Below are positions 1 through 64,000 of a stretch of DNA of 64,000 nt, piece after piece. The position numbers were made by a program, and so were the translations under genes. Numbering within the stretch: position 1 is the stretch's first letter; the number at the start of each line of letters is the position of its first letter. Location: assembly GCA_020696345.1 (NCBI GenBank), contig JAEHCK010000007.1:1-64000 (forward strand), read 5' to 3'. This stretch comes from Thermoplasmata archaeon. Its GTDB lineage: Archaea > Thermoplasmatota > Penumbrarchaeia > JAEHCK01. A model generated the notes under the pieces. That model was not told the origin of the DNA. It saw only the letters and a list, made by a program, of their open reading frames with translations, and did not search any database.

Positions 1-1
1 T

Positions 2-157
2 GGAGAATATGTCTGGGCAACTATCGATACACGAAATCAATTACTTACTGTGTATTATAACGACGAAAATCTGATTGTAAGAAAGATTAAGAGATTTTGT
101 TATAAAATTCCTGAGAAGGTGAGATATCGTAATCATTCAATTTTAATGTCTGGCTGA
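2..157 (+). CDS. C-terminal fragment of a probable DDE transposase/integrase, truncated by the window start
   Basis: Open frame from base 2: GEYVWATIDTRNQLLTVYYNDENLIVRKIKRFCYKIPEKVRYRNHSILMSG*. Resembles the C-terminal extension of IS481/Mu-type integrase-core transposases; followed by two 22-bp direct repeats. Confidence 0.5.
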   Translation, partial: GEYVWATIDTRNQLLTVYYNDENLIVRKIKRFCYKIPEKVRYRNHSILMSG

Positions 158-165
158 ATAGAAAA

Positions 166-249
166 GGGTGCACGATGTACTGAACCTAAAAACGCAACTA
201 AGGGTTACCTATGTGTTGAGCTTTTTTGGGTGCACGATGTATTGAACCT
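166..249. repeat. Two direct repeats GGGTGCACGATGTA(C/T)TGAACCT (166-187, 228-249), probable transposon end
   Basis: Two near-identical 22-mers spaced 62 bp apart, directly after the transposase-like stop codon. Confidence 0.6.
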
Positions 250-296
250 TTCCAACTAATCGACCAGTAGACTGATAGACCAAATCAACATTCATT

Positions 297-2027
297 CTAC
301 AGTATATGGTGCCTACCAAGGTTTTTTTGCAATTCAACTATATTATTATTTAATAACAAATGTACCTTCTCATCGCTGATAACTTTGTGGGCTAATGATG
401 AAAATTTATCTTCAAACGGTATTGGAAGGTCCATTAACGCATTGATGATTGTGTGGGTCAGTTCGCCTAAATACGGGTTATAACCCCCTTCCATCAAGAT
501 CACCATCTTGTTCTTTAGATATTTTCTCAGCATTGAACAGAATTCATAATAACCATCTGCAGTTAGATTGAGATCAGTATAATGATCGCTGTGGTGCGAA
601 TCAAAGCCATTACAGCATATTACAAAACCTGGTTCAAATGATCTGTATAGTGGAATGACCAGTTTTTTGAATACCGTTAAATATTCTTCATCACCAGACC
701 CACGCGGCATCTCTACATTCACGGTTGTCCCGATCCCGTTCGACTTACCCATTTGTGACAAAAATCCAGTCTTTGGATAAAAATTGTGCGGGTCCTGGTG
801 CATAGAGATCAACATCACGGTGGGATCTTCATAAAAGATGTCCATGGTACCATTGGCAGCATGTGCATCCCAGTCTATGATCAGTACCTTTTCTATTCCC
901 TTTTTTCTCTGTAGATATCTTGCAAGAACGGCTGCGTTGTTATAGATGCAATACCCACCGTATTTATCTCTGCTGGCATGGTGGCCTGGCGGGCGGATGA
1001 GTCCAAATCCGAATTCTGCATTTTGTGCTAAGACCTCTTCAGCAGCTTTGATGGCACCACCAATGGCAAGAAGGGCCAGGTCATGGCTCTGTTGAGTAAT
1101 ATATGTGCTATCACCTAAAAAACCTCCGCCCTTCGAGGCATAATCTTTAACAAATTGGATATATGGTTTGATATGAACTCTAAGCAGATCCTCTTCACTA
1201 CCTGGTGGATAGTCTGAAACTAATCTGCACTTCTTATTGAACACCTTTTCGCGGCCTTTTAAAAGTTCCATGATCTTGATCAACCTTTCAGGTGTTTCAG
1301 GGCTTGATATATTGGGACGATGATTAATATGGCCTGGATTATATGTCACTATCACCTTGGTTGATACTTCAGTGGCATCTTTCAGTCTGGCCTCAACTTT
1401 CAACGACTCATCTTCAATTGGTTCTTTCGTCTTCGTTTTATATGTTGAATCACGCCTCTTATACTCTTCAATACGTTTTTCCAAAACTTCACGAATGTGT
1501 GCCTTCACTTCCGGATTTAAATTGAAACCAAATGACAACACTTTCACAAAGAATTTATCTATTTCCTTTAACGGTTCAGGCTCCGACTTTATGAATTTAT
1601 CAAGCCCGGAGTTGAAGCCTGACTCTTCAACCACCGGCAGGTTCTTTAAAACCAGGTCTGATACCAAACCCAGTTGGTTACCCTTATTAATTACAAAAAA
1701 TAGATCTTGTATTTCATCATCTTGTTTTAACATTGACTCGTTAAATTGTTTCAGGTATTCAATATTATTATCTATGAAAAGTTCATAATTAAATACCAAT
1801 GATCTGATAGCGGCATCTTTTACAGTTTGTCCATTCGTTCCACTCTTTTTTTCAATACTTCGTATTATCTCACGCTCGGTCAGATAATAGAATTCTTTAT
1901 TATCCGGGCCAAAATAAACTAAAATATTAACATGTGGGTCTGCGAGCAATTCAAAAGCCTTTTGTATGGATAATTCCGGATCTATGATCAAAAAACTTTT
2001 TTCTAATTTACGAAACAGTTCTTCCAT
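297..2027 (-). CDS. Histone deacetylase / acetoin-utilisation family deacetylase with an N-terminal extension (possibly CBS-like)
   Basis: Motifs RPPGHHA, YCIYNNAAVLA, VLIIDWDAHAANGT, CCNGFDSHHSD, MEGGYN are typical of the HDAC fold. Confidence 0.9.
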   Translation of the reverse strand: MEELFRKLEKSFLIIDPELSIQKAFELLADPHVNILVYFGPDNKEFYYLTEREIIRSIEKKSGTNGQTVKDAAIRSLVFNYELFIDNNIEYLKQFNESMLKQDDEIQDLFFVINKGNQLGLVSDLVLKNLPVVEESGFNSGLDKFIKSEPEPLKEIDKFFVKVLSFGFNLNPEVKAHIREVLEKRIEEYKRRDSTYKTKTKEPIEDESLKVEARLKDATEVSTKVIVTYNPGHINHRPNISSPETPERLIKIMELLKGREKVFNKKCRLVSDYPPGSEEDLLRVHIKPYIQFVKDYASKGGGFLGDSTYITQQSHDLALLAIGGAIKAAEEVLAQNAEFGFGLIRPPGHHASRDKYGGYCIYNNAAVLARYLQRKKGIEKVLIIDWDAHAANGTMDIFYEDPTVMLISMHQDPHNFYPKTGFLSQMGKSNGIGTTVNVEMPRGSGDEEYLTVFKKLVIPLYRSFEPGFVICCNGFDSHHSDHYTDLNLTADGYYEFCSMLRKYLKNKMVILMEGGYNPYLGELTHTIINALMDLPIPFEDKFSSLAHKVISDEKVHLLLNNNIVELQKNLGRHHIL

Positions 2028-2067
2028 ATAATTCCAGGCTCCTCTTAGATTACAATCTCCATCTTTA

Positions 2068-2649
2068 CTATAAATAGATCTCTTCGAAGTACATTTTTAC
2101 TTTTTTGATCAGATCTCGTTTATTTGACATTGGTAATATTATATAAGTTGGATGTTTAATCAACTCTACAGGTTGATATTTGAAATCCTTCTTTTCTTTA
2201 AATCCGAACTTTTTGAAAAACAACTCTGCACGTTGATTTATGGGTTTAACGAGCATATATCCAACCGTTAATTTAAGCCCGAGCAGTGCAAGACGATATC
2301 CGATCTTTCGCTTCCTCAGTTCCGGTGCAGTTTCAATTGCACGCAATACATAAACCGGGCTACCATCCCTGGCCACACCCTCGCCCCACTCATCGATATG
2401 GATCCAGCCTAAAACCCAATCATTATCCATTGCAACCATGAATATTGGCTTGGGAAACTTGCGCAACCAGGCTTTGAACGTCTCTTTATAATTTATTATG
2501 CCCAGTTGTGTAAAGAACTCAAACTCTTTTAACTTACATTGTTCAATATCTTTTGGCGAATCTACCTGATAATAAGAAATGTTCGAGTTCTTGGCTAGCA
2601 ATCTCAACAAGTCACATCCGCATAAATGAATAACGCTCAATGTTGTCAT
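2068..2649 (-). CDS. GNAT-like N-acetyltransferase
   Basis: Acetyl-CoA-binding-like stretch (APELRKRKIGYRLALLGLKL) and C-terminal FFKKFGFKEKK. Confidence 0.6.
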   Translation of the reverse strand: MTTLSVIHLCGCDLLRLLAKNSNISYYQVDSPKDIEQCKLKEFEFFTQLGIINYKETFKAWLRKFPKPIFMVAMDNDWVLGWIHIDEWGEGVARDGSPVYVLRAIETAPELRKRKIGYRLALLGLKLTVGYMLVKPINQRAELFFKKFGFKEKKDFKYQPVELIKHPTYIILPMSNKRDLIKKVKMYFEEIYL

Positions 2650-2802
2650 TTTGTGTTTTTAATTAGATTATATTATAATATATAAAAAAGTATTTAATTA
2701 ATTTATGTATAAAAAATCCAAAAAAATGAGTTAATCGGTTCAACTATTACATTAACCCGCAGTAACTTGTCGATATATTCAGCCAACAATATTCAATTCG
2801 GA

Positions 2803-3441
2803 TCATTTTATTTCTGGATAAACCATCCAAACACATTCGTTATTCCGTAATAACATATTGAGTTTTGTTGGAGATATCTTTGCTTTTTCCAGCAGAATGG
2901 GCAGCCATTCTGCGGGTGAACGCTTTTGTGTGCCGTCGTATAGAACTGCAGCCAATTGAGCATATCTAACATTACGCTCACCTACTTTAATTCGTTCAAC
3001 AGCAAAATTACGATAAGTCTGACAGATCACACAACACGTGGTCAAGGCTGCGGATTTTACCGTATGATTGTAGTATTCAGCCACTTTAAAGTGCTGTTGT
3101 GAGAGCTCACCAATGCGCTTTATGTATTCTAACATACCTCGTTTATAATGGCATTCTTCTGTAACAATACAGTTCTCGGTGGGGGTTTTTAAACTCTTTT
3201 CAAAAGTGGATAGAATAGAAACACGGTTTCGTAATGATTCTAGAAATGTTTCCCATGTATCATATTCTTCTTCGGGCATACTTTTAGCCAATGATGATGC
3301 CAAACTGACTAGATAATTACTCATCCCGGCCTCACCTTGTTTATCTGCAATATCTTCAAGAAATAGGAATGCGGATACATCTACAAATGGATTGTCCTCG
3401 GACATTTCCTTTTTGGTAGTTTGTTTCTCTTCAATGGTCAT
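2803..3441 (-). CDS. Uncharacterised Cys-containing protein, paralogue of the adjacent ORF
   Basis: Shares EYYNHTVKSAALTTCCVICQTYR, YAQLA and LLRNNECV with 3438..4091; 4-nt overlap. Confidence 0.55.
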   Translation of the reverse strand: MTIEEKQTTKKEMSEDNPFVDVSAFLFLEDIADKQGEAGMSNYLVSLASSLAKSMPEEEYDTWETFLESLRNRVSILSTFEKSLKTPTENCIVTEECHYKRGMLEYIKRIGELSQQHFKVAEYYNHTVKSAALTTCCVICQTYRNFAVERIKVGERNVRYAQLAAVLYDGTQKRSPAEWLPILLEKAKISPTKLNMLLRNNECVWMVYPEIK

Positions 3442-4091
3442 TCTTTTTCCTCCTTAGAATCTTTTTCCGCACCTTTTATTTTCGCATCACGGATACTTAG
3501 AGAAAAAACGCAAATGTAGTTTCTCAATAGACTGCGAATAAACTCTGGGTTGATCGCGATCTTTGTCAGTGCGTCTTCTACGATCTTTACCTCACCAGTA
3601 AAACCCTTATTGGCTAATTGCTGACATTCTAATAATTGATCTGCAATTGTAATATTGTTCGCCACCTCTTCACGGAACTTTTGATGAATGACACAAAAAT
3701 TACAAACTGCAGTATTTCGAATTGTAATGTTATATTCATGAGCCACCTCCGAATCCGCTGATGGCATCTCACCAATGCTGTCCATAATACGTAAGATCGT
3801 AGGTTTGAACACGCATTCCTTAAGTGCGTAAATGTAACCAACTACATCGCCGTCTTCATCAATAATAGCCAGATCAGTTAATGCACTCACATCACCTTCG
3901 ATCGCAAATGCAGTTCTTCCTTCACGCAGAGCCACATTAAACGAAGGCCAACCCATATATGCCTCTTTTCCCATACGCTTTGCGAGGCTTTCACCTACAC
4001 GAGACCAATACTGGATAGTGCCCTCTATACCTGCTTTTTCACTCATATCTTGAATTAGTGATATTAATGCAACATCTAACATAAATCTCAC
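3438..4091 (-). CDS. Uncharacterised Cys-containing protein, paralogue of the adjacent ORF
   Basis: EYNITIRNTAVCNFCVIHQKFR and LLRNYICV align with 2803..3441. Confidence 0.55.
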   Translation of the reverse strand: MRFMLDVALISLIQDMSEKAGIEGTIQYWSRVGESLAKRMGKEAYMGWPSFNVALREGRTAFAIEGDVSALTDLAIIDEDGDVVGYIYALKECVFKPTILRIMDSIGEMPSADSEVAHEYNITIRNTAVCNFCVIHQKFREEVANNITIADQLLECQQLANKGFTGEVKIVEDALTKIAINPEFIRSLLRNYICVFSLSIRDAKIKGAEKDSKEEKE

Positions 4092-4434
4092 CTGTTTTTT
4101 ATTACATGTATAATTGAAATGAGTTTAATGATATAAAAACTTATTGAGAGAGAGGAATAAATCTATGGTATGTAGTGTAAACGAGGGGCATTTCTCAATG
4201 TTTCGTTTACTATTGACACCATATAGATGGAGATCACCTCGATGGAAAAACATCTGCCAGACAGTATGTTGATCATTAACCGACTACTGTGATTCGACCA
4301 CTACGATCATTTAATAAATTGAATCGTTTGGGGAAGGGGGATCATTACTATGAATTGTTGTTGAAAAACATTTGGTGAAGGGTGTAAAATGGATAAACTA
4401 CTGCTTATTTGAATTGATCAATTAATGCATGTAC

Positions 4435-4600
4435 GGGAATGGACTACTTGATGATTGGTAGTGAATGGAGCACTTGATGCTTGGTAGGGAATGGATTGCT
4501 TGTTGCCTAGACGGGAAGCGTGATCCTATTCCCCATTCCCATATTCATTATCAACCAATCACATTCCCCTGCCCAGTAGTAATAAATTGCATTCCCCTCT
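4435..4600. repeat. Inverted tandem array: GGGAATGG-type unit (26 bp x4) then CATTCCC-type unit (28 bp x3)
   Basis: GGGAATGG-like starts at 4435, 4461, 4487, 4513; CATTCCC starts at 4534, 4562, 4590. Confidence 0.85.
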
Positions 4601-5045
4601 TTACATTCTTACTTTTAACTTTTACATTTTGACTTTTCCAACTTTGAAAAACTAAAAAGTTTTTCAATGTAGAATAATTTTTCTCTAGAAAATTGTTCCA
4701 ATATCCCAAGCGATAATTACCTGTAGTGGTCCACCTTCCACTAGTGTTTTACATTGTTAAACCTGAGTTTATAAAATCTGATTTTTAATGACATGCTCAG
4801 TACAGTTTAATGTTGTAGGGTCTAATTACCATTATGCACTTCAAGGTTAAGAACATCAAGGGACATAAATATCTATATCTGATAGGCACAATGACCCCCG
4901 ACCCCTGAATTGTGACCTCTAACCCCTGAATATATTTGTAATATTTGAATTTCACTTCTTTACCTAAATCGGGAGAAGAACCATAATAATATATATAACA
5001 CTCACAGCATTCTGGGACTGTAAACATTTAAACATTTAAAACTTC

Positions 5046-5798
5046 ATGGGTGACATAATGATGAACCAACCATCTTATCAACCTGAAAATACTCGAAACA
5101 AACGATACTTTAAATTGACTATCAAAACAGTGTCAATTCTAATTTTGGTGCTATTATTCTTATCGATATTGTCCGGGTCGACCTATGGCGGTGATGATAA
5201 CGGTAATTCCACGAATCTGGGTTGGATCCTATTTTATATAACATTAGTAGTTTTGATCATTATCGTTATTCTCTGGATCATCACTTATGTGATCATGCGG
5301 GGAGTGATCAGCCGAATGCAGTCCAAGCATGACAAGCTGCGTCGCTACGAATCGCGCAAGGATTCCGATCTCGAACGTAAAAGTCATGAAGAGGCACGCG
5401 AGCGTAAACGCTCAGCCCGTACACCGAAAGGGAATTGTATAGTATGCAACCGTAAGTTCATTCCCGGCGCGGATGCATATATGTGTGAATGTGGCAAATT
5501 TATACATGTTCATTGTTTATCAGAAATTAGCCTATGCCCACATTGTGGTCGTGAGCTCGATAAAGATTACGGTATAGTGCGTGTAGAAACACCAAGCCGC
5601 CGTGGTAGTGGTGGTAGTGCAGCTAATGAAAGTCCACATCGCATTAGAATTGATAGATTGATCAAAGCACGATTTTGTCCGGTCTGTAACAAGATAATCA
5701 AGGCTGGTGATTGTGCCATGGAATGCTCTTGTAACGCAACATTTCACGAGAAGTGTTCGTATAAGGCCAGGACATGCCCGAAATGTGGTAAGAGATAA
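5046..5798 (+). CDS. Membrane protein with tandem RING-like zinc-binding domains
   Basis: Two hydrophobic segments, then CIVC..CECG..HVHC..CPHC and CPVC..CSC..FHEKC..CPKC. Confidence 0.7.
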   Translation: MGDIMMNQPSYQPENTRNKRYFKLTIKTVSILILVLLFLSILSGSTYGGDDNGNSTNLGWILFYITLVVLIIIVILWIITYVIMRGVISRMQSKHDKLRRYESRKDSDLERKSHEEARERKRSARTPKGNCIVCNRKFIPGADAYMCECGKFIHVHCLSEISLCPHCGRELDKDYGIVRVETPSRRGSGGSAANESPHRIRIDRLIKARFCPVCNKIIKAGDCAMECSCNATFHEKCSYKARTCPKCGKR

Positions 5799-6110
5799 AT
5801 CCAAAGTATGAAATACGAATCTCTAAACAAATCCGAAATAAGAATGACCCAAACTAGTTTTTCCTGCTGATGTTTGGTATTTAGTATTTGTTTAGGGGGT
5901 TGGAATTACATATTAATTGTTACTTAATAAAAGGAATTCCAAGCTTCAAGAAAAATAGTGCAAACTCAATAATAAATCCTATTTTTATGTGAAATTAGAA
6001 CTTCGGATTTAGAATTTTCTTTCATTAATTTTTCTTTTTAAAGATGAAATCGACTGGTAGCATTGAAATTTCAATGCGTCATAAAAAACTAATACTTTTT
6101 TTCCAAGGCA

Positions 6111-6902
6111 TCACGTTTGGCATTCTGAGCTATCATTAAAGTGTTTTTTAATATAAAACTCGATAAGTTCCTTAACTTCAGGTATGCAGTTCTTATCCTG
6201 TATACCCACCTTGGTTCGCTCCTGTACATCTTCAAATGTGCGTGCGCCTTCAAGTACGGCTTCCTCGATATCTTTGTTAGTTATCTTTAATATCTTGTCA
6301 ATAACCTTGATATTTTCGTCCCTGACGCGGTCTTCTTGATCGTTTTTAATGAAATAATCGTTTATCGCCGCGCGCAGTGCTTTATCACCCAGTACACTGC
6401 AGTGTACCTTTCTTTGTGGCAGGTCACCCAGGCGTTTGATGATCTCCTTATATGAAATCTTTAATGCGTCCTCCAGCTTCATTCCACTATCTTCGGTCAC
6501 CATCACCGAGAGCATGGAAGTTGAAGCAATTGCACTTGCACAGCCAAACGTCTGCCATTTGCACTCTTTAATAACCTCATTTTCTTTATCCACCTTGATC
6601 CAGAGCTTTATCACATCACCGCAGGCAGGTGAGCCAACTATACCAACACCGTCAGCTCTGTAATCCTGGGCCTCCTCGGCGGTTGTGAGAATGTTTTGCG
6701 GATTGAAGAAGTGCTCTTTGACCTTGTCCGAATAGAACCACTGCTGCCCTGACTTGCCCACTACTTCGGCTTCTGCCTTTACCTTTGCCTTTGACTTTAC
6801 CTCTACCTCTGTATCTGCATCTGTTTCTGCTCGAATCTCCACTTTTTCCTGGTCTTTGTTCTCTGTGCTATTATTCTTGCTCCCGGCCTCATCATCACTC
6901 AT
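6111..6902 (-). CDS. NifU/IscU-like Fe-S cluster scaffold with a charged N-terminal extension
   Basis: VGSPACGDVIKLWIKVD, KWQTFGCASAIASTSMLS, KVHCSVLGDKALRAAINDY; next to a cysteine desulfurase. Confidence 0.9.
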   Translation of the reverse strand: MSDDEAGSKNNSTENKDQEKVEIRAETDADTEVEVKSKAKVKAEAEVVGKSGQQWFYSDKVKEHFFNPQNILTTAEEAQDYRADGVGIVGSPACGDVIKLWIKVDKENEVIKECKWQTFGCASAIASTSMLSVMVTEDSGMKLEDALKISYKEIIKRLGDLPQRKVHCSVLGDKALRAAINDYFIKNDQEDRVRDENIKVIDKILKITNKDIEEAVLEGARTFEDVQERTKVGIQDKNCIPEVKELIEFYIKKHFNDSSECQT

Positions 6903-8085
6903 TTAATACCTCCGATTTCGTTAATCGTACCGGGCTCAACATACGAAGCCGTTCCACAATCGCGGGTAATTTTTCCAGAACATAATCGATATCTTCTTTC
7001 GTTGTCCTTTTACCTAAGCTGAACCTGATGCTGCCGTGCGAGGCTTCATACGGTAATCCAATTGCAAGAATTACATGACTGGGTTTGAGTTTTTGGCTGG
7101 TACATGCCGAACCACTGCTGGTATATATGCCTTCATAGTCGAGCATAAGTACCAACGCCTCACCTTCAACATTCAAAAACGTAATGTTTGCATTGTTTGG
7201 TAATCTTTGTGTTGGGTGTCCGTTCAGGAAAGTGTCCGGGATGTTTTTCAACACATTATCTATGAAATAATTTTTTAACTGGTTCAACCTTTTTGACTCA
7301 AATCTGCGTTCGGCCTGACCCAGCTCAAGCGCCTTTGCTAACCCCACGATACCGGGTATATTTTCCGTGCCCGCCCGTAGCCCAAACTCATGACCGCCGC
7401 CGTGGATCCACGATTCGATCTTTACACCGGCGCGCATATATAATAATCCAGTACCCTTCAATCCGTAGATCTTGCTCCCGTTCAGGGTCATCATGTCAAC
7501 GCCGAGTTTCTGTACATCGATCTCGAGCAGCCCACCACCTTGGCAAGCATCGGTATGAAACAATACATTATGTTTTTTGGTAATTCTGGCAATATCTTGG
7601 AGCGGTTGAATAGTACCTATCTCATTATTCGCATACATGATGGTAACTAAAATAGTATCATCTCGTATGGCGTTCTCAAGCTCGGAGAGTGAGATCAGAC
7701 CGTACTTATCCACATCAAGATAAGTGACCTCAAAATCATGAGTCTTCTCCAACCATTCCAGTGAATGCAGCACTGCATGGTGTTCGGTCTTTTGCGTGAT
7801 CATATGTTTTCCGGTTTTCATGTGTGCATATGCGCTGCCCTTTATTGCCATATTACACGATTCCGTACCTGACCCCGTGAAGATCACTTCCGATGGCTTA
7901 CAATTCAAGCATTTGGCAACGGTTTCTCGTGATGAATCCAAGGCCTGTTTGGCTTTTAACCCCATGGAATGAAAACTACTGGGGTTGCCGTAGTTATTCT
8001 CGAAAAACGGTTTCATTGCCTCAACCACTTCCGGACGCATGTAAGTGGTTGCTGAATGGTCGAGATAAACCTCTTTTATGATAAT
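6895..8085 (-). CDS. Cysteine desulfurase (NifS/IscS family); N-terminus extended beyond the ORF-track ATG
   Basis: HTDACQ, GSKIYGLKGTG, SSGSACTSQ, RFSLGK. The conserved YLDHSATT lies upstream of ATG 8040; the in-frame stop is at 8091-8089, so initiation must be ATT/ATC/ATA. Confidence 0.9.
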   Translation of the reverse strand: MIIKEVYLDHSATTYMRPEVVEAMKPFFENNYGNPSSFHSMGLKAKQALDSSRETVAKCLNCKPSEVIFTGSGTESCNMAIKGSAYAHMKTGKHMITQKTEHHAVLHSLEWLEKTHDFEVTYLDVDKYGLISLSELENAIRDDTILVTIMYANNEIGTIQPLQDIARITKKHNVLFHTDACQGGGLLEIDVQKLGVDMMTLNGSKIYGLKGTGLLYMRAGVKIESWIHGGGHEFGLRAGTENIPGIVGLAKALELGQAERRFESKRLNQLKNYFIDNVLKNIPDTFLNGHPTQRLPNNANITFLNVEGEALVLMLDYEGIYTSSGSACTSQKLKPSHVILAIGLPYEASHGSIRFSLGKRTTKEDIDYVLEKLPAIVERLRMLSPVRLTKSEVLNE

Positions 8086-8250
8086 CCCTCATAGATAGTT
8101 GATTATCGAATAAGCCTCTTTTGTTACATGAATGTGTTCTATGAATATCATATTGTAATAATTATCTTTATTGATTCTTAAGGAATTTGTGATATAAAAC
8201 TTTAGTATTTTAATATGTTGTATCTTGATTAAGTTAATATGACGATGTAA

Positions 8251-8379
8251 TCAGGGGTCAGGGGTTACAATTTAGGGGTTACAATTCAGGGGTCAGGACT
8301 CAAGTCTTTTAAACTTCCAGACCCCTAATAAATAATTTTCTCAACTTTTATCCCGACCCCCGACCCCTAAATGGAGTGA
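8251..8379. repeat. Inverted array of AGGGGT(CA/TA) units followed by ACCCCT units
   Basis: aggggtcaggggttacaatttaggggttacaattcaggggtcagg ... agacccct ... cccgacccccgacccct. Confidence 0.7.
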
Positions 8380-8978
8380 GGGAAATAATTTGTTTAAAAC
8401 ACAAAATCCAAAAATCCAGACCCCAAGAAAACACCAAAAACAAAACGGGCATCTTAACCTTAACCGATAGATAACTATCTTTGTTAGTATTGGGATTTAA
8501 GATTTGGGATTTTCGTGGGTATTTCGATTTGGGTTTTTGGATTTAACCTCAACCCATTCTTCCATCTTGAGCTCAAAGCATCAAATAGTATGTCCTAACC
8601 AAAAAAAAGACTTTGAACATCCAAACAATGGAAATCTTTAAAAACCAGTTGTTCTTTCCCCGTTACTCAATCGAAATAGATATATACCAAAATAATATAT
8701 ACTCGGTAATTCAATAAACGAGTCTATTCAAACCAAAAGGCGTAAAGTTGTAAGATACGGATAATTTTATTCCATCGATGAGCAATTATATTCTTGGTTT
8801 GAAACAATACCTATGGGGATTCAAGAACTCCGGGACCATAACACTCGTGACCTCTTGGATCCGACGCTTGCAAGATATCAGGTGAAACCTGTTAATTCCA
8901 CCCAGTTCAACTGGAAGATAAATTAGGATTTTGGTGATTATGTGTATAACTGTCAAAATTACTCCTATTAATTTATAA

Positions 8979-10463
<1,485 letters not shown>

Positions 10464-10825
10464 CGTTATCAAACCAGTGAACTGCTGGTGGGGTTAACAG
10501 GCACCAAAATATCTGCAAGCGTATTTTCTTTTTTTTTGTCCAGCGTAGTGTTAGGTTTATTGAGTGATAACTTTGTGAGTTTTTTGAAGTATGTGAGTTC
10601 AGGGAGTGGAAGAGTGTGTGAGTTAAGTTAGTTTTCAGTGTAATGAATTCACACTGGCAACCGATAGCTAAGAACTGATAACTATTTTTGACTCCATAGA
10701 CTCTTGACTCTATGGACTCTAGACCTGTATTGATACACTGTCTCATCAAAAATAATATATCCAAGTTCGCTATTGTGGATTTTTAAATAACTCCCCGATG
10801 ATCAAATTCTAATCAACAATGATGA

Positions 10826-10899
10826 GGGCCGGTAGATCAGCTTGGAAGATCGCCTGCTTTGCAAGCAGGAGGCCACGGGTTCAAATCCCGTCCGGTCCA
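10826..10899 (+). tRNA. tRNA-Ala (TGC)
   Basis: Acceptor GGGCCGG/CCGGTCC, anticodon arm CCTGC TTTGCAA GCAGG, T-loop TTCAAAT. Confidence 0.93.
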
Positions 10900-11238
10900 T
10901 AATAATTTTATTATCATGTTTTTATTGATATATTTTGGGATTTGAACCCTAAATAAAATACAATAATTGATGTTGAGACCCTATTTTATTTTGAGCTTGG
11001 AATTCTCATTATTAATCATTGATATAAACCAGAATTCCAACCACCACAGGAAAAATTCCGTAATAAAAAACAGATGTTATTAGGAATTTATAGCTCAGAA
11101 CAAAATAGGCCATGATCAAATACTTATCCTATTTTGTTCATTCAAGTAAAAGAATTAAAATACCAAATATGTTTTAAGGTAAAAAACCATAAGTAATTGT
11201 TGTAATCAGCAATACTAACAAATCAACCGAGACGAAAG

Positions 11239-11563
11239 ATATGGGCTAGACCGGGGTGGTAGGCGTACCCTTTGCAACTTGTTGCAACCGAAACCGTCTA
11301 TACGCGGGGTCGAAGTCGATGGAAGGCGTAACCAGTGTTGTGCCAAGCCAGGAATCAACTATGATATCTCGTCCCTCGGGGTTGGAGGTAATAGTGGTGA
11401 TAATCGGAGGATTGTCTTCATTATTTCTATCATGGGCACCAGGCCAGGCCCGGAAGGGAGCAGCCCAACTATGGACTCTTAACGCTCGTGGGGTTGCGGG
11501 ATTGAGAAGATCTTTGGATAATTGGTGTAAAACCAGGATGTCGACCAAAGACGCGCCCATGTC
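11239..11563 (+). ncRNA. ffs: Archaeal 7S signal recognition particle RNA
   Basis: SRP helix 8 signature GGCCAGGCCCGGAAGGGAGCAGCC; 5' gatatgggc pairs with 3' gcccatgtc to close the molecule. Confidence 0.92.
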
Positions 11564-11752
11564 CGTCAAATTATAATGAGGATATTTCCAAAAGCTCCAA
11601 GTTACAAATCATTAGAATAGGAAAGCGGGAGGAGGACTCTTAGCAGAGATATTTATGTGTATCGTTAGAGGAAATTGGGTTTTATCATTAAGATATCAAC
11701 CCACTTTCCTAACTACTCTTTCCTCTTCCCTTCCAATTAATTTATATCGTTT

Positions 11753-12484
11753 TTGTTATTTAACTCCGTTTTGATAATTATGAACTCAAATAAACTTAAC
11801 AATACGAATATATCGTTTGTAGTCTTCGATCTGGACGGTGTTTTGGTCGATACGGTCAGTTCCTGGGTCTGGATCCATGAACATTTCGGCCTCAATAACG
11901 ATAAGTCGTATTATGCATACATGAACGACGAGATCGATGACCATGAGTTCATGCGCCGTGATATTGCACTCTGGCTCGGTAAACGGAATAAAATGCATAT
12001 TCAGGAGATCGAACAGATCTTGGAAGGGGTGCCGATCATGCATGGTTTCTATGAAACCATGAAATGCCTCCGTTTCCTGGGCATACAAACCGCCATCGTC
12101 AGTGCGGGTCTGGAAAACCTGGCATTGCGCGTGGCAAAGCTTGGCAGGATCGACCATGTACTGGCAAATGCTCTGGAAATCGATGAAGACGGCTATCTGA
12201 CAGGTGAGGGTTTACTGCGCGTTGGTCTTAAGGGCAAAGGCAAGGCAATGACCGAACTACTTGAAGAGGCGGGTATAGAACCAAAGTCTGTTGCGGCGGT
12301 AGGTAATGGCGATATAGATATCCCCATGTTCAAGGTCAGCAGTTTGGGTATTGCATTCGATCCACTCGATGAACAGATACGGGAAGATGCCGACGTTGTA
12401 ATTATAAATAAGGATCTCACCGAGATATTACCCTATATCTGTGACCTGGACTCGCTGCCAAATAGTATAAGGCCAGGAAAATAG
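11753..12484 (+). CDS. HAD superfamily phosphatase (SerB-like)
   Basis: FDLDGVLVDTVSSW, IVSAGLENLA, VAAVGNGDIDIPMFKVSSLGIAFDP. Confidence 0.85.
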   Translation: MLFNSVLIIMNSNKLNNTNISFVVFDLDGVLVDTVSSWVWIHEHFGLNNDKSYYAYMNDEIDDHEFMRRDIALWLGKRNKMHIQEIEQILEGVPIMHGFYETMKCLRFLGIQTAIVSAGLENLALRVAKLGRIDHVLANALEIDEDGYLTGEGLLRVGLKGKGKAMTELLEEAGIEPKSVAAVGNGDIDIPMFKVSSLGIAFDPLDEQIREDADVVIINKDLTEILPYICDLDSLPNSIRPGK

Positions 12485-12653
12485 ATTTTTTTTCATCCAT
12501 TATTTCTACACTGCACTTACCGGTTTTGTGATATTTGTTCGGTGTTTTTACTATTAATCAGTTATATAATCGGAATATAGATTCAATGAGTAATTGATTG
12601 GAATTGATCTTAGGCAAACTTATTTATAAAAGAGTCTATAATTCAACTATTCC

Positions 12654-13274
12654 ATGCAACTTAAATTTGTAAAATTAATCTATCCTGGTAAATTACAAAG
12701 AAATGACATTTTAAAGATCTCCACCTCAAGGATCCAACTAACCAGACTAAATATGACAATCTACGATATTGTGGATCATTTTGAACAAAATATTTTCTTA
12801 AAAATAAAAATGACTGAAGAACAAATCAAAACCAAGGTTCAATTAAGAGATATAATAAATCTTCATAATAACACAGGAATCAAAGATATTTCCCAAATAA
12901 GATCCATGATCACCAAGATCAAATCAAAAAAGGACATTCTACATCAAAGTAAATTGCCAAATATAAAATTAGTTAAAACAAAAGATAATGATTGTGTATT
13001 ATTTGATGGCCATCATTCTATGCTTGCTTATATGTCTTTAGATAGAAAATATTTACATGAAATACCTCATTTGATTGTTGAAAATGAGCAGGGATATGTA
13101 CTTGACAAAGACATTCTTGTATTTTTTGGGCCCTATGCAAGTGAATTAACCGAATCAACCTGGCGAGATTATGTTATAAACTGGCAAGCGACAAAAAAGA
13201 AACAACTTTGCATACGGATACAAAAAAACATGGGTGAACTTTTTGATTCACTTCAAATCATGATAACCATGTAA
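12654..13274 (+). CDS. ParB/Srx-fold-like protein; true start may be 12753
   Basis: LPNIKLVKTKDNDCVLFDGHHSMLAYMSL resembles the ParB-like nuclease motif (DGHHR); converges on 13248 with a short overlap. Confidence 0.5.
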   Translation: MQLKFVKLIYPGKLQRNDILKISTSRIQLTRLNMTIYDIVDHFEQNIFLKIKMTEEQIKTKVQLRDIINLHNNTGIKDISQIRSMITKIKSKKDILHQSKLPNIKLVKTKDNDCVLFDGHHSMLAYMSLDRKYLHEIPHLIVENEQGYVLDKDILVFFGPYASELTESTWRDYVINWQATKKKQLCIRIQKNMGELFDSLQIMITM

Positions 13275-15461
13275 GCTTAATCTTGCAATCAAATAAGACA
13301 CCGTGGATTCTGCGCCTTGGTTTAAATTTATTGCGGATTCGCCAATTCCATCATGACATCCACCAGTTAGTTCGTTATACACCATTCTATTCAATACATT
13401 GTTCCCCATAAACCATTTGAATGTGTTGATTGCGTTTTTCTTATACTCATCTTTCTTTGTTATATCATGTGCTAAAATAAGTGTCTGGACCATGGAAGAT
13501 ACATCTACAGGTTGTTGATCGAAATGAGCCCTTTTACCTTTTTTAAAATACCACCCATCATGCCCAATAGGTGCATATCTTTCTTTTTCTAAAGTAATTG
13601 ACATTAAAAATTTCAAGGTTTTTTCACCAACATTCAAATATTTTTTACCATTTGTAGCAAGATAAGCATATAAGAGGGCCTCGGGCAATTTGCTGTTCGA
13701 ATAAGTTAAATATTCTTCGAACCATTGCCATTCATCAGAAGAAGATTGGTTATATGATGATATTAAATAATCTGCTAGTTTTTTAATTTTAGCAACATTT
13801 TTATTAGAAGGTTTTGCGAGATTATAAAAATATAATCCAAGTATCTCAAATGCAACAGCTCTTGGAGATCGTATATCTTTGATTGCGTTTATCGATCTTT
13901 CAAAAATTTGCTCAGCTTCATCCCTTAATTTTTTAGGAATTGATTCAATAGAGGCTAAATATCCAAGCGCCCATAACGCCCTACCATGAGCGTCTTCAGA
14001 CCAGTGTGTTAAATCTACCTTTCTACTATAATCAACGAAATTATACAATTTTACATCGGGCTGTTGAACATGTTTTATAAAATTAAGGTAAATATTAATC
14101 AATTTTATCTTAGAATCATCCTTATAAACATCTTGATACATACAACAGGCTATCATTGCCCGTGCATTATCATCCAGAGTATATCCTGAGTCTTTGTCAG
14201 GCTTATTTGTTTGTGCAAATTGAATGATACCGAAATTATCTGTAAGTTTCATAAGATGTTTAAATTTAATTCTTGGAAGTTTTACTTCATACTTTTCAAA
14301 CACATTTAAATGTTTATTAAACTGTCTTAAATAAGCTATTGCAACATTGGGCCAGGTCATCTTCCTTGTGTAAGCATAAGCATTTTTTCCCATACATTCT
14401 TTTAAATTGGGATCAGATAGTATCTTTATAATTGCATCTGTAAATGATTTTGAATTATTAAATTCCGTTAATAATCCTCTTTCTTCGTTTATTATATCTT
14501 TTGCATGCAAGATCGGAGTTGAAATGACCGGTCTACCGCAGCCCATGGCATAGACCAAGGTTCCACTTGTAATCTGGTTTGGATTAATAGAAGAAGAGAT
14601 ATAAATATCAGAAGCTTTCAGATATTTTATTATCCCACTTAATGTAAGATATTTATTATACAATTTCACATTATTCTGAAGCCCCAATTCCTTTACCTTT
14701 TCTTCAAGAAAGATCCTGTATTTTTCCCCCTCTTGTTTACGAACTACCGGATGAGTTTGACCTAATATCAAATATAGAACATTTGGAAAGTTCTTTACAA
14801 CCTCAGGAAGTGCCTCAATAACATATTCATATCCCTTCCCTGAGCTTATTAATCCGAATGAGGAGAGTATGGTTTTATCTTCAAAACCTATTTTTGATTT
14901 TTCTTTTAAATTTTTATCAAATGTAACAGATGGTATCCCATGTGGGACAACGACAATATCTGTGGTTATGCCATAATCCCTTTTGAGAATCTCAACACCT
15001 TTTCCAGTCATTACTATAATGCACGCAACTTTTTTTGCAATTGCCTGTACGACTTTTTTAAGTATATCATTTGGATTTGGTAAGACTGAATGAAATGTTA
15101 CCATTGTAGGTTTATTTAATATCTCAAGAAAAGAAATTAGGTAACTACCATATTCACCTCCGAAAATCCCAAATTCATGTTGAATATTAACAAGTTTGAT
15201 GGCATCTATTTTATTGATTTCTTTCGCTGTATCAATGTATTCTTGAATATTGGTATCATCTATCTGAAAAATAACGTTTTTAGGATAATTATAGATACTG
15301 ATTCCGCCTCGATTCATTGCTAGTATTTTAGATTTAATTTTTGGTGAATACTTCTTATCAATAGCTTTGGTCAGATCTTTAGTAAAAGTAGCTATTCCAC
15401 ATTCCCGCGGTGGAAATGTGGTCATGTATAAAATCCAGAATTGCTTTTCATTATTTGTCAT
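13248..15461 (-). CDS. GT4 family glycosyltransferase fused to an alpha-helical, glycosidase-like C-terminal domain
   Basis: TTFPPRECGIATFTKDL, VVPHGIPSV, SSFGLISSGKGYEYVIEALP, EERGLLTEF; C-terminal repeats with WSEDAHGRALWALGYL, DEWQWFEEYLTYSNSKLPEALL. Confidence 0.85.
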   Translation of the reverse strand: MTNNEKQFWILYMTTFPPRECGIATFTKDLTKAIDKKYSPKIKSKILAMNRGGISIYNYPKNVIFQIDDTNIQEYIDTAKEINKIDAIKLVNIQHEFGIFGGEYGSYLISFLEILNKPTMVTFHSVLPNPNDILKKVVQAIAKKVACIIVMTGKGVEILKRDYGITTDIVVVPHGIPSVTFDKNLKEKSKIGFEDKTILSSFGLISSGKGYEYVIEALPEVVKNFPNVLYLILGQTHPVVRKQEGEKYRIFLEEKVKELGLQNNVKLYNKYLTLSGIIKYLKASDIYISSSINPNQITSGTLVYAMGCGRPVISTPILHAKDIINEERGLLTEFNNSKSFTDAIIKILSDPNLKECMGKNAYAYTRKMTWPNVAIAYLRQFNKHLNVFEKYEVKLPRIKFKHLMKLTDNFGIIQFAQTNKPDKDSGYTLDDNARAMIACCMYQDVYKDDSKIKLINIYLNFIKHVQQPDVKLYNFVDYSRKVDLTHWSEDAHGRALWALGYLASIESIPKKLRDEAEQIFERSINAIKDIRSPRAVAFEILGLYFYNLAKPSNKNVAKIKKLADYLISSYNQSSSDEWQWFEEYLTYSNSKLPEALLYAYLATNGKKYLNVGEKTLKFLMSITLEKERYAPIGHDGWYFKKGKRAHFDQQPVDVSSMVQTLILAHDITKKDEYKKNAINTFKWFMGNNVLNRMVYNELTGGCHDGIGESAINLNQGAESTVSYLIARLSLHGYHDLK

Positions 15462-15521
15462 ATAAAATAAGGAAGAACAATCTGAATTAATAAATTTATC
15501 TATAATAAATACAATTATTAG

Positions 15522-16553
15522 TTAACTTTTTGACTTTTTCACTAACTCGTCAAGAAGTTCATTAATATTAAGAGAAGCAACCCCAATCCTGGTATCAGCA
15601 GCTCCATAATAAATATAAAGTGTCTCATCAAAGACCACCGCCCCAGTTGGAAACACTACATTATCAACATCACCCTTTAATTCCCATTCGAGTTCAGGCG
15701 AAAAAAGAGGATAATCAAGTCGGGCAATTTCAGAACAAGGATTTTTAATATCTAATAAAGCAGCAGCGGCACGATAAATCCTACCCTCTGGAGAGTTCTC
15801 AGTTGTATGGTAAATAAACAGCCATCCTAGATCGGTTTCAATGGGTGGACAGCCGGCTCCAATAGCTCTTGACTCGAACCAGTATTTAGTATCAATCACT
15901 GTGTGATCTGCTAATTTGCTTAAATGATTTCTCCAGTATTCAATGGTGAGGTCTTTGAAATCATTAAAATAAATTAATTGTATATTTGGTAGGACTCTAA
16001 TTAGTAATGCGAACTTGCCATTGAATTTTTTAGGAAAAATAAATGAATCTTTTCCCCATAAATATACTGTATCAGCGGCCTCATTTTCAGTTCTATTATA
16101 TATGTCGAAATTAAAATATTTTACTGGCATTTTCGACTGTTTAAATATTTCTTTTGCTTCGGAATAAGATATATAATGAGATATTTTCCCTTTTTTTTCG
16201 AAGTTCTCCAGGTCTTTGCTTAGTGCATATGCCGTAACTACCTTTGTACCATCATAAGCCATATAAAAAAGATAATATGTTCCATCAAAAAATACAATTC
16301 TAGGATCTTCCACACCATGTATTTCATAATCATATTCAGGAAATAAGATTGGTTTTTCTGCCCTTTCTACTACTTCTAACGGACCATTTAATTTACAATA
16401 ACCCACACTTGAATAATTTCCATACTTAACAGCACGATAGAACATATGAACATTATCGCCAACTCGAATGCAACCAGGATTTAGCACCGCTTGATTTTCG
16501 AATTCATGTTTGGTTGCTTCAAGAATAACGCCTTCTTTTTTGATTGTAACCAT
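15522..16553 (-). CDS. GH130-family glycoside phosphorylase/hydrolase
   Basis: NPGCIRVGDNVHMFYRAV, GVEDPRIVFFDGTYYLFYMAYD, WLFIYHTT, FPTGAVVFDETLYIYYGAADTRIGVA. Confidence 0.87.
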   Translation of the reverse strand: MVTIKKEGVILEATKHEFENQAVLNPGCIRVGDNVHMFYRAVKYGNYSSVGYCKLNGPLEVVERAEKPILFPEYDYEIHGVEDPRIVFFDGTYYLFYMAYDGTKVVTAYALSKDLENFEKKGKISHYISYSEAKEIFKQSKMPVKYFNFDIYNRTENEAADTVYLWGKDSFIFPKKFNGKFALLIRVLPNIQLIYFNDFKDLTIEYWRNHLSKLADHTVIDTKYWFESRAIGAGCPPIETDLGWLFIYHTTENSPEGRIYRAAAALLDIKNPCSEIARLDYPLFSPELEWELKGDVDNVVFPTGAVVFDETLYIYYGAADTRIGVASLNINELLDELVKKSKS

Positions 16554-16606
16554 TGCCGAGAAGGAATATTATCTTAATATTTAAATTTAAGTATACTCTA
16601 ATTTAT

Positions 16607-17914
16607 CTAAGTCGCCTTACCGCCATTTTCTATCAAGGCTTTAACGGGTTCTATACCATATGGCGTCCCCGCTTCTATCGCTTTAAGAACCGCGCCACCA
16701 CCGGTGAAAAAATAATACTTTGAGTTATCAAAAACAGATAAGTATAACCCAGGGCACAGATCTTTGAATTCTTGAAGGGTGTCACCACCACCATAGAGCT
16801 TGTGCGCTTCCACATTTTGGTCGATTTTACGGTCCAAGGCGGCGGAGCCTTCAATGAAATGTGGCGTAAATCCCATCACTGCGTTCACAAATATCGTCCT
16901 GGCTGAATTAATCGCCTCAGATATTTTAGGATCCTCGAATGATTTCTCAGCGATGTCTAGAATGTAATTAAGTTCCATACCTTTCTTAAGATCCTTAATG
17001 GACCTTAGACGATATTTACCTTCAAACTTACCTTCCATGGTATCGGATTCATAAAAAAATGGTAATTCAAAGATCTTATTATTTTCAGCGTCCATATCTA
17101 CCAGTTTTTTCGCTGCTTCAATATCTGATTCGCTTATTCCTTTAATTTTCACATCATATTTTGCACAAAGGTAAGTGTTGTAAATTACACCTCCTAATAT
17201 TAGTGTATCCACTTTATTATATATTTCATATAGTGGACCTATTTTTGTACTATATTTTGCTCCGGCTATTACTGCCAAAAATGGTCTTTTCGGTTGAAGT
17301 ACCTGATAGAGGTTTAATATCTCGGACTGCATCAAATAACCTGCAAACGAGGGTAAATGCTTGGTTATAACAGAAGTTGACACATGGGGCTGCCAGGAAC
17401 CAAATGCATCATTAATAAATACATCCGCTAAACCAGCTAATTGTAAGCTGAAATCCTCCCTTTCGCTGCTATCTGTTTCTTCTCCTCGGAACCATCGTGT
17501 ATTTGGAAGATATATTGCTCCAATTTTTTTATCTTTTAATTTTTTAATTGCAAGATTTACTGATGTATCTATACTTTTTATACCCCTGTCTCCTTCAACT
17601 TTAAACCGAGGCATGAAGATCTTTGTATGCAATTTATTTTCTAAGTACTCAACAATGGGTTTTACCGAGGTTGATTCATTCACATCAATTTTTCCAGTTA
17701 CATTATCCCTAGGTCTCCCTACATGGGTCATTATTATAAGTCTGCCGCCACGTTCCACTATATTGAATATCGTACCAATGGTTTGATCAATTCGGTACGG
17801 ATCACGAATTCGACCCTCCTTCACCACATTATGATCTACTCGCAATAACACTACCTTATTTTCTACATCAGTGTTTTGCAAAAGAGGCAATTTTGGGTCT
17901 ATAACAAACTCCAT
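16607..17914 (-). CDS. Divergent phosphoglycerate kinase homologue
   Basis: PGK-fold motifs in altered form: LLRVDHNVV, MTHVGRP, FINDAFGSWQPHVS, VIAGAKYSTKIG, GGGDT, TGGGAVLKAI; the usual NGP-G loop reads VNAVMGF. Confidence 0.82.
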   Translation of the reverse strand: MEFVIDPKLPLLQNTDVENKVVLLRVDHNVVKEGRIRDPYRIDQTIGTIFNIVERGGRLIIMTHVGRPRDNVTGKIDVNESTSVKPIVEYLENKLHTKIFMPRFKVEGDRGIKSIDTSVNLAIKKLKDKKIGAIYLPNTRWFRGEETDSSEREDFSLQLAGLADVFINDAFGSWQPHVSTSVITKHLPSFAGYLMQSEILNLYQVLQPKRPFLAVIAGAKYSTKIGPLYEIYNKVDTLILGGVIYNTYLCAKYDVKIKGISESDIEAAKKLVDMDAENNKIFELPFFYESDTMEGKFEGKYRLRSIKDLKKGMELNYILDIAEKSFEDPKISEAINSARTIFVNAVMGFTPHFIEGSAALDRKIDQNVEAHKLYGGGDTLQEFKDLCPGLYLSVFDNSKYYFFTGGGAVLKAIEAGTPYGIEPVKALIENGGKAT

Positions 17915-18541
17915 AATAATAACCTTCTCTTCAGTAATTACAATTAATTATTGATATATATAAGTTGTTATGCTATCTATCCAGTTGCTTTTTTATTGTA
18001 TGGTTTTTACCCTAAGTTTCCGCTGTCGCATCAAATTTATCATGATATACATAGATCTGGACATCATAATTTTACATAAGAAAAAGTAAATAAAAAGAAA
18101 CGTGAATTAATCATTACGTTTATAGTATTAACCGGACCCCAGCCAGCCTGTGGTGGACAAGAACCTTTTTCCACTCTCAATTTGAGTTAAATTTCATTCG
18201 TGCAAACACGATAGTACTCTTCAAGTACAATCGAGACCTTAAAATTCAGCTTAAATAATAATTGTAGGAATTTTAACGTAAGCTTCACGAAAAAAAGGTG
18301 GCGCAAGGCTACATCCAAATGACAAAATATAATAACAATTTTTACTTTTACATTTTACATTTTGACTTTAAACTTTTAATGAATTGATCATTCAGCATAC
18401 AACACATTATCGAAACATATTAATATAGAAACATATCTCACCCACTACTTGAATATAACACATAATGATACCAATGAATTATGATGGCTCTTGAAAAGAT
18501 TTGGTGTTAAAAAGAACAAGAGTTAGAAGGAGGTAATACAT

Positions 18542-18931
18542 ATGGCAAAGTCCATTTTTGTACGTTTTGAAATGCCGAAAGATCTCATCAACAAAACATA
18601 TGAGATCATTGAAATGGCGCGTGATAGCGGGAAAATTCGAAAAGGCTCTAACGAAGTTACTAAGTTGATCGAGCGCAATCAGGCAAAATTTGTCGTGATG
18701 GCCGAGGATACAACACCCCAAGAGATCTTGGCACATATACCTTTGTTATGTGAGGAAAAGAGCATACCTTTTGCATACGTTCCAAGTAGACAGGAACTGG
18801 GTAGCGCCTCTGGCCTCGATGTGCCAACCGCTTCAGTAGCTGTTATTGATTACGGTAAATCAAAGATCCTGATCGAGAGTTTAATGAGGAAATTGGGCGG
18901 CGGAAAAAAACCTGAAAGTGCCAAAGCCTAA
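18542..18931 (+). CDS. rpl7ae: 50S ribosomal protein L7Ae
   Basis: KGSNEVTKLIERNQAKFVVMAEDTTPQEILAHIPLLCEEKSIPFAYVPSRQELG. Confidence 0.97.
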   Translation: MAKSIFVRFEMPKDLINKTYEIIEMARDSGKIRKGSNEVTKLIERNQAKFVVMAEDTTPQEILAHIPLLCEEKSIPFAYVPSRQELGSASGLDVPTASVAVIDYGKSKILIESLMRKLGGGKKPESAKA

Positions 18932-18965
18932 ATATGATCGAATTTAATGTTTTAGAGGTTTTCTC

Positions 18966-19172
18966 ATGGTTGATGGTATCCCCGGAGAGGTTGTGGAAGT
19001 CGGTGGAAGAACCGGTATGGCCGGTGAAGCCACTCAAGTTAGGGTTCGAGTATTGGCCGGACGCGATAAAGGCAGGATCATTACACGTAATGTGATCGGG
19101 CCTATACAGAAAGGCGATGTACTCATGTTACGAGAGACCTCGCGGGAAGCTAAGAAACTTAATATTAAATAA
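18966..19172 (+). CDS. rps28e: 30S ribosomal protein S28e
   Basis: [55 protein letters not shown]. Confidence 0.97.
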
Positions 19173-19195
19173 ATTATTCATCTTTTGTTACAGGT

Positions 19196-19387
19196 GTGAG
19201 GTTCATGGTTGAACGTCGAGTGTGTTCGTTTTGTGGAAATGAGATCGAACCAGGAACTGGTAAGATGTACATTAAAAAAGATGCTACAATCTTTTTTTTC
19301 TGTTCGAACAAATGTCAGAAGAATAAGATCAAACTCAAACGTGTGGCACGACGTGTGCGTTGGACCAAACGATTTGAAAGAAAATAA
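19196..19387 (+). CDS. rpl24e: 50S ribosomal protein L24e
   Basis: [34 protein letters not shown]...RRVRWTKRF. Confidence 0.96.
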
Positions 19388-19555
19388 GATAATTTACACA
19401 AAAGTTTCGATCCAACGGTTCCATTTTTATAATAAAGATGAAAATAGATGAACATCATTACGACCTTACACCCATAAAACCCAATTCTCAACTCTGGAGT
19501 CGTAATATTTAATAATTAACTCATGATCATATTTATTGAATGAGGGGGAATCACG

Positions 19556-20014
19556 ATGCAGGATTTTGAACGTACTTTTATTATGTTAAAGCCCGATGCA
19601 GTCCAGCGCGGTTTCATTGGCGAGATCATCTCACGGTTAGAACGTACCGGGCTGACCCTTATAGCGATGAAATTCATGCAAATGCCAGATGATCTGGCAA
19701 AAGAGCATTATGCTGAACATGTGGGCAAACCGTTTTATGAAAAACTCGTGACATATATAACTTCGGGCCCGGTGTTGCCAATGGTGTGGGAAGGGGCGAA
19801 TGCGGTTGACATGGCCCGTAAGATCTTAGGTGCCACCAATCCGCAAAACGCCGCACCGGGAACCATACGCGCAGATTACGGTCAGGAAATAGGCAGAAAT
19901 ATCATTCATGGTTCGGATTCAAAAACCAGCGCAAAACGCGAGATAAATCTATTTTTCTCCGAGTCTGAATTAGTATCATTTTCAAAGATCGATGCACCAT
20001 GGGTCCATGAATAA
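19556..20014 (+). CDS. ndk: Nucleoside diphosphate kinase
   Basis: FIMLKPDAVQRGFIGEII, GTIRADYGQEIGRNIIHGSDS. Confidence 0.97.
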   Translation: MQDFERTFIMLKPDAVQRGFIGEIISRLERTGLTLIAMKFMQMPDDLAKEHYAEHVGKPFYEKLVTYITSGPVLPMVWEGANAVDMARKILGATNPQNAAPGTIRADYGQEIGRNIIHGSDSKTSAKREINLFFSESELVSFSKIDAPWVHE

Positions 20015-20173
20015 TAATAACTCAGCATACGCCTGTACTTCAACTTCAATGCAGGCTGAAATTTATCACCCATATAGTTGAAATATTATTGTAATGTTTA
20101 ATATAAAAACAAATTCAAATAAAATCTTTTGAACTGTCCCGCACTTTAATACAGTAAAAATACAGGAGATATC

Positions 20174-21937
20174 ATGACGATAAGACAACCGATCGTTAGC
20201 GTTTTAGGTCATGTCGACCATGGTAAGACCACCTTGCTTGATAATATCAGAGGTAGTGCAATAGTGGACCGTGAGGCAGGCAAGATCACACAACACATCG
20301 GTGCAACCGAGGTGCCTATCGAGACTATTAATGATATCTGTGGTAAATTATTGACAGATAAAGGTTTCAAGATAAAGGGATTGTTGTTCATTGATACCCC
20401 GGGGCACCATGCATTCACAACACTTCGGGCTCGTGGCGGGTCATTGGCCGATCTGGCGGTTTTGATGATCGATATTAATGAAGGTTTAAAACCACAGACC
20501 ATAGAATCCATTCATATCCTAAAACAGCATAAAACGCCATTTGTGATCGCCGCAAATAAGGTTGATCGGATCAACGGTTGGGTGTCAATTGATGATCGTG
20601 CGTGCATGGAAACCATCCAAGGCCAGTTGCCCGAGGTACAGGAAGTATTGAATAATATGCTTTATAAACTGGTCGGCCAGATGTTCGAAGAAGGTTTACA
20701 GGTCGAACGATATGATAGGATCAAAGATTTTAGAAAAACTATCGCAATTATACCAATGTCCGCAAAAACTGGCGAGGGCATAGCCGATCTGTTAATGGTA
20801 TTGATCGGACTTGCCCAGCGGTTTTTGGAGGATCAGTTGGAAGCCGAGGAGGGCGGTGCAGGCGAGGGTACAGTTCTGGAGGTTAAGGAAGAACGCGGCC
20901 TGGGCACGACGATCGATACAATAATTTATAACGGTGTGGTTAGAAAGAATGATACAATTGTGGTTGGCACCGCATCAAATAAACCATTGGTGACAAAGGT
21001 AAAGGCATTACTCAAACCTAAACCATTGGACGAGATTCGCGACCCGCGTGAGAGATTCGATTCGGTCCAGGAGGTCTCGGCAGCGGCGGGAGTCAAGATC
21101 ACGGCACCTACACTGGAGAATGTGATAGCGGGCGTGCCTGTGCGTGTTGTGAGGGGTTCGTTAGATGAGATCGTAAAAAAAGTGGAAAAAGAATTACAAC
21201 TGGGCATCGAAACCTCTGAAAACGGTGTTATCGTCAAAGCCGATGCGATCGGCTCGCTGGAGGCAATGGCGTTCGAGCTGGAAAATTTGGAGTTCCAGAT
21301 CAAAAAAGCAGAAGTTGGAGATGTGTCAAGACGCGATATCATCGATGCCATGACCATTCAGGATCCATTAAGGAAGGTTTTATTCGCATTCAATGTAAAG
21401 CTGACGCCCGAAGCAAAGAGTGTTCTGGAGAGCTGTGAGGGCCAGAGTGTGAAAACATTTGAAGGTAAAGTGATCTATAAATTAGTCGAGGATTATCAAG
21501 AATGGTACGTGCAGAGGAAAAGAGAATTGGAAAATGAAAAGCGCGGCCAGGTTGTATTTCCAGGGATGATCAAGATCTTGCAGGACTGCGTGTTTCGCGT
21601 CTGCAAACCAGCGATAGTTGGTGTACGTGTACTCGCCGGTCGTATTCGAGCGGGCCGGGCGTTAATACGCGAGGATGGGCGGGTGATCGGTAAGATCAAA
21701 AGTATACAACGTGAAAGTAAATCCGTCAAAGAAGGCATAATGGGTGATGAATTGGCGATCTCCATACCTAATGCAACTGTGGGTAGGCAGTTCAAGGTTG
21801 AAGACATATTATATGTGGATATCCCCGAAAGTCACGCGACCCAACTGGCAAACGTGAATTTAAGTATAGAAGAAAAAGAAGTGCTTGAGAAGATCATTAA
21901 GATCAAGCGTAAGGAGAAGTTCTGTTGGGGAATGTAA
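20174..21937 (+). CDS. infB: Translation initiation factor aIF5B/IF-2
   Basis: VLGHVDHGKTTLLDNIRGS, FIDTPGHHAFTTLRARGG, AANKVDRI, VLEVKEERGLGTTID. Confidence 0.97.
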   Translation: MTIRQPIVSVLGHVDHGKTTLLDNIRGSAIVDREAGKITQHIGATEVPIETINDICGKLLTDKGFKIKGLLFIDTPGHHAFTTLRARGGSLADLAVLMIDINEGLKPQTIESIHILKQHKTPFVIAANKVDRINGWVSIDDRACMETIQGQLPEVQEVLNNMLYKLVGQMFEEGLQVERYDRIKDFRKTIAIIPMSAKTGEGIADLLMVLIGLAQRFLEDQLEAEEGGAGEGTVLEVKEERGLGTTIDTIIYNGVVRKNDTIVVGTASNKPLVTKVKALLKPKPLDEIRDPRERFDSVQEVSAAAGVKITAPTLENVIAGVPVRVVRGSLDEIVKKVEKELQLGIETSENGVIVKADAIGSLEAMAFELENLEFQIKKAEVGDVSRRDIIDAMTIQDPLRKVLFAFNVKLTPEAKSVLESCEGQSVKTFEGKVIYKLVEDYQEWYVQRKRELENEKRGQVVFPGMIKILQDCVFRVCKPAIVGVRVLAGRIRAGRALIREDGRVIGKIKSIQRESKSVKEGIMGDELAISIPNATVGRQFKVEDILYVDIPESHATQLANVNLSIEEKEVLEKIIKIKRKEKFCWGM

Positions 21938-22282
21938 CTCAGCGATTTTTTTTTAATGAGTTATTTATTAGTTATTTATGGGTGTTAAATTCCAAGCTGT
22001 GGAAAAATCGAAGAGTTTTCCAGAGCAAAATGATTTCCTTTAAAAATCATCTAGAGCTAAAAATTCTTTTATAGGGAATATTATAAAAAATAGAATTTTT
22101 ACCTCGAGTTAATTTGCTGTGGCAAATTAGCCTAGTTCCAAGCACCAAGGTCCAAATAAGTTCCAAATTCCAAGTTCCAATAACCAAAACGGATTTGGAG
22201 TTGGAAAGAGGAAAGAGTAGTTATGAAAGAGGGTTGATAATTGGTTATTGTGATTTGTTTGTAATTTGTAATTTTCAAAGAT

Positions 22283-22732
22283 CTACCATATCTTTGTCTC
22301 GTGTCCGCATTTAAGGCATTTGACGACCACAGGTGTATTCTCCAGTAAATTCTTGTTTATCTGCATATCCTCACCGCACATGGGGCAGATCTTGGAGAAT
22401 ACTTGATCATCTACCAGGACTTCGCGCTTGATGGTACTATCCATTTCCACCTTTTCTTCAGATTCCAAAACTTCGTGAATATTAATAATATTATTTTCCT
22501 TTTTTATCTCCTGACCCAACTCGGCGTTGGTGGTTGCGGGCTGTGGTTCTAGCTTATTTTGCACTAGATTATTTTCTTGGTCTGCCAATGCACGCTCATC
22601 CAGAGCGGTGAGATCAAGCTCATCTTGCATAACCGGAGTATCCTGTAATTTTATACCGCATTGTTCACAGAACTTAGCATGCTCAGAGACCGGAGTGCCA
22701 CATTGTGTGCATGATCGCATTTTATACCACAT
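22283..22732 (-). CDS. Protein with N- and C-terminal zinc ribbons and an acidic linker
   Basis: CTQCGTPVSEHAKFCEQCG; CPMCGEDMQINKNLLENTPVVVKCLKCGHE. Confidence 0.7.
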   Translation of the reverse strand: MWYKMRSCTQCGTPVSEHAKFCEQCGIKLQDTPVMQDELDLTALDERALADQENNLVQNKLEPQPATTNAELGQEIKKENNIINIHEVLESEEKVEMDSTIKREVLVDDQVFSKICPMCGEDMQINKNLLENTPVVVKCLKCGHETKIW

Positions 22733-22733
22733 T

Positions 22734-23090
22734 CTATTTTTTTATCGAACTTCTAAGTTCTTTGAGCCGCTTTTCCAAGCTTGCCATTATATCATATAAT
22801 CTTGGCATGAATTTCTTACATTTCTCTGTGGTCATCGCACCGTCAGGGGAGGGTGTGATAAGCCCTTCGTGCTCTAAAATCCGTAATGAATATCTGACCT
22901 TATGCTGTGGAAAATTGGATAGATTGGAAAGCTTGATGATCCCGATAGGTTCGTTTTCAACAATGATCTTTAACATGCCAACATGCCGGTGCAAGAGTTC
23001 TATTTCATACTCGATCCGGCCGGTCAAAGTACCAGATGTTGTTTTATCGGCACCAATTTTACCCTGGTCATAATACGATCTATCATCCAT
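22734..23090 (-). CDS. Winged-helix transcriptional regulator
   Basis: IIKLSNLSNFPQHKVRYSLRILEHEGLITPSPDGAMTTEK. Confidence 0.65.
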   Translation of the reverse strand: MDDRSYYDQGKIGADKTTSGTLTGRIEYEIELLHRHVGMLKIIVENEPIGIIKLSNLSNFPQHKVRYSLRILEHEGLITPSPDGAMTTEKCKKFMPRLYDIMASLEKRLKELRSSIKK

Positions 23091-23306
23091 GATGCTTACC
23101 CCAATCTCAAACTTCAGTTATCGTAGACCGTGATAACAATTAGAACATTTATATTTTTTGCAATAAAAAAATTGTGCATTTAATCCTTCCTTTTGCATAG
23201 CATTTTTTATAACGCCTATTGGAAACCCAAAGGAAAAGTTAAAATGTAAAAGTTAAAAGTGATCAGAACTTTTTAAATTTAAAATTTTACTTTAAAATTT
23301 TACTTT

Positions 23307-23355
23307 AAAAAAATGTGTCAATCATCATTCACTTTGCGGAGCATTTTTTTATTTA
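23307..23355 (-). other. 49-nt stop-codon-abutting 3' element, copy 1
   Basis: Minus strand aaataaaaaaatgctccgcaaagtgaatgatgattgacacattttttta, starting in the rdgB TAA; 43/49 identical to 59537-59585. Confidence 0.75.
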
Positions 23356-23994
23356 ATGAAGAGATCCTAAAAACTCAATAAGCTTCTTAACTGCCTTACC
23401 CCTGTGAGAATAGTTGTTCTTTTGCTCGGTTTCCATCTCGGCAAACGTAGTATCCGCACCCTCGGGTTGAAAGATCGGGTCATAACCAAACCCGTGCTCT
23501 CCACGAGGTACTTGGACGATCACACCTTTACAACTACCGTTGATAATTTGTGTATTTCTTGCATTTCCAGTATTCTGGCCCATAGACTCGTCACGTTTAA
23601 TGACCGCCATACCCATGCATGACTCGAAATGTGCACTCCGATCATGGTTTTCCTTCAATAGCTGCAGCATTCCATTATAACCTATGGTCATAAATACGAA
23701 TTTGGAATACACACCAGGGTAACCGTTCAAGCCGTGAACAAACAATCCCGAATCCTCGATCAATATAAGGTCTATGTCATTGAGCTCGGTGTCAAGGGTT
23801 GTACTAACCGTGATCGGCTCTTGTAACTTATCCAATATCCAGGACAAACCAAATTGTACAACCTCTTCCAGGGCGTCAACCTGGACCTCAGGATAGGGAA
23901 GAGATATTCGTTTAACTGCGTGGCCGTGTGGAACTAGTTTATTTTTCAGCTCCTTTACCTTGCCTTCATTGGATGTTATAAATCCAATATGCAT
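23353..23994 (-). CDS. rdgB: XTP/dITP diphosphatase (RdgB/HAM1)
   Basis: FITSNEGKVKELKN, LILIEDSGLFVHGLNGYPGVYSKF, EHGFGYDPIFQPEG, FAEMETEQKNNYSHRGKA. Confidence 0.95.
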   Translation of the reverse strand: MHIGFITSNEGKVKELKNKLVPHGHAVKRISLPYPEVQVDALEEVVQFGLSWILDKLQEPITVSTTLDTELNDIDLILIEDSGLFVHGLNGYPGVYSKFVFMTIGYNGMLQLLKENHDRSAHFESCMGMAVIKRDESMGQNTGNARNTQIINGSCKGVIVQVPRGEHGFGYDPIFQPEGADTTFAEMETEQKNNYSHRGKAVKKLIEFLGSLH

Positions 23995-24126
23995 GATCTA
24001 TCAATCCCTTTATATCTCCTTGATATCAGTATTATTAATTGAAGTTTTGCGTTCCTATCATATCAAGCTATCATATTGTTATTTTGTAGTCGAGCAGAGT
24101 CGCCAATTGGCAGTAGCCGTGCAGAG

Positions 24127-24669
24127 TTATCGATTGACAGATGCCTTGATTCATTGTCGATTGACAGATGCCTGGATTGATTGTTGATTGACAGATGCCT
24201 TGATTCATTGTCGATTGATAGATGCCTGGATTAATTGTTGATTGATAGATACCTTGATTAATTGTTGATTGACAGATACCCTGATGGATTATCGATTGAC
24301 AGATACCCTGATGGATTATCGATTGACAGATGCCTTGATCGATTATCGATTAATTGAAACCTGGGTTTAAAAATAAAATCCAGGTATCTGTTCAACACCA
24401 ACCCAGCACGGTATCTGTTCAGCACCAACCCAGCTAGGTATCTGTTCAGCATCAACCCAGCCCGGTATCTGTTCAGCACCAACCCAGCCAGGTATCTGTT
24501 CAGCATCAATTCAGCCTGGTATCTGTTCAACATCAATTCAGCCTAGTATCTGTTCAGTATCAATTCAGCCCGGTATCTGTTCAGCATCAACCCATCACGG
24601 TATCTGTTCTGCACCAACCCGGCCAGGTATCTGTTCAGTATCAACCCAGCACGGCATCTGTCCAGCATC
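24127..24669. repeat. Large inverted tandem array, 27-bp period in both arms
   Basis: About 8 copies of ttgattcattgtcgattgacagatgcc, a short linker, then 11 copies of ggtatctgttcagcaccaacccagc-- (27 bp). GGYATCTGT is shared in inverse orientation. Confidence 0.92.
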
Positions 24670-24700
24670 AAATGAACACGTAAAAGTACAGTTATCAATT

Positions 24701-25378
24701 CTATGCCCTCATATACCTACCGCGGTTTACGATCTCGTCAACTTTCTTGATAACTTCAGAGGCGGCCTTGAACTCATTTGAATAACCTTCAAGAACATAC
24801 TTGAATTCGTCTAAGAGCTCCGGATGCGTGCTTTCGAAGGCCTCCATTAATAGATGAATGTCCACACCCTTTGCTTCTATGTCATCGGAAATATCTCCAA
24901 GACTGAAGTCGATAAAGTACAGATCTTCGTCACGCTTTAAAACATTCGAGGTGGTCAGATCGCCGTGAACAATATTATTTTTATGCAATATACCTATGGC
25001 GGAACCAAGCTTTCGTAATAATGACTTTTGCACATTTTCATCTATTTGTACTTGTACTTGTGTTTGTACTTGTGTTAAGATATCCTTTAATCTTGGACCA
25101 TCGATGTATTCCATGATGATCTTGTGCTCCTTCAGGTCAATGTCGTAAATTATGGGTGTGGATACACCCAATCGCCGTGCATCCGAGATGAGTTTTGCTT
25201 CTTTTTTTGTCCGGGCAGCTCGTAAAGCGTTATCCAAGATCGGTAATCTATACTTTTTCGGTACTCGGTGTTTTGCTATTGCCCTGCGGCCCAACCAAGT
25301 AGTTAAATGGATCTCGGCTTCCGCACCACGTCTAATTATCATTAACACCACATGAGTACAAATGAAATCATAATACAA
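24701..25378 (-). CDS. bud32: KEOPS complex kinase Bud32
   Basis: RGAEAEIHLTTWLGRRAIAKHRVPKKYR, HKNNIVHGDLTTSNVL, FIDFSLGDISDDIEAKGVDIHLLMEAFESTHPE. Confidence 0.93.
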   Translation of the reverse strand: MYYDFICTHVVLMIIRRGAEAEIHLTTWLGRRAIAKHRVPKKYRLPILDNALRAARTKKEAKLISDARRLGVSTPIIYDIDLKEHKIIMEYIDGPRLKDILTQVQTQVQVQIDENVQKSLLRKLGSAIGILHKNNIVHGDLTTSNVLKRDEDLYFIDFSLGDISDDIEAKGVDIHLLMEAFESTHPELLDEFKYVLEGYSNEFKAASEVIKKVDEIVNRGRYMRA

Positions 25379-25399
25379 TTTCGAGAATTTGAGGCAAGT

Positions 25400-28300
25400 T
25401 CACTTCTTTGATTTTTTACCTTTACTTTTACCCTTGCCTTTACCCTTGCCTTTATCCTTACTTTTACCCTTGCCTTTGGCTTTGTCCTTATCACTTCGTC
25501 GTTTACCGAATTCTGCCTCTTCACGGCGGCGGAGATAGAAATAGATCATTACTACTACTACGATTATTACTATAATTATTATCGCCACCAGAATTGGTGT
25601 ATCAATAAATGTCTTTTCGCGTACTTCAAGTTTAATTTTCTTGTAGTTATTTACCCAATTCTGTTCAAAGGTCTCGTTGTTAGCCAGGGTGACATTGAAA
25701 CTTATATTGTGTTCTCCAACCCCGGACGCTTTCCATTTGAAGGTCAGCACCTCGAATTCATTCATTTCTAGACTTTGAATGGTCTTTGTATTTTTGACTT
25801 TCCCGTCTAATGAAAAAGTAACCACGATATCTCTCGCGGTCACCCTACCGTCGTTGGTAATATTGACCTTAAAGTTTACACTCTCCTCTTCGATCGGTTC
25901 CTTCTTCGATACATCGAGATACTTATCGACATTAGTCTCATCTATCGGAGCAAAGCGCAGGTCCACACCTTCAACAATTATGATCCAATCAATTGGTTGT
26001 AGGTCTGTTGAATTTGCCTCGTTATCCGAAGAATCCGTCACCCAGAGTGCGATCGGCTGCGGCCCGGGTCGCTCAGGCTTGAAAGTTATTATTGCGCCAG
26101 TGTCATCTTCTTTATCGTTGTTCAGGACACCATCATTATCAATGCCATCTTTTGTTGTATCTAGGTCCCACCTGAAGGTCAGGTTTTCTATAGGGTCATA
26201 ATTGTCTGTTGTGATGGACGCATTCAGTTCTAATGTCTCATTAATATAGCAAACCAGCTCGCCCGATCCTGTTTTCATCTTTGGTTCGGGGGGTTCGAGA
26301 TCGTTTATAAATATTGATTTGGTAAGTAAGGTATAATGCCCGGCGGCGTCAGTTACATTTAATGTGACATCATATGATCCAGGGTTGTTATATGAATGGT
26401 AGGCAACATCATTATCAATGAGTGTACCGGAGGTATCGCCAAATGTCCATGAATATGAAGCGATCTCACCATCCAGAGTAGCTCCACTGTCCAGGCTATC
26501 CGATGTTTGAGTTGCATTAAAGGTAATATTATACACTTCTTGTGGTGTGTTCTCGTAACCCTCGGTTATTTCCACACCGGTTTCGTTCACGAATCTGAAC
26601 TTAACCACGGGTGGGGTACTATCCACCGTAATAATGGTGAAATTCGTATGCACTAGATTTGCGGTGGTCATTATATTCAAAGTTACATTATACACACCCG
26701 GTGTTGTGTAATTGTGAGAAACGCTCTTACCATAGCCTTTACTGCCATCATTGAAGTCCCAGGTATAATTGGTTATCATGCCGCTTCCGGGTAGTGAATC
26801 GACTCCATTGAAATCTATATCTTCTTCTATATCCACATATTTGGGCGAAGCTAGGAATCTTGCTGTAGGGTCTTTCAATTTCTCAACATATATCTTCGCA
26901 GATCCGTTGAGCCAGCATTGACTGCTGGACTTTATCCAGACCGTCTGGTTATCGTAAGCTTCTAAATTACTAAGCTCGTAACCATCCGGAAGATAGAATT
27001 TGACCACTTCATTGTCCAATAGTTGTGCAATATTTATCATGTATGATTCTGAATCTTCGGATATTTTATTGTCATAGCTGTTGTAGTCCAGGTTAGTATT
27101 GATGATCATATCTGCAGTGGAGTCATACGCACCATTGAAACCTGTTGTAGAAACCGAGAATGTGCCTTTGTTCCAATTGAAGTTCGTGTTTTCAATACTA
27201 ATGATGCCTTGTGTATCCAAATAATACGGCCCACGCTCTTGTAACCAGGCAGTGAAATTATTGATTTCCGTAGTCTCCACCTCACCTTTTTCGAAACCCT
27301 TGCTGCCAAGCCCGTCAGAGGTGCCGCCAAAACCAGGCTCGTTATCGATCTGGAACCGTGGACCGCCGATCGTAGTCGTCACACCGTAATTTACATATTC
27401 CAATCCGAAAATGGCGCTATCATGGTTCAATGTCCATTTGGTATTCAGGTGGATCTTATTCCAGTTATTGGTTGGGAATGAAAGTGATGTAACCAACTTC
27501 TCGTCATTATTCACTTTTAGAGCGATTTTATTTGGAAGCGGAAAAAAATTCCTGGATGAATTTAATTCGATGATTTGTGGATGGTAGTATGGTTGATAGC
27601 CAGGTACATCAATTATCAGGCTGAAATTACCAAAATATGCTGGTAGATTAAAAAAGACACCAGTAAATGGTTTATGAATAAATTCAGCTCTATCAACATC
27701 ATACAGAAATGCATCACGACTGTCACTTTCCGGAGTGTCCTCGAATTTTATCCAGCCGTTTATGCCAGGCTTACTGTTGTTTAAAGTTAAATTATGGTTT
27801 GTTATCTCTGTAACATTCAGATTCAGATCTTCGATATAATACATATATTCGTCCAAAGTGATCCAAAGCTCATATTGACCTTTATATGCATCAATTGAAT
27901 AGTTCCCATCGGGACCACTCCCTTGCGAAGAAGCCTCATACCCTGGATCATCAATGCTTTGTAGAACTACTATTGCATTTACCACTGCATCGTTGGCACC
28001 TAGATAAAAAATGTATCCCGATAAAGAGTAAATTGGTTTTTGTATAGGTAGAACATTTTTTAAGAATAACGGATCAACATCAACGCCCTTGTCAATTACT
28101 TCAATTATTCCGGATTTGCTGCCATTAGCACCTTCTATTGTGGTAAAATTATCATCAGGAGCGTTTGCCATTAACATATAGTGTCCTGGCTCAACATTGA
28201 ATGCAGAATATCCATTATCATCGGTGATATTAAAATGTTGTACACCAGTATGAAGATCTAGTAGTATAACAGATACTCCAGGTACGGGTACATCTCTTCC

Positions 28301-28465
28301 ATCGGCCTTTTTATACATGACCATTGCACTTATTTCATATTTGTTCGTCCCGCTATCAGCAAACCCTACTTGGGTCACCGAGAGCGTTGTCAGTACCATT
28401 GCCAATACTACTATTAGGCAAACTGTCCTTTTTCCAAGTTTACTGATCATTTCCAGTTCCTCCAA
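25400..28465 (-). CDS. Surface-anchored PKD-domain protein with a Lys/Gly-rich C-terminal tail
   Basis: Signal peptide; PKD motifs ITNYTWDFNDGSKGYGKSVSHNYTTPGVYNVTLN; C-terminal TM then KGKGKSKDKGKGKGKGKSKGKKSKK. Confidence 0.85.
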   Translation of the reverse strand: MEELEMISKLGKRTVCLIVVLAMVLTTLSVTQVGFADSGTNKYEISAMVMYKKADGRDVPVPGVSVILLDLHTGVQHFNITDDNGYSAFNVEPGHYMLMANAPDDNFTTIEGANGSKSGIIEVIDKGVDVDPLFLKNVLPIQKPIYSLSGYIFYLGANDAVVNAIVVLQSIDDPGYEASSQGSGPDGNYSIDAYKGQYELWITLDEYMYYIEDLNLNVTEITNHNLTLNNSKPGINGWIKFEDTPESDSRDAFLYDVDRAEFIHKPFTGVFFNLPAYFGNFSLIIDVPGYQPYYHPQIIELNSSRNFFPLPNKIALKVNNDEKLVTSLSFPTNNWNKIHLNTKWTLNHDSAIFGLEYVNYGVTTTIGGPRFQIDNEPGFGGTSDGLGSKGFEKGEVETTEINNFTAWLQERGPYYLDTQGIISIENTNFNWNKGTFSVSTTGFNGAYDSTADMIINTNLDYNSYDNKISEDSESYMINIAQLLDNEVVKFYLPDGYELSNLEAYDNQTVWIKSSSQCWLNGSAKIYVEKLKDPTARFLASPKYVDIEEDIDFNGVDSLPGSGMITNYTWDFNDGSKGYGKSVSHNYTTPGVYNVTLNIMTTANLVHTNFTIITVDSTPPVVKFRFVNETGVEITEGYENTPQEVYNITFNATQTSDSLDSGATLDGEIASYSWTFGDTSGTLIDNDVAYHSYNNPGSYDVTLNVTDAAGHYTLLTKSIFINDLEPPEPKMKTGSGELVCYINETLELNASITTDNYDPIENLTFRWDLDTTKDGIDNDGVLNNDKEDDTGAIITFKPERPGPQPIALWVTDSSDNEANSTDLQPIDWIIIVEGVDLRFAPIDETNVDKYLDVSKKEPIEEESVNFKVNITNDGRVTARDIVVTFSLDGKVKNTKTIQSLEMNEFEVLTFKWKASGVGEHNISFNVTLANNETFEQNWVNNYKKIKLEVREKTFIDTPILVAIIIIVIIVVVVMIYFYLRRREEAEFGKRRSDKDKAKGKGKSKDKGKGKGKGKSKGKKSKK

Positions 28466-28776
28466 TCGAGTGCAATTCGTTGTTCATTCATGTTTGGAAT
28501 AGAGTTTTGCTCTATGGCGATTATTGGATATATCTGCCTTGCACTCACTTGGTTAAATTGATTGATTTTCAGAGTTAATATAATGATACTATATATACAT
28601 TTCTTTATGGCTATATTTCATGGTATAAATCTTCAACTAAAGCCATATAAAAATAATAATTAATAATAATGGTTCTTCTCCCGATCTAGGAAAAATAAGA
28701 TCATTTATAATGAGGAAAATTGTGAATCGTTAATACGCTCACTTCGTTCGCTTGAATTACGATGTAATGAAGGAAT

Positions 28777-29020
28777 GGGGTAAGGGGGTGATGGGGTAAT
28801 GGGGTGATGGGGTGATGGGGTAATGGGGTAATGGGGTGATGGGGTGATGGGGTGATGGGGTAATGGGGTAATGGGGTAATGGGGTAATGGGGTAATGGGG
28901 TGATGGGGTACTGGAAAATAGTCAGCTGGTCCGCCGGTCGACTGGTCAACCCCCAATCGTCCATCCCCCATTCTTCCCATATCCCCAATCTTCCATTCCC
29001 CCATTCTTCCAATCCCCCCA
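28777..29020. repeat. GGGGTRAT 8-bp tandem array (G-quadruplex-capable) followed by a C-rich inverse array
   Basis: Roughly 17-18 tandem ggggtaat/ggggtgat units, then ccccaatcgtccatcccccattcttccc... on the same strand. Confidence 0.9.
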
Positions 29021-29121
29021 GGCTTCAAACTTTCACCATTCACGATTAACGGTCTTCAAGCCACAATCTTAATTATCTTCCTAAATTCGGAGAAAAACCA
29101 TAATAATATCTTTTGAATTTT

Positions 29122-29661
29122 TCAAAACTCATAATCTAAATGTATTATTTTCAAGCCTTTTGGATAACGTTTGGCTAAGTCCGCATATAGATCCTTATAC
29201 TTGTCCCAGAGCGCCTTATACTCTTCAGATGTGTCGGCTATCACCTTTGCCGGAACACCCACAGCCACCTTACCCGGTGGGATATCTTTATTGTTAGGAA
29301 CCACTGCGCCCTCACCGATCACAGACCACGTACCAACTACTGCATAATCGCTAACGATTGCGCCCATACCGATCACTACTGAATCATTGATCGTACAATT
29401 ATGCAATATGGAGCCATGGCCAACAGTTACACGTTTTCCAATAATGCACTTTTCATCCGGTCGTGCGTGGACCACACAATTATCCTCAATGATCGACCCA
29501 TCACCTATTATTATCTCACCATAATCGCCTCGAAGGCGCGCGCCAAAGCCAATATAACAATTATCACCGATGGTCACAGCGCCAATCACTTCGGCAGAAT
29601 CGCAAATATTACTATTCTTTCCTATCCTGGGTATCCGATCCTCAAACTGAAAGACTGTCAT
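29122..29661 (-). CDS. Gamma-carbonic anhydrase-like left-handed beta-helix protein
   Basis: Hexapeptide repeats (VIGAVTIGDNCYIGFGARLRGDYGEIIIGDGSIIEDNCVVHA), VTVGHGSILHNCTINDSVVIGMGAIV. Confidence 0.9.
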   Translation of the reverse strand: MTVFQFEDRIPRIGKNSNICDSAEVIGAVTIGDNCYIGFGARLRGDYGEIIIGDGSIIEDNCVVHARPDEKCIIGKRVTVGHGSILHNCTINDSVVIGMGAIVSDYAVVGTWSVIGEGAVVPNNKDIPPGKVAVGVPAKVIADTSEEYKALWDKYKDLYADLAKRYPKGLKIIHLDYEF

Positions 29662-29737
29662 AGAATTGCCTCCACTTCAATCGAGTTATAGGTTATAAAT
29701 TTGGACATTAATATGATATGTCATATAAAAGCATTTT

Positions 29738-30778
29738 TTGCGACATAACAAATATTTATATCCTATTTATGCACTTTATGGGCTCATGCTTTCACCAGCT
29801 CTACGCACTATTCTTGAAAAACAGAAATATAGAATTGTTGGCGCCCATGAGCATTCAGGTGTGAAATTATGTCACTGGATGCGGCAGAAGCTGTTGTACG
29901 GCCGGTCGTGTTACAAAGAATCGTTCTATGGGATCGACTCACATAGGTGCCTGCAATTCACACCAACACTTAACCATTGTACACAGAAATGTCTGTTTTG
30001 CTGGCGTTACCAGGGCTTTTCAGAAACCGAATTTATTGATGATCCGGATTCTCCCGAAGAGATCCTTGATTCAGCCATCGCCGCCCAGCGTATTTTACTT
30101 ACCGGTTTTAAGGGCGATCCCAGGTGTAATTTGGATTATTGGCACGAGGCCCAGGAACCCAACATGGTGGCGATCTCGCTTTCCGGTGAACCTACATTGT
30201 ATCCAAGATTGGGCGAATTCATAGAGCTCTGTACCCGTCGTGGTATGACCACTTTCCTGGTGACAAACGGTACTCGGCCCGATGTGCTTGAAAATTTGGA
30301 CCCGCTGCCAACCCAGTTATATGTTTCCATCACTGCGCCAAATGAGGAAATATATAAACGCCTGTGTGTCCCCATGGTATCCAACCAGCCCGGGAGTAAA
30401 AAAGGTCATGGTGATACAAAGAGTATAAAACGCGGTTGGTCAGCAGTGCAAGAGACACTTAAATTGTTACCATCATTGACCACCCGGACCGTGATACGGC
30501 ACACGCTGGTCGACCATTGGAACTTGGGTTGGGTACGTGAATATGCCAAGCTCGATGCGATGGCCGAGCCGATGTTCATCGAACCAAAAAGCTATGTGTT
30601 CGTCGGTTATTCTCGCGAGCGGATGACAATAAAGAATATGGCGAAGCATGAGCAGATCTCCACATTCGCAAAGGCGTTGGCCGAAGAACTGGGCTATGAA
30701 TTCGCAGATGAACGGCAGGAAAGTCGGGTGGTTTTGCTCAAAAAGACGAACGCCGATCATAAATTACATTCCGATTAA
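29738..30778 (+). CDS. taw1: tRNA 4-demethylwyosine synthase (TYW1/Taw1), radical SAM; start may be ATG 29786
   Basis: FTPTLNHCTQKCLFCWRYQGF (CxxxCxxC), AISLSGEPTLYPRLGEFIELC, FLVTNGTRPDVL. Confidence 0.93.
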   Translation: MRHNKYLYPIYALYGLMLSPALRTILEKQKYRIVGAHEHSGVKLCHWMRQKLLYGRSCYKESFYGIDSHRCLQFTPTLNHCTQKCLFCWRYQGFSETEFIDDPDSPEEILDSAIAAQRILLTGFKGDPRCNLDYWHEAQEPNMVAISLSGEPTLYPRLGEFIELCTRRGMTTFLVTNGTRPDVLENLDPLPTQLYVSITAPNEEIYKRLCVPMVSNQPGSKKGHGDTKSIKRGWSAVQETLKLLPSLTTRTVIRHTLVDHWNLGWVREYAKLDAMAEPMFIEPKSYVFVGYSRERMTIKNMAKHEQISTFAKALAEELGYEFADERQESRVVLLKKTNADHKLHSD

Positions 30779-30859
30779 AAAAGTATAAAAGATATCAAAA
30801 ATATATTATTTATCATTTTTAGGCAGGTGTAGACCCTGATCATACAAATATCGGATATC

Positions 30860-31915
30860 ATGTATGTGATCACAATAATTTTCCTCTTCGGCGGATTAAC
30901 TCTTTTACTCATAGGCGTCTTATTGAAAGAACGCAGTGTGAGCCATATCATTTTACTATCAGGTTGGGTTATCTTCGGATTATACTGGTTGACCCAAATC
31001 CCCCATTTTCTGGATATTGGTGATCTGTTCAATGCCATGTTTTGTTTGCTTGGCACCATCCTGTTCTTCTATTTTGCATATCATGAATTGCTAAATATAC
31101 GGTGGAAGGAATATGTTTCCAGTTTGAGCTATATCGCAGGTATTACTGCTGTGGGCGGATTGTTCTATTATTCAATAGAAAAGATCGAACCATTAGCCAA
31201 GGGCTTAATTTATATCGTGGCAAGTCAAAGTGTCTGGTTTTTAAATCTGTTCGGGTTGGATGCAGAGTTGGGTTCATTTGTTTATAATCTAGAGACCCAT
31301 GAATTCCACCTAACGATCCTGGGTATAGACCCACCCATCAGTATAATTTTAGCATGTACGGGTATACAATCGATTGCTATTTTTGTTGGTATCTTAATAG
31401 TTACCAGGTCAGATCGCGGCCTTTGGGTACCCTGGTTAAAACGGTTCTTAAAAGAAAAACCGCCAAAAGATGTCAAAAGGTCAAAAATACGCAGTTGGTT
31501 ATGGGATAATAAAAAGGGCAGAATGCGTAAGGTTCGTGACATGTCTGATAACAGCCGATTCTTTAGGGCTTTCATGTATACTATACCGATAATTTATGTT
31601 TTGAATATTTTTAGAAATGTATTAATAATCTGGGGGTCGGCCAACGAAGTTCTTGGACCCGATACTTTTTATATTGCCCATAATCAACTAAGTAAAATAT
31701 TGTCATTAGCGGTCTTAATAATAATGGTATTCATAACCTTCGAGCTCTTACCGGAATGCCAGGAGCAGGTAGTCGGTCTATTTGATCTACCGCAGCGGGT
31801 AAAGCCCGGCATGGTCAAGGACGGCTTTATTGAGGTTAAGTTCGATAAGTCAAAAGACAAAATAAAGAAAAAAAAGGGTGTGAAAAAGAAAGGCAAGAAA
31901 GCTAGGAAAAAATAG
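30860..31915 (+). CDS. Archaeosortase/exosortase-family transpeptidase with a Lys-rich C-terminus
   Basis: Multi-TM; Cys motif LACTGIQSIAIF, Arg motif NIFRNVLII, His motif IAHNQLSKI, the exosortase-family Cys/Arg/His order. Confidence 0.8.
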   Translation: MYVITIIFLFGGLTLLLIGVLLKERSVSHIILLSGWVIFGLYWLTQIPHFLDIGDLFNAMFCLLGTILFFYFAYHELLNIRWKEYVSSLSYIAGITAVGGLFYYSIEKIEPLAKGLIYIVASQSVWFLNLFGLDAELGSFVYNLETHEFHLTILGIDPPISIILACTGIQSIAIFVGILIVTRSDRGLWVPWLKRFLKEKPPKDVKRSKIRSWLWDNKKGRMRKVRDMSDNSRFFRAFMYTIPIIYVLNIFRNVLIIWGSANEVLGPDTFYIAHNQLSKILSLAVLIIMVFITFELLPECQEQVVGLFDLPQRVKPGMVKDGFIEVKFDKSKDKIKKKKGVKKKGKKARKK

Positions 31916-31940
31916 TAATATGCTTATTAATTGATAAAAG

Positions 31941-32165
31941 GGGAATGGCTTATTTATAGCTGATTAGGGAATGGAATTATTATTGTTGAAAAGAGAATGG
32001 AATCATTATTGTTGAGAAGGGAATTGGAATAGAAGTTTTTTATCTTCTAACCCAATTAATAAATTCCATATTCATCGTCAACTGATCACATTCCCATATA
32101 CATCGTCAACTGATCACATTCCCATATACATCGTCAACTGATCACATTCCCTATTTCCATATTCA
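31941..32165. repeat. Inverted tandem array: GGGAATGG unit (26 bp x4) then CATTCCC unit (28 bp x3)
   Basis: Left starts 31941, 31967, 31993, 32019; right CATTCCC starts 32089, 32117, 32145. Confidence 0.88.
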
Positions 32166-32234
32166 TCATTAAAAATCGGTACAGAATTAAAATAACTTTT
32201 AATTAGTTGTATTGCAATTCACTTCACGATAGCT

Positions 32235-33497
32235 ATGACACGAGATTATTTCGTGCTTGATGATCTTAATACAGAAAATAAAACCGTTATATTACGTGTG
32301 GACATTAATTCACCGGTTGACCCGGAATCAGGCAAACTTCTTGACCTGACCAGAATAAGAAGTCATCTGAATACTATTGAGCACTTGAGAGAGTCGAAAC
32401 TAGTCCTGATAGGCCACCAGAGTCGGCCAGGTAAAGCAGATTATGTCTCATTAAAGTCACATGCCGCCAGTATGTCCAGATTATTAAGACGGCGTGTGAA
32501 ATTCGTGGATGAGCTCATAGGACAACGCGCGCAAAATGCTATAAAACGAATGAAACCCGGTGATGTTATTTTATTAGAGAATGTACGATTCTTTGCCGAG
32601 GAGATCGCACTTGACAAATCACCAATTGATGTTCAATGTAAAAGTAATATTGTCAGCAATCTTGCACCATTGGCCGATTATTTTGTAAACGATGCGTTTG
32701 GAGCAGCCCACCGGGCTCAACCCAGTCTTATAGGATTTACAAATGTACTACCCAGTGCAGCAGGGCTTTTGATGGAAAAAGAGATGGCCACACTAAACAA
32801 GGTCTTGACCTCTGATAAACACCCGTGTGTAGTGATATTAGGCGGAGCAAAGGCAATAGATTCAATGGAAGTTGCAAGAAATTTGCTAAATAATAAGATC
32901 GCCGATAAAATACTAACCACCGGTGTAGTGGCAAATTTATTTTTAACGGCAAAGGGGTACGATCTTGGTAAACCAAATCTACGATACTTAGAATCCGAAT
33001 TCCAAGATCTGAAATGGATCATAGGAACAGCTAAGGATCTATTAAAAAAATACAATAGCAATATAGAAACCCCCATGGACCTAATTGGAAATAATAATGG
33101 TAAGAGAGCAGTGGAATATTTGGAGAGTTTACCAAGCAAGTACCAGATCTTTGATATCGGCCTGGAAACCATTGTTAAATATTCCAATATACTGAATAAG
33201 GCTAAGATGATCATCGCAAACGGCCCCGCAGGTGTTTTTGAGCTGGATGAGTTCAGTTTCGGTACTAACGAGATCTTTTATGCAATTTCAAGCTCTAAAG
33301 CATACAGTGTGGTAGGTGGTGGTGAAACCATTGTAGCCATTGATCGAATGGGTATTGCCGAAGGTTTCGACCATATCAGCACAGGCGGTGGTGCATGTAT
33401 AAATTATCTTGCGGGGCGTACATTACCTGCTATTGAAGCATTAAAAAATTCAAAGAAATTATTCAGTAAAAAGATCAAAAAAATTGCTTCGCAATAG
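32235..33497 (+). CDS. pgk: Phosphoglycerate kinase (archaeal type)
   Basis: ILRVDINSPVD, LIGHQSRPG, LLENVRFFAEE, FVNDAFGAAHRAQPS, ILGGAKAIDSM, ANGPAGVFE, GGGETI, STGGGACINYLAGRTLPAIEAL. Confidence 0.95.
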   Translation: MTRDYFVLDDLNTENKTVILRVDINSPVDPESGKLLDLTRIRSHLNTIEHLRESKLVLIGHQSRPGKADYVSLKSHAASMSRLLRRRVKFVDELIGQRAQNAIKRMKPGDVILLENVRFFAEEIALDKSPIDVQCKSNIVSNLAPLADYFVNDAFGAAHRAQPSLIGFTNVLPSAAGLLMEKEMATLNKVLTSDKHPCVVILGGAKAIDSMEVARNLLNNKIADKILTTGVVANLFLTAKGYDLGKPNLRYLESEFQDLKWIIGTAKDLLKKYNSNIETPMDLIGNNNGKRAVEYLESLPSKYQIFDIGLETIVKYSNILNKAKMIIANGPAGVFELDEFSFGTNEIFYAISSSKAYSVVGGGETIVAIDRMGIAEGFDHISTGGGACINYLAGRTLPAIEALKNSKKLFSKKIKKIASQ

Positions 33498-33530
33498 GAA
33501 TGATAACATATGCAATTTCTTTATCTCATT

Positions 33531-33604
33531 GCCACTGTGGCTTAGCCTGGTATAGCGGCTGATTCGTAATCAGCAGGTCGAGGGTTCGAATCCCTCCGGT
33601 GGCT
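33531..33604 (+). tRNA. tRNA-Thr (CGT)
   Basis: Acceptor GCCACTG/CGGTGGC, anticodon arm GCTGA TTCGTAA TCAGC, T-arm GAGGG TTCGAAT CCCTC. Confidence 0.95.
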
Positions 33605-33860
33605 CTTTTCTGCTTTTTTATTGCATGGGGAGGTTTGAGGTGTGAGTACGGTTGCTGTGCAACCTTGAGGTACGAGGTAAACGGTTAATGAGCAGGCTTA
33701 TCCCCGAATTTTGGGATGACCGTAAAACTTTTTGTGAGGGGTAAGCCAGCGCAGGTAACCGTCAAAAAGTTTCCGTTCGAATCCCTCAGGGGCTCTTTTC
33801 TGCTTTTTTATTGCTTGGGGAGGTTTGAGGTGTGAGTACGGTTGCTGTGCAACCTTGAGG
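33584..33860. repeat. Duplicated tRNA-Thr 3' end plus flank (33584-33670 and 33775-33860)
   Basis: gttcgaatccctc(cggt/agg)ggctcttttctgctttttta ttgc-tggggaggtttgaggtgtgagtacggttgctgtgcaaccttgagg occurs twice, about 190 bp apart. Confidence 0.9.
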
Positions 33861-34050
33861 TGTGAAGGGGGATTAAGGGTTACGGGGTGAGGTTGCCTCT
33901 CACCTCAAGCGAGCATAGCTCGCGTACTCTCACCTCTCACTTTCAATTCACCATCAGTAATAGTGACTCTCAACTCACACACTCACACATTCTATAAGTG
34001 AAGAACAAAACATTAAATTTCAGTATTCAATCACCAGATCAATGATATAA

Positions 34051-35388
34051 ATGCAAAAAAAGTATGATGCAGTCATAGTTGGTGCCAATGTTGCGGGCTC
34101 CAGCATTGGTTATCACCTGGCACGAAATGGTTTTAGAGTTGCAATGCTCGACATCTACGCTGGTGAAGATATCGGCTCGCACAGCTGCGGTGACGGTCTT
34201 GATGTGCATGAATTCAAACGTCTCGGCATCCGGATGCCGAAAGGCGAGTTCATCCACGGTGATGTTATCCGCGGAAAGGTTATTGCGCCGAACCGAGAAT
34301 CAGAGCTAGCTGCCCAGGGCAAGATCAAAGCGGTGCATAGATACCATTTCTGCCAGTACCTGAAAGACCGTGCGGTGGATTCCGGAGTTTCATTAGTAGC
34401 CCCTGCACGAGCCAGCGCACCGATCTTAAAAAAGGATTCGGTTATGGGACTAAAATACAAGACCCTAGGTGGTGGAGCACTTCAAAGCCTGAACACAAAT
34501 ATCCTGATCGACGCATCAGGATTGAACGCCTGCATACGGCGCCAACTACCAAAAGACTGGTGGGTCACCGAACAGGTGGATAAAAAAGATATTGCAGTAT
34601 GCTACAAGGAATCTAGGATATTCAGAAAGCCGTTAGTTAAGAAGTTCATCCACGGGTATTTCACATCAGAAATCGCACCCGGTGGTTTCTACTGGCTGGC
34701 CACTCGGACCACAAAACTCATCAATGTCGGTTTAGGCATCAATTACCGCTACATGCCACTCAGCCCCAAGAGGCAGTTATATACAAAGATCCTACCTCGG
34801 CACCCGATCTTGAAAGGTTCGGAAGTAGTCTGGCGCGGCGGTGGCCTGGTACCGCGCAGAAGACCGCTGGATTGCATGGTTGGTAACGGTTTTTTAGCCA
34901 TAGGTGATGCAGCCGCTATGGTCAACCCCATGAGCGGCGGCGGTATAGGGCCGGGCATGTATGCGGCCGAGCTTGGCGGTAAGATTATCACAGCCGCACT
35001 TGAGGAAAGAGATTATTCAATAGAGAAGTTATGGCAGTATAATTTCCAGTATAATACAACCTATGGCCCCGTCCAAGCCGGCAACTATATACTTAGAAAA
35101 ATAATAGAAAGCTTATCCGATGCACAGCTGAACGCGCTTTTAGGCGCTAAATTGTTTTCCGATAAAGAGATAATCAATGTCATAGAAAGTGGTAAACTGG
35201 AGCTGGGGTATATGGATAAATTGAGAAAATTGGGTAAATTGGCAAAACATCCGAAATTACTATTGAAATTGCGTGCACTCTATAAGAATATGGAAACTGC
35301 CCGAAAGATATATAGGAACTACCCCGCAGATATTGATGGATTTCTGAAGTGGCGAAATACTGCTAGAAAAGTGTTCAATAAGATCTAG
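34051..35388 (+). CDS. Geranylgeranyl reductase family FAD-dependent oxidoreductase (archaeal lipid saturation)
   Basis: VIVGANVAGSSIGYHLARNGFRVAMLD, FLAIGDAAAMVNPMSGGGIGPGMYAAELGGK. Confidence 0.9.
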   Translation: MQKKYDAVIVGANVAGSSIGYHLARNGFRVAMLDIYAGEDIGSHSCGDGLDVHEFKRLGIRMPKGEFIHGDVIRGKVIAPNRESELAAQGKIKAVHRYHFCQYLKDRAVDSGVSLVAPARASAPILKKDSVMGLKYKTLGGGALQSLNTNILIDASGLNACIRRQLPKDWWVTEQVDKKDIAVCYKESRIFRKPLVKKFIHGYFTSEIAPGGFYWLATRTTKLINVGLGINYRYMPLSPKRQLYTKILPRHPILKGSEVVWRGGGLVPRRRPLDCMVGNGFLAIGDAAAMVNPMSGGGIGPGMYAAELGGKIITAALEERDYSIEKLWQYNFQYNTTYGPVQAGNYILRKIIESLSDAQLNALLGAKLFSDKEIINVIESGKLELGYMDKLRKLGKLAKHPKLLLKLRALYKNMETARKIYRNYPADIDGFLKWRNTARKVFNKI

Positions 35389-35569
35389 CTTTGACATAAA
35401 CTAGGAGTCCGGATTCGGGAGTCAGGGCCGGGTCAGGGAGCTAGGTGCTATATACTAGATTCAAGAAAGTTTGGGATTTGGAACTTGAAATTTAATTTTC
35501 CAATTTACAATTTCAAATTTCCAATGACCCCAGCATAAAGCATACAGATTTTATTCCTGATTATATCTT

Positions 35570-36292
35570 TTGCACATAGTTATAATCAAACCATTTTTAT
35601 ATAATCATAATAATTACAATCGTATGTTTGCCCGGGGAGGTTTTAACTGGATATTAGGAGGATTACTGTTTTCAACTCTATTTTTATTATCCTATATCTT
35701 TTATAATCATTTCTTTCTACTTGCAATATTGATAATTATGACGATCCTTGATTGTTTCTTATTCATATTCTTCCGTGATCCCGAACGCCAAATTGGGCCA
35801 GGTATAGTTTCACCTGCCGATGGTATAGTAATGTCCATTACCACAAAAGACCAAAATACCAGTAACTCCCTTGAACCCGATACTTCTTCCACAAGACCCG
35901 GAACCATTAGGATTGCGATCTTCATGAACATTACCAATGTACATGTGAACCGTGCACCACTCGATGGCAGTGTGGTTTCGATGGTACATAGGCCCGGTGG
36001 GTTCTTACCCGCATATCGGCCCGAATCCAAACAGAACGAGCGTTTGATAACTACTATCATATCTCCAATTGGATATATCAAGATCATTCAAATAGCGGGC
36101 ATCGTTGCCAAGAGAATAGTACCTTACATCAAACCGGGCATGCACCTGAAAAGGGGCGAACGTATCGGTATCATTCAATTCGGTTCGCGGGTGGATGTGA
36201 TCTTACCAAAGGATAAAGTTACTATACTTGTTGAGAAAGGTCAGCATGTCAAGGCGGCAATCGATTCGATCGCGAAGATCGTTGACACCTAA
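35570..36292 (+). CDS. Archaetidylserine (phosphatidylserine) decarboxylase proenzyme
   Basis: FFRDPERQIGPGIVSPADGIVMSI, IFMNITNVHVNRAPLDG, GIIQFGSRVDVILPKD (Gly-Ser processing site). Confidence 0.92.
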   Translation: MHIVIIKPFLYNHNNYNRMFARGGFNWILGGLLFSTLFLLSYIFYNHFFLLAILIIMTILDCFLFIFFRDPERQIGPGIVSPADGIVMSITTKDQNTSNSLEPDTSSTRPGTIRIAIFMNITNVHVNRAPLDGSVVSMVHRPGGFLPAYRPESKQNERLITTIISPIGYIKIIQIAGIVAKRIVPYIKPGMHLKRGERIGIIQFGSRVDVILPKDKVTILVEKGQHVKAAIDSIAKIVDT

Positions 36293-36334
36293 AACATAAA
36301 ACTTAAAACTTAAGATTCAAAACTTAAAGATCTT

Positions 36335-37081
36335 ATGCTCAGGAGCATTGATATGAGTGTTTTGAAATATATTACTCTTGCAGATCTCATTACGATCCTA
36401 AACGCACTGGTTGGGTTTTTAGCTATTATGTATGTAATTGATGGTTTGTTCAATAATGCATTTATTTTCATCTTATTTGCCATCATTCTCGACGGGTTAG
36501 ACGGATCGATCGCCAGGATGATAAGATCAAAACATACTTTCGGTGTATATTTGGACGCTATTGCTGATACGGTATCGTTTTGCTTTGCACCAGCAGTGTT
36601 GTTGTATGCGATCTATTATGTCCCCACCGCAACCAGTTTTAATAACTGGGTCAATTTATTGACCGTATTAGCCACGTTTTCTGTTGTTGGTCTTGGGATA
36701 CTGCGTTTGGCTCGATTCATTATGCAGTCTGAAAGAAATGATTACTTCATAGGCCTACCCACACCCGCCTTTGCAATGTTTATAGTGCTTCTATTATTGC
36801 CTGTGCTCAATCTATCATTACATCCTGAGATAGTTTTACCTATGATCATCATCACATCTTTACTCATGGTTAGTGATGTATATTATCCCAAGTTCAGAGG
36901 TATTATCGTGTTGATAATGGGTCTGATTGTCAGTCTTGTTATCTTAAGTTTATTGATCAATTTCAGATATTATGATATTTTGCAAGTCACAGCATTAGGG
37001 TTGGTTTTTTGTTATATTTTCATGGTACCATTTTTTGTGCCGCAATACCGAAAAGTTAGTAATCGGAAAAAAATAATTTAA
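36335..37081 (+). CDS. pssA: Archaetidylserine synthase (CDP-alcohol phosphatidyltransferase family)
   Basis: DGLDGSIARMIRSKHTFGVYLDAIADTVSF (DGxxAR..G..D..D variant), multi-TM, next to the decarboxylase. Confidence 0.9.
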   Translation: MLRSIDMSVLKYITLADLITILNALVGFLAIMYVIDGLFNNAFIFILFAIILDGLDGSIARMIRSKHTFGVYLDAIADTVSFCFAPAVLLYAIYYVPTATSFNNWVNLLTVLATFSVVGLGILRLARFIMQSERNDYFIGLPTPAFAMFIVLLLLPVLNLSLHPEIVLPMIIITSLLMVSDVYYPKFRGIIVLIMGLIVSLVILSLLINFRYYDILQVTALGLVFCYIFMVPFFVPQYRKVSNRKKII

Positions 37082-37099
37082 TGAGATCGATCAGATCAG

Positions 37100-37522
37100 G
37101 TGATATTCATGGTAGGTTCTAAACAGAATATAAGTAATTCCAAGGATCGGGCTGGAAAATTCTTTCACTGCACCGACCATGAGCGTGCAGCTTTCGAGGC
37201 AGGTATCAAATTAGGTGCGATCTATCATCAATTTGTTGGTACGCCCGTTAGCTTGGGTAATGTGGATGTGTTGGAAAAAGCGATCGAAGAAGGTGTACGG
37301 GTACAACCATTCGTTATAGATGTAGATGTCAAAATAAACCGAGAAAATTTGTTTGAAAAGAAGCATCAGTATGATTACATGAGTTTAACCGGCAACATGC
37401 TGAACGTGCATTTAAAGGTCAAATACAACCACTCCATCGCCGTTGCAAAAATTGAATATATCGATGAGCTGCATTATCCTCTAATGTTCATTTCATCATT
37501 AGAAAACAATATTACAATATAA
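37100..37522 (+). CDS. mptD: Archaeal dihydroneopterin aldolase (MptD family)
   Basis: HERAAFEAGIKLGAIYHQFVGTPVSLGNVDVLEKAIEEGVRVQPFV. Confidence 0.8.
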   Translation: MIFMVGSKQNISNSKDRAGKFFHCTDHERAAFEAGIKLGAIYHQFVGTPVSLGNVDVLEKAIEEGVRVQPFVIDVDVKINRENLFEKKHQYDYMSLTGNMLNVHLKVKYNHSIAVAKIEYIDELHYPLMFISSLENNITI

Positions 37523-37537
37523 ATCTTATTCATTTTA

Positions 37538-37999
37538 TTAATCCCTTTTATTTATTTCTTTAATTAAAATTTTTGTTCGATCATAATATCTCACTATATC
37601 TCCAAAAATTATCATTCTATAAGCACCTAATCTCTTATTCTTATTTTTTACCATAATATTCAATGCACCTACACTATTCAACAATTGTGTTTCAATCTTT
37701 ATTTTTGATATCTCTTTCCATTCAAACAATTTATTTTTTCTAAAAACATATTTAAGAAATATGCCATTTTCATTAATAATAATTATATATGGGACTATTA
37801 TCGTAAAAATTAAAGTTACAATTAATGAAATAAATAAACTTATTATTTCAAAATCAGATAATCCAATATATTCAGGATATATTTCAACTGAAGATGGTGT
37901 AATTAAACGACCGAAAATAAATAGTGGTATTATACAGATAAAAGCAATAATTCCAGTGAAATACATTAAATTTACATGAGAATACTTTTTTCCACTCAT
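37538..37999 (-). CDS. Small two-TM membrane protein, possibly PH-like
   Basis: Two hydrophobic helices, then a beta-rich segment (NGIFLKYVFRKNKLFEWKEISKIKIE). Confidence 0.5.
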   Translation of the reverse strand: MSGKKYSHVNLMYFTGIIAFICIIPLFIFGRLITPSSVEIYPEYIGLSDFEIISLFISLIVTLIFTIIVPYIIIINENGIFLKYVFRKNKLFEWKEISKIKIETQLLNSVGALNIMVKNKNKRLGAYRMIIFGDIVRYYDRTKILIKEINKRD

Positions 38000-38143
38000 A
38001 ATTAATGGATAAGCATATCTTCACTTAAATCTTACTAAAAAGGGGACATTTTTGGAGTAATTGTGTATATATATATAACCCCCATTAATAAATACGACTA
38101 GTTTAATTTGAACCTTTTTTTGAGATCACTATGTTATTTTCGA

Positions 38144-38283
38144 TTTAAGAGGCTGCCCGAGAAATAAAAACCGATCGCAAAGATGAGTGTTTTCCATAAA
38201 GAAACTCCTGACTTTCTGAGGTTAAGATATCATTCTTTGAAGAAAATTTTTAGAAAATGTGAATTCTCGGTCAGCCTCTTAAA
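38144..38283. mobile_element. MITE-like element with 20-bp terminal inverted repeats
   Basis: TTTAAGAGGCTGCCCGAGAA at 38144-38163 and TTCTCGGTCAGCCTCTTAAA at 38264-38283 (19/20 complementary); no ORF inside. Confidence 0.8.
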
Positions 38284-38420
38284 CGTATTTTAAACGATGT
38301 CAAGAGGGATAATATTCTCATGAAGGTGTTCCATTTGTTTTTAGAAAACTCACTTCAGATGGCGTTCTAGCCCTCTTATTTAACGCTTCTAGAACATAAT
38401 AATGAAACACTTTTAGTTAA

Positions 38421-38906
38421 TTATTTAGATTTCTCATGATAATCAATAAATATCGAGCATTTATAACATAACATAGCCTTTAACTCAGAAATTAATAATT
38501 CACCTGATTCATTATCAAGATTTTGTATTGATGTTATAATCTTATTAACGTCGAAAGAAATATCGACTTGCTCACATGATCTTAAAAATGCAGTAACTCC
38601 CGTTGTTATAGCTCGTAATGAATCGTTATCTAGCATACCACATGCATGTTTATAAATCGCTTCGCCTAAGTGCTCTTTTGCTTGCTTTGGTGTTTGTAGA
38701 GCTTTTATTAATGTAAATTCTGGGTTACTTTTACGTTTACTCTTCAATCCACCAATACGCCCAAGATCACTTGGATCAAACTTACCACTATGTAGTACAC
38801 AGCGTGGTTTTTTCATGCTCTGGGTTTCTTTTAGTGCTCTCGCATTACACTTGCGTAACTCACCTGTTGTATGATCCTTTACCAACTCTTCGCAAAACAT
38901 CCCCAT
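38421..38906 (-). CDS. Uncharacterised Cys/His-motif protein, possibly phage/plasmid derived
   Basis: N-terminal MFCEELV..LRKCNARALK..PRCVLHSGKFDPSDLGRIGGLKSKRK; GGLKSK motif as in phage-type small proteins. Confidence 0.5.
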   Translation of the reverse strand: MGMFCEELVKDHTTGELRKCNARALKETQSMKKPRCVLHSGKFDPSDLGRIGGLKSKRKSNPEFTLIKALQTPKQAKEHLGEAIYKHACGMLDNDSLRAITTGVTAFLRSCEQVDISFDVNKIITSIQNLDNESGELLISELKAMLCYKCSIFIDYHEKSK

Positions 38907-39536
38907 TTTATCAATCCTAAATCCTATTCAATTAAAGCTATATCGTTAAGTATATCACCTTAATAGCTTAGATGTGTTACCATTTATATGATTAGTGCTA
39001 CCGATATCATGAGTTTTGAGGGTGTGCCAGTGCCTTGAGATAATGATATTCCCCAATATCGTTTACTGTAGGTTTAACCTATTACGGAAAGAATATCATG
39101 CTGGAACATTTGATTTGCTACCCTTTTTAGGCTATTTATGAACATTAACCACGGCCTTTTTAGGTATCTGGCCATGACATTAACCAACATTAACCACGAT
39201 CAACCACGCTGTTTTTGGTTGATGTTTGACCGGTGTCCAGTCAATATAAAAAAGAGTAAATAATAACAATAACCACATAAAATCAATATCATATATAAGA
39301 GATTAATAGCTCAAAAAAAGATAGAAAAAAGAAAGAAGGGGGTAAAAACCCCCGAACAAGTATCTTTAATATATGATATGTTCATTTTGATATTCTTAAG
39401 TTTACAACTAAAAGTTTGGGGTGTATTGTAATAAGAGCAATTGAGTATCTTGTGATGGCCGTCCCCTACCTGCTCGGAACGCTTAATTTAGTTCTATCAA
39501 TATATTAGATACGAATAAATTATGTTTAATTTAATT

Positions 39537-39932
39537 TTAAATGATTTCAATAGTTGTATTAGCTATATTTGATATATTCATATCATCTGAATCTTGCAGA
39601 ATATAACGGACTTGCACATAAGTAAACCATCTTCCTTTTTCTTTCATATTATAATAATCGGTAATATGAACATCATTCCAATGAAATTCATGAATATCTT
39701 TATTCCATAATATAATATTAAAATGGGGATCTCCTGGATGCCAATTCATAGTAGAGAGTATCGATGGGTCATCAACTTTCTTAGATGTCATTTTATATCC
39801 TGTTAATACAATAGCCTTTCCAGTATTATTTGTTACTTTGAAAATAATATGAGCGATCCCCTTCTCAGGAACTTTCTTTTTCGACCAGCTTATTGTTATA
39901 TTTAATTCTGTTTTCATATCATTCCTCTCCAA
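39537..39932 (-). CDS. Uncharacterised beta-rich protein, paired with a nuclease-like gene
   Basis: Open frame ending one base before the upstream gene stop; predicted beta-sandwich-like pattern. Confidence 0.45.
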   Translation of the reverse strand: MERNDMKTELNITISWSKKKVPEKGIAHIIFKVTNNTGKAIVLTGYKMTSKKVDDPSILSTMNWHPGDPHFNIILWNKDIHEFHWNDVHITDYYNMKEKGRWFTYVQVRYILQDSDDMNISNIANTTIEII

Positions 39933-40487
39933 CTAATAACTTAATATTTGCGTTTTCTCCATTATTTTCTTCAGGATTTCTTCCATATGTTTCTTAAGTA
40001 AATATTTATCATTATCGTTTCTCTTATCATCACCCATTTTCCTTCTTTCTACAATATCCTTGAAATCCTCATATGATAATAATGTAATATTAAATAATCT
40101 AGATTTCTCAATTGCACCTGGGGAAAATCGAAGCTTTGAAACAATAATACCCATATCAACTTGATGAGCAAGTTTCAATGGAATGAAATCTAGTATGAAT
40201 TTATTAATTTCTTTACTTCTAACATTTCTATCCAAATCTTTACATTCAATATAATATCTAATATTAATTTTTTCGATTTCTCTTTTAATTATATAAATAT
40301 CACATTTTCCGCCAAATAATGGTTCCTCAGGATTAGGGTGTGTATCCCAAATTTCTATTAGTAACTTCCTAACATCATCCCTAAATTTTTCACCTATACA
40401 ATTTCGACATAGCCCTTCACGAACTTCTTTATTTGTACAATCCTTTTTATAACCTTCACAAATATTTATTTCTACCATATTTTTCAC
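39933..40487 (-). CDS. Putative PD-(D/E)XK / Mrr-like restriction endonuclease-fold protein with an N-terminal Cys cluster
   Basis: FGGKCDIYIIKREIEKINIRYYIECKDLDRNV (D...ExK), LAHQVDMGIIVSKLRFSPGAIEKSRLFNITLLSYEDF. Confidence 0.6.
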   Translation of the reverse strand: MKNMVEINICEGYKKDCTNKEVREGLCRNCIGEKFRDDVRKLLIEIWDTHPNPEEPLFGGKCDIYIIKREIEKINIRYYIECKDLDRNVRSKEINKFILDFIPLKLAHQVDMGIIVSKLRFSPGAIEKSRLFNITLLSYEDFKDIVERRKMGDDKRNDNDKYLLKKHMEEILKKIMEKTQILSY

Positions 40488-40968
40488 TTACATTTACCTT
40501 TAGAAGAAATTAATATTTATATTTCATTTTGAATTTCTTAAATACTGCACATTCGAAGCGGGCACACTGCCTCTAATATCTTTCGCTCGTCGCCAAGTCA
40601 CTTATATATATTAGCATTAATAAAGTATATGTATGCTATAATACCCCATATAAATATACTGGGCATGTTAGTATATCCCCACCACCTTATCTACCACCAA
40701 ATAAATACAACAATATGTTTTCCCTTTTTCAATGTTTTATTATAAAAAAAACGATAGAAAAAAAAGAAAAAAAAAGAGGGGAATAAATCCCCAAACACAA
40801 ATGTATAATAATCAATAACCTTATACCCTATCAATACGAATATATGAAAAACCTCTACTTTTTAGAGGATTCATTATTATGCCAGGTTATATTCTTCAAT
40901 GTGATGACAGTTGAATTCGTATCAAATATTGGAGCTATCTGGCAAATAAGATTTAAGGAGGAAGACCC

Positions 40969-41118
40969 TTGGCTGAAGGAAGATGTATGAAATGTCGTAA
41001 ACAGGTAGAGATCAAAGATGGTAAAGAAGTAGTGACCAAGAACAAGATGCGAATGTTAAAAGGCAAATGCCCGGTCTGCGGCACTACGGTCAACCGAATA
41101 CTTGGTAAGGCGAAATAA
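40969..41118 (+). CDS. Small zinc-ribbon protein (DUF5679-like), missing from the ORF track
   Basis: TTG start after aaggaggaag: MAEGRCMKCRKQVEIKDGKEVVTKNKMRMLKGKCPVCGTTVNRILGKAK*. Confidence 0.8.
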   Translation: MAEGRCMKCRKQVEIKDGKEVVTKNKMRMLKGKCPVCGTTVNRILGKAK

Positions 41119-41230
41119 AGGTAGTTACAAAATAAAAATAATATGTACGATCGATTACGTAAACCCTAACTTGCAGTTTTTAATCTAATTAATTAATACC
41201 AACGTTATTCTAGAACTTGGGGGTAATGTT

Positions 41231-42535
41231 TTGACTAGTGTAAGCTCACCAGAGATTTTATTAAAGAATATTGCCGAGCTTATCACCATGGCACCGGAGA
41301 ACATAGATAATAATAAACCAAGAACCGGAAAGGATATGGGAAAGCTTGGTAATATTACCGACGGCGCCGTGGCAATCGGGAATGGTAAGATCATTTGTGT
41401 GGGTAGTACACGTGACGTTCTTGGCCAACTGGACCTGTCGGCTAACACATCGGTTATCGATTGTACTGGAAAGACAGTATTACCCGGTTTTGTGGATCCG
41501 CACACACATTTGATATTCTCGGGCAGCCGAGAATCCGAGTTAACATTAAAATTGGAAGGTAAAACGTATATGGATATCCTTCAAAGCGGTGGTGGAATAC
41601 TAAAAACGGTACATGCAACTCGAAATGCATCTTTGGATGATCTGCTCGTGGAGGCAAAAAAACGTTTGGATATCATGCTCGAGCATGGAACCACGACCCT
41701 GGAGGCAAAATCCGGCTACGGTCTCTCTGAGGATTCCGAATTGAGATCATTACAAGCTATCAAGGATTTGGGAAATATTCATGTTATGGATATTGTTCCA
41801 ACTTTTTTAGGGGCTCATGCACGACCACCTGAACTTCCGGATGATCCGGATAGATACATTGACTTGATAATTTCAGACATGTTGCCCAATGTCGAACAAA
41901 GGCGTTTGGCGGAGTTTTGTGATGTGTTTTGTGAGGAGGGTGTATTCTCTGTGGACCAGTCAGAGAGATTATTGAGAAGTGCGAAGGATCATGGTTTAAA
42001 ACCAAAATTACATATAGATGAATTTGTACATTTAGGAGGCGCAAAACTGGCTGCAACGCTCTGTGCAACGTCGGCTGACCATTTAATGATGACCTCGGAC
42101 GATGACCTGTCTGCCATGGCAGAGGCGGGTGTGATCGGCGTATTACTGCCCGGGACGCCGTTTGCACTCATGGAAAAGGAGTACCCAAATGCTCAGCGGA
42201 TGCTCGAACTTGGCGTGCCAATTGCTCTTGCAACCGATCTCAACCCAAACTGCATGACAGAATCTATGCAGTTCATAATATCTATTGCATGTTACAATAT
42301 GAAATTACTACCTGCGCAAGCGATCACGGCGGCAACCATCAATGCCGCACACGCCATTGATCGGGCAGAGCTGGTGGGCAGTCTTGAGGTTGGAAAACAG
42401 GCAGACATGATCATACTCGATGTGCCGAACTACCAGCATATCCCATATCATTTTGGCATCAATCATGTAATAAAAGTGATCAAGAAAGGCAAACTGGTTG
42501 TTGATAAATACAAAATCCGAAGTTCGAATATCTAA
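41231..42535 (+). CDS. hutI: Imidazolonepropionase
   Basis: VLPGFVDPHTHLIFSGSRESE, GTTTLEAKSGYGL, LKPKLHIDEF, SADHLMM, ALATDLNPNC. Confidence 0.93.
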   Translation: MTSVSSPEILLKNIAELITMAPENIDNNKPRTGKDMGKLGNITDGAVAIGNGKIICVGSTRDVLGQLDLSANTSVIDCTGKTVLPGFVDPHTHLIFSGSRESELTLKLEGKTYMDILQSGGGILKTVHATRNASLDDLLVEAKKRLDIMLEHGTTTLEAKSGYGLSEDSELRSLQAIKDLGNIHVMDIVPTFLGAHARPPELPDDPDRYIDLIISDMLPNVEQRRLAEFCDVFCEEGVFSVDQSERLLRSAKDHGLKPKLHIDEFVHLGGAKLAATLCATSADHLMMTSDDDLSAMAEAGVIGVLLPGTPFALMEKEYPNAQRMLELGVPIALATDLNPNCMTESMQFIISIACYNMKLLPAQAITAATINAAHAIDRAELVGSLEVGKQADMIILDVPNYQHIPYHFGINHVIKVIKKGKLVVDKYKIRSSNI

Positions 42536-42799
42536 ATTCTAAACAAGCAAAAAAAATATTGATTTTTCAAATATTCTTTTTTTGCTATAACTTAGAATTC
42601 CTTTAATCAATTATTAAACCAAACGGAATTCTAACCCCAAATCCGAAATTCCAAATAATAATTTCACAAACCTTAATCTTGTTTGAAATTTAGATACTAG
42701 TTTTTGTTTAGAATTTAGGGTTTAGGATTTAGAGTTTTAAAATAATAACTGGTTAAATCATCATTTTCACATTATCCTACGAAAATTTGGAGATGAACC
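42512..42799. repeat. Dispersed intergenic element, copy 1
   Basis: Ends aaaatccgaagttcgaatatctaaattctaaacaa and gatttagagttttaaaataat..aactggttaaatcatcattttcacattatcctacgaaaatttggagatgaacc; second copy at 62355-62615. Confidence 0.85.
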
Positions 42800-43067
42800 A
42801 TAAAATTAAACTAAGTTTCATTAGATGTTTTCGGTAAACGATATCGAGGCTCGACGTCAAAATTCATAACTTAAATATATGAACGAATTTTGAGGTCTAG
42901 ATTAAACTTGAAGAGTTTTATCTTGTATCGTCAGACGGTTTCGGCTAACGGTTTTTTCCAACCTCCGGATTCGGTCCATTATCATTTTATCTTTGTCTAT
43001 TAAAAAATTCTTATTAAAAAAATGATGATTTATCAATATAGAGCTTTTTGAAACTGCCGAACATATA

Positions 43068-43280
43068 ATGGAATCTCATCCATTAACCTGTCCACTATCC
43101 ACAACTGTAAAGGAGGTTTTGGATAAAATGATTGCATATAGTGATTTTCATCTTGCCATTGTAACACCAGGTAACAATGAAATCCTTGGTGAAGTCACAA
43201 TTCATGAAATAGTAAGAAGGTATTATGAATCTATAAAATCGTTTTGTAAAACTTGTAAAAAAGACAGTGATATAATATGA
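43068..43280 (+). CDS. CBS-domain fragment; frame stays open upstream to 43029 with no standard start
   Basis: SHPLTCPLSTTVKEVLDKMIAYSDFHLAIVTPGNNEILGEVTIHEIV; overlaps the antiporter start by 4 nt. Confidence 0.65.
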   Translation: MESHPLTCPLSTTVKEVLDKMIAYSDFHLAIVTPGNNEILGEVTIHEIVRRYYESIKSFCKTCKKDSDII

Positions 43281-44473
43281 TAGAAATAGGTCCATTTTTA
43301 TTCATTGGCACAGTAGTAATCTTTGGTTTCTTATTAGGCAAAGTTACACAATGGGTTAGATTAACCTCTATTGTAGGTTACATTATTGCTGGTATCATCA
43401 TAGGTCCCTTAACACATTTGATCGTTTTACCACCTGATGCAGGTAATCTTATTGTAAATTTTACTCTAGCTATTGTGGCTTTTATTATTGGATTAAGTTT
43501 TTCAAAAGCATTCATAAGACGCACGGGAAAAATGGTTGTAAAAATAACAATTGTGGAATCGTTAATCACATTCGTGGCAGTTACCTTGGGAGTTTATATA
43601 TTAACCTGGAATCTTCCAATTGCATTAATTCTTGGAGCATTAGGACCAGCAACCGCACCTGCAGGTACTATGGCAGCTATTCATGATTGTAAAGCAAGAG
43701 GCAATTTAAGTCGTATTACAATTGGCGTTGTGGGTCTTGACGATGCAATAGCAGTTATTATTTTTGTGATTGGCTTAGCTACAGTTAGATTACTTATAGG
43801 TGGTGGTTTGTCATTATTGCTGATTCTCGAAATTATTTTTATGGAGATTGGGGTTGCAATTTTTCTGGGAATACTTATGGGAACCGTACTAGCTTATACG
43901 ACAAAAATTCTCAAACATAAAGAAGATATATTTATAATAGCAATAGGGGCTATTTTACTTTGCGCCGGTATCGCTGAGATGATAGGTGCTTCATCTATTC
44001 TGGCATGCATGCTATTAGGTGTTGCTTTTATAAATATATCCCCCAGATCAGGACGAACGATCAATAGGTCGATAGAAGGAATAATTGCTCCAATTTTTGT
44101 TGTTTTTTTCGTGGTTGCAGGCTTAGAACTCAGACCTGAACTATTAATTCCCGCAGGGGTTTTGGGAGTGGTTTACATCATTAGTAGGATTATTGGTAAA
44201 TATAGTGGGGCAAATCTTGGCAGTAGATTTGCTAAAGTTGAACCTAAAGTTCAAAAATATTTAGGGTTCGCTTTACTTTCACAAGCAGGTGTTGCAATAG
44301 GCTTAGCGCTTCTAGTAAGCCATGAACTTGCAGGTTTAGAAGGTGGAGTTTATCTTGGTGCATTGGCTATAACAATAATTACCGCAACGACGGTGGTATT
44401 TGAAATAATTGGACCAATAAGTTTACGATTTGCAGTTACAAAAGCTATGGAGGTGCCAAAGAAAGTAAAATAA
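43277..44473 (+). CDS. Kef/CPA2-type cation:proton antiporter
   Basis: Multi-TM; VGYIIAGIIIGPL, GALGPATAPAGTMAAIHD, VVGLDDAIAVIIF, LLGVAFINISP. Confidence 0.88.
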   Translation: MIEIGPFLFIGTVVIFGFLLGKVTQWVRLTSIVGYIIAGIIIGPLTHLIVLPPDAGNLIVNFTLAIVAFIIGLSFSKAFIRRTGKMVVKITIVESLITFVAVTLGVYILTWNLPIALILGALGPATAPAGTMAAIHDCKARGNLSRITIGVVGLDDAIAVIIFVIGLATVRLLIGGGLSLLLILEIIFMEIGVAIFLGILMGTVLAYTTKILKHKEDIFIIAIGAILLCAGIAEMIGASSILACMLLGVAFINISPRSGRTINRSIEGIIAPIFVVFFVVAGLELRPELLIPAGVLGVVYIISRIIGKYSGANLGSRFAKVEPKVQKYLGFALLSQAGVAIGLALLVSHELAGLEGGVYLGALAITIITATTVVFEIIGPISLRFAVTKAMEVPKKVK

Positions 44474-44597
44474 TCAAGAACTCTTTTTAAGATCAGGACC
44501 CTTCAGTTTTTTTAGGTTCCGAACCTTTGTATGTTGTTTCAGATTGTTCTGATGTTTGTGATGGTTCCGGTTGCTCACTTTGAGCTTGACAAACTTG

Positions 44598-47500
44598 TTA
44601 TTGTTCATCTTGTTTTGGTTTTACAGTTGTTTGAGGAGTTGAAGGTGTAGTACCCATACCTTCCGGTGCTTGTACTGTTGCAGGCTCGGAAATATCTTCG
44701 GGTGGCAGATCGATATCCGGCGGCAATTGAATGTCTGGTGGCACTTCTACTTCTACATCTGTCGGTTGTGCCTGTTCTGCCGCCAGTGCAGGTGTCGTTG
44801 TCGTGCCTGTACTTGTACTTGTACTTGGTTGAACTTCTGTGGCTGTTGCTATGGTGGGTGCGGGCATCAATTGCGGCAATATTGGCTCGATGTCTGCTGG
44901 CAGCTGTGGTGTGGCTCCAGGTGTACCCGTACCTGCACCAGGTTGCGCGTCACCACTCACCGGTAAGCCGGGTGTGGCGATCCCTAATTTTACCTCCAGA
45001 TCATAAAACTCGCGTTCTACTGCCAATGCCTGGTCAGGTTCGAACAACTTGCTTCTAATAGAACTAACTTGGTCCTCATAACCGGCAGTGTTCATCGTAT
45101 CCAATTTGGTAGAAACATGTTGTAATTTTGAAATGTTTGAATTAAATACAACAAAAGCCTTTAGAAACATATCTTTATTTGATAGATATAATGTATCAAG
45201 CCGCGTGACATTGTACCCTTCTTCTTTCCAGGTGTTCAATTGGTTAAAAAATGCCTGTATTTTTTCTTCTTCACTGGCATACGATTGTAATCTAGCCACT
45301 TCGGTGGGCGGTATATAGGTTTGAAATGTATCTGGCATACCCATACCCGCTGTCGTTCTTGGCTCGCTCAAGATCTCGCCTTCAAGAACCTGGGATGCCT
45401 GCGCCTCGGCGGCCACCTCTTCGATCAATTTACGTTCACGATCCTTGGAACGGCGAAGCACCAAGAAAATTACCACAAACATCACGATAATGACCACGAT
45501 GATCATGATCACCCACAATAGAAGACCTGTCGTGGCACTGGTCTCCTTGGAGGCGGATTTGCCCTGGGTAACCTCGAATGGCCCACGGATAACTTCGTTT
45601 AAATTGCCTTCACTATCTGCGGCCCTTACCATAATGTAATACTGACCATTCTGTAGTTCATCGGTTATCCAGATAGCTTTATAATTATCACTGCCATCAG
45701 TTGATTTCGAAATTGTACCGATGCTTTCCCAGGTTTCATTATCTTTTGAGTAATAAAAGGATATGGTATTCAAATCGTTCTCGAGATCGATCACTCTGAC
45801 CACGATATTCTGGCGTACTTCAATAAAATCATTTACATTGGGTGAAATGAATTCGATCCTTGGCGGATTGTTCTCGTTATTATGGACCGTAATATAATCG
45901 TCAGAATCATCTGTGCCTTCAAGATCTGTCTTGTCCCGTGCACTTGCCCGGAGCCAGTATATATCATCAGGTGCCGTAGTAGTATCCCATGCGATCTCAT
46001 AATATAATCCTATTTCGTGCAGGTCACCCGAATTGTCATAATCGATCTGAGTCCAGGTTTGCTGGTTATTTGAATAATAGAATCTGACACCATTTGCATC
46101 AAGATTGTTCTCAAGATCAAAAACTGTTGCGTTCAGAGTTATTGTTCCTTTCATCTCACCGGAATTTGGACCGAGCAAGGTAACCACCGGCGCATTATTT
46201 GGATCATTGTGGATAAAGAAATAATCTGATTCGGCAAAACCCATCGCATCTTCAAGGTCGGTTGCCTCGACTCTCATCCAATATTTACCGTCCGGGAGTT
46301 TAGTGGTATCCCAGGAAAGCTCATAGATGTTCTCGCCCTCTGAAGACGAAGGTGTAGGTGTCTCCACATTTGAAATGACGGACCAGTCTTCTTGATTTGT
46401 TGAATAAAAGAACATTACACCCTGTTTATTGATGTTTTCTTCCATGTCATAAGCGAACACCCGCGAATTAAATGTGCCGTTGATATACTGGCCCAGTGTT
46501 GGTGATAAGATCTTGATGGTTGGTGGGTTGTTAGGTAAATTATGAATTATTACCGGTTCATCCAGGACATCCCAGCTGTGTAAAAGTGTTTCATCCGATA
46601 CCGAAACGTTCAACCAATATTTGCCGTCCGTGACATGCTCGGTGGCCCAAATGAAGGTATAATATTCTTTATTAGCCTCCGTGGGTTTTGGTGAATTGCC
46701 CAGAAAATGCCATACCACCTTATCTTTTGAGAAATAGAAGAAAACCCCATTATGGTCGATGTTATCTTCCAGATCGCGTACACGAGCGGTTATCACCTGT
46801 GTTTTTTCCAGGATCTTCCCTGGTTTTGGAGAGACAATATCGATCGCGGGCGCGTTCATGGCGTTATTATGTACTTTGAACTCGATGATCTCGCTTGCAT
46901 TCGTGAGTCCTTCGGTATCATTTACGAAGGCCATTAATCGATACCAGAAATCTGGTACGGTTGTTGTATCCCATGTTATGGAGTATACCTCGATACCCGA
47001 AGTGTTTACTTCGGGTAACTGGTCGTTACCTATTGCCATCCAGTTATCCAAACCATCATCAACCGAGAGATAGAATGTGACGCCGGAAGCGTTGATGTCA
47101 TTATCAAGATCAGACGCTATTGCACGTAACGATACAGTGCCCGCCAACTCAGGTACGCCTGGGATTGGAAGAATAATAATGCTTGGCTCACGGTTAGGGT
47201 TGTCGATCGTAACATTGATAATTTTCTCTACCTCGAAACCATCCAGATCGTTGGCATTAACCTTCAACCAATATTCCCCATCGAAGTATGTGGTAGTGTC
47301 CAGAAATACGCTGTAAACATCTGATTTACCCGAGTGTATAATATCTATTAATTCCCAAACTGTTTTATTATGGGATACATAAAACTGGATACCTTTGGAA
47401 GTATTGATCCCACCACCTATTGTATCCAATCCGGAATCTATAACCAGCGATTTGATCTCGATCTCGCCTTCTATACTTTCACCTGCAATAGGGTTTTGAA

Positions 47501-50500
47501 TGGTAAGTTCAGGCATATGTTGGTTATCGATCGTTACCGGTAACGAGAGATTCACACCCCTATTTAGTTCCAGGTCCTGGACCTCGGCCTTAAGAAAATA
47601 GTTCGACCCATCTGGCAGCGAAGTTGTATCCCAGGCTTGTGTGTAGATGTTGTTGGCGTCCGGTGTTTTATCGTTCCCAATCTCGGTCCATTCCTGGAGA
47701 TCTGTCGAATAATAAAAAAGCACGCCAATCGAGGTATCAATATTATCATCAGGATCGGTCACCGTGGCATTTATGATGACGCTGCCGTTCAGAACCTCGC
47801 CGCCCTTGGGGTGTATCAAGCGAATTCTGGGAACCTTGGTGATCGAAAATACATAGACACGACCCAGGTTGTCTTCTGTTGGCGAATCATAGTTGATCGC
47901 CGATACGGTGATCTCGTTAAAGTCATCGGTGTCCAGGCTGAACGCACCACTGATCTTCCAGCCAAAGTAATCATTCGGATTTTCGCCATAGGTCATGTAC
48001 TCCGCATTTTCCGCTAACAAGGTCCTGCCGATATGTGGGCTGGTAAAGAAACCAAAGACCGCACCGCTGTTTACGCCGTTTAACGAGTCGTAATAAGGCG
48101 CACCGATGATTATATCACTATAATCATCAAGATTAAGTTTATCGGAGTAACCTACACTGGCACCGAAACCGCTATCGGTGGGGCCAATGAATTTAATATC
48201 GGGTGGAGGTGTTATATATAGTAAAAAGTTATCAAAATGAAAGATACCATTTTCCCGTGACCCGCCCCAGGTAGACCAGTCCTCGACACGGCCACCGAAA
48301 TCTACATAGTATGCACCCGATTTGTCAAAACAATTTGTGCAGTCCTGGATGAAAAAGTCACTCGCATCCACGGGGTCGTTCAAGTAGAACACTTCATTTA
48401 CCCCGGCGCTATCCAGGTTCCAACCAAGAGCGAAATCAGCAGTACTATTCCTGATATATGTCCTGATCCAGGCCGATTCACCGGCGTCCAAACCGGTATC
48501 ATCAAGTAACCAGTCGTATGCAATTACAGCACTACTACCACTATTGATTGCCATCATCATATTTTGTGTGAGTGAGAATTTCACACCGTATGCACCGCTG
48601 TCGGGTTGGACACCATTACCGTAACTACGGCCAATAGCTATAATTAATTCCTTATCGTTTTGAATATTTTGAGGATTAATACCATCTACCCAATTGAACC
48701 TGGTCGAGGAACCTGAACCACCATATACACCATTCACGGTATCCCAACCATCATTGGCACCAGTAATTGTTGGTGTGTTTCCAGTAGTTTTCAAACCGTT
48801 ATCGAATTCGAGTTTAGGTGTACCTTTATCGGCGTCGGCCTCCCAAAGGTCAGGTACGAACGGACCACTGTTCAGAGTACTGCCATAGTACAGATTGGCA
48901 TAATTACCGCCAGGGGCGCCAATTATCACATCGGGGATATCATCATTGTCCACATCACCGGCTTGTGATATGGATTGCCCAAAATTATCGCCGGGGTTCT
49001 TTCCGGTAAAGAATAGTGATGCAATATTTATGGACTCGGTAAGCTTGAATCTTTTTTTACCGTGGATGAGTGCCACATGGCCGCCGTCGAGTTTAGGTGC
49101 ACCGATCATCATGTCGGAATAACCGTCACCGTTGAGATCGCCAATACATTTCACAGTAGTACCGAAACCGCTGTTTTTTGCACCTTGTATAATGCTCCAT
49201 ATATTATTGGTTATAACCATATGGATATTGTCAAAAAATGCTATGATTCCTTCATCGTCACCAAATTCACCATTGCCTAGATAACAGCCAAAATCCCAAT
49301 AATATGACCCCGCATGATCAATGAACTCTGTAATATTATACTGAAAATGATCTGAAACTGGCCCCCATGGAGTACTACCCCATCCACCATAGTTACGAGA
49401 TATCCAACGTCCATCGGCTCTCAGGATATCTCCGATATAATGTCTATCTGAAGGATTTGACCCGTTCCAGATCCTTGAGCGTATTGCACAAAGTTCTTCT
49501 GTATTATCGGATCCTCCAAAAAAGCCTTCAGTATCTTCTGCCCAATAATCGAAGGATACCTCAATTGTACTATTGGTCGAAATGTAGTTGAACATCTCAG
49601 CAGTAATGTCGAATTCAATGCCCCAGGCTGCACTACCCCCTGGACTGTTGCTACCACCACCATATGGATTATCAACTGTATGGTTCCGACCGACCGTAAT
49701 TTCCAGGGCGGTTTTATTAGCCCATGTGAGGTTATCACCATCTGGCCCATCAGGCTCCCAAGGACCGTAATGGGTACCACCATCATTCACAGTATCGCCA
49801 CCATATAAATTCGAGGAATCAGCGACATTATCTATCCAGTCCCACCCATCATCGCCAGCACCTAAACCCCAGGTATTGAGATCGCTCGGTGTATTGTTCA
49901 GACCATTGGAGAAATCCACCACGTTCGGTGTTGTCAGGTTGTCATCCCAGAGGTCAGGATAAAAATTTATTATTTTTTTGTATCCATAACTGATAACTGC
50001 CAGGTCTGCACCTGGCGCACCCACGAGCACATCAGCATAGCCATCGTTGTTAATATCACCCAAACCGGTAACTGAACTGCCATACATGGCACCTGAACCG
50101 ACATTGATATCTTCGCCGTCAAGGATACGATCGGCTTGTTGTGCACTGCCGGGGAAATTACCACCAAAAAATATGTAAGCGCGTCCACGATTACTTTTTG
50201 CACCAGGACCGCCTACGATTATGTCATTGATGCCATCACCATTTACATCGCCGGCATCTGCAACATCACAACCGAAATTATTACCTATGCCTTCACCAAC
50301 GATCGTGAAATCTGCCTGGTCATAAGTTATGTTATCGAAACCGGAATTTGCCTTGCCGAAGAATATATAGACCGCACCTTTATCGATCTCCGAACCGCTT
50401 GTAAATTTTGGTGTACCTACCACCAGGTCAGGGTATTGGTCGCCGTTCAGGTTCTCGATGTATGTGAAGTTCCACCCGAACATTGCGTCTGCGTGAGAAC

Positions 50501-50684
50501 CTGTACCACCCCAAATATATTGTTTAAACGAATTATATGGTTGTTGACCACCACGGGTTGAACTATCATTATTATGATCAGAATCGGAAACCACATAATT
50601 TATGCACCAGAAATTTAACAAGATCAAGATCAGCGTTACAATCACTGTAAAACATCTGATCCCAACACTTACATTCTTTACCAT
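44598..50684 (-). CDS. Giant FG-GAP (integrin-alpha-like) and Ig-like repeat surface protein with C-terminal TM and cytoplasmic tail
   Basis: GDVNGDGINDIIVGGPGA, GDLNGDGYSDMMIGAPK repeats; about 9 Ig-like modules with DGKYWLRV..NNPPxIxxxSPxxG; TM GLLLWVIMIIVVIIVMFVVIFLVLRR. Confidence 0.9.
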   Translation of the reverse strand: MVKNVSVGIRCFTVIVTLILILLNFWCINYVVSDSDHNNDSSTRGGQQPYNSFKQYIWGGTGSHADAMFGWNFTYIENLNGDQYPDLVVGTPKFTSGSEIDKGAVYIFFGKANSGFDNITYDQADFTIVGEGIGNNFGCDVADAGDVNGDGINDIIVGGPGAKSNRGRAYIFFGGNFPGSAQQADRILDGEDINVGSGAMYGSSVTGLGDINNDGYADVLVGAPGADLAVISYGYKKIINFYPDLWDDNLTTPNVVDFSNGLNNTPSDLNTWGLGAGDDGWDWIDNVADSSNLYGGDTVNDGGTHYGPWEPDGPDGDNLTWANKTALEITVGRNHTVDNPYGGGSNSPGGSAAWGIEFDITAEMFNYISTNSTIEVSFDYWAEDTEGFFGGSDNTEELCAIRSRIWNGSNPSDRHYIGDILRADGRWISRNYGGWGSTPWGPVSDHFQYNITEFIDHAGSYYWDFGCYLGNGEFGDDEGIIAFFDNIHMVITNNIWSIIQGAKNSGFGTTVKCIGDLNGDGYSDMMIGAPKLDGGHVALIHGKKRFKLTESINIASLFFTGKNPGDNFGQSISQAGDVDNDDIPDVIIGAPGGNYANLYYGSTLNSGPFVPDLWEADADKGTPKLEFDNGLKTTGNTPTITGANDGWDTVNGVYGGSGSSTRFNWVDGINPQNIQNDKELIIAIGRSYGNGVQPDSGAYGVKFSLTQNMMMAINSGSSAVIAYDWLLDDTGLDAGESAWIRTYIRNSTADFALGWNLDSAGVNEVFYLNDPVDASDFFIQDCTNCFDKSGAYYVDFGGRVEDWSTWGGSRENGIFHFDNFLLYITPPPDIKFIGPTDSGFGASVGYSDKLNLDDYSDIIIGAPYYDSLNGVNSGAVFGFFTSPHIGRTLLAENAEYMTYGENPNDYFGWKISGAFSLDTDDFNEITVSAINYDSPTEDNLGRVYVFSITKVPRIRLIHPKGGEVLNGSVIINATVTDPDDNIDTSIGVLFYYSTDLQEWTEIGNDKTPDANNIYTQAWDTTSLPDGSNYFLKAEVQDLELNRGVNLSLPVTIDNQHMPELTIQNPIAGESIEGEIEIKSLVIDSGLDTIGGGINTSKGIQFYVSHNKTVWELIDIIHSGKSDVYSVFLDTTTYFDGEYWLKVNANDLDGFEVEKIINVTIDNPNREPSIIILPIPGVPELAGTVSLRAIASDLDNDINASGVTFYLSVDDGLDNWMAIGNDQLPEVNTSGIEVYSITWDTTTVPDFWYRLMAFVNDTEGLTNASEIIEFKVHNNAMNAPAIDIVSPKPGKILEKTQVITARVRDLEDNIDHNGVFFYFSKDKVVWHFLGNSPKPTEANKEYYTFIWATEHVTDGKYWLNVSVSDETLLHSWDVLDEPVIIHNLPNNPPTIKILSPTLGQYINGTFNSRVFAYDMEENINKQGVMFFYSTNQEDWSVISNVETPTPSSSEGENIYELSWDTTKLPDGKYWMRVEATDLEDAMGFAESDYFFIHNDPNNAPVVTLLGPNSGEMKGTITLNATVFDLENNLDANGVRFYYSNNQQTWTQIDYDNSGDLHEIGLYYEIAWDTTTAPDDIYWLRASARDKTDLEGTDDSDDYITVHNNENNPPRIEFISPNVNDFIEVRQNIVVRVIDLENDLNTISFYYSKDNETWESIGTISKSTDGSDNYKAIWITDELQNGQYYIMVRAADSEGNLNEVIRGPFEVTQGKSASKETSATTGLLLWVIMIIVVIIVMFVVIFLVLRRSKDRERKLIEEVAAEAQASQVLEGEILSEPRTTAGMGMPDTFQTYIPPTEVARLQSYASEEEKIQAFFNQLNTWKEEGYNVTRLDTLYLSNKDMFLKAFVVFNSNISKLQHVSTKLDTMNTAGYEDQVSSIRSKLFEPDQALAVEREFYDLEVKLGIATPGLPVSGDAQPGAGTGTPGATPQLPADIEPILPQLMPAPTIATATEVQPSTSTSTGTTTTPALAAEQAQPTDVEVEVPPDIQLPPDIDLPPEDISEPATVQAPEGMGTTPSTPQTTVKPKQDEQ

Positions 50685-51012
50685 AACCTACACCTTCCTT
50701 TTGGGATAATTAAATATTATATCAGGAATTTTGAACAAATTTTCGATAAGATATATAAATAAGAAATAATACGTCCAATATGTCATTCTCAACATTCATT
50801 GGATTATTTAAATCTTATCCTTTTATGTTCAACATTTCATCAATAAAAGTAAATTAAAGTGGAGCCAGTAATATAATTGCCAGAATATTGTTTTACCGGG
50901 TATAAAGTTTTTGTGGAACACTTTTTTAATTGATTTATAATGTTATCGAAAGTTTAAATAATAAGTAATAAATTAATAAATTATTTGTAGTATAAATGTT
51001 TATTAAAGTCTC

Positions 51013-51885
51013 ATGAAAAAGATCAGAAGTGGCATTTTCGGTTTGAATCCCCTGTTGGACGGCGGGTTCAATGAGAAGTCCACTAATGTGATCTTGGGGG
51101 TACCCGGGACAGGTAAAACCACATTCGCCACTCAATTCCTCAAACGCGGTTTGGAGATGAAGCAGCCTGCTATATTTATCAGTTTAGATGAAAACCAAGA
51201 TCAGATCATTCATGAAGCGAGAGAACGCGGTTGGCCCGAGATGGAAAAATTCGTTGACGAGGGATTATTACTTTTTATCGATGCTTCCGGTAAAGAGTTC
51301 ACTACATTTATTCGAGATGAGCTGCCAAAATTCGTGTCAAAATGGTCCGGGGCCAATGCCCGAGTTGCCATCGATCCTTTGACACCGGTTATCTGGGCGG
51401 TAGAGAATAGGTATGATCAGCGCGAGTTGATCAGTATTTTGATGAAAGAGCTAAAAAAGATCGGAACCGTCGTATGTACTCTGGAAGAATATGGCATCGA
51501 GGACCAGATCTCAAGTAAGGAAACGATAATACCAATGTATCTGGCCGATTCGGTTATTCATTTAAAATATGTTAGAAAAGGCGGCGATAAGGGCTTTAAT
51601 AGACTATTGGAAATTATTAAATACCGGAACAGCCGCCATAGTAAACAATCGCATCAATATAATATCCTTCATGGTTTTGGGATAATGCTTCAACAATTTG
51701 ATGAACCAAAGAAGGTCACAAAAAAAATTCCCAGTCTGATAAAAAGGAATTTAATTAAGGAGAAAAAATTACCAAAGAATATAAAGAATATGTTAACAAA
51801 TTATCTGGAATCATTGAATGATCATGATTTCGAGGAACTCGATATTCCTAAAGTCATTCAGAACCTGATGGAGGAATATACATAA
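51013..51885 (+). CDS. KaiC-like RecA-superfamily ATPase
   Basis: SGIFGLNPLLDGGFNEKSTNVILGVPGTGKTTFATQFLKRG; FISLDENQDQI. Confidence 0.87.
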   Translation: MKKIRSGIFGLNPLLDGGFNEKSTNVILGVPGTGKTTFATQFLKRGLEMKQPAIFISLDENQDQIIHEARERGWPEMEKFVDEGLLLFIDASGKEFTTFIRDELPKFVSKWSGANARVAIDPLTPVIWAVENRYDQRELISILMKELKKIGTVVCTLEEYGIEDQISSKETIIPMYLADSVIHLKYVRKGGDKGFNRLLEIIKYRNSRHSKQSHQYNILHGFGIMLQQFDEPKKVTKKIPSLIKRNLIKEKKLPKNIKNMLTNYLESLNDHDFEELDIPKVIQNLMEEYT

Positions 51886-51911
51886 GAAAACGGCAGGATA
51901 AAAACCTGGAT

Positions 51912-52619
51912 ATGTTACATGCCCTGAAAAAAAGTATAACTCGCCCGGACAATGTTAACGGTTCTGAAATAGAGAAGGTTCCAGTCAGTATCTTGATGAA
52001 TCAAAAGCGGCAAAAGATCCTTCAATACCTTTTTAAGTATCCTTGCACACATCTTCATGGGATTGCACATAACCTTGATCTTTCGATCAATTCGACACGT
52101 TGGCACCTGCGAAAATTGATACAAGTGGGGTATATTAACGAACATAAGCTGGGTAATCGTAAGGTATATTTTCCAAACAATAGCCTATCTAATGTGGATA
52201 TAGAGATCCTGGGGGTGTTGACCAATAAAAAATTGGAATCGATATTTTTGGAGATCCTTCATGTGCCGGGGATCACCCAAAAAGAATTATATGTGCAATT
52301 GAATAAGAAACAGTCAACGATAGTTGACAATTTGAACATATTAGAGAAAACTCAATTGATCTATTCGCAGAAGGACGGTGCATTTCGAAGATATTACCCA
52401 ACGCCAATGATCATTACCAGGGAGAAATTAATACGAAAGCCATTGAAAAAATATCGGGGATCCTTGATCCGAATTTTGAAACGCGATGGTGTGGAACCTG
52501 AAATTTTAAGAACCACCGATAAAAAATTCCATATACGAATAAAATCAGGTAAAAGTAAATCAGACTTGATCTTTCATTTTAATCCCTATGAGCGTTTTTT
52601 AAGTGGACGAGTTGAATAG
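51912..52619 (+). CDS. Two-wHTH transcriptional regulator
   Basis: QKRQKILQYLFKYPCTHLHGIAHNLDLSINSTRWHLRKLIQVGYINEHKLGNRKVYFP and a second HTH ITQKELYVQLNKKQSTIVDNLNILEKTQLI. Confidence 0.75.
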   Translation: MLHALKKSITRPDNVNGSEIEKVPVSILMNQKRQKILQYLFKYPCTHLHGIAHNLDLSINSTRWHLRKLIQVGYINEHKLGNRKVYFPNNSLSNVDIEILGVLTNKKLESIFLEILHVPGITQKELYVQLNKKQSTIVDNLNILEKTQLIYSQKDGAFRRYYPTPMIITREKLIRKPLKKYRGSLIRILKRDGVEPEILRTTDKKFHIRIKSGKSKSDLIFHFNPYERFLSGRVE

Positions 52620-53022
52620 AGTCAACTCAGCAGAATTGAAGGTTATTGAATTTGAAATTGTAAAAGTTAAATTTTAAAATTTAAAAGTAAATTTAAAATA
52701 TTGAACTATTAATGCTTCAAAGTGTCCCCTTTACAATTTCCTTTTAACATCCATTATTTGATGCATTACAATTCGGATATGAGGCGTTATTTGCAATTAA
52801 TGTGGGAATTCACAACGGCATTTGTACCATACGAACCGGAAAATGTACCAAAACACTTTTATATACTGTGATAATATTCTAAATTGGTATTAAATTTATT
52901 AATAATAATATATAAAAGATAGTTTAATTCATTTAAATAGCTTATAGGTAGATTCTGACATAATTATAATAATCTAAAATAAAAATAAATAATTGCCGTA
53001 AGGGAACTATGATCGCATAATA

Positions 53023-56000
53023 TTGTTTGGGAGAGACGAAATGGCCGAAGACGACGAAAAAGTCATGTTATCCGATTTTCGACAACGTTGGGATCGATCA
53101 GTCAAGGATATCGACAAAAAGCCCAAATCTTCAATAGGTAAAAACAGGGGTCATGGACCCAAACAGTGCCCCGTATGTGGTGAACAGCTCAAACCGGATA
53201 TGGATAAATGCCCTGTTTGCGGCGAGATCGTGGACCCACCCGCAAAAAAAATGGTCTCAAAAAAGATGCAGATTAGAATTCTCGAACCCGTGAAAGGAAT
53301 TAAACCTTCTCAGAAGATCCGGATCTTGAAACCTATTGGATCAACAAAACCCGAGAAACCGAAAACTTTTGGGCTGGTTAATGGTACCGGTCTCGTAGAC
53401 GGTCTTACCAAACGCGGTTTGATACCAGCAACTCGGAAACCTGGTATGGGTGAAGGCCTGAAAAAAGCGCCTGGGCTGATCAATGGTCGAGGGATGACAA
53501 ATGGCAACGGCCTTACCGATGGCAATGGTTTAACAAATGGTAACGGCCTTACTAATGGCTATGGACTACCTTATGCCCAGATGAAAATGAGCAGGATCGC
53601 ATTTATTAAAGCGAAAAACTTCAAATATCGTGTTGCTTCAGCACTTATTGCAGTAATTCTGATCCTCATGCCGATATTTTTCTACATCACAGAGATCTCC
53701 CCCGAAACCGAAGGCTTTGCAATTGATGGTAATTTTGATGATTGGTCAGAGACCACAAAATATTCTGAAATAAGCGATACATCTAATGCTAATATTGATA
53801 TCGAAACTTTTATGATAGACCATGAAGATAATTTCATATATATATATCTCCAGACCTTTGATGATATTTTTAAAGGCGGAACCATTAAAACAGATGTTCA
53901 TTCCCCGGATATGGTCCAAATATTCATCGATAGCGACCAAAGAAACGATACCGGTTTTGCCATCGGAGGTATGGGGGCGGATCATTTAATTGAAATACTC
54001 GGATATGATTATAATATAATAAGGAAGGACTTGAAAAGTTATGGATCAGGGTCCACGAATGATTGGAATAACTGGCAACATTTACATTCCATAAATGCAA
54101 AAAATAAGAACAGCGAATTGGAATGCAGTATCTCAACCGGTGATATCGGTATATCAAACAATGATGTTAGTGTGAATGTATTATTTCACACCATCGACGG
54201 CCAGAAGAACGAAGATTTTTCCTCGGGCATGATCGGTCTCGAGCCAGGTATGTTATTGATAACATATTCTACAACAAATACTGAAACTCGACTTATCACT
54301 TCTTCGTCCGATAATATCGTGACCAATATTGAACTGGACAGCGAGGGCGCCACCGTTGATCTGAACTCTCTGGATCTGATGTATGATGGCCAAGCATTAA
54401 ACTCTGATTTCCGCAATATCAGGGTAATTACAAAGGTAGATGACTCCGAGCTCGGTATTGTTACCAATATTAATGTGGATAGCGGTGAGCGGTTTTCCAT
54501 TAATCTACATACACCATTAACAATAACTCCCGAGCAGACAATTCAACTTGCAATAACCATAGATGTCACCCGCACCGCCACTGGCGGAACTTTGGGATTC
54601 GTGATCTTGGGCGGAGACCTGGACCAAGGTACTGTTACTCCCAATTATCTTGACGCATTGAGCAACTGGCGCCAGGATAATGTGAAAAAGGTATATCTTG
54701 GCGAACCGCCAACCGGTAAGGTGGTGATCGATGGAGCGTTCGATGATTGGACGAACTTACCTAACTTGAAAGCAGAAACGGATTCCGATCCCGCCGAGCC
54801 AAAAATCAATAACCCAAATGTCGACTTGGATGAATATAAATTATTCTCTTTAGATAATTCGTTATCTTTCTATTGCAGTGTTAAAGGAACGCTCTTCGCA
54901 GGTGTCCAGGTACCGATCGGGCCACCAATTATTTCCAAGATCCGGCCAACAGATGATAGTGATTTCGACGGTGTGCCCGATGTGGATGACCCAAACCCCA
55001 ATGATGCTACAGATACCGATCTTGACGGTTTGGCCAATGATTTTGAGAATTATACTGACGGTGATGCATACACGTCGTTCCCTTGGCCCGAGGGTGGTGA
55101 TCTGGATTATCTAAATCCGGATACCGATAACGATGGAATAAACGATAAAGAAGATCCTTATCCATTATTGAAATCACATCCCGAAGCACCAAAAATATAT
55201 GGCGATGATAAAGTATACATCTATATCAACTCCGATAATAAGCCCACCGGTTACCAGGACCCGCGAGCACCTGTTGGTGTCCGGACCGGTGCAGAATATC
55301 TGATCACGATCGGCGGCAGGCAGGGCAAGATCACAGAAAAACGATTTCTATTTTTTAATTCACAGAGTGTGTGGACCGAACTTAAGGTCACCAAAGTATT
55401 GGCTGCAAGCGATGACCAGCGACTCGAAACACAGGTCGATCTAAGCGGATTGTTCTTGAACGTGAGTCAAAAAACCTACCAGGTCTGGTTTTCCATATCT
55501 ACCTGGGATAGAGGATCAATCGATTATTCCGATCAGGCTATAAGCACAAGTTCAACCAGAAGCGATCAGGATGACGATCGCCTTGATACTGGTACTGGTT
55601 CAGGCACACGTGCGCCGCCTGGTGGATGGCCGCCTGGGTGGACTGCATTAACACCTACCGAAAGCTGGTTTGACAGCACAGGTCTTTTTCCGGAAACTGA
55701 AATTAAGGGCATTTTTGCTAGTGATACTGAATTTTTTCTAATGCTCAAGATCGAGGTTGATATAATCTTTGGAACACCGGGCGCGGGTACCACTTATGAT
55801 TTCTATTTCAATGTTTCTGCCACAAGTTGGTATAAGATCCAACTTTATAGAAGCAGTGCAACGGCGTGGGAACTGCATTTGAATTATACGACAAATGCAT
55901 CGGTGCCCGATGATAATAGTACCTGGAACAACGAGTTCAGTGCCACAAATATTTTGACAAATTCTTATGATAATTTTGCAAAAGGCATTGGATTCGAATT

Positions 56001-56292
56001 TCAACCCTTTTTTCAAAATTTCATTTATTTTTGGGTCAATAAGACCAATCTAAGCCAGGGGTACTCATCTCTATGGCAAGGCAACAATGTAAGTATGTTT
56101 GCCGATACACATGAAGTGAATTGTACCAACTGGGCCCAGGTCGACCGGGCGCCAGATACTCTTTCTGTCAATTATACTTGTTTGAAAGGCCCCGTAGGTA
56201 TCCCGGAATATGATTGGGTCGTGGTACCGCTACCCATTCTGGTTATATTTGCCTTAATGCTTGTAACTCGTCGTAAATACAAAAAAAAATGA
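53023..56292 (+). CDS. Membrane protein: N-terminal zinc ribbon, NGNGLTNG repeats, TM, large extracellular region with a Ca-binding (thrombospondin-3-like) segment, and an archaeosortase-like C-terminal signal
   Basis: CPVCGEQLKPDMDKCPVCGEIV; GRGMTNGNGLTDGNGLTNGNGLTNGYG; DSDFDGVPDVDDPNPNDATDTDLDGLAND; C-terminus GIPEYDWVVVPLPILVIFALMLVTRRKYKKK. Confidence 0.85.
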   Translation: MFGRDEMAEDDEKVMLSDFRQRWDRSVKDIDKKPKSSIGKNRGHGPKQCPVCGEQLKPDMDKCPVCGEIVDPPAKKMVSKKMQIRILEPVKGIKPSQKIRILKPIGSTKPEKPKTFGLVNGTGLVDGLTKRGLIPATRKPGMGEGLKKAPGLINGRGMTNGNGLTDGNGLTNGNGLTNGYGLPYAQMKMSRIAFIKAKNFKYRVASALIAVILILMPIFFYITEISPETEGFAIDGNFDDWSETTKYSEISDTSNANIDIETFMIDHEDNFIYIYLQTFDDIFKGGTIKTDVHSPDMVQIFIDSDQRNDTGFAIGGMGADHLIEILGYDYNIIRKDLKSYGSGSTNDWNNWQHLHSINAKNKNSELECSISTGDIGISNNDVSVNVLFHTIDGQKNEDFSSGMIGLEPGMLLITYSTTNTETRLITSSSDNIVTNIELDSEGATVDLNSLDLMYDGQALNSDFRNIRVITKVDDSELGIVTNINVDSGERFSINLHTPLTITPEQTIQLAITIDVTRTATGGTLGFVILGGDLDQGTVTPNYLDALSNWRQDNVKKVYLGEPPTGKVVIDGAFDDWTNLPNLKAETDSDPAEPKINNPNVDLDEYKLFSLDNSLSFYCSVKGTLFAGVQVPIGPPIISKIRPTDDSDFDGVPDVDDPNPNDATDTDLDGLANDFENYTDGDAYTSFPWPEGGDLDYLNPDTDNDGINDKEDPYPLLKSHPEAPKIYGDDKVYIYINSDNKPTGYQDPRAPVGVRTGAEYLITIGGRQGKITEKRFLFFNSQSVWTELKVTKVLAASDDQRLETQVDLSGLFLNVSQKTYQVWFSISTWDRGSIDYSDQAISTSSTRSDQDDDRLDTGTGSGTRAPPGGWPPGWTALTPTESWFDSTGLFPETEIKGIFASDTEFFLMLKIEVDIIFGTPGAGTTYDFYFNVSATSWYKIQLYRSSATAWELHLNYTTNASVPDDNSTWNNEFSATNILTNSYDNFAKGIGFEFQPFFQNFIYFWVNKTNLSQGYSSLWQGNNVSMFADTHEVNCTNWAQVDRAPDTLSVNYTCLKGPVGIPEYDWVVVPLPILVIFALMLVTRRKYKKK

Positions 56293-56417
56293 ATAATCGA
56301 CCATAACCTTTAATATCAACTAAATATATCTAACAGTGTTAACTCCTATCGGTTCGATTTCAAATTTAAAAACTCTTAGGCCTTCCCAAAAAAATTTGCC
56401 TTTATCGAACCGAGATG

Positions 56418-56477
56418 AGCCCCCCTGGACTAAAGCTTTCCCCAAAATTCTTTTTATCTAGGGGGGCTTTTTTTTTC
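56418..56477 (+). terminator. Hairpin + T-tract terminator
   Basis: AGCCCCCCT (56418-56426) pairs with AGGGGGGCT (56460-56468), followed by a T run. Confidence 0.75.
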
Positions 56478-56526
56478 TCATAATATTGTTATTTAACACC
56501 AAAATCTTAATAGATTAGAATATAAT

Positions 56527-57339
56527 GTGATCTCGATGACTAAATATCAGGTTGCAAAGAACGATCATGTTGTTCTTATATCCAAATCTAGATCTAGACC
56601 TAATTCTAAATCTATAGGTCAACGATTCTGTCTCACGATCGAAGATCAGTCACAGAAAATTCACGGTCTTGGAGTTTACAACCCGGCCAAATTTGTCGGC
56701 CTGTCCTATGGCAGCACCATCACCTTGGGCCAAAATCAATATTGGCTCTTACCTGCAACTGCACTGGATCAGGTAGATACCATACGAAGAAAAGCACAGA
56801 TAGTGATCCCAAAAGATGCCGCACTTATCGGGTTGTACTGCGACATCCGAGCAGGCTCGCAGGTGGTGGAAGGCGGAGTGGGTTCAGGTGCGTTGACGAT
56901 CATCTTATTATCACTGGTTGGTCCAAATGGCCAGGTTACCAGCTATGAAACACGCGATGATTTTGCAAAAATCGGTAAGAACAATATTGAGAAGACTGGG
57001 CTGGGGTGTGCGTGGAAACTTAAACTGCAGGATATATCACAATGTATCTCGGAGACCGACCAAGATGCAGTTGTATTGGATATCCCTGAGCCTTGGACTG
57101 TAGTAGATATTGCATACCGAGCATTGCGCCCGGGCGGTATATTAGCAGGATACACGCCCACAATTAACCAGGTAGAGAAATTTGTAATATCATTAAAAAC
57201 CAAACCGTTCATTGAGATACATACCTTCGAGACACTGCAGCGCGAACTGGTGGTGAAGCCTGGTAGCGTGCGCCCGTCCTTTGATATGCTGGGGCACACG
57301 GGATATATCACGGTGGCGCGGAAAGTGCTTGAAATGTAA
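56527..57339 (+). CDS. trmI: tRNA (adenine-N1)-methyltransferase TrmI
   Basis: AALIGLYCDIRAGSQVVEGGVGSGALTIILLSLVGPNGQVTSYETRDDFAKIGKNNIE, AVVLDIPEPW. Confidence 0.92.
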   Translation: MISMTKYQVAKNDHVVLISKSRSRPNSKSIGQRFCLTIEDQSQKIHGLGVYNPAKFVGLSYGSTITLGQNQYWLLPATALDQVDTIRRKAQIVIPKDAALIGLYCDIRAGSQVVEGGVGSGALTIILLSLVGPNGQVTSYETRDDFAKIGKNNIEKTGLGCAWKLKLQDISQCISETDQDAVVLDIPEPWTVVDIAYRALRPGGILAGYTPTINQVEKFVISLKTKPFIEIHTFETLQRELVVKPGSVRPSFDMLGHTGYITVARKVLEM

Positions 57340-57441
57340 TATTAATATAAATTAGGGGTCAGGGGTCACAATTCAGGGGTCGGGAAACTATTGAGTAGTA
57401 GGATATTGAAGTTTGGTGGTAGAATATGGTGATGAATTGAC

Positions 57442-57735
57442 GGAATGTTGGATATACCTATGATATTACAGGATGTTCTATATATCGTTGGGATGGCAGG
57501 ATGTTCTATATGTCGAAGAGATAACAGGATGTTGTATATGTCGCTGAGATTTCGAGATGTTGAACGTATCGAAGAGATAGCAGGATGTTAGATATGTCAT
57601 TGATATACCGGGATGCATTAATGAATTATCAATAACAAATCAGACATCTTGATAATTAATCACAAAATAGAACATCCCAACAATTAATTGAAATATAGAA
57701 CATCCCAGTAATTAATCGAAATATACAACATCCTA
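57442..57735. repeat. Inverted tandem array, 28-bp period in both arms
   Basis: ggatgttctatat..cg (28 bp, about 6 copies), then aacatccca--aattaat-gaaatata- (28 bp, about 4 copies). Confidence 0.88.
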
Positions 57736-57886
57736 ACAAACAGTCTAAAAACTGTTCCAATCTTATTTTATATAATTGGAACTGCAATAACTTTAAATAT
57801 GGCAAAATTTTTCAATTAACCTTAAGAATTGATTATGATCGACTTAAACAATTATTTCATATATAGTAGAGCATGGTGATTAGTTT

Positions 57887-59539
57887 TTGACCTGGTCAAA
57901 GGGCCCTACAGTGAAAGAAAAGATTTTATTGCACCTGTTAGCGTATGCTCAATATTCAGATTACGACGAGGTCCCAGAGGCGGTCACGCAGCAGGGTATC
58001 GCAAATGTGATCTATGCACCACGACCACATGTATCCATTGCGTTGAAGGACCTGCGAAATAATGCACAACTGCTGGAGCGCCAATGCCACATCGAGCGCG
58101 GAAAACGCAGGCAAAAAGTGTATTTCCTGACCAGCTCTGGGTTACAACACGCGAATACCATTAAACTTAGAATAATAGAAACCGAAATACTTGTTAGGTC
58201 TGAAAACGCGAAACATCATCAGAAGATCGGGGAGGCATGTTCGGAGAATGATCTATCATTGTTTGATATATTAGCACGTTTAACAGACGAGGGTGTTTTG
58301 GATTTAACACAACCAATAGTCCGGCCACCGGGGCAGTCGCAGGAAAATCTCGGAATTGAACCAAAATCAACAATACAAAAACAAACACAAATACAAACAC
58401 AGACCACGCCTACCACATACCCAACCGTTCAACATAAACAACAAAAGCCACTGGCAACTCGGGGTTACCCACAGCCTTTGCAGTACCCGCAATATAGATC
58501 TCACGATAATTATTCAAGATATTATCAGTATTACTATGACCAGCAGCCTGTTTATACACTCTCCGAAAAAGCGTATGCCACAATGTTTTTCATTGGTTAT
58601 TTATTGATACTACTTGGCACAGGTTCGGGTATTGTTCTGCTCGGTTCAGGTGAACTGTTACTAATAATCCCGTTGATCCTTTTTTTAGCATTCGGATTTT
58701 CGGTTATGGGATTAGCGGCGGGCGCACTGTGGATGAACGGTGCCTGGCAGAAAAGGATCCTAATACTATTATCTATTACCGTACCCGTGCTGTCGTATCT
58801 TGTGTTTTTTGCGGCGGTTGAACCCAACATAAATTATTATGATCTCATACTCTGGATAATCATTCTATCCTCATTTCTAGGCTTGGCCAATTTCGCTACA
58901 TTCATACATTTACACAATCGTGCAGCCGCACTTGGCGCACTTGGTATAATCCTGATAATCGATGCACCGGTAATCCTAATGTTCGGCACACTGACCATAT
59001 TACAGACCGGCTTTTGGTTGCTGTTCGGTGTTTTGTGTTTGTTTTTAGGTTACCATTTACTTGTGAAACTAGAAGATGAGTATGAGCATTCAGTAGCGCA
59101 GCAGAATTATTTGGCTCAAGGTATTTTATCCGGTTTGGGCTTTGGGATCATGTTGCCTTGCTTATATTCTTTTTTTGTTTTTGATTTTTCAACCTTATCC
59201 GGGTTTGACAATATAATCTATGGCATCATCGGCCTGTGGTGTTTGGTGGGTATACTAATGGTCTATCTGGTACTGGCGAAAAACGGCGAATATGCATATA
59301 AAACCGTAAAGGGTCTTCAAGTGGGAATGCCACTATTTTTCGGCGTCATCTTGTTATTCTTCGGCGTGTTTTTGATCGGGTTCGAGAAGATATTTGAGAC
59401 TGTGATCGAATTTTTCTTGGGCCTAACTTTGATCGTATACGGCGTCAAGCGTTTGAAGGGGCAGCCAGGCCATAACATTTTTCTAACTGGCCTTACAGCC
59501 TGCGCAGTTGGATTTACATTATTATTTTTGATCTACTAA
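57887..59539 (+). CDS. Multi-TM membrane protein with an N-terminal winged-helix domain
   Basis: AVTQQGIANVIYAPRPHVSIALKDLRNNAQLLERQCHIERGKRRQKVYFLTSSG, then many hydrophobic helices. Confidence 0.75.
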   Translation: MTWSKGPTVKEKILLHLLAYAQYSDYDEVPEAVTQQGIANVIYAPRPHVSIALKDLRNNAQLLERQCHIERGKRRQKVYFLTSSGLQHANTIKLRIIETEILVRSENAKHHQKIGEACSENDLSLFDILARLTDEGVLDLTQPIVRPPGQSQENLGIEPKSTIQKQTQIQTQTTPTTYPTVQHKQQKPLATRGYPQPLQYPQYRSHDNYSRYYQYYYDQQPVYTLSEKAYATMFFIGYLLILLGTGSGIVLLGSGELLLIIPLILFLAFGFSVMGLAAGALWMNGAWQKRILILLSITVPVLSYLVFFAAVEPNINYYDLILWIIILSSFLGLANFATFIHLHNRAAALGALGIILIIDAPVILMFGTLTILQTGFWLLFGVLCLFLGYHLLVKLEDEYEHSVAQQNYLAQGILSGLGFGIMLPCLYSFFVFDFSTLSGFDNIIYGIIGLWCLVGILMVYLVLAKNGEYAYKTVKGLQVGMPLFFGVILLFFGVFLIGFEKIFETVIEFFLGLTLIVYGVKRLKGQPGHNIFLTGLTACAVGFTLLFLIY

Positions 59540-59585
59540 ATAAAAAAATGCTTCGTAAAAAGAATAATGATTGACGCATTTTTTT
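59537..59585 (+). other. 49-nt stop-codon-abutting 3' element, copy 2
   Basis: aaataaaaaaatgcttcgtaaaaagaataatgattgacgcattttttta, starting in the TAA of the preceding gene. Confidence 0.75.
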
Positions 59586-59832
59586 ATTATATTAATTTAC
59601 CACTTTCGGAGTCAACCAAAGTTATTGAAATATCGGGCATAATTCCATCCTTATGCCATTCCAAAAATATTTAATGTTGTAAAACGTTTAATAAATTGTG
59701 TATGGAACAACCTTTAAGTTGATAATAAACGTGTTTATACTTCTAACACTTGTGATGTTCAGTTCTAACTCTTTGGCAACTACTTGTGAAGTAGTTATCA
59801 CACTGGATAAACATAATATTGTATAAACTAAT

Positions 59833-61002
59833 TCATTCAAAAAGCCTTTTAACGAGCCATTGCGGGTTAAACGGGATAAGATCACCATAACGCTGGCCAA
59901 CACAGATAAATAAGATCGGTTTACCTACCGCATACGCAATGGACAGTGCAGCGCCACCCTTCGCGTCGGCGTCAAGTTTGGTAAGTATTGCTGCATCGAG
60001 GCCTATGACCGATTCAAACTGCGATGCCTGTTCGACAACATCGTTGCCAGCAAGGGCATCGCCAACGAAAATTACCATATCCGGTTCAGCAACACGCTTG
60101 ATCTTGCGCATCTCGTCCATTAAATTCGTATTTGTTTGCATTCTACCGGCAGTATCGATCAGTACGACATCTTTATGCCGTGCCTTGGCATGCTCGATCG
60201 AATCGAATGCAATGGCCGCCGGGTCGCTGCCTGCTTTGTCCTTGATCAATTTCACACCTAGTTTATTTGCATGCAGCTCAAGTTGTTCGATGGCGCCTGC
60301 TCGAAACGTATCACTTGCAGCAATCACGCAGGAGATGTTCTCTTTTTTTAACCGGAAAACTATCTTGGCTATTGCAGAGGTCTTGCCTGTACCGTTTACC
60401 CCAACAAACATCAGCCTTACAGGTTTTTTACATTTTTTTATGTAATTATCAAAATGGATCATCTCGGATTGCAGGACATGTATCACCGCATTTTGCAACG
60501 CCTTTTCTATTATTTTATCAAGATCGGAGCCGGACTTAATTTTCTCGCCAAGAAGTTCATTCTTTATAGAATCCTTGATCTTTTCTACAACTGGTAATGC
60601 TACATCAGATTCCAGTAAAGCAACTTCCAAATCCCACAATATAGCATCCAATTTACCCTCCGAAATACTTTTGGCAAACCAACCAACTTTTCCAGACTCT
60701 AAAACGGGTTTTGTCTCCACCTTTACCCAGGGCGTCTCCTCGCTGGTCTCTTTTTCGATCTTGCGCTTTAAACTCATCTCTTGGCCACGACCTAGACCAC
60801 TGCGTTTGCGCACTGGCTGGCGGCTTTTAGTTGGTGGTTTTTGTTCTTTGATCACTTTTTCCGAGCCCTTCGGTATTATTCGGTTATCTGTGTTGTCGGT
60901 ATCACGATTATCAACAGTCTCACCCGATATCCCCTTGGAACCCAGCTCTTTAGTTGCTTTTTTCTTAAATAACTTAAGCTTTTCTTTTAAACTACGAAAC
61001 AT
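59833..61002 (-). CDS. ftsY: SRP receptor FtsY
   Basis: LMFVGVNGTGKTSAIAKI, AASDTFRAGAIEQLELHA, DVVLIDTAGRMQTNTNLMDEM, LTKLDADAKGGAALS. Confidence 0.96.
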   Translation of the reverse strand: MFRSLKEKLKLFKKKATKELGSKGISGETVDNRDTDNTDNRIIPKGSEKVIKEQKPPTKSRQPVRKRSGLGRGQEMSLKRKIEKETSEETPWVKVETKPVLESGKVGWFAKSISEGKLDAILWDLEVALLESDVALPVVEKIKDSIKNELLGEKIKSGSDLDKIIEKALQNAVIHVLQSEMIHFDNYIKKCKKPVRLMFVGVNGTGKTSAIAKIVFRLKKENISCVIAASDTFRAGAIEQLELHANKLGVKLIKDKAGSDPAAIAFDSIEHAKARHKDVVLIDTAGRMQTNTNLMDEMRKIKRVAEPDMVIFVGDALAGNDVVEQASQFESVIGLDAAILTKLDADAKGGAALSIAYAVGKPILFICVGQRYGDLIPFNPQWLVKRLFE

Positions 61003-61477
61003 TTAATGACCCCAGATCAAGATCATTTTCTGAAGCGCCCTGAAGGCTTTGGTACTTTTCTTCGATGTTTGAGCTTAACATCATTGCCTGCGATTGAAGG
61101 TTTTCAATGGTAGAATTGAGCTTATTTTTGTTTTCCTCGATCTTTACAATGCGCGAGTTCAATTTGGTGATCGCATCGTCAAGCTTATCTTCCATAGCGA
61201 TTCCCGCACCAATATTGATGATGACCTTGGAAACATCTTTCACTTTCGCAAATACCAACAAATCACCGCCAATTGGTATTAAAAGCTCGTTATCGTCGGT
61301 CAAGTTTTTGAAACCGTTCAAAGTATCAATTGCCTGTTGATGTTCATTTACCGCAAGATACAATATCTCGAACTGGTCTTTCAAGGTTACAATTTGTTGC
61401 TTGATATTTTCCAGATACATAACTGCCTGCTGCAGCTCCTGTTGGTTAGTAATATTTAGATTACCTTCTTCTGCCAT
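60992..61477 (-). CDS. pfdA: Prefoldin alpha subunit
   Basis: Coiled-coil ends around ELLIPIGGDLLVFAKVKDVSKVIINIGAGIAMEDKLDDA. Confidence 0.93.
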   Translation of the reverse strand: MAEEGNLNITNQQELQQAVMYLENIKQQIVTLKDQFEILYLAVNEHQQAIDTLNGFKNLTDDNELLIPIGGDLLVFAKVKDVSKVIINIGAGIAMEDKLDDAITKLNSRIVKIEENKNKLNSTIENLQSQAMMLSSNIEEKYQSLQGASENDLDLGSLNVS

Positions 61478-61732
61478 TTATTTACCCCCAATTTGTTGTT
61501 TTATAATAGGGTTAGTGATATCTTCTGCAGATATCCGTTCTATCTTTTCGATCTTGATCCCACGCCGTTTTACACGATGGTTGCTACCAAGAAACGAAAA
61601 TATTAACTCTTGGGCTTTTTGTTTGTTCTCCACAAGCAGTTCTTTTGTAAATTGCTGATATTGTCTTCCTCTTTTAAACTTACCAGTTATTTTAAACACA
61701 TTCAATTTTTTCTTATCGACTTTATCGGTCAT
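61478..61732 (-). CDS. rplX: 50S ribosomal protein LX (L18Ae/L20e)
   Basis: FKITGKFKRGRQYQQFTKELLVENKQKAQELIFSFLGSNHRVKRRGIKIEKIE; LX-pfdA-ftsY synteny. Confidence 0.93.
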   Translation of the reverse strand: MTDKVDKKKLNVFKITGKFKRGRQYQQFTKELLVENKQKAQELIFSFLGSNHRVKRRGIKIEKIERISAEDITNPIIKQQIGGK

Positions 61733-61878
61733 TTTTCGATCCCCGGTGTGATTTTACTTATTATGTTATGCGTTTCGAGGCTAATAATATAAAAACATTA
61801 ATAGTTTTCCATTAACAAAAAGAATATAAATCAGATATCATATTACTCTAAAAGCTTAAGTAAATGGCACCAATATTT

Positions 61879-62000
61879 GCCGTTGTAGCTTAGTTGGTGG
61901 AGTACTCGGCTGTTATAATGATCTCATTTTTCTCGTAAAGATCTTCAAATGAGACATTTTGGATACCGAGCGGTCGCCGGTTCGAATCCGGCCAACGGCG
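61879..62000 (+). tRNA. tRNA-Asn (GTT) with a 49-nt intron (about 61916-61964) at position 37/38
   Basis: Exons GCCGTTGTAGCTTAGTTGGTGGAGTACTCGGCTGTTA / ACCGAGCGGTCGCCGGTTCGAATCCGGCCAACGGCG; intron hairpin tctcattt/aaatgaga. Confidence 0.93.
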
Positions 62001-62029
62001 TTATATCAAACAGGTGAAGCATAAACCTC

Positions 62030-62103
62030 GGGCCCGTAGCTTAGTCTGGTGGAGCGTCTGGCTCATAACCAGATGGTCGTCGGTTCAAATCCGGCCGGGC
62101 CCA
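62030..62103 (+). tRNA. tRNA with CAT anticodon (Met, or Ile2 after modification)
   Basis: Acceptor GGGCCCG/CGGGCCC, anticodon arm TCTGG CTCATAA CCAGA, T-loop TTCAAAT. Confidence 0.92.
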
Positions 62104-62128
62104 CTCTACTTATTTAATAATGATTTTC

Positions 62129-62260
62129 GTGAGCCCGGCCTTGATATCGATCAGTGTTCAAACTTCGCCAATTACCGTCTTTTAATAATTTATTGATTTA
62201 ACGGTAATTGGCTCGCATTTGAAATTCCTGGTGGAATTTCAAAAGTCCGGCCGAGCCCAC
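62129..62260 (+). other. Hairpin-rich cloverleaf-like element whose ends copy the tRNA 3' terminus
   Basis: Outer stem GTGAGCCCGGCC / GGCCGAGCCCAC (10/12), inner hairpins TGAT/ATCA, GCCAATTACCGT/ACGGTAATTGGC and TTTGAAATTCC/GGAATTTCAAA. Confidence 0.7.
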
Positions 62261-62354
62261 TTGGTTTATATTATAATGATTTATGCCTCTTCTCCAATTT
62301 TTCACACAGTTATTGGATTATGGATAGAGAATATATCCTAAATCCAAATAATAT

Positions 62355-62615
62355 AAAATCCGAAGTTCGAATATCTAAACTCTAAACAAATCCCAATGTT
62401 TGAATGACTGAAACAATCATTTGTTAGGAAAGTGGGAGGTGTAGAGAGGAAAGCGGGTTGATATATTATCGTTAAAACCCTCTTTCCTTGTAAATCATCT
62501 TCAATAATTTATTCCACCACCCTCTTTCCTATTTAAGATTTAGAGTTTTAAAATAATCTAGTAATAACTGGTTAAATCATCATTTTTGTATCCTACGAAA
62601 ATTGGGAGATGGACC
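62355..62615. repeat. Dispersed intergenic element, copy 2, with a GGAAAG/CTTTCC inverted array in its centre
   Basis: Both ends match 42512-42799; the interior differs. Confidence 0.85.
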
Positions 62616-62773
62616 TGATTTATTAAATCACAATGTCCAATAATTTCATATAGATGTACTAATATTGTTTTAATTAAATTCAATCCACTTGAACCTAAAC
62701 GGGAGGCTTTAAGATATTTTTTGTCACCAGTTCACCTGTTAATAAAGCAACGGCTAGAGGTTTTAAATGGTTT

Positions 62774-64000
62774 ATGATCTCGTCAATTATTATGCTCATT
62801 ACGACAAATTTAATTTTTCCAATTGTTACTTCTACCTCATCTGAAAACCCAGATCCGGATAACGTGTGCGAACAAATGAAAAACCTGCCTGAGACCCGCG
62901 GTTCGAACCGAGCTGTACCACTAAATCGCCAGGGTCTGGGCTTTACCGAGATATCTACCGGCCTGCCAACATCAGGATATTATAGTTACATAGTGTACGG
63001 TGATTTTAATAAGGATAATAAGATCGACATCGTGTTCACGGGTGATAATTATAATGCTGCCGGCAATAATGCCAAGGGTGTTTATGCTTATACAGGTAAC
63101 GGCGGAACGTCCTGGACAGACGCATCTACTGGTTTAGCCACATATGATTCTTGGGCCGGCTGTATGGTGGGTGATGCCGATGCCGATGGTTATATTGAAG
63201 CATACGCCGCCAATGGTGCTTGGGGAACCAGTAGTAATAAGGGGTTAAAGGTTTGGGAATATAGAAACCGCAATTGGAATGATTCAGCCACACACGTTAC
63301 AACACCCAGACCTACAGGCGCGCCGTATAATGGATTCTTGGCAAATATTACGGGTAATAGTAGACTTGACCTGGTTCTTTGCAATAATGTGGGTATAAAA
63401 TATTTTCAAAACAACGGCGGTAATCCTGTAACATGGCTAGAGAGGTCGGGTGGATTATCAACTTCTAATCAATTTACTGCTGTTGACGTGGCCGATATGA
63501 ACAAGGATGGTTTGAAAGATATAATTGCTAGTGATTATAGTGGTAATGAACACATGTACATTCAAAACACAACTGGTAACCTCTGGACAGAGTATAGCAC
63601 CGGTGTAGCGATACCCGGAACTTATCTGGGAATTGAGGTAGGTGATGTTAATAACGATTCCCATATGGATATCGTCTACGGTGGAAATGGCGCCGGATTG
63701 AAATGTCAATTGGGCAACAGCGGTGGAGCAGGCGGCACTTCATTTTCATGGACCGCGGCAAACACTGGGTTGCCTCCTAATAGATATTATTACCAAATAC
63801 AGATATGTGATATTGATCTTGATGGTGATCTTGATATAATTGCACCAAGATCATATACCGATAATGCTGGAATTGAAATTTACTTGGGTAATGGTTCCAC
63901 AAACCCGGGTATGAATTTGGGCTGGACCAAAGCCGCAAACATTAACCTTACTACAACTGGCGATTGGACAGGTGTGAATTGTCCTGATATTAATAGTGAT
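62774..64000 (+). CDS. FG-GAP/VCBS repeat secreted protein, runs off the window end; start uncertain
   Basis: Signal-like MISSIIMLITTNLIFPIVTSTSS; repeats YGDFNKDNKIDIVFTGD, VADMNKDGLKDIIASD, VGDVNNDSHMDIVYGG, ICDIDLDGDLDIIAP. Absent from the ORF track because it has no stop. Confidence 0.85.
   Translation, partial: MISSIIMLITTNLIFPIVTSTSSENPDPDNVCEQMKNLPETRGSNRAVPLNRQGLGFTEISTGLPTSGYYSYIVYGDFNKDNKIDIVFTGDNYNAAGNNAKGVYAYTGNGGTSWTDASTGLATYDSWAGCMVGDADADGYIEAYAANGAWGTSSNKGLKVWEYRNRNWNDSATHVTTPRPTGAPYNGFLANITGNSRLDLVLCNNVGIKYFQNNGGNPVTWLERSGGLSTSNQFTAVDVADMNKDGLKDIIASDYSGNEHMYIQNTTGNLWTEYSTGVAIPGTYLGIEVGDVNNDSHMDIVYGGNGAGLKCQLGNSGGAGGTSFSWTAANTGLPPNRYYYQIQICDIDLDGDLDIIAPRSYTDNAGIEIYLGNGSTNPGMNLGWTKAANINLTTTGDWTGVNCPDINSD

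Follow-up and report, generated by a model that had tools for sequence, protein, structure and literature searches.

Near the right end of the window, by which we mean the whole 64,000-nt stretch of contig C162 analysed here, a tRNA-Met(CAT) gene is followed by a compact folded element built partly from copies of the tRNA's own 3' end (Table 1). The window contains an archaeal 16S sequence and belongs to a 5.0 Mb assembly of 272 contigs that is 91% complete. The tRNA-Met tail, from T55 to the discriminator, spans 62085-62103. The initial annotation had placed the end of the tRNA at 62104, and the tail sequence GGCCGGGCCCAC is indeed found at 62093-62104, but this last position is the C that follows the discriminator. 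Directly upstream lies an intron-bearing tRNA (61879-62000) that is found by Rfam and missed by ARAGORN, probably a tRNA-Asn with the anticodon GTT.

Behind a T-rich spacer stands an inverse copy of the tRNA 3' end, here called X', and behind a set of hairpins a direct copy that includes the 12-nt sequence GGCCGAGCCCAC at 62249-62260; each differs from the tRNA by one G-to-A change, as the initial annotation had read them. In 100 shuffles of the 350-nt flank, neither the inverse copy (0/100) nor the direct copy (0/100) was matched, and tRNA-Met ranks first among 44 tRNAs as the source of X'. Of the three hairpins originally described, those with 12-bp and 11-bp stems are present and perfectly paired, while the small arm, given as 4 bp, folds with 5 bp. 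The proposed outer 12-bp stem enclosing these arms is likewise present, although in the Met copy it contains two A.C mismatches (62132/62257 and 62135/62254). The 132-nt element folds with a minimum free energy of -51 kcal/mol (z = -7.4), equalled by 0 of 200 shuffles. The likeness between the flank of the direct copy and that of the tRNA, also part of the original description, is real, because a direct repeat (62087-62126 and 62243-62282) extends over 40 nt at 80% identity, further than had been noted. D and anticodon arms are absent from the core; ARAGORN and Rfam detect the upstream tRNA only, and a search of the element against Rfam 15 gave nothing above the gathering score.

Table 1. Features of the units and their host tRNAs, in window coordinates except for the last line. 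X', inverse copy of the tRNA 3' end; R1, covariance model of family 2; D1, the 40-nt direct repeat.
Feature	Position	Strand	Remarks
tRNA-Ala(TGC), family-2 host	10826..10899	+	
Family-2 unit: inverted T-arm (10937-10949), hairpin 1, hairpin 2, partial T-stem copy	10937..11057	+	
Second family-2 core, opposite direction	11033..11150	-	R1 E 6.9e-9
tRNA-Thr(CGT), followed by family-3 repeat	33531..33604	+	
Family-3 repeat, right end abutting a damaged tRNA-Thr tail copy at the T-loop	33687..33785	+	
tRNA-Met(CAT), host gene	62030..62103	+	ARAGORN and Rfam
T-rich spacer	62104..62128	+	1/26 bases different from the spacer behind tRNA-Pro on another contig
X', GTGAGCCCGGCC	62129..62140	+	
Small hairpin arm, 5 bp	62141..62154	+	Folding
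Hairpin 1, perfect 12-bp stem (62167-62178/62201-62212)	62167..62212	+	
Hairpin 2, perfect 11-bp stem (62218-62228/62233-62243)	62218..62243	+	
Direct copy of tRNA tail, pairs with X' in the outer stem	62246..62260	+	
Flank similar to the proximal spacer	62261..62282	+	Within D1
Family-3 example on another contig	C225:26078-26173		

The Met element recurs in the genome. A search with it recovered four further copies, a tandem pair behind an intron-bearing tRNA-Pro on contig C131, a gene overlooked by both ARAGORN and Rfam, and a tandem pair behind tRNA-Val(CAC) on C82. The tails follow the local tRNA, with GGCCGGGCCCAC at Met replaced by GGGTGGGCCCAC at Pro and GGCTGGGCCCAC at Val, and the inverse ends change along with their own tRNA at all three loci. 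Stems covary across the five copies, and hairpin 1 shows compensatory changes in the Val copies. The outer stem is intact in the distal Pro and Val copies. The near identity of the Met and Pro spacers (Table 1) suggests that the spacer is probably part of the unit, where its sequence would probably also serve as the terminator of the tRNA.

Inspection of other tRNA 3' flanks, which the initial annotation had proposed, revealed that 12 of the 44 archaeal tRNA loci of the genome carry a unit. The initial annotation had named a lack of recurrence at other tRNAs as grounds for refutation, and the outcome is the opposite. When 43 archaeal tRNA flanks were scanned over at most 75 nt for the last 27 bases of the tRNA in inverted form, 11 loci gave clear matches; the final set adds two loci to these and leaves out the weaker case C267. 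At 12/12 loci the best source of X' among the 44 tRNAs is the host itself, alone or tied, and random reassignment of hosts in the T-arm set reached the observed match in 41 of 20,000 trials. At locus C196b, the inverted copy matches even the unusual T-loop TTCAAACC. Perfect 13-nt direct tail copies also occur 150-320 nt downstream of several other tRNAs. In five contigs (C79, C171, C71, C105 and C119) tRNA genes are densely clustered and encode their CCA, as the archaeal tRNAs of the assembly do not; these are probably phage contigs binned with the genome.

At nine of the 12 loci, the inverted T-arm (GGGATTYGAACCC or close to it) leads into a second body, family 2. Its AT-rich hairpin is followed by GAGCT and by another hairpin containing GAATTCC..GGAATTC; after CCCC comes a copy of either the T-arm or the tail. 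The unit behind tRNA-Ala(TGC) in the window scores 105 bits with the family-2 covariance model R1, of whose training set it forms part. Hairpin 2 covaries in 14 sequences: columns 66-108 hold seven A-U and seven U-A pairs, columns 67-107 ten A-U and four G-C, and columns 68-106 eight G-C and six A-U, with pairing never broken. Seen by eye in alignment A3, a C.C mismatch is conserved at the base of hairpin 2 (columns 60-64 and 109-114), and another mismatch there appears side-swapped, from A.C to C.A, beside a change from G-C to C-G (C68a, C88a); such mismatches recall protein-read hairpins.

Family-2 cores are also dispersed. R1 finds at least 59 places in the genome, and a strict hairpin 2 pattern has 94 matches here and 0 in 296 other genomes of the phylum, with none for the reversed control; these copy counts are lower bounds. 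More cores lie in the window away from tRNAs, at 5890-6004 (-), 22013-22108 (+) and 42550-42638 (+). We rejected the idea that every family-2 core has flank-complementary ends: among copies away from tRNAs, only 2 of 44 exceed the 99% permutation level, and the T-arm bracket thus belongs to the tRNA loci. A group II intron domain (RF00029) was observed at L107:1441-1516 (C128, minus strand) within the second tRNA-Ala unit, which is truncated where the contig ends.

A third repeat, family 3, has about 50 matches in the genome, also behind many tRNAs. It reads GAACGAGCAGGCTTACCCCGAGTTTTGGGATGACC...AAAAAGTTTCCG, and its right end is often joined to TTCRA. At six loci (C68, C257, C196, C217, C162 and C225) this end abuts the T-loop of a tail copy, GTTTCCG running directly into TTC..., and C145 holds a damaged form of the same junction. 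At locus L189 (C222, about 14.2 kb, minus strand) the tRNA tail GAGTTCGAATCCCCATGGGCCCG stands behind a family-3 repeat, and no tRNA gene was detected in the fetched stretch.

The same layout is found in related archaea. A blastn search of the relatives gave no useful sequence match, because the cores are not conserved, but a search for the layout itself did reveal their units. The pattern of a T-arm, 40-68 nt and an inverted T-arm occurs eight times in this genome; of the 13 other genomes of the class, 10 have it, with as many as 11 occurrences in one genome; outside the class it appears in 9 of 233 genomes, once or twice in each, and the control gave 0 everywhere. A single bacterial match in the pattern scan of genome contigs was judged to be due to chance. 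Six out-of-class loci were inspected, and three of them (L205-L207) are in fact tail-to-tail tRNA pairs. The other three, L203, L204 and L208 (genomes G018, G029 and G038), are possible units behind tRNA-Val, tRNA-Pro and tRNA-Glu (E 0.0008-0.005), and from these weak scores the family may extend outside the class.

In the 40 class loci fetched for comparison, the tRNA is followed by a T-rich spacer and the inverted T-arm, then by hairpins 1 and 2 and finally by a tail copy that starts with TCRAATCC; many have a small ACC..GGT arm after the inverted T-arm. Tandem units occur at some of them, and units behind different tRNAs of one genome resemble each other; spread within genomes, as against isotype-specific inheritance, is only suggestive (p = 0.07). 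The search pattern fixes most T-arm bases but leaves both T-loop purines free, so that only the free positions and the flanks count as evidence of matching. At these positions X' carries the T-loop purine of its host in 38 of 39 loci of the relatives (19 hosts with A, 20 with G), 0 of 20,000 permutations gave as good a summed match between X' and host, and the match fades past the T-arm. Among the 43 loci where the left edge of the tail copy could be measured, it falls at T55 (19 nt from the end of the tRNA) in 19 and at a distance of 18-21 nt in 31, while at some loci of our genome, such as C84 and C196b, the direct copy begins a few bases further left, in the T-stem. Every unit seen has (G)TTCRAAT at its junction.

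Structure is retained as these sequences diverge. In two families of the relatives, f4 (11 units) and f3 (12 units), 95.7% and 93.1% of cells pair, and both sides change in 12 of 32 and 18 of 28 pairs, respectively; with partners shifted by one base as a control, pairing falls to 45-61%. A covariance model built from f4 alone, R2, matches units of the f3 genomes (E down to 8e-17) and family 2 here (E 7e-10), and its counterpart from f3, R3, matches f4 units (E to 1e-13) and family 2 here (E 3e-9). For family 2, most of the best matches to both models fall on the opposite strand from the tRNA. Family 2 thus seems to be oriented in reverse, which the symmetric ends of a unit could permit. The Met element has no convincing match to R2 or R3, its Pro homologue reaching only E 1.4. 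Layout and position do agree, and by these the Met type may be placed in the wider family.

Among the readings offered by the initial annotation, that of a mobile element using tRNA 3' ends gained most: units recur at those 12 of 44 loci and at about 40 in relatives, and tandem arrays, the sharp T-loop junction and the dispersed family-2 core point the same way. With moderate confidence we propose that the units, about 90-135 nt in size, are a family of folded, gene-less mobile elements that integrate at tRNA genes with a junction in the T-loop. They are too small for a gene and encode no integrase, and are predicted to be non-autonomous and moved in trans by a putative recombinase. This enzyme, most likely an integrase of the tyrosine-recombinase type, would recognise the dyad-symmetric T-arm and exchange strands inside the T-loop, so that the displaced tail, from T55 to the discriminator, would mark the far side of the inserted unit. 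The gene would stay intact because a matching tail and terminator sit on the tRNA side. Tandem arrays could arise from repeated insertion or from recombination between tails, and X' and the tail would pair as the outer stem of the folded unit, probably as a second binding site of the enzyme.

Archaeal tyrosine recombinases are known to use the T stem-loop as their attB (PMC8371274). The elements that these move share with our units the T-arm target and a tRNA that stays whole at one end, with its displaced tail as a direct repeat at the other (PMC8371274); the units differ from them in being short (about 150 bp) and gene-less, in the inverted T-arm inside a folded body, in the many tRNAs occupied per genome and in the tandem arrays. 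Four tyrosine-recombinase genes (PF00589) score above the cut-off in the one genome searched, none of them at a unit; tyrosine recombinases lie for example at C126:7773 and C150:5883. Neither an excision product nor an empty allele nor an autonomous partner could be found in the fragmented assemblies on whose sequence the whole analysis is based. Classical integrase cut-and-paste alone leaves unexplained how units with one and the same body came to occupy tRNAs whose tails differ. X' may be kept matched to its own tRNA by a need for identity in the recombination overlap; alternatively, the match may reflect correction by template switching, a process that homogenises the arms of close inverted repeats (PMC8794818, PMC8604942).

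A more far-reaching account, which we regard as unlikely, is that T-loops serve as docking points for folded cassettes that carry no genes and are moved in hairpin form by a dedicated recombinase, in a tRNA-docked analogue of integrons or an insertion system guided by base pairing. As part of that same account, each cassette would bring a replacement tail and terminator, and the T-arm complement would be its address.

We consider it rather improbable that the units are an integron-like system of folded cassettes, with the T-loop as an attI-like docking site, the segment from X' to the tail as an attC-like site that recombines in single-stranded, hairpin-folded form, and a spare tRNA tail and terminator in every cassette. 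In their style of conservation the units do stand nearest to attC sites: like integron attC/CALIN arrays (PMC9668308), they retain structure while sequence drifts, have complementary outer core sites, form tandem arrays and keep a single fixed junction point, and their length is 90-135 nt; integrons have moreover been reported from archaeal MAGs (PMC9668308). The units differ, however, in using a tRNA as docking site and in folding into two or three arms and not one long imperfect hairpin, and neither an IntI-like gene beside them nor cassette or cargo genes were seen. The core of integron attC sites is GTTRRRY at R', with its complement at R''; the T-loop GTTCRAA does not fit this core.

The second option of the initial annotation, a tRNA-mimic RNA, strikes us as doubtful. 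Under such a reading, the units would be structured RNAs transcribed with or after the tRNA, acting as mimics of the tRNA tail or in tRNA processing, for example by competing for the T-arm or RNase Z, and multiplied through tandem amplification. The strong covariation, with a shape conserved by compensatory changes, would be expected of such an RNA, as would the constant place behind tRNAs, the mostly constant layout and an outer stem that mimics part of the acceptor and T-arm. Yet a T-rich stretch, a likely terminator, separates tRNA and unit, the same fold is equally possible as DNA, in family 2 here it is mostly the opposite strand that fits the models of the relatives, and copies of the family-2 core lie scattered at a distance from tRNAs.

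Movement by hairpin-acting Y1 transposases, as for IS200/IS605 or REP type elements, appears very unlikely. The genome has 14 above-cut-off Y1_Tnp matches and the units are hairpin-rich and gene-less, but the fetched flanks of the Y1 genes contain no R1 match, and the tail copies would be left unexplained; we know of no Y1 insertion that duplicates its target. Decay of a tandem tRNA, the remaining suggestion of the initial annotation, can be dismissed, and so can a simple tandem duplication that took in the tRNA 3' region, despite the direct repeat of the tRNA 3' end and flank. The plan is shared, one core recurs behind tRNA-Met, tRNA-Pro and tRNA-Val, D and anticodon arms are missing, hairpins covary in an insert common to unrelated tRNAs, copying is limited to the tail from the T-loop onward, and X' matches the T-loop purine of its host in the relatives.

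In layout, the units are nearest to the tyrT repeats of E. coli (RtT RNA), which are about 180 bp long, lie behind a tRNA at one locus and each carry a copy of the tRNA 3' end; to our knowledge these have no inverted T-arm or covarying arms, and the present units lack an Rfam match. Dictyostelium tRNA-targeted retroelements also insert near tRNA genes, where the T-arm box is read, but are kilobases in size, stay at a distance and are not known to duplicate the tail. Archaeal MITEs are similarly short, non-autonomous and palindromic, and the dispersed family-2 core resembles them, but the ends of the units match the individual target tRNA. In target choice, the nearest systems are the T-arm integrases and casposons. 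The casposase of Aciduliprofundum boonei recognises the T-loop motif TCAAATC at a tRNA 3' end and produces a target duplication of 14-15 bp downstream of the T-loop (PMC6614799), whereas the duplication at our units includes the T-loop. A casposon origin was rejected, as the genome has no Cas1 (PF01867) match, whereas the control was positive in 9 genomes. The units lack defining features of casposons and of attC sites, and we therefore assign them to neither. They would belong among the tRNA-targeted non-autonomous mobile elements, and the family itself looks undescribed, no account of such units having been found in the open-access full-text papers searched.

If the favoured explanation holds, tRNA genes across a whole archaeal class would have been colonised by units of less than 200 nt that read the universal T-loop, a strategy by which many tRNAs would be targeted and the gene left intact. 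How one enzyme serves many tRNAs is an open question for archaeal integrases, where target switching has been considered (PMC8371274), and the units would make it testable for a site-specific enzyme by providing natural substrates of a T-loop recombinase. A tRNA and the inverted copy close to it would also make a clean natural example of concerted evolution. For genome annotation, the units would be a warning that fragments of tRNA tails behind archaeal tRNAs are not necessarily the remnants of deleted viruses.
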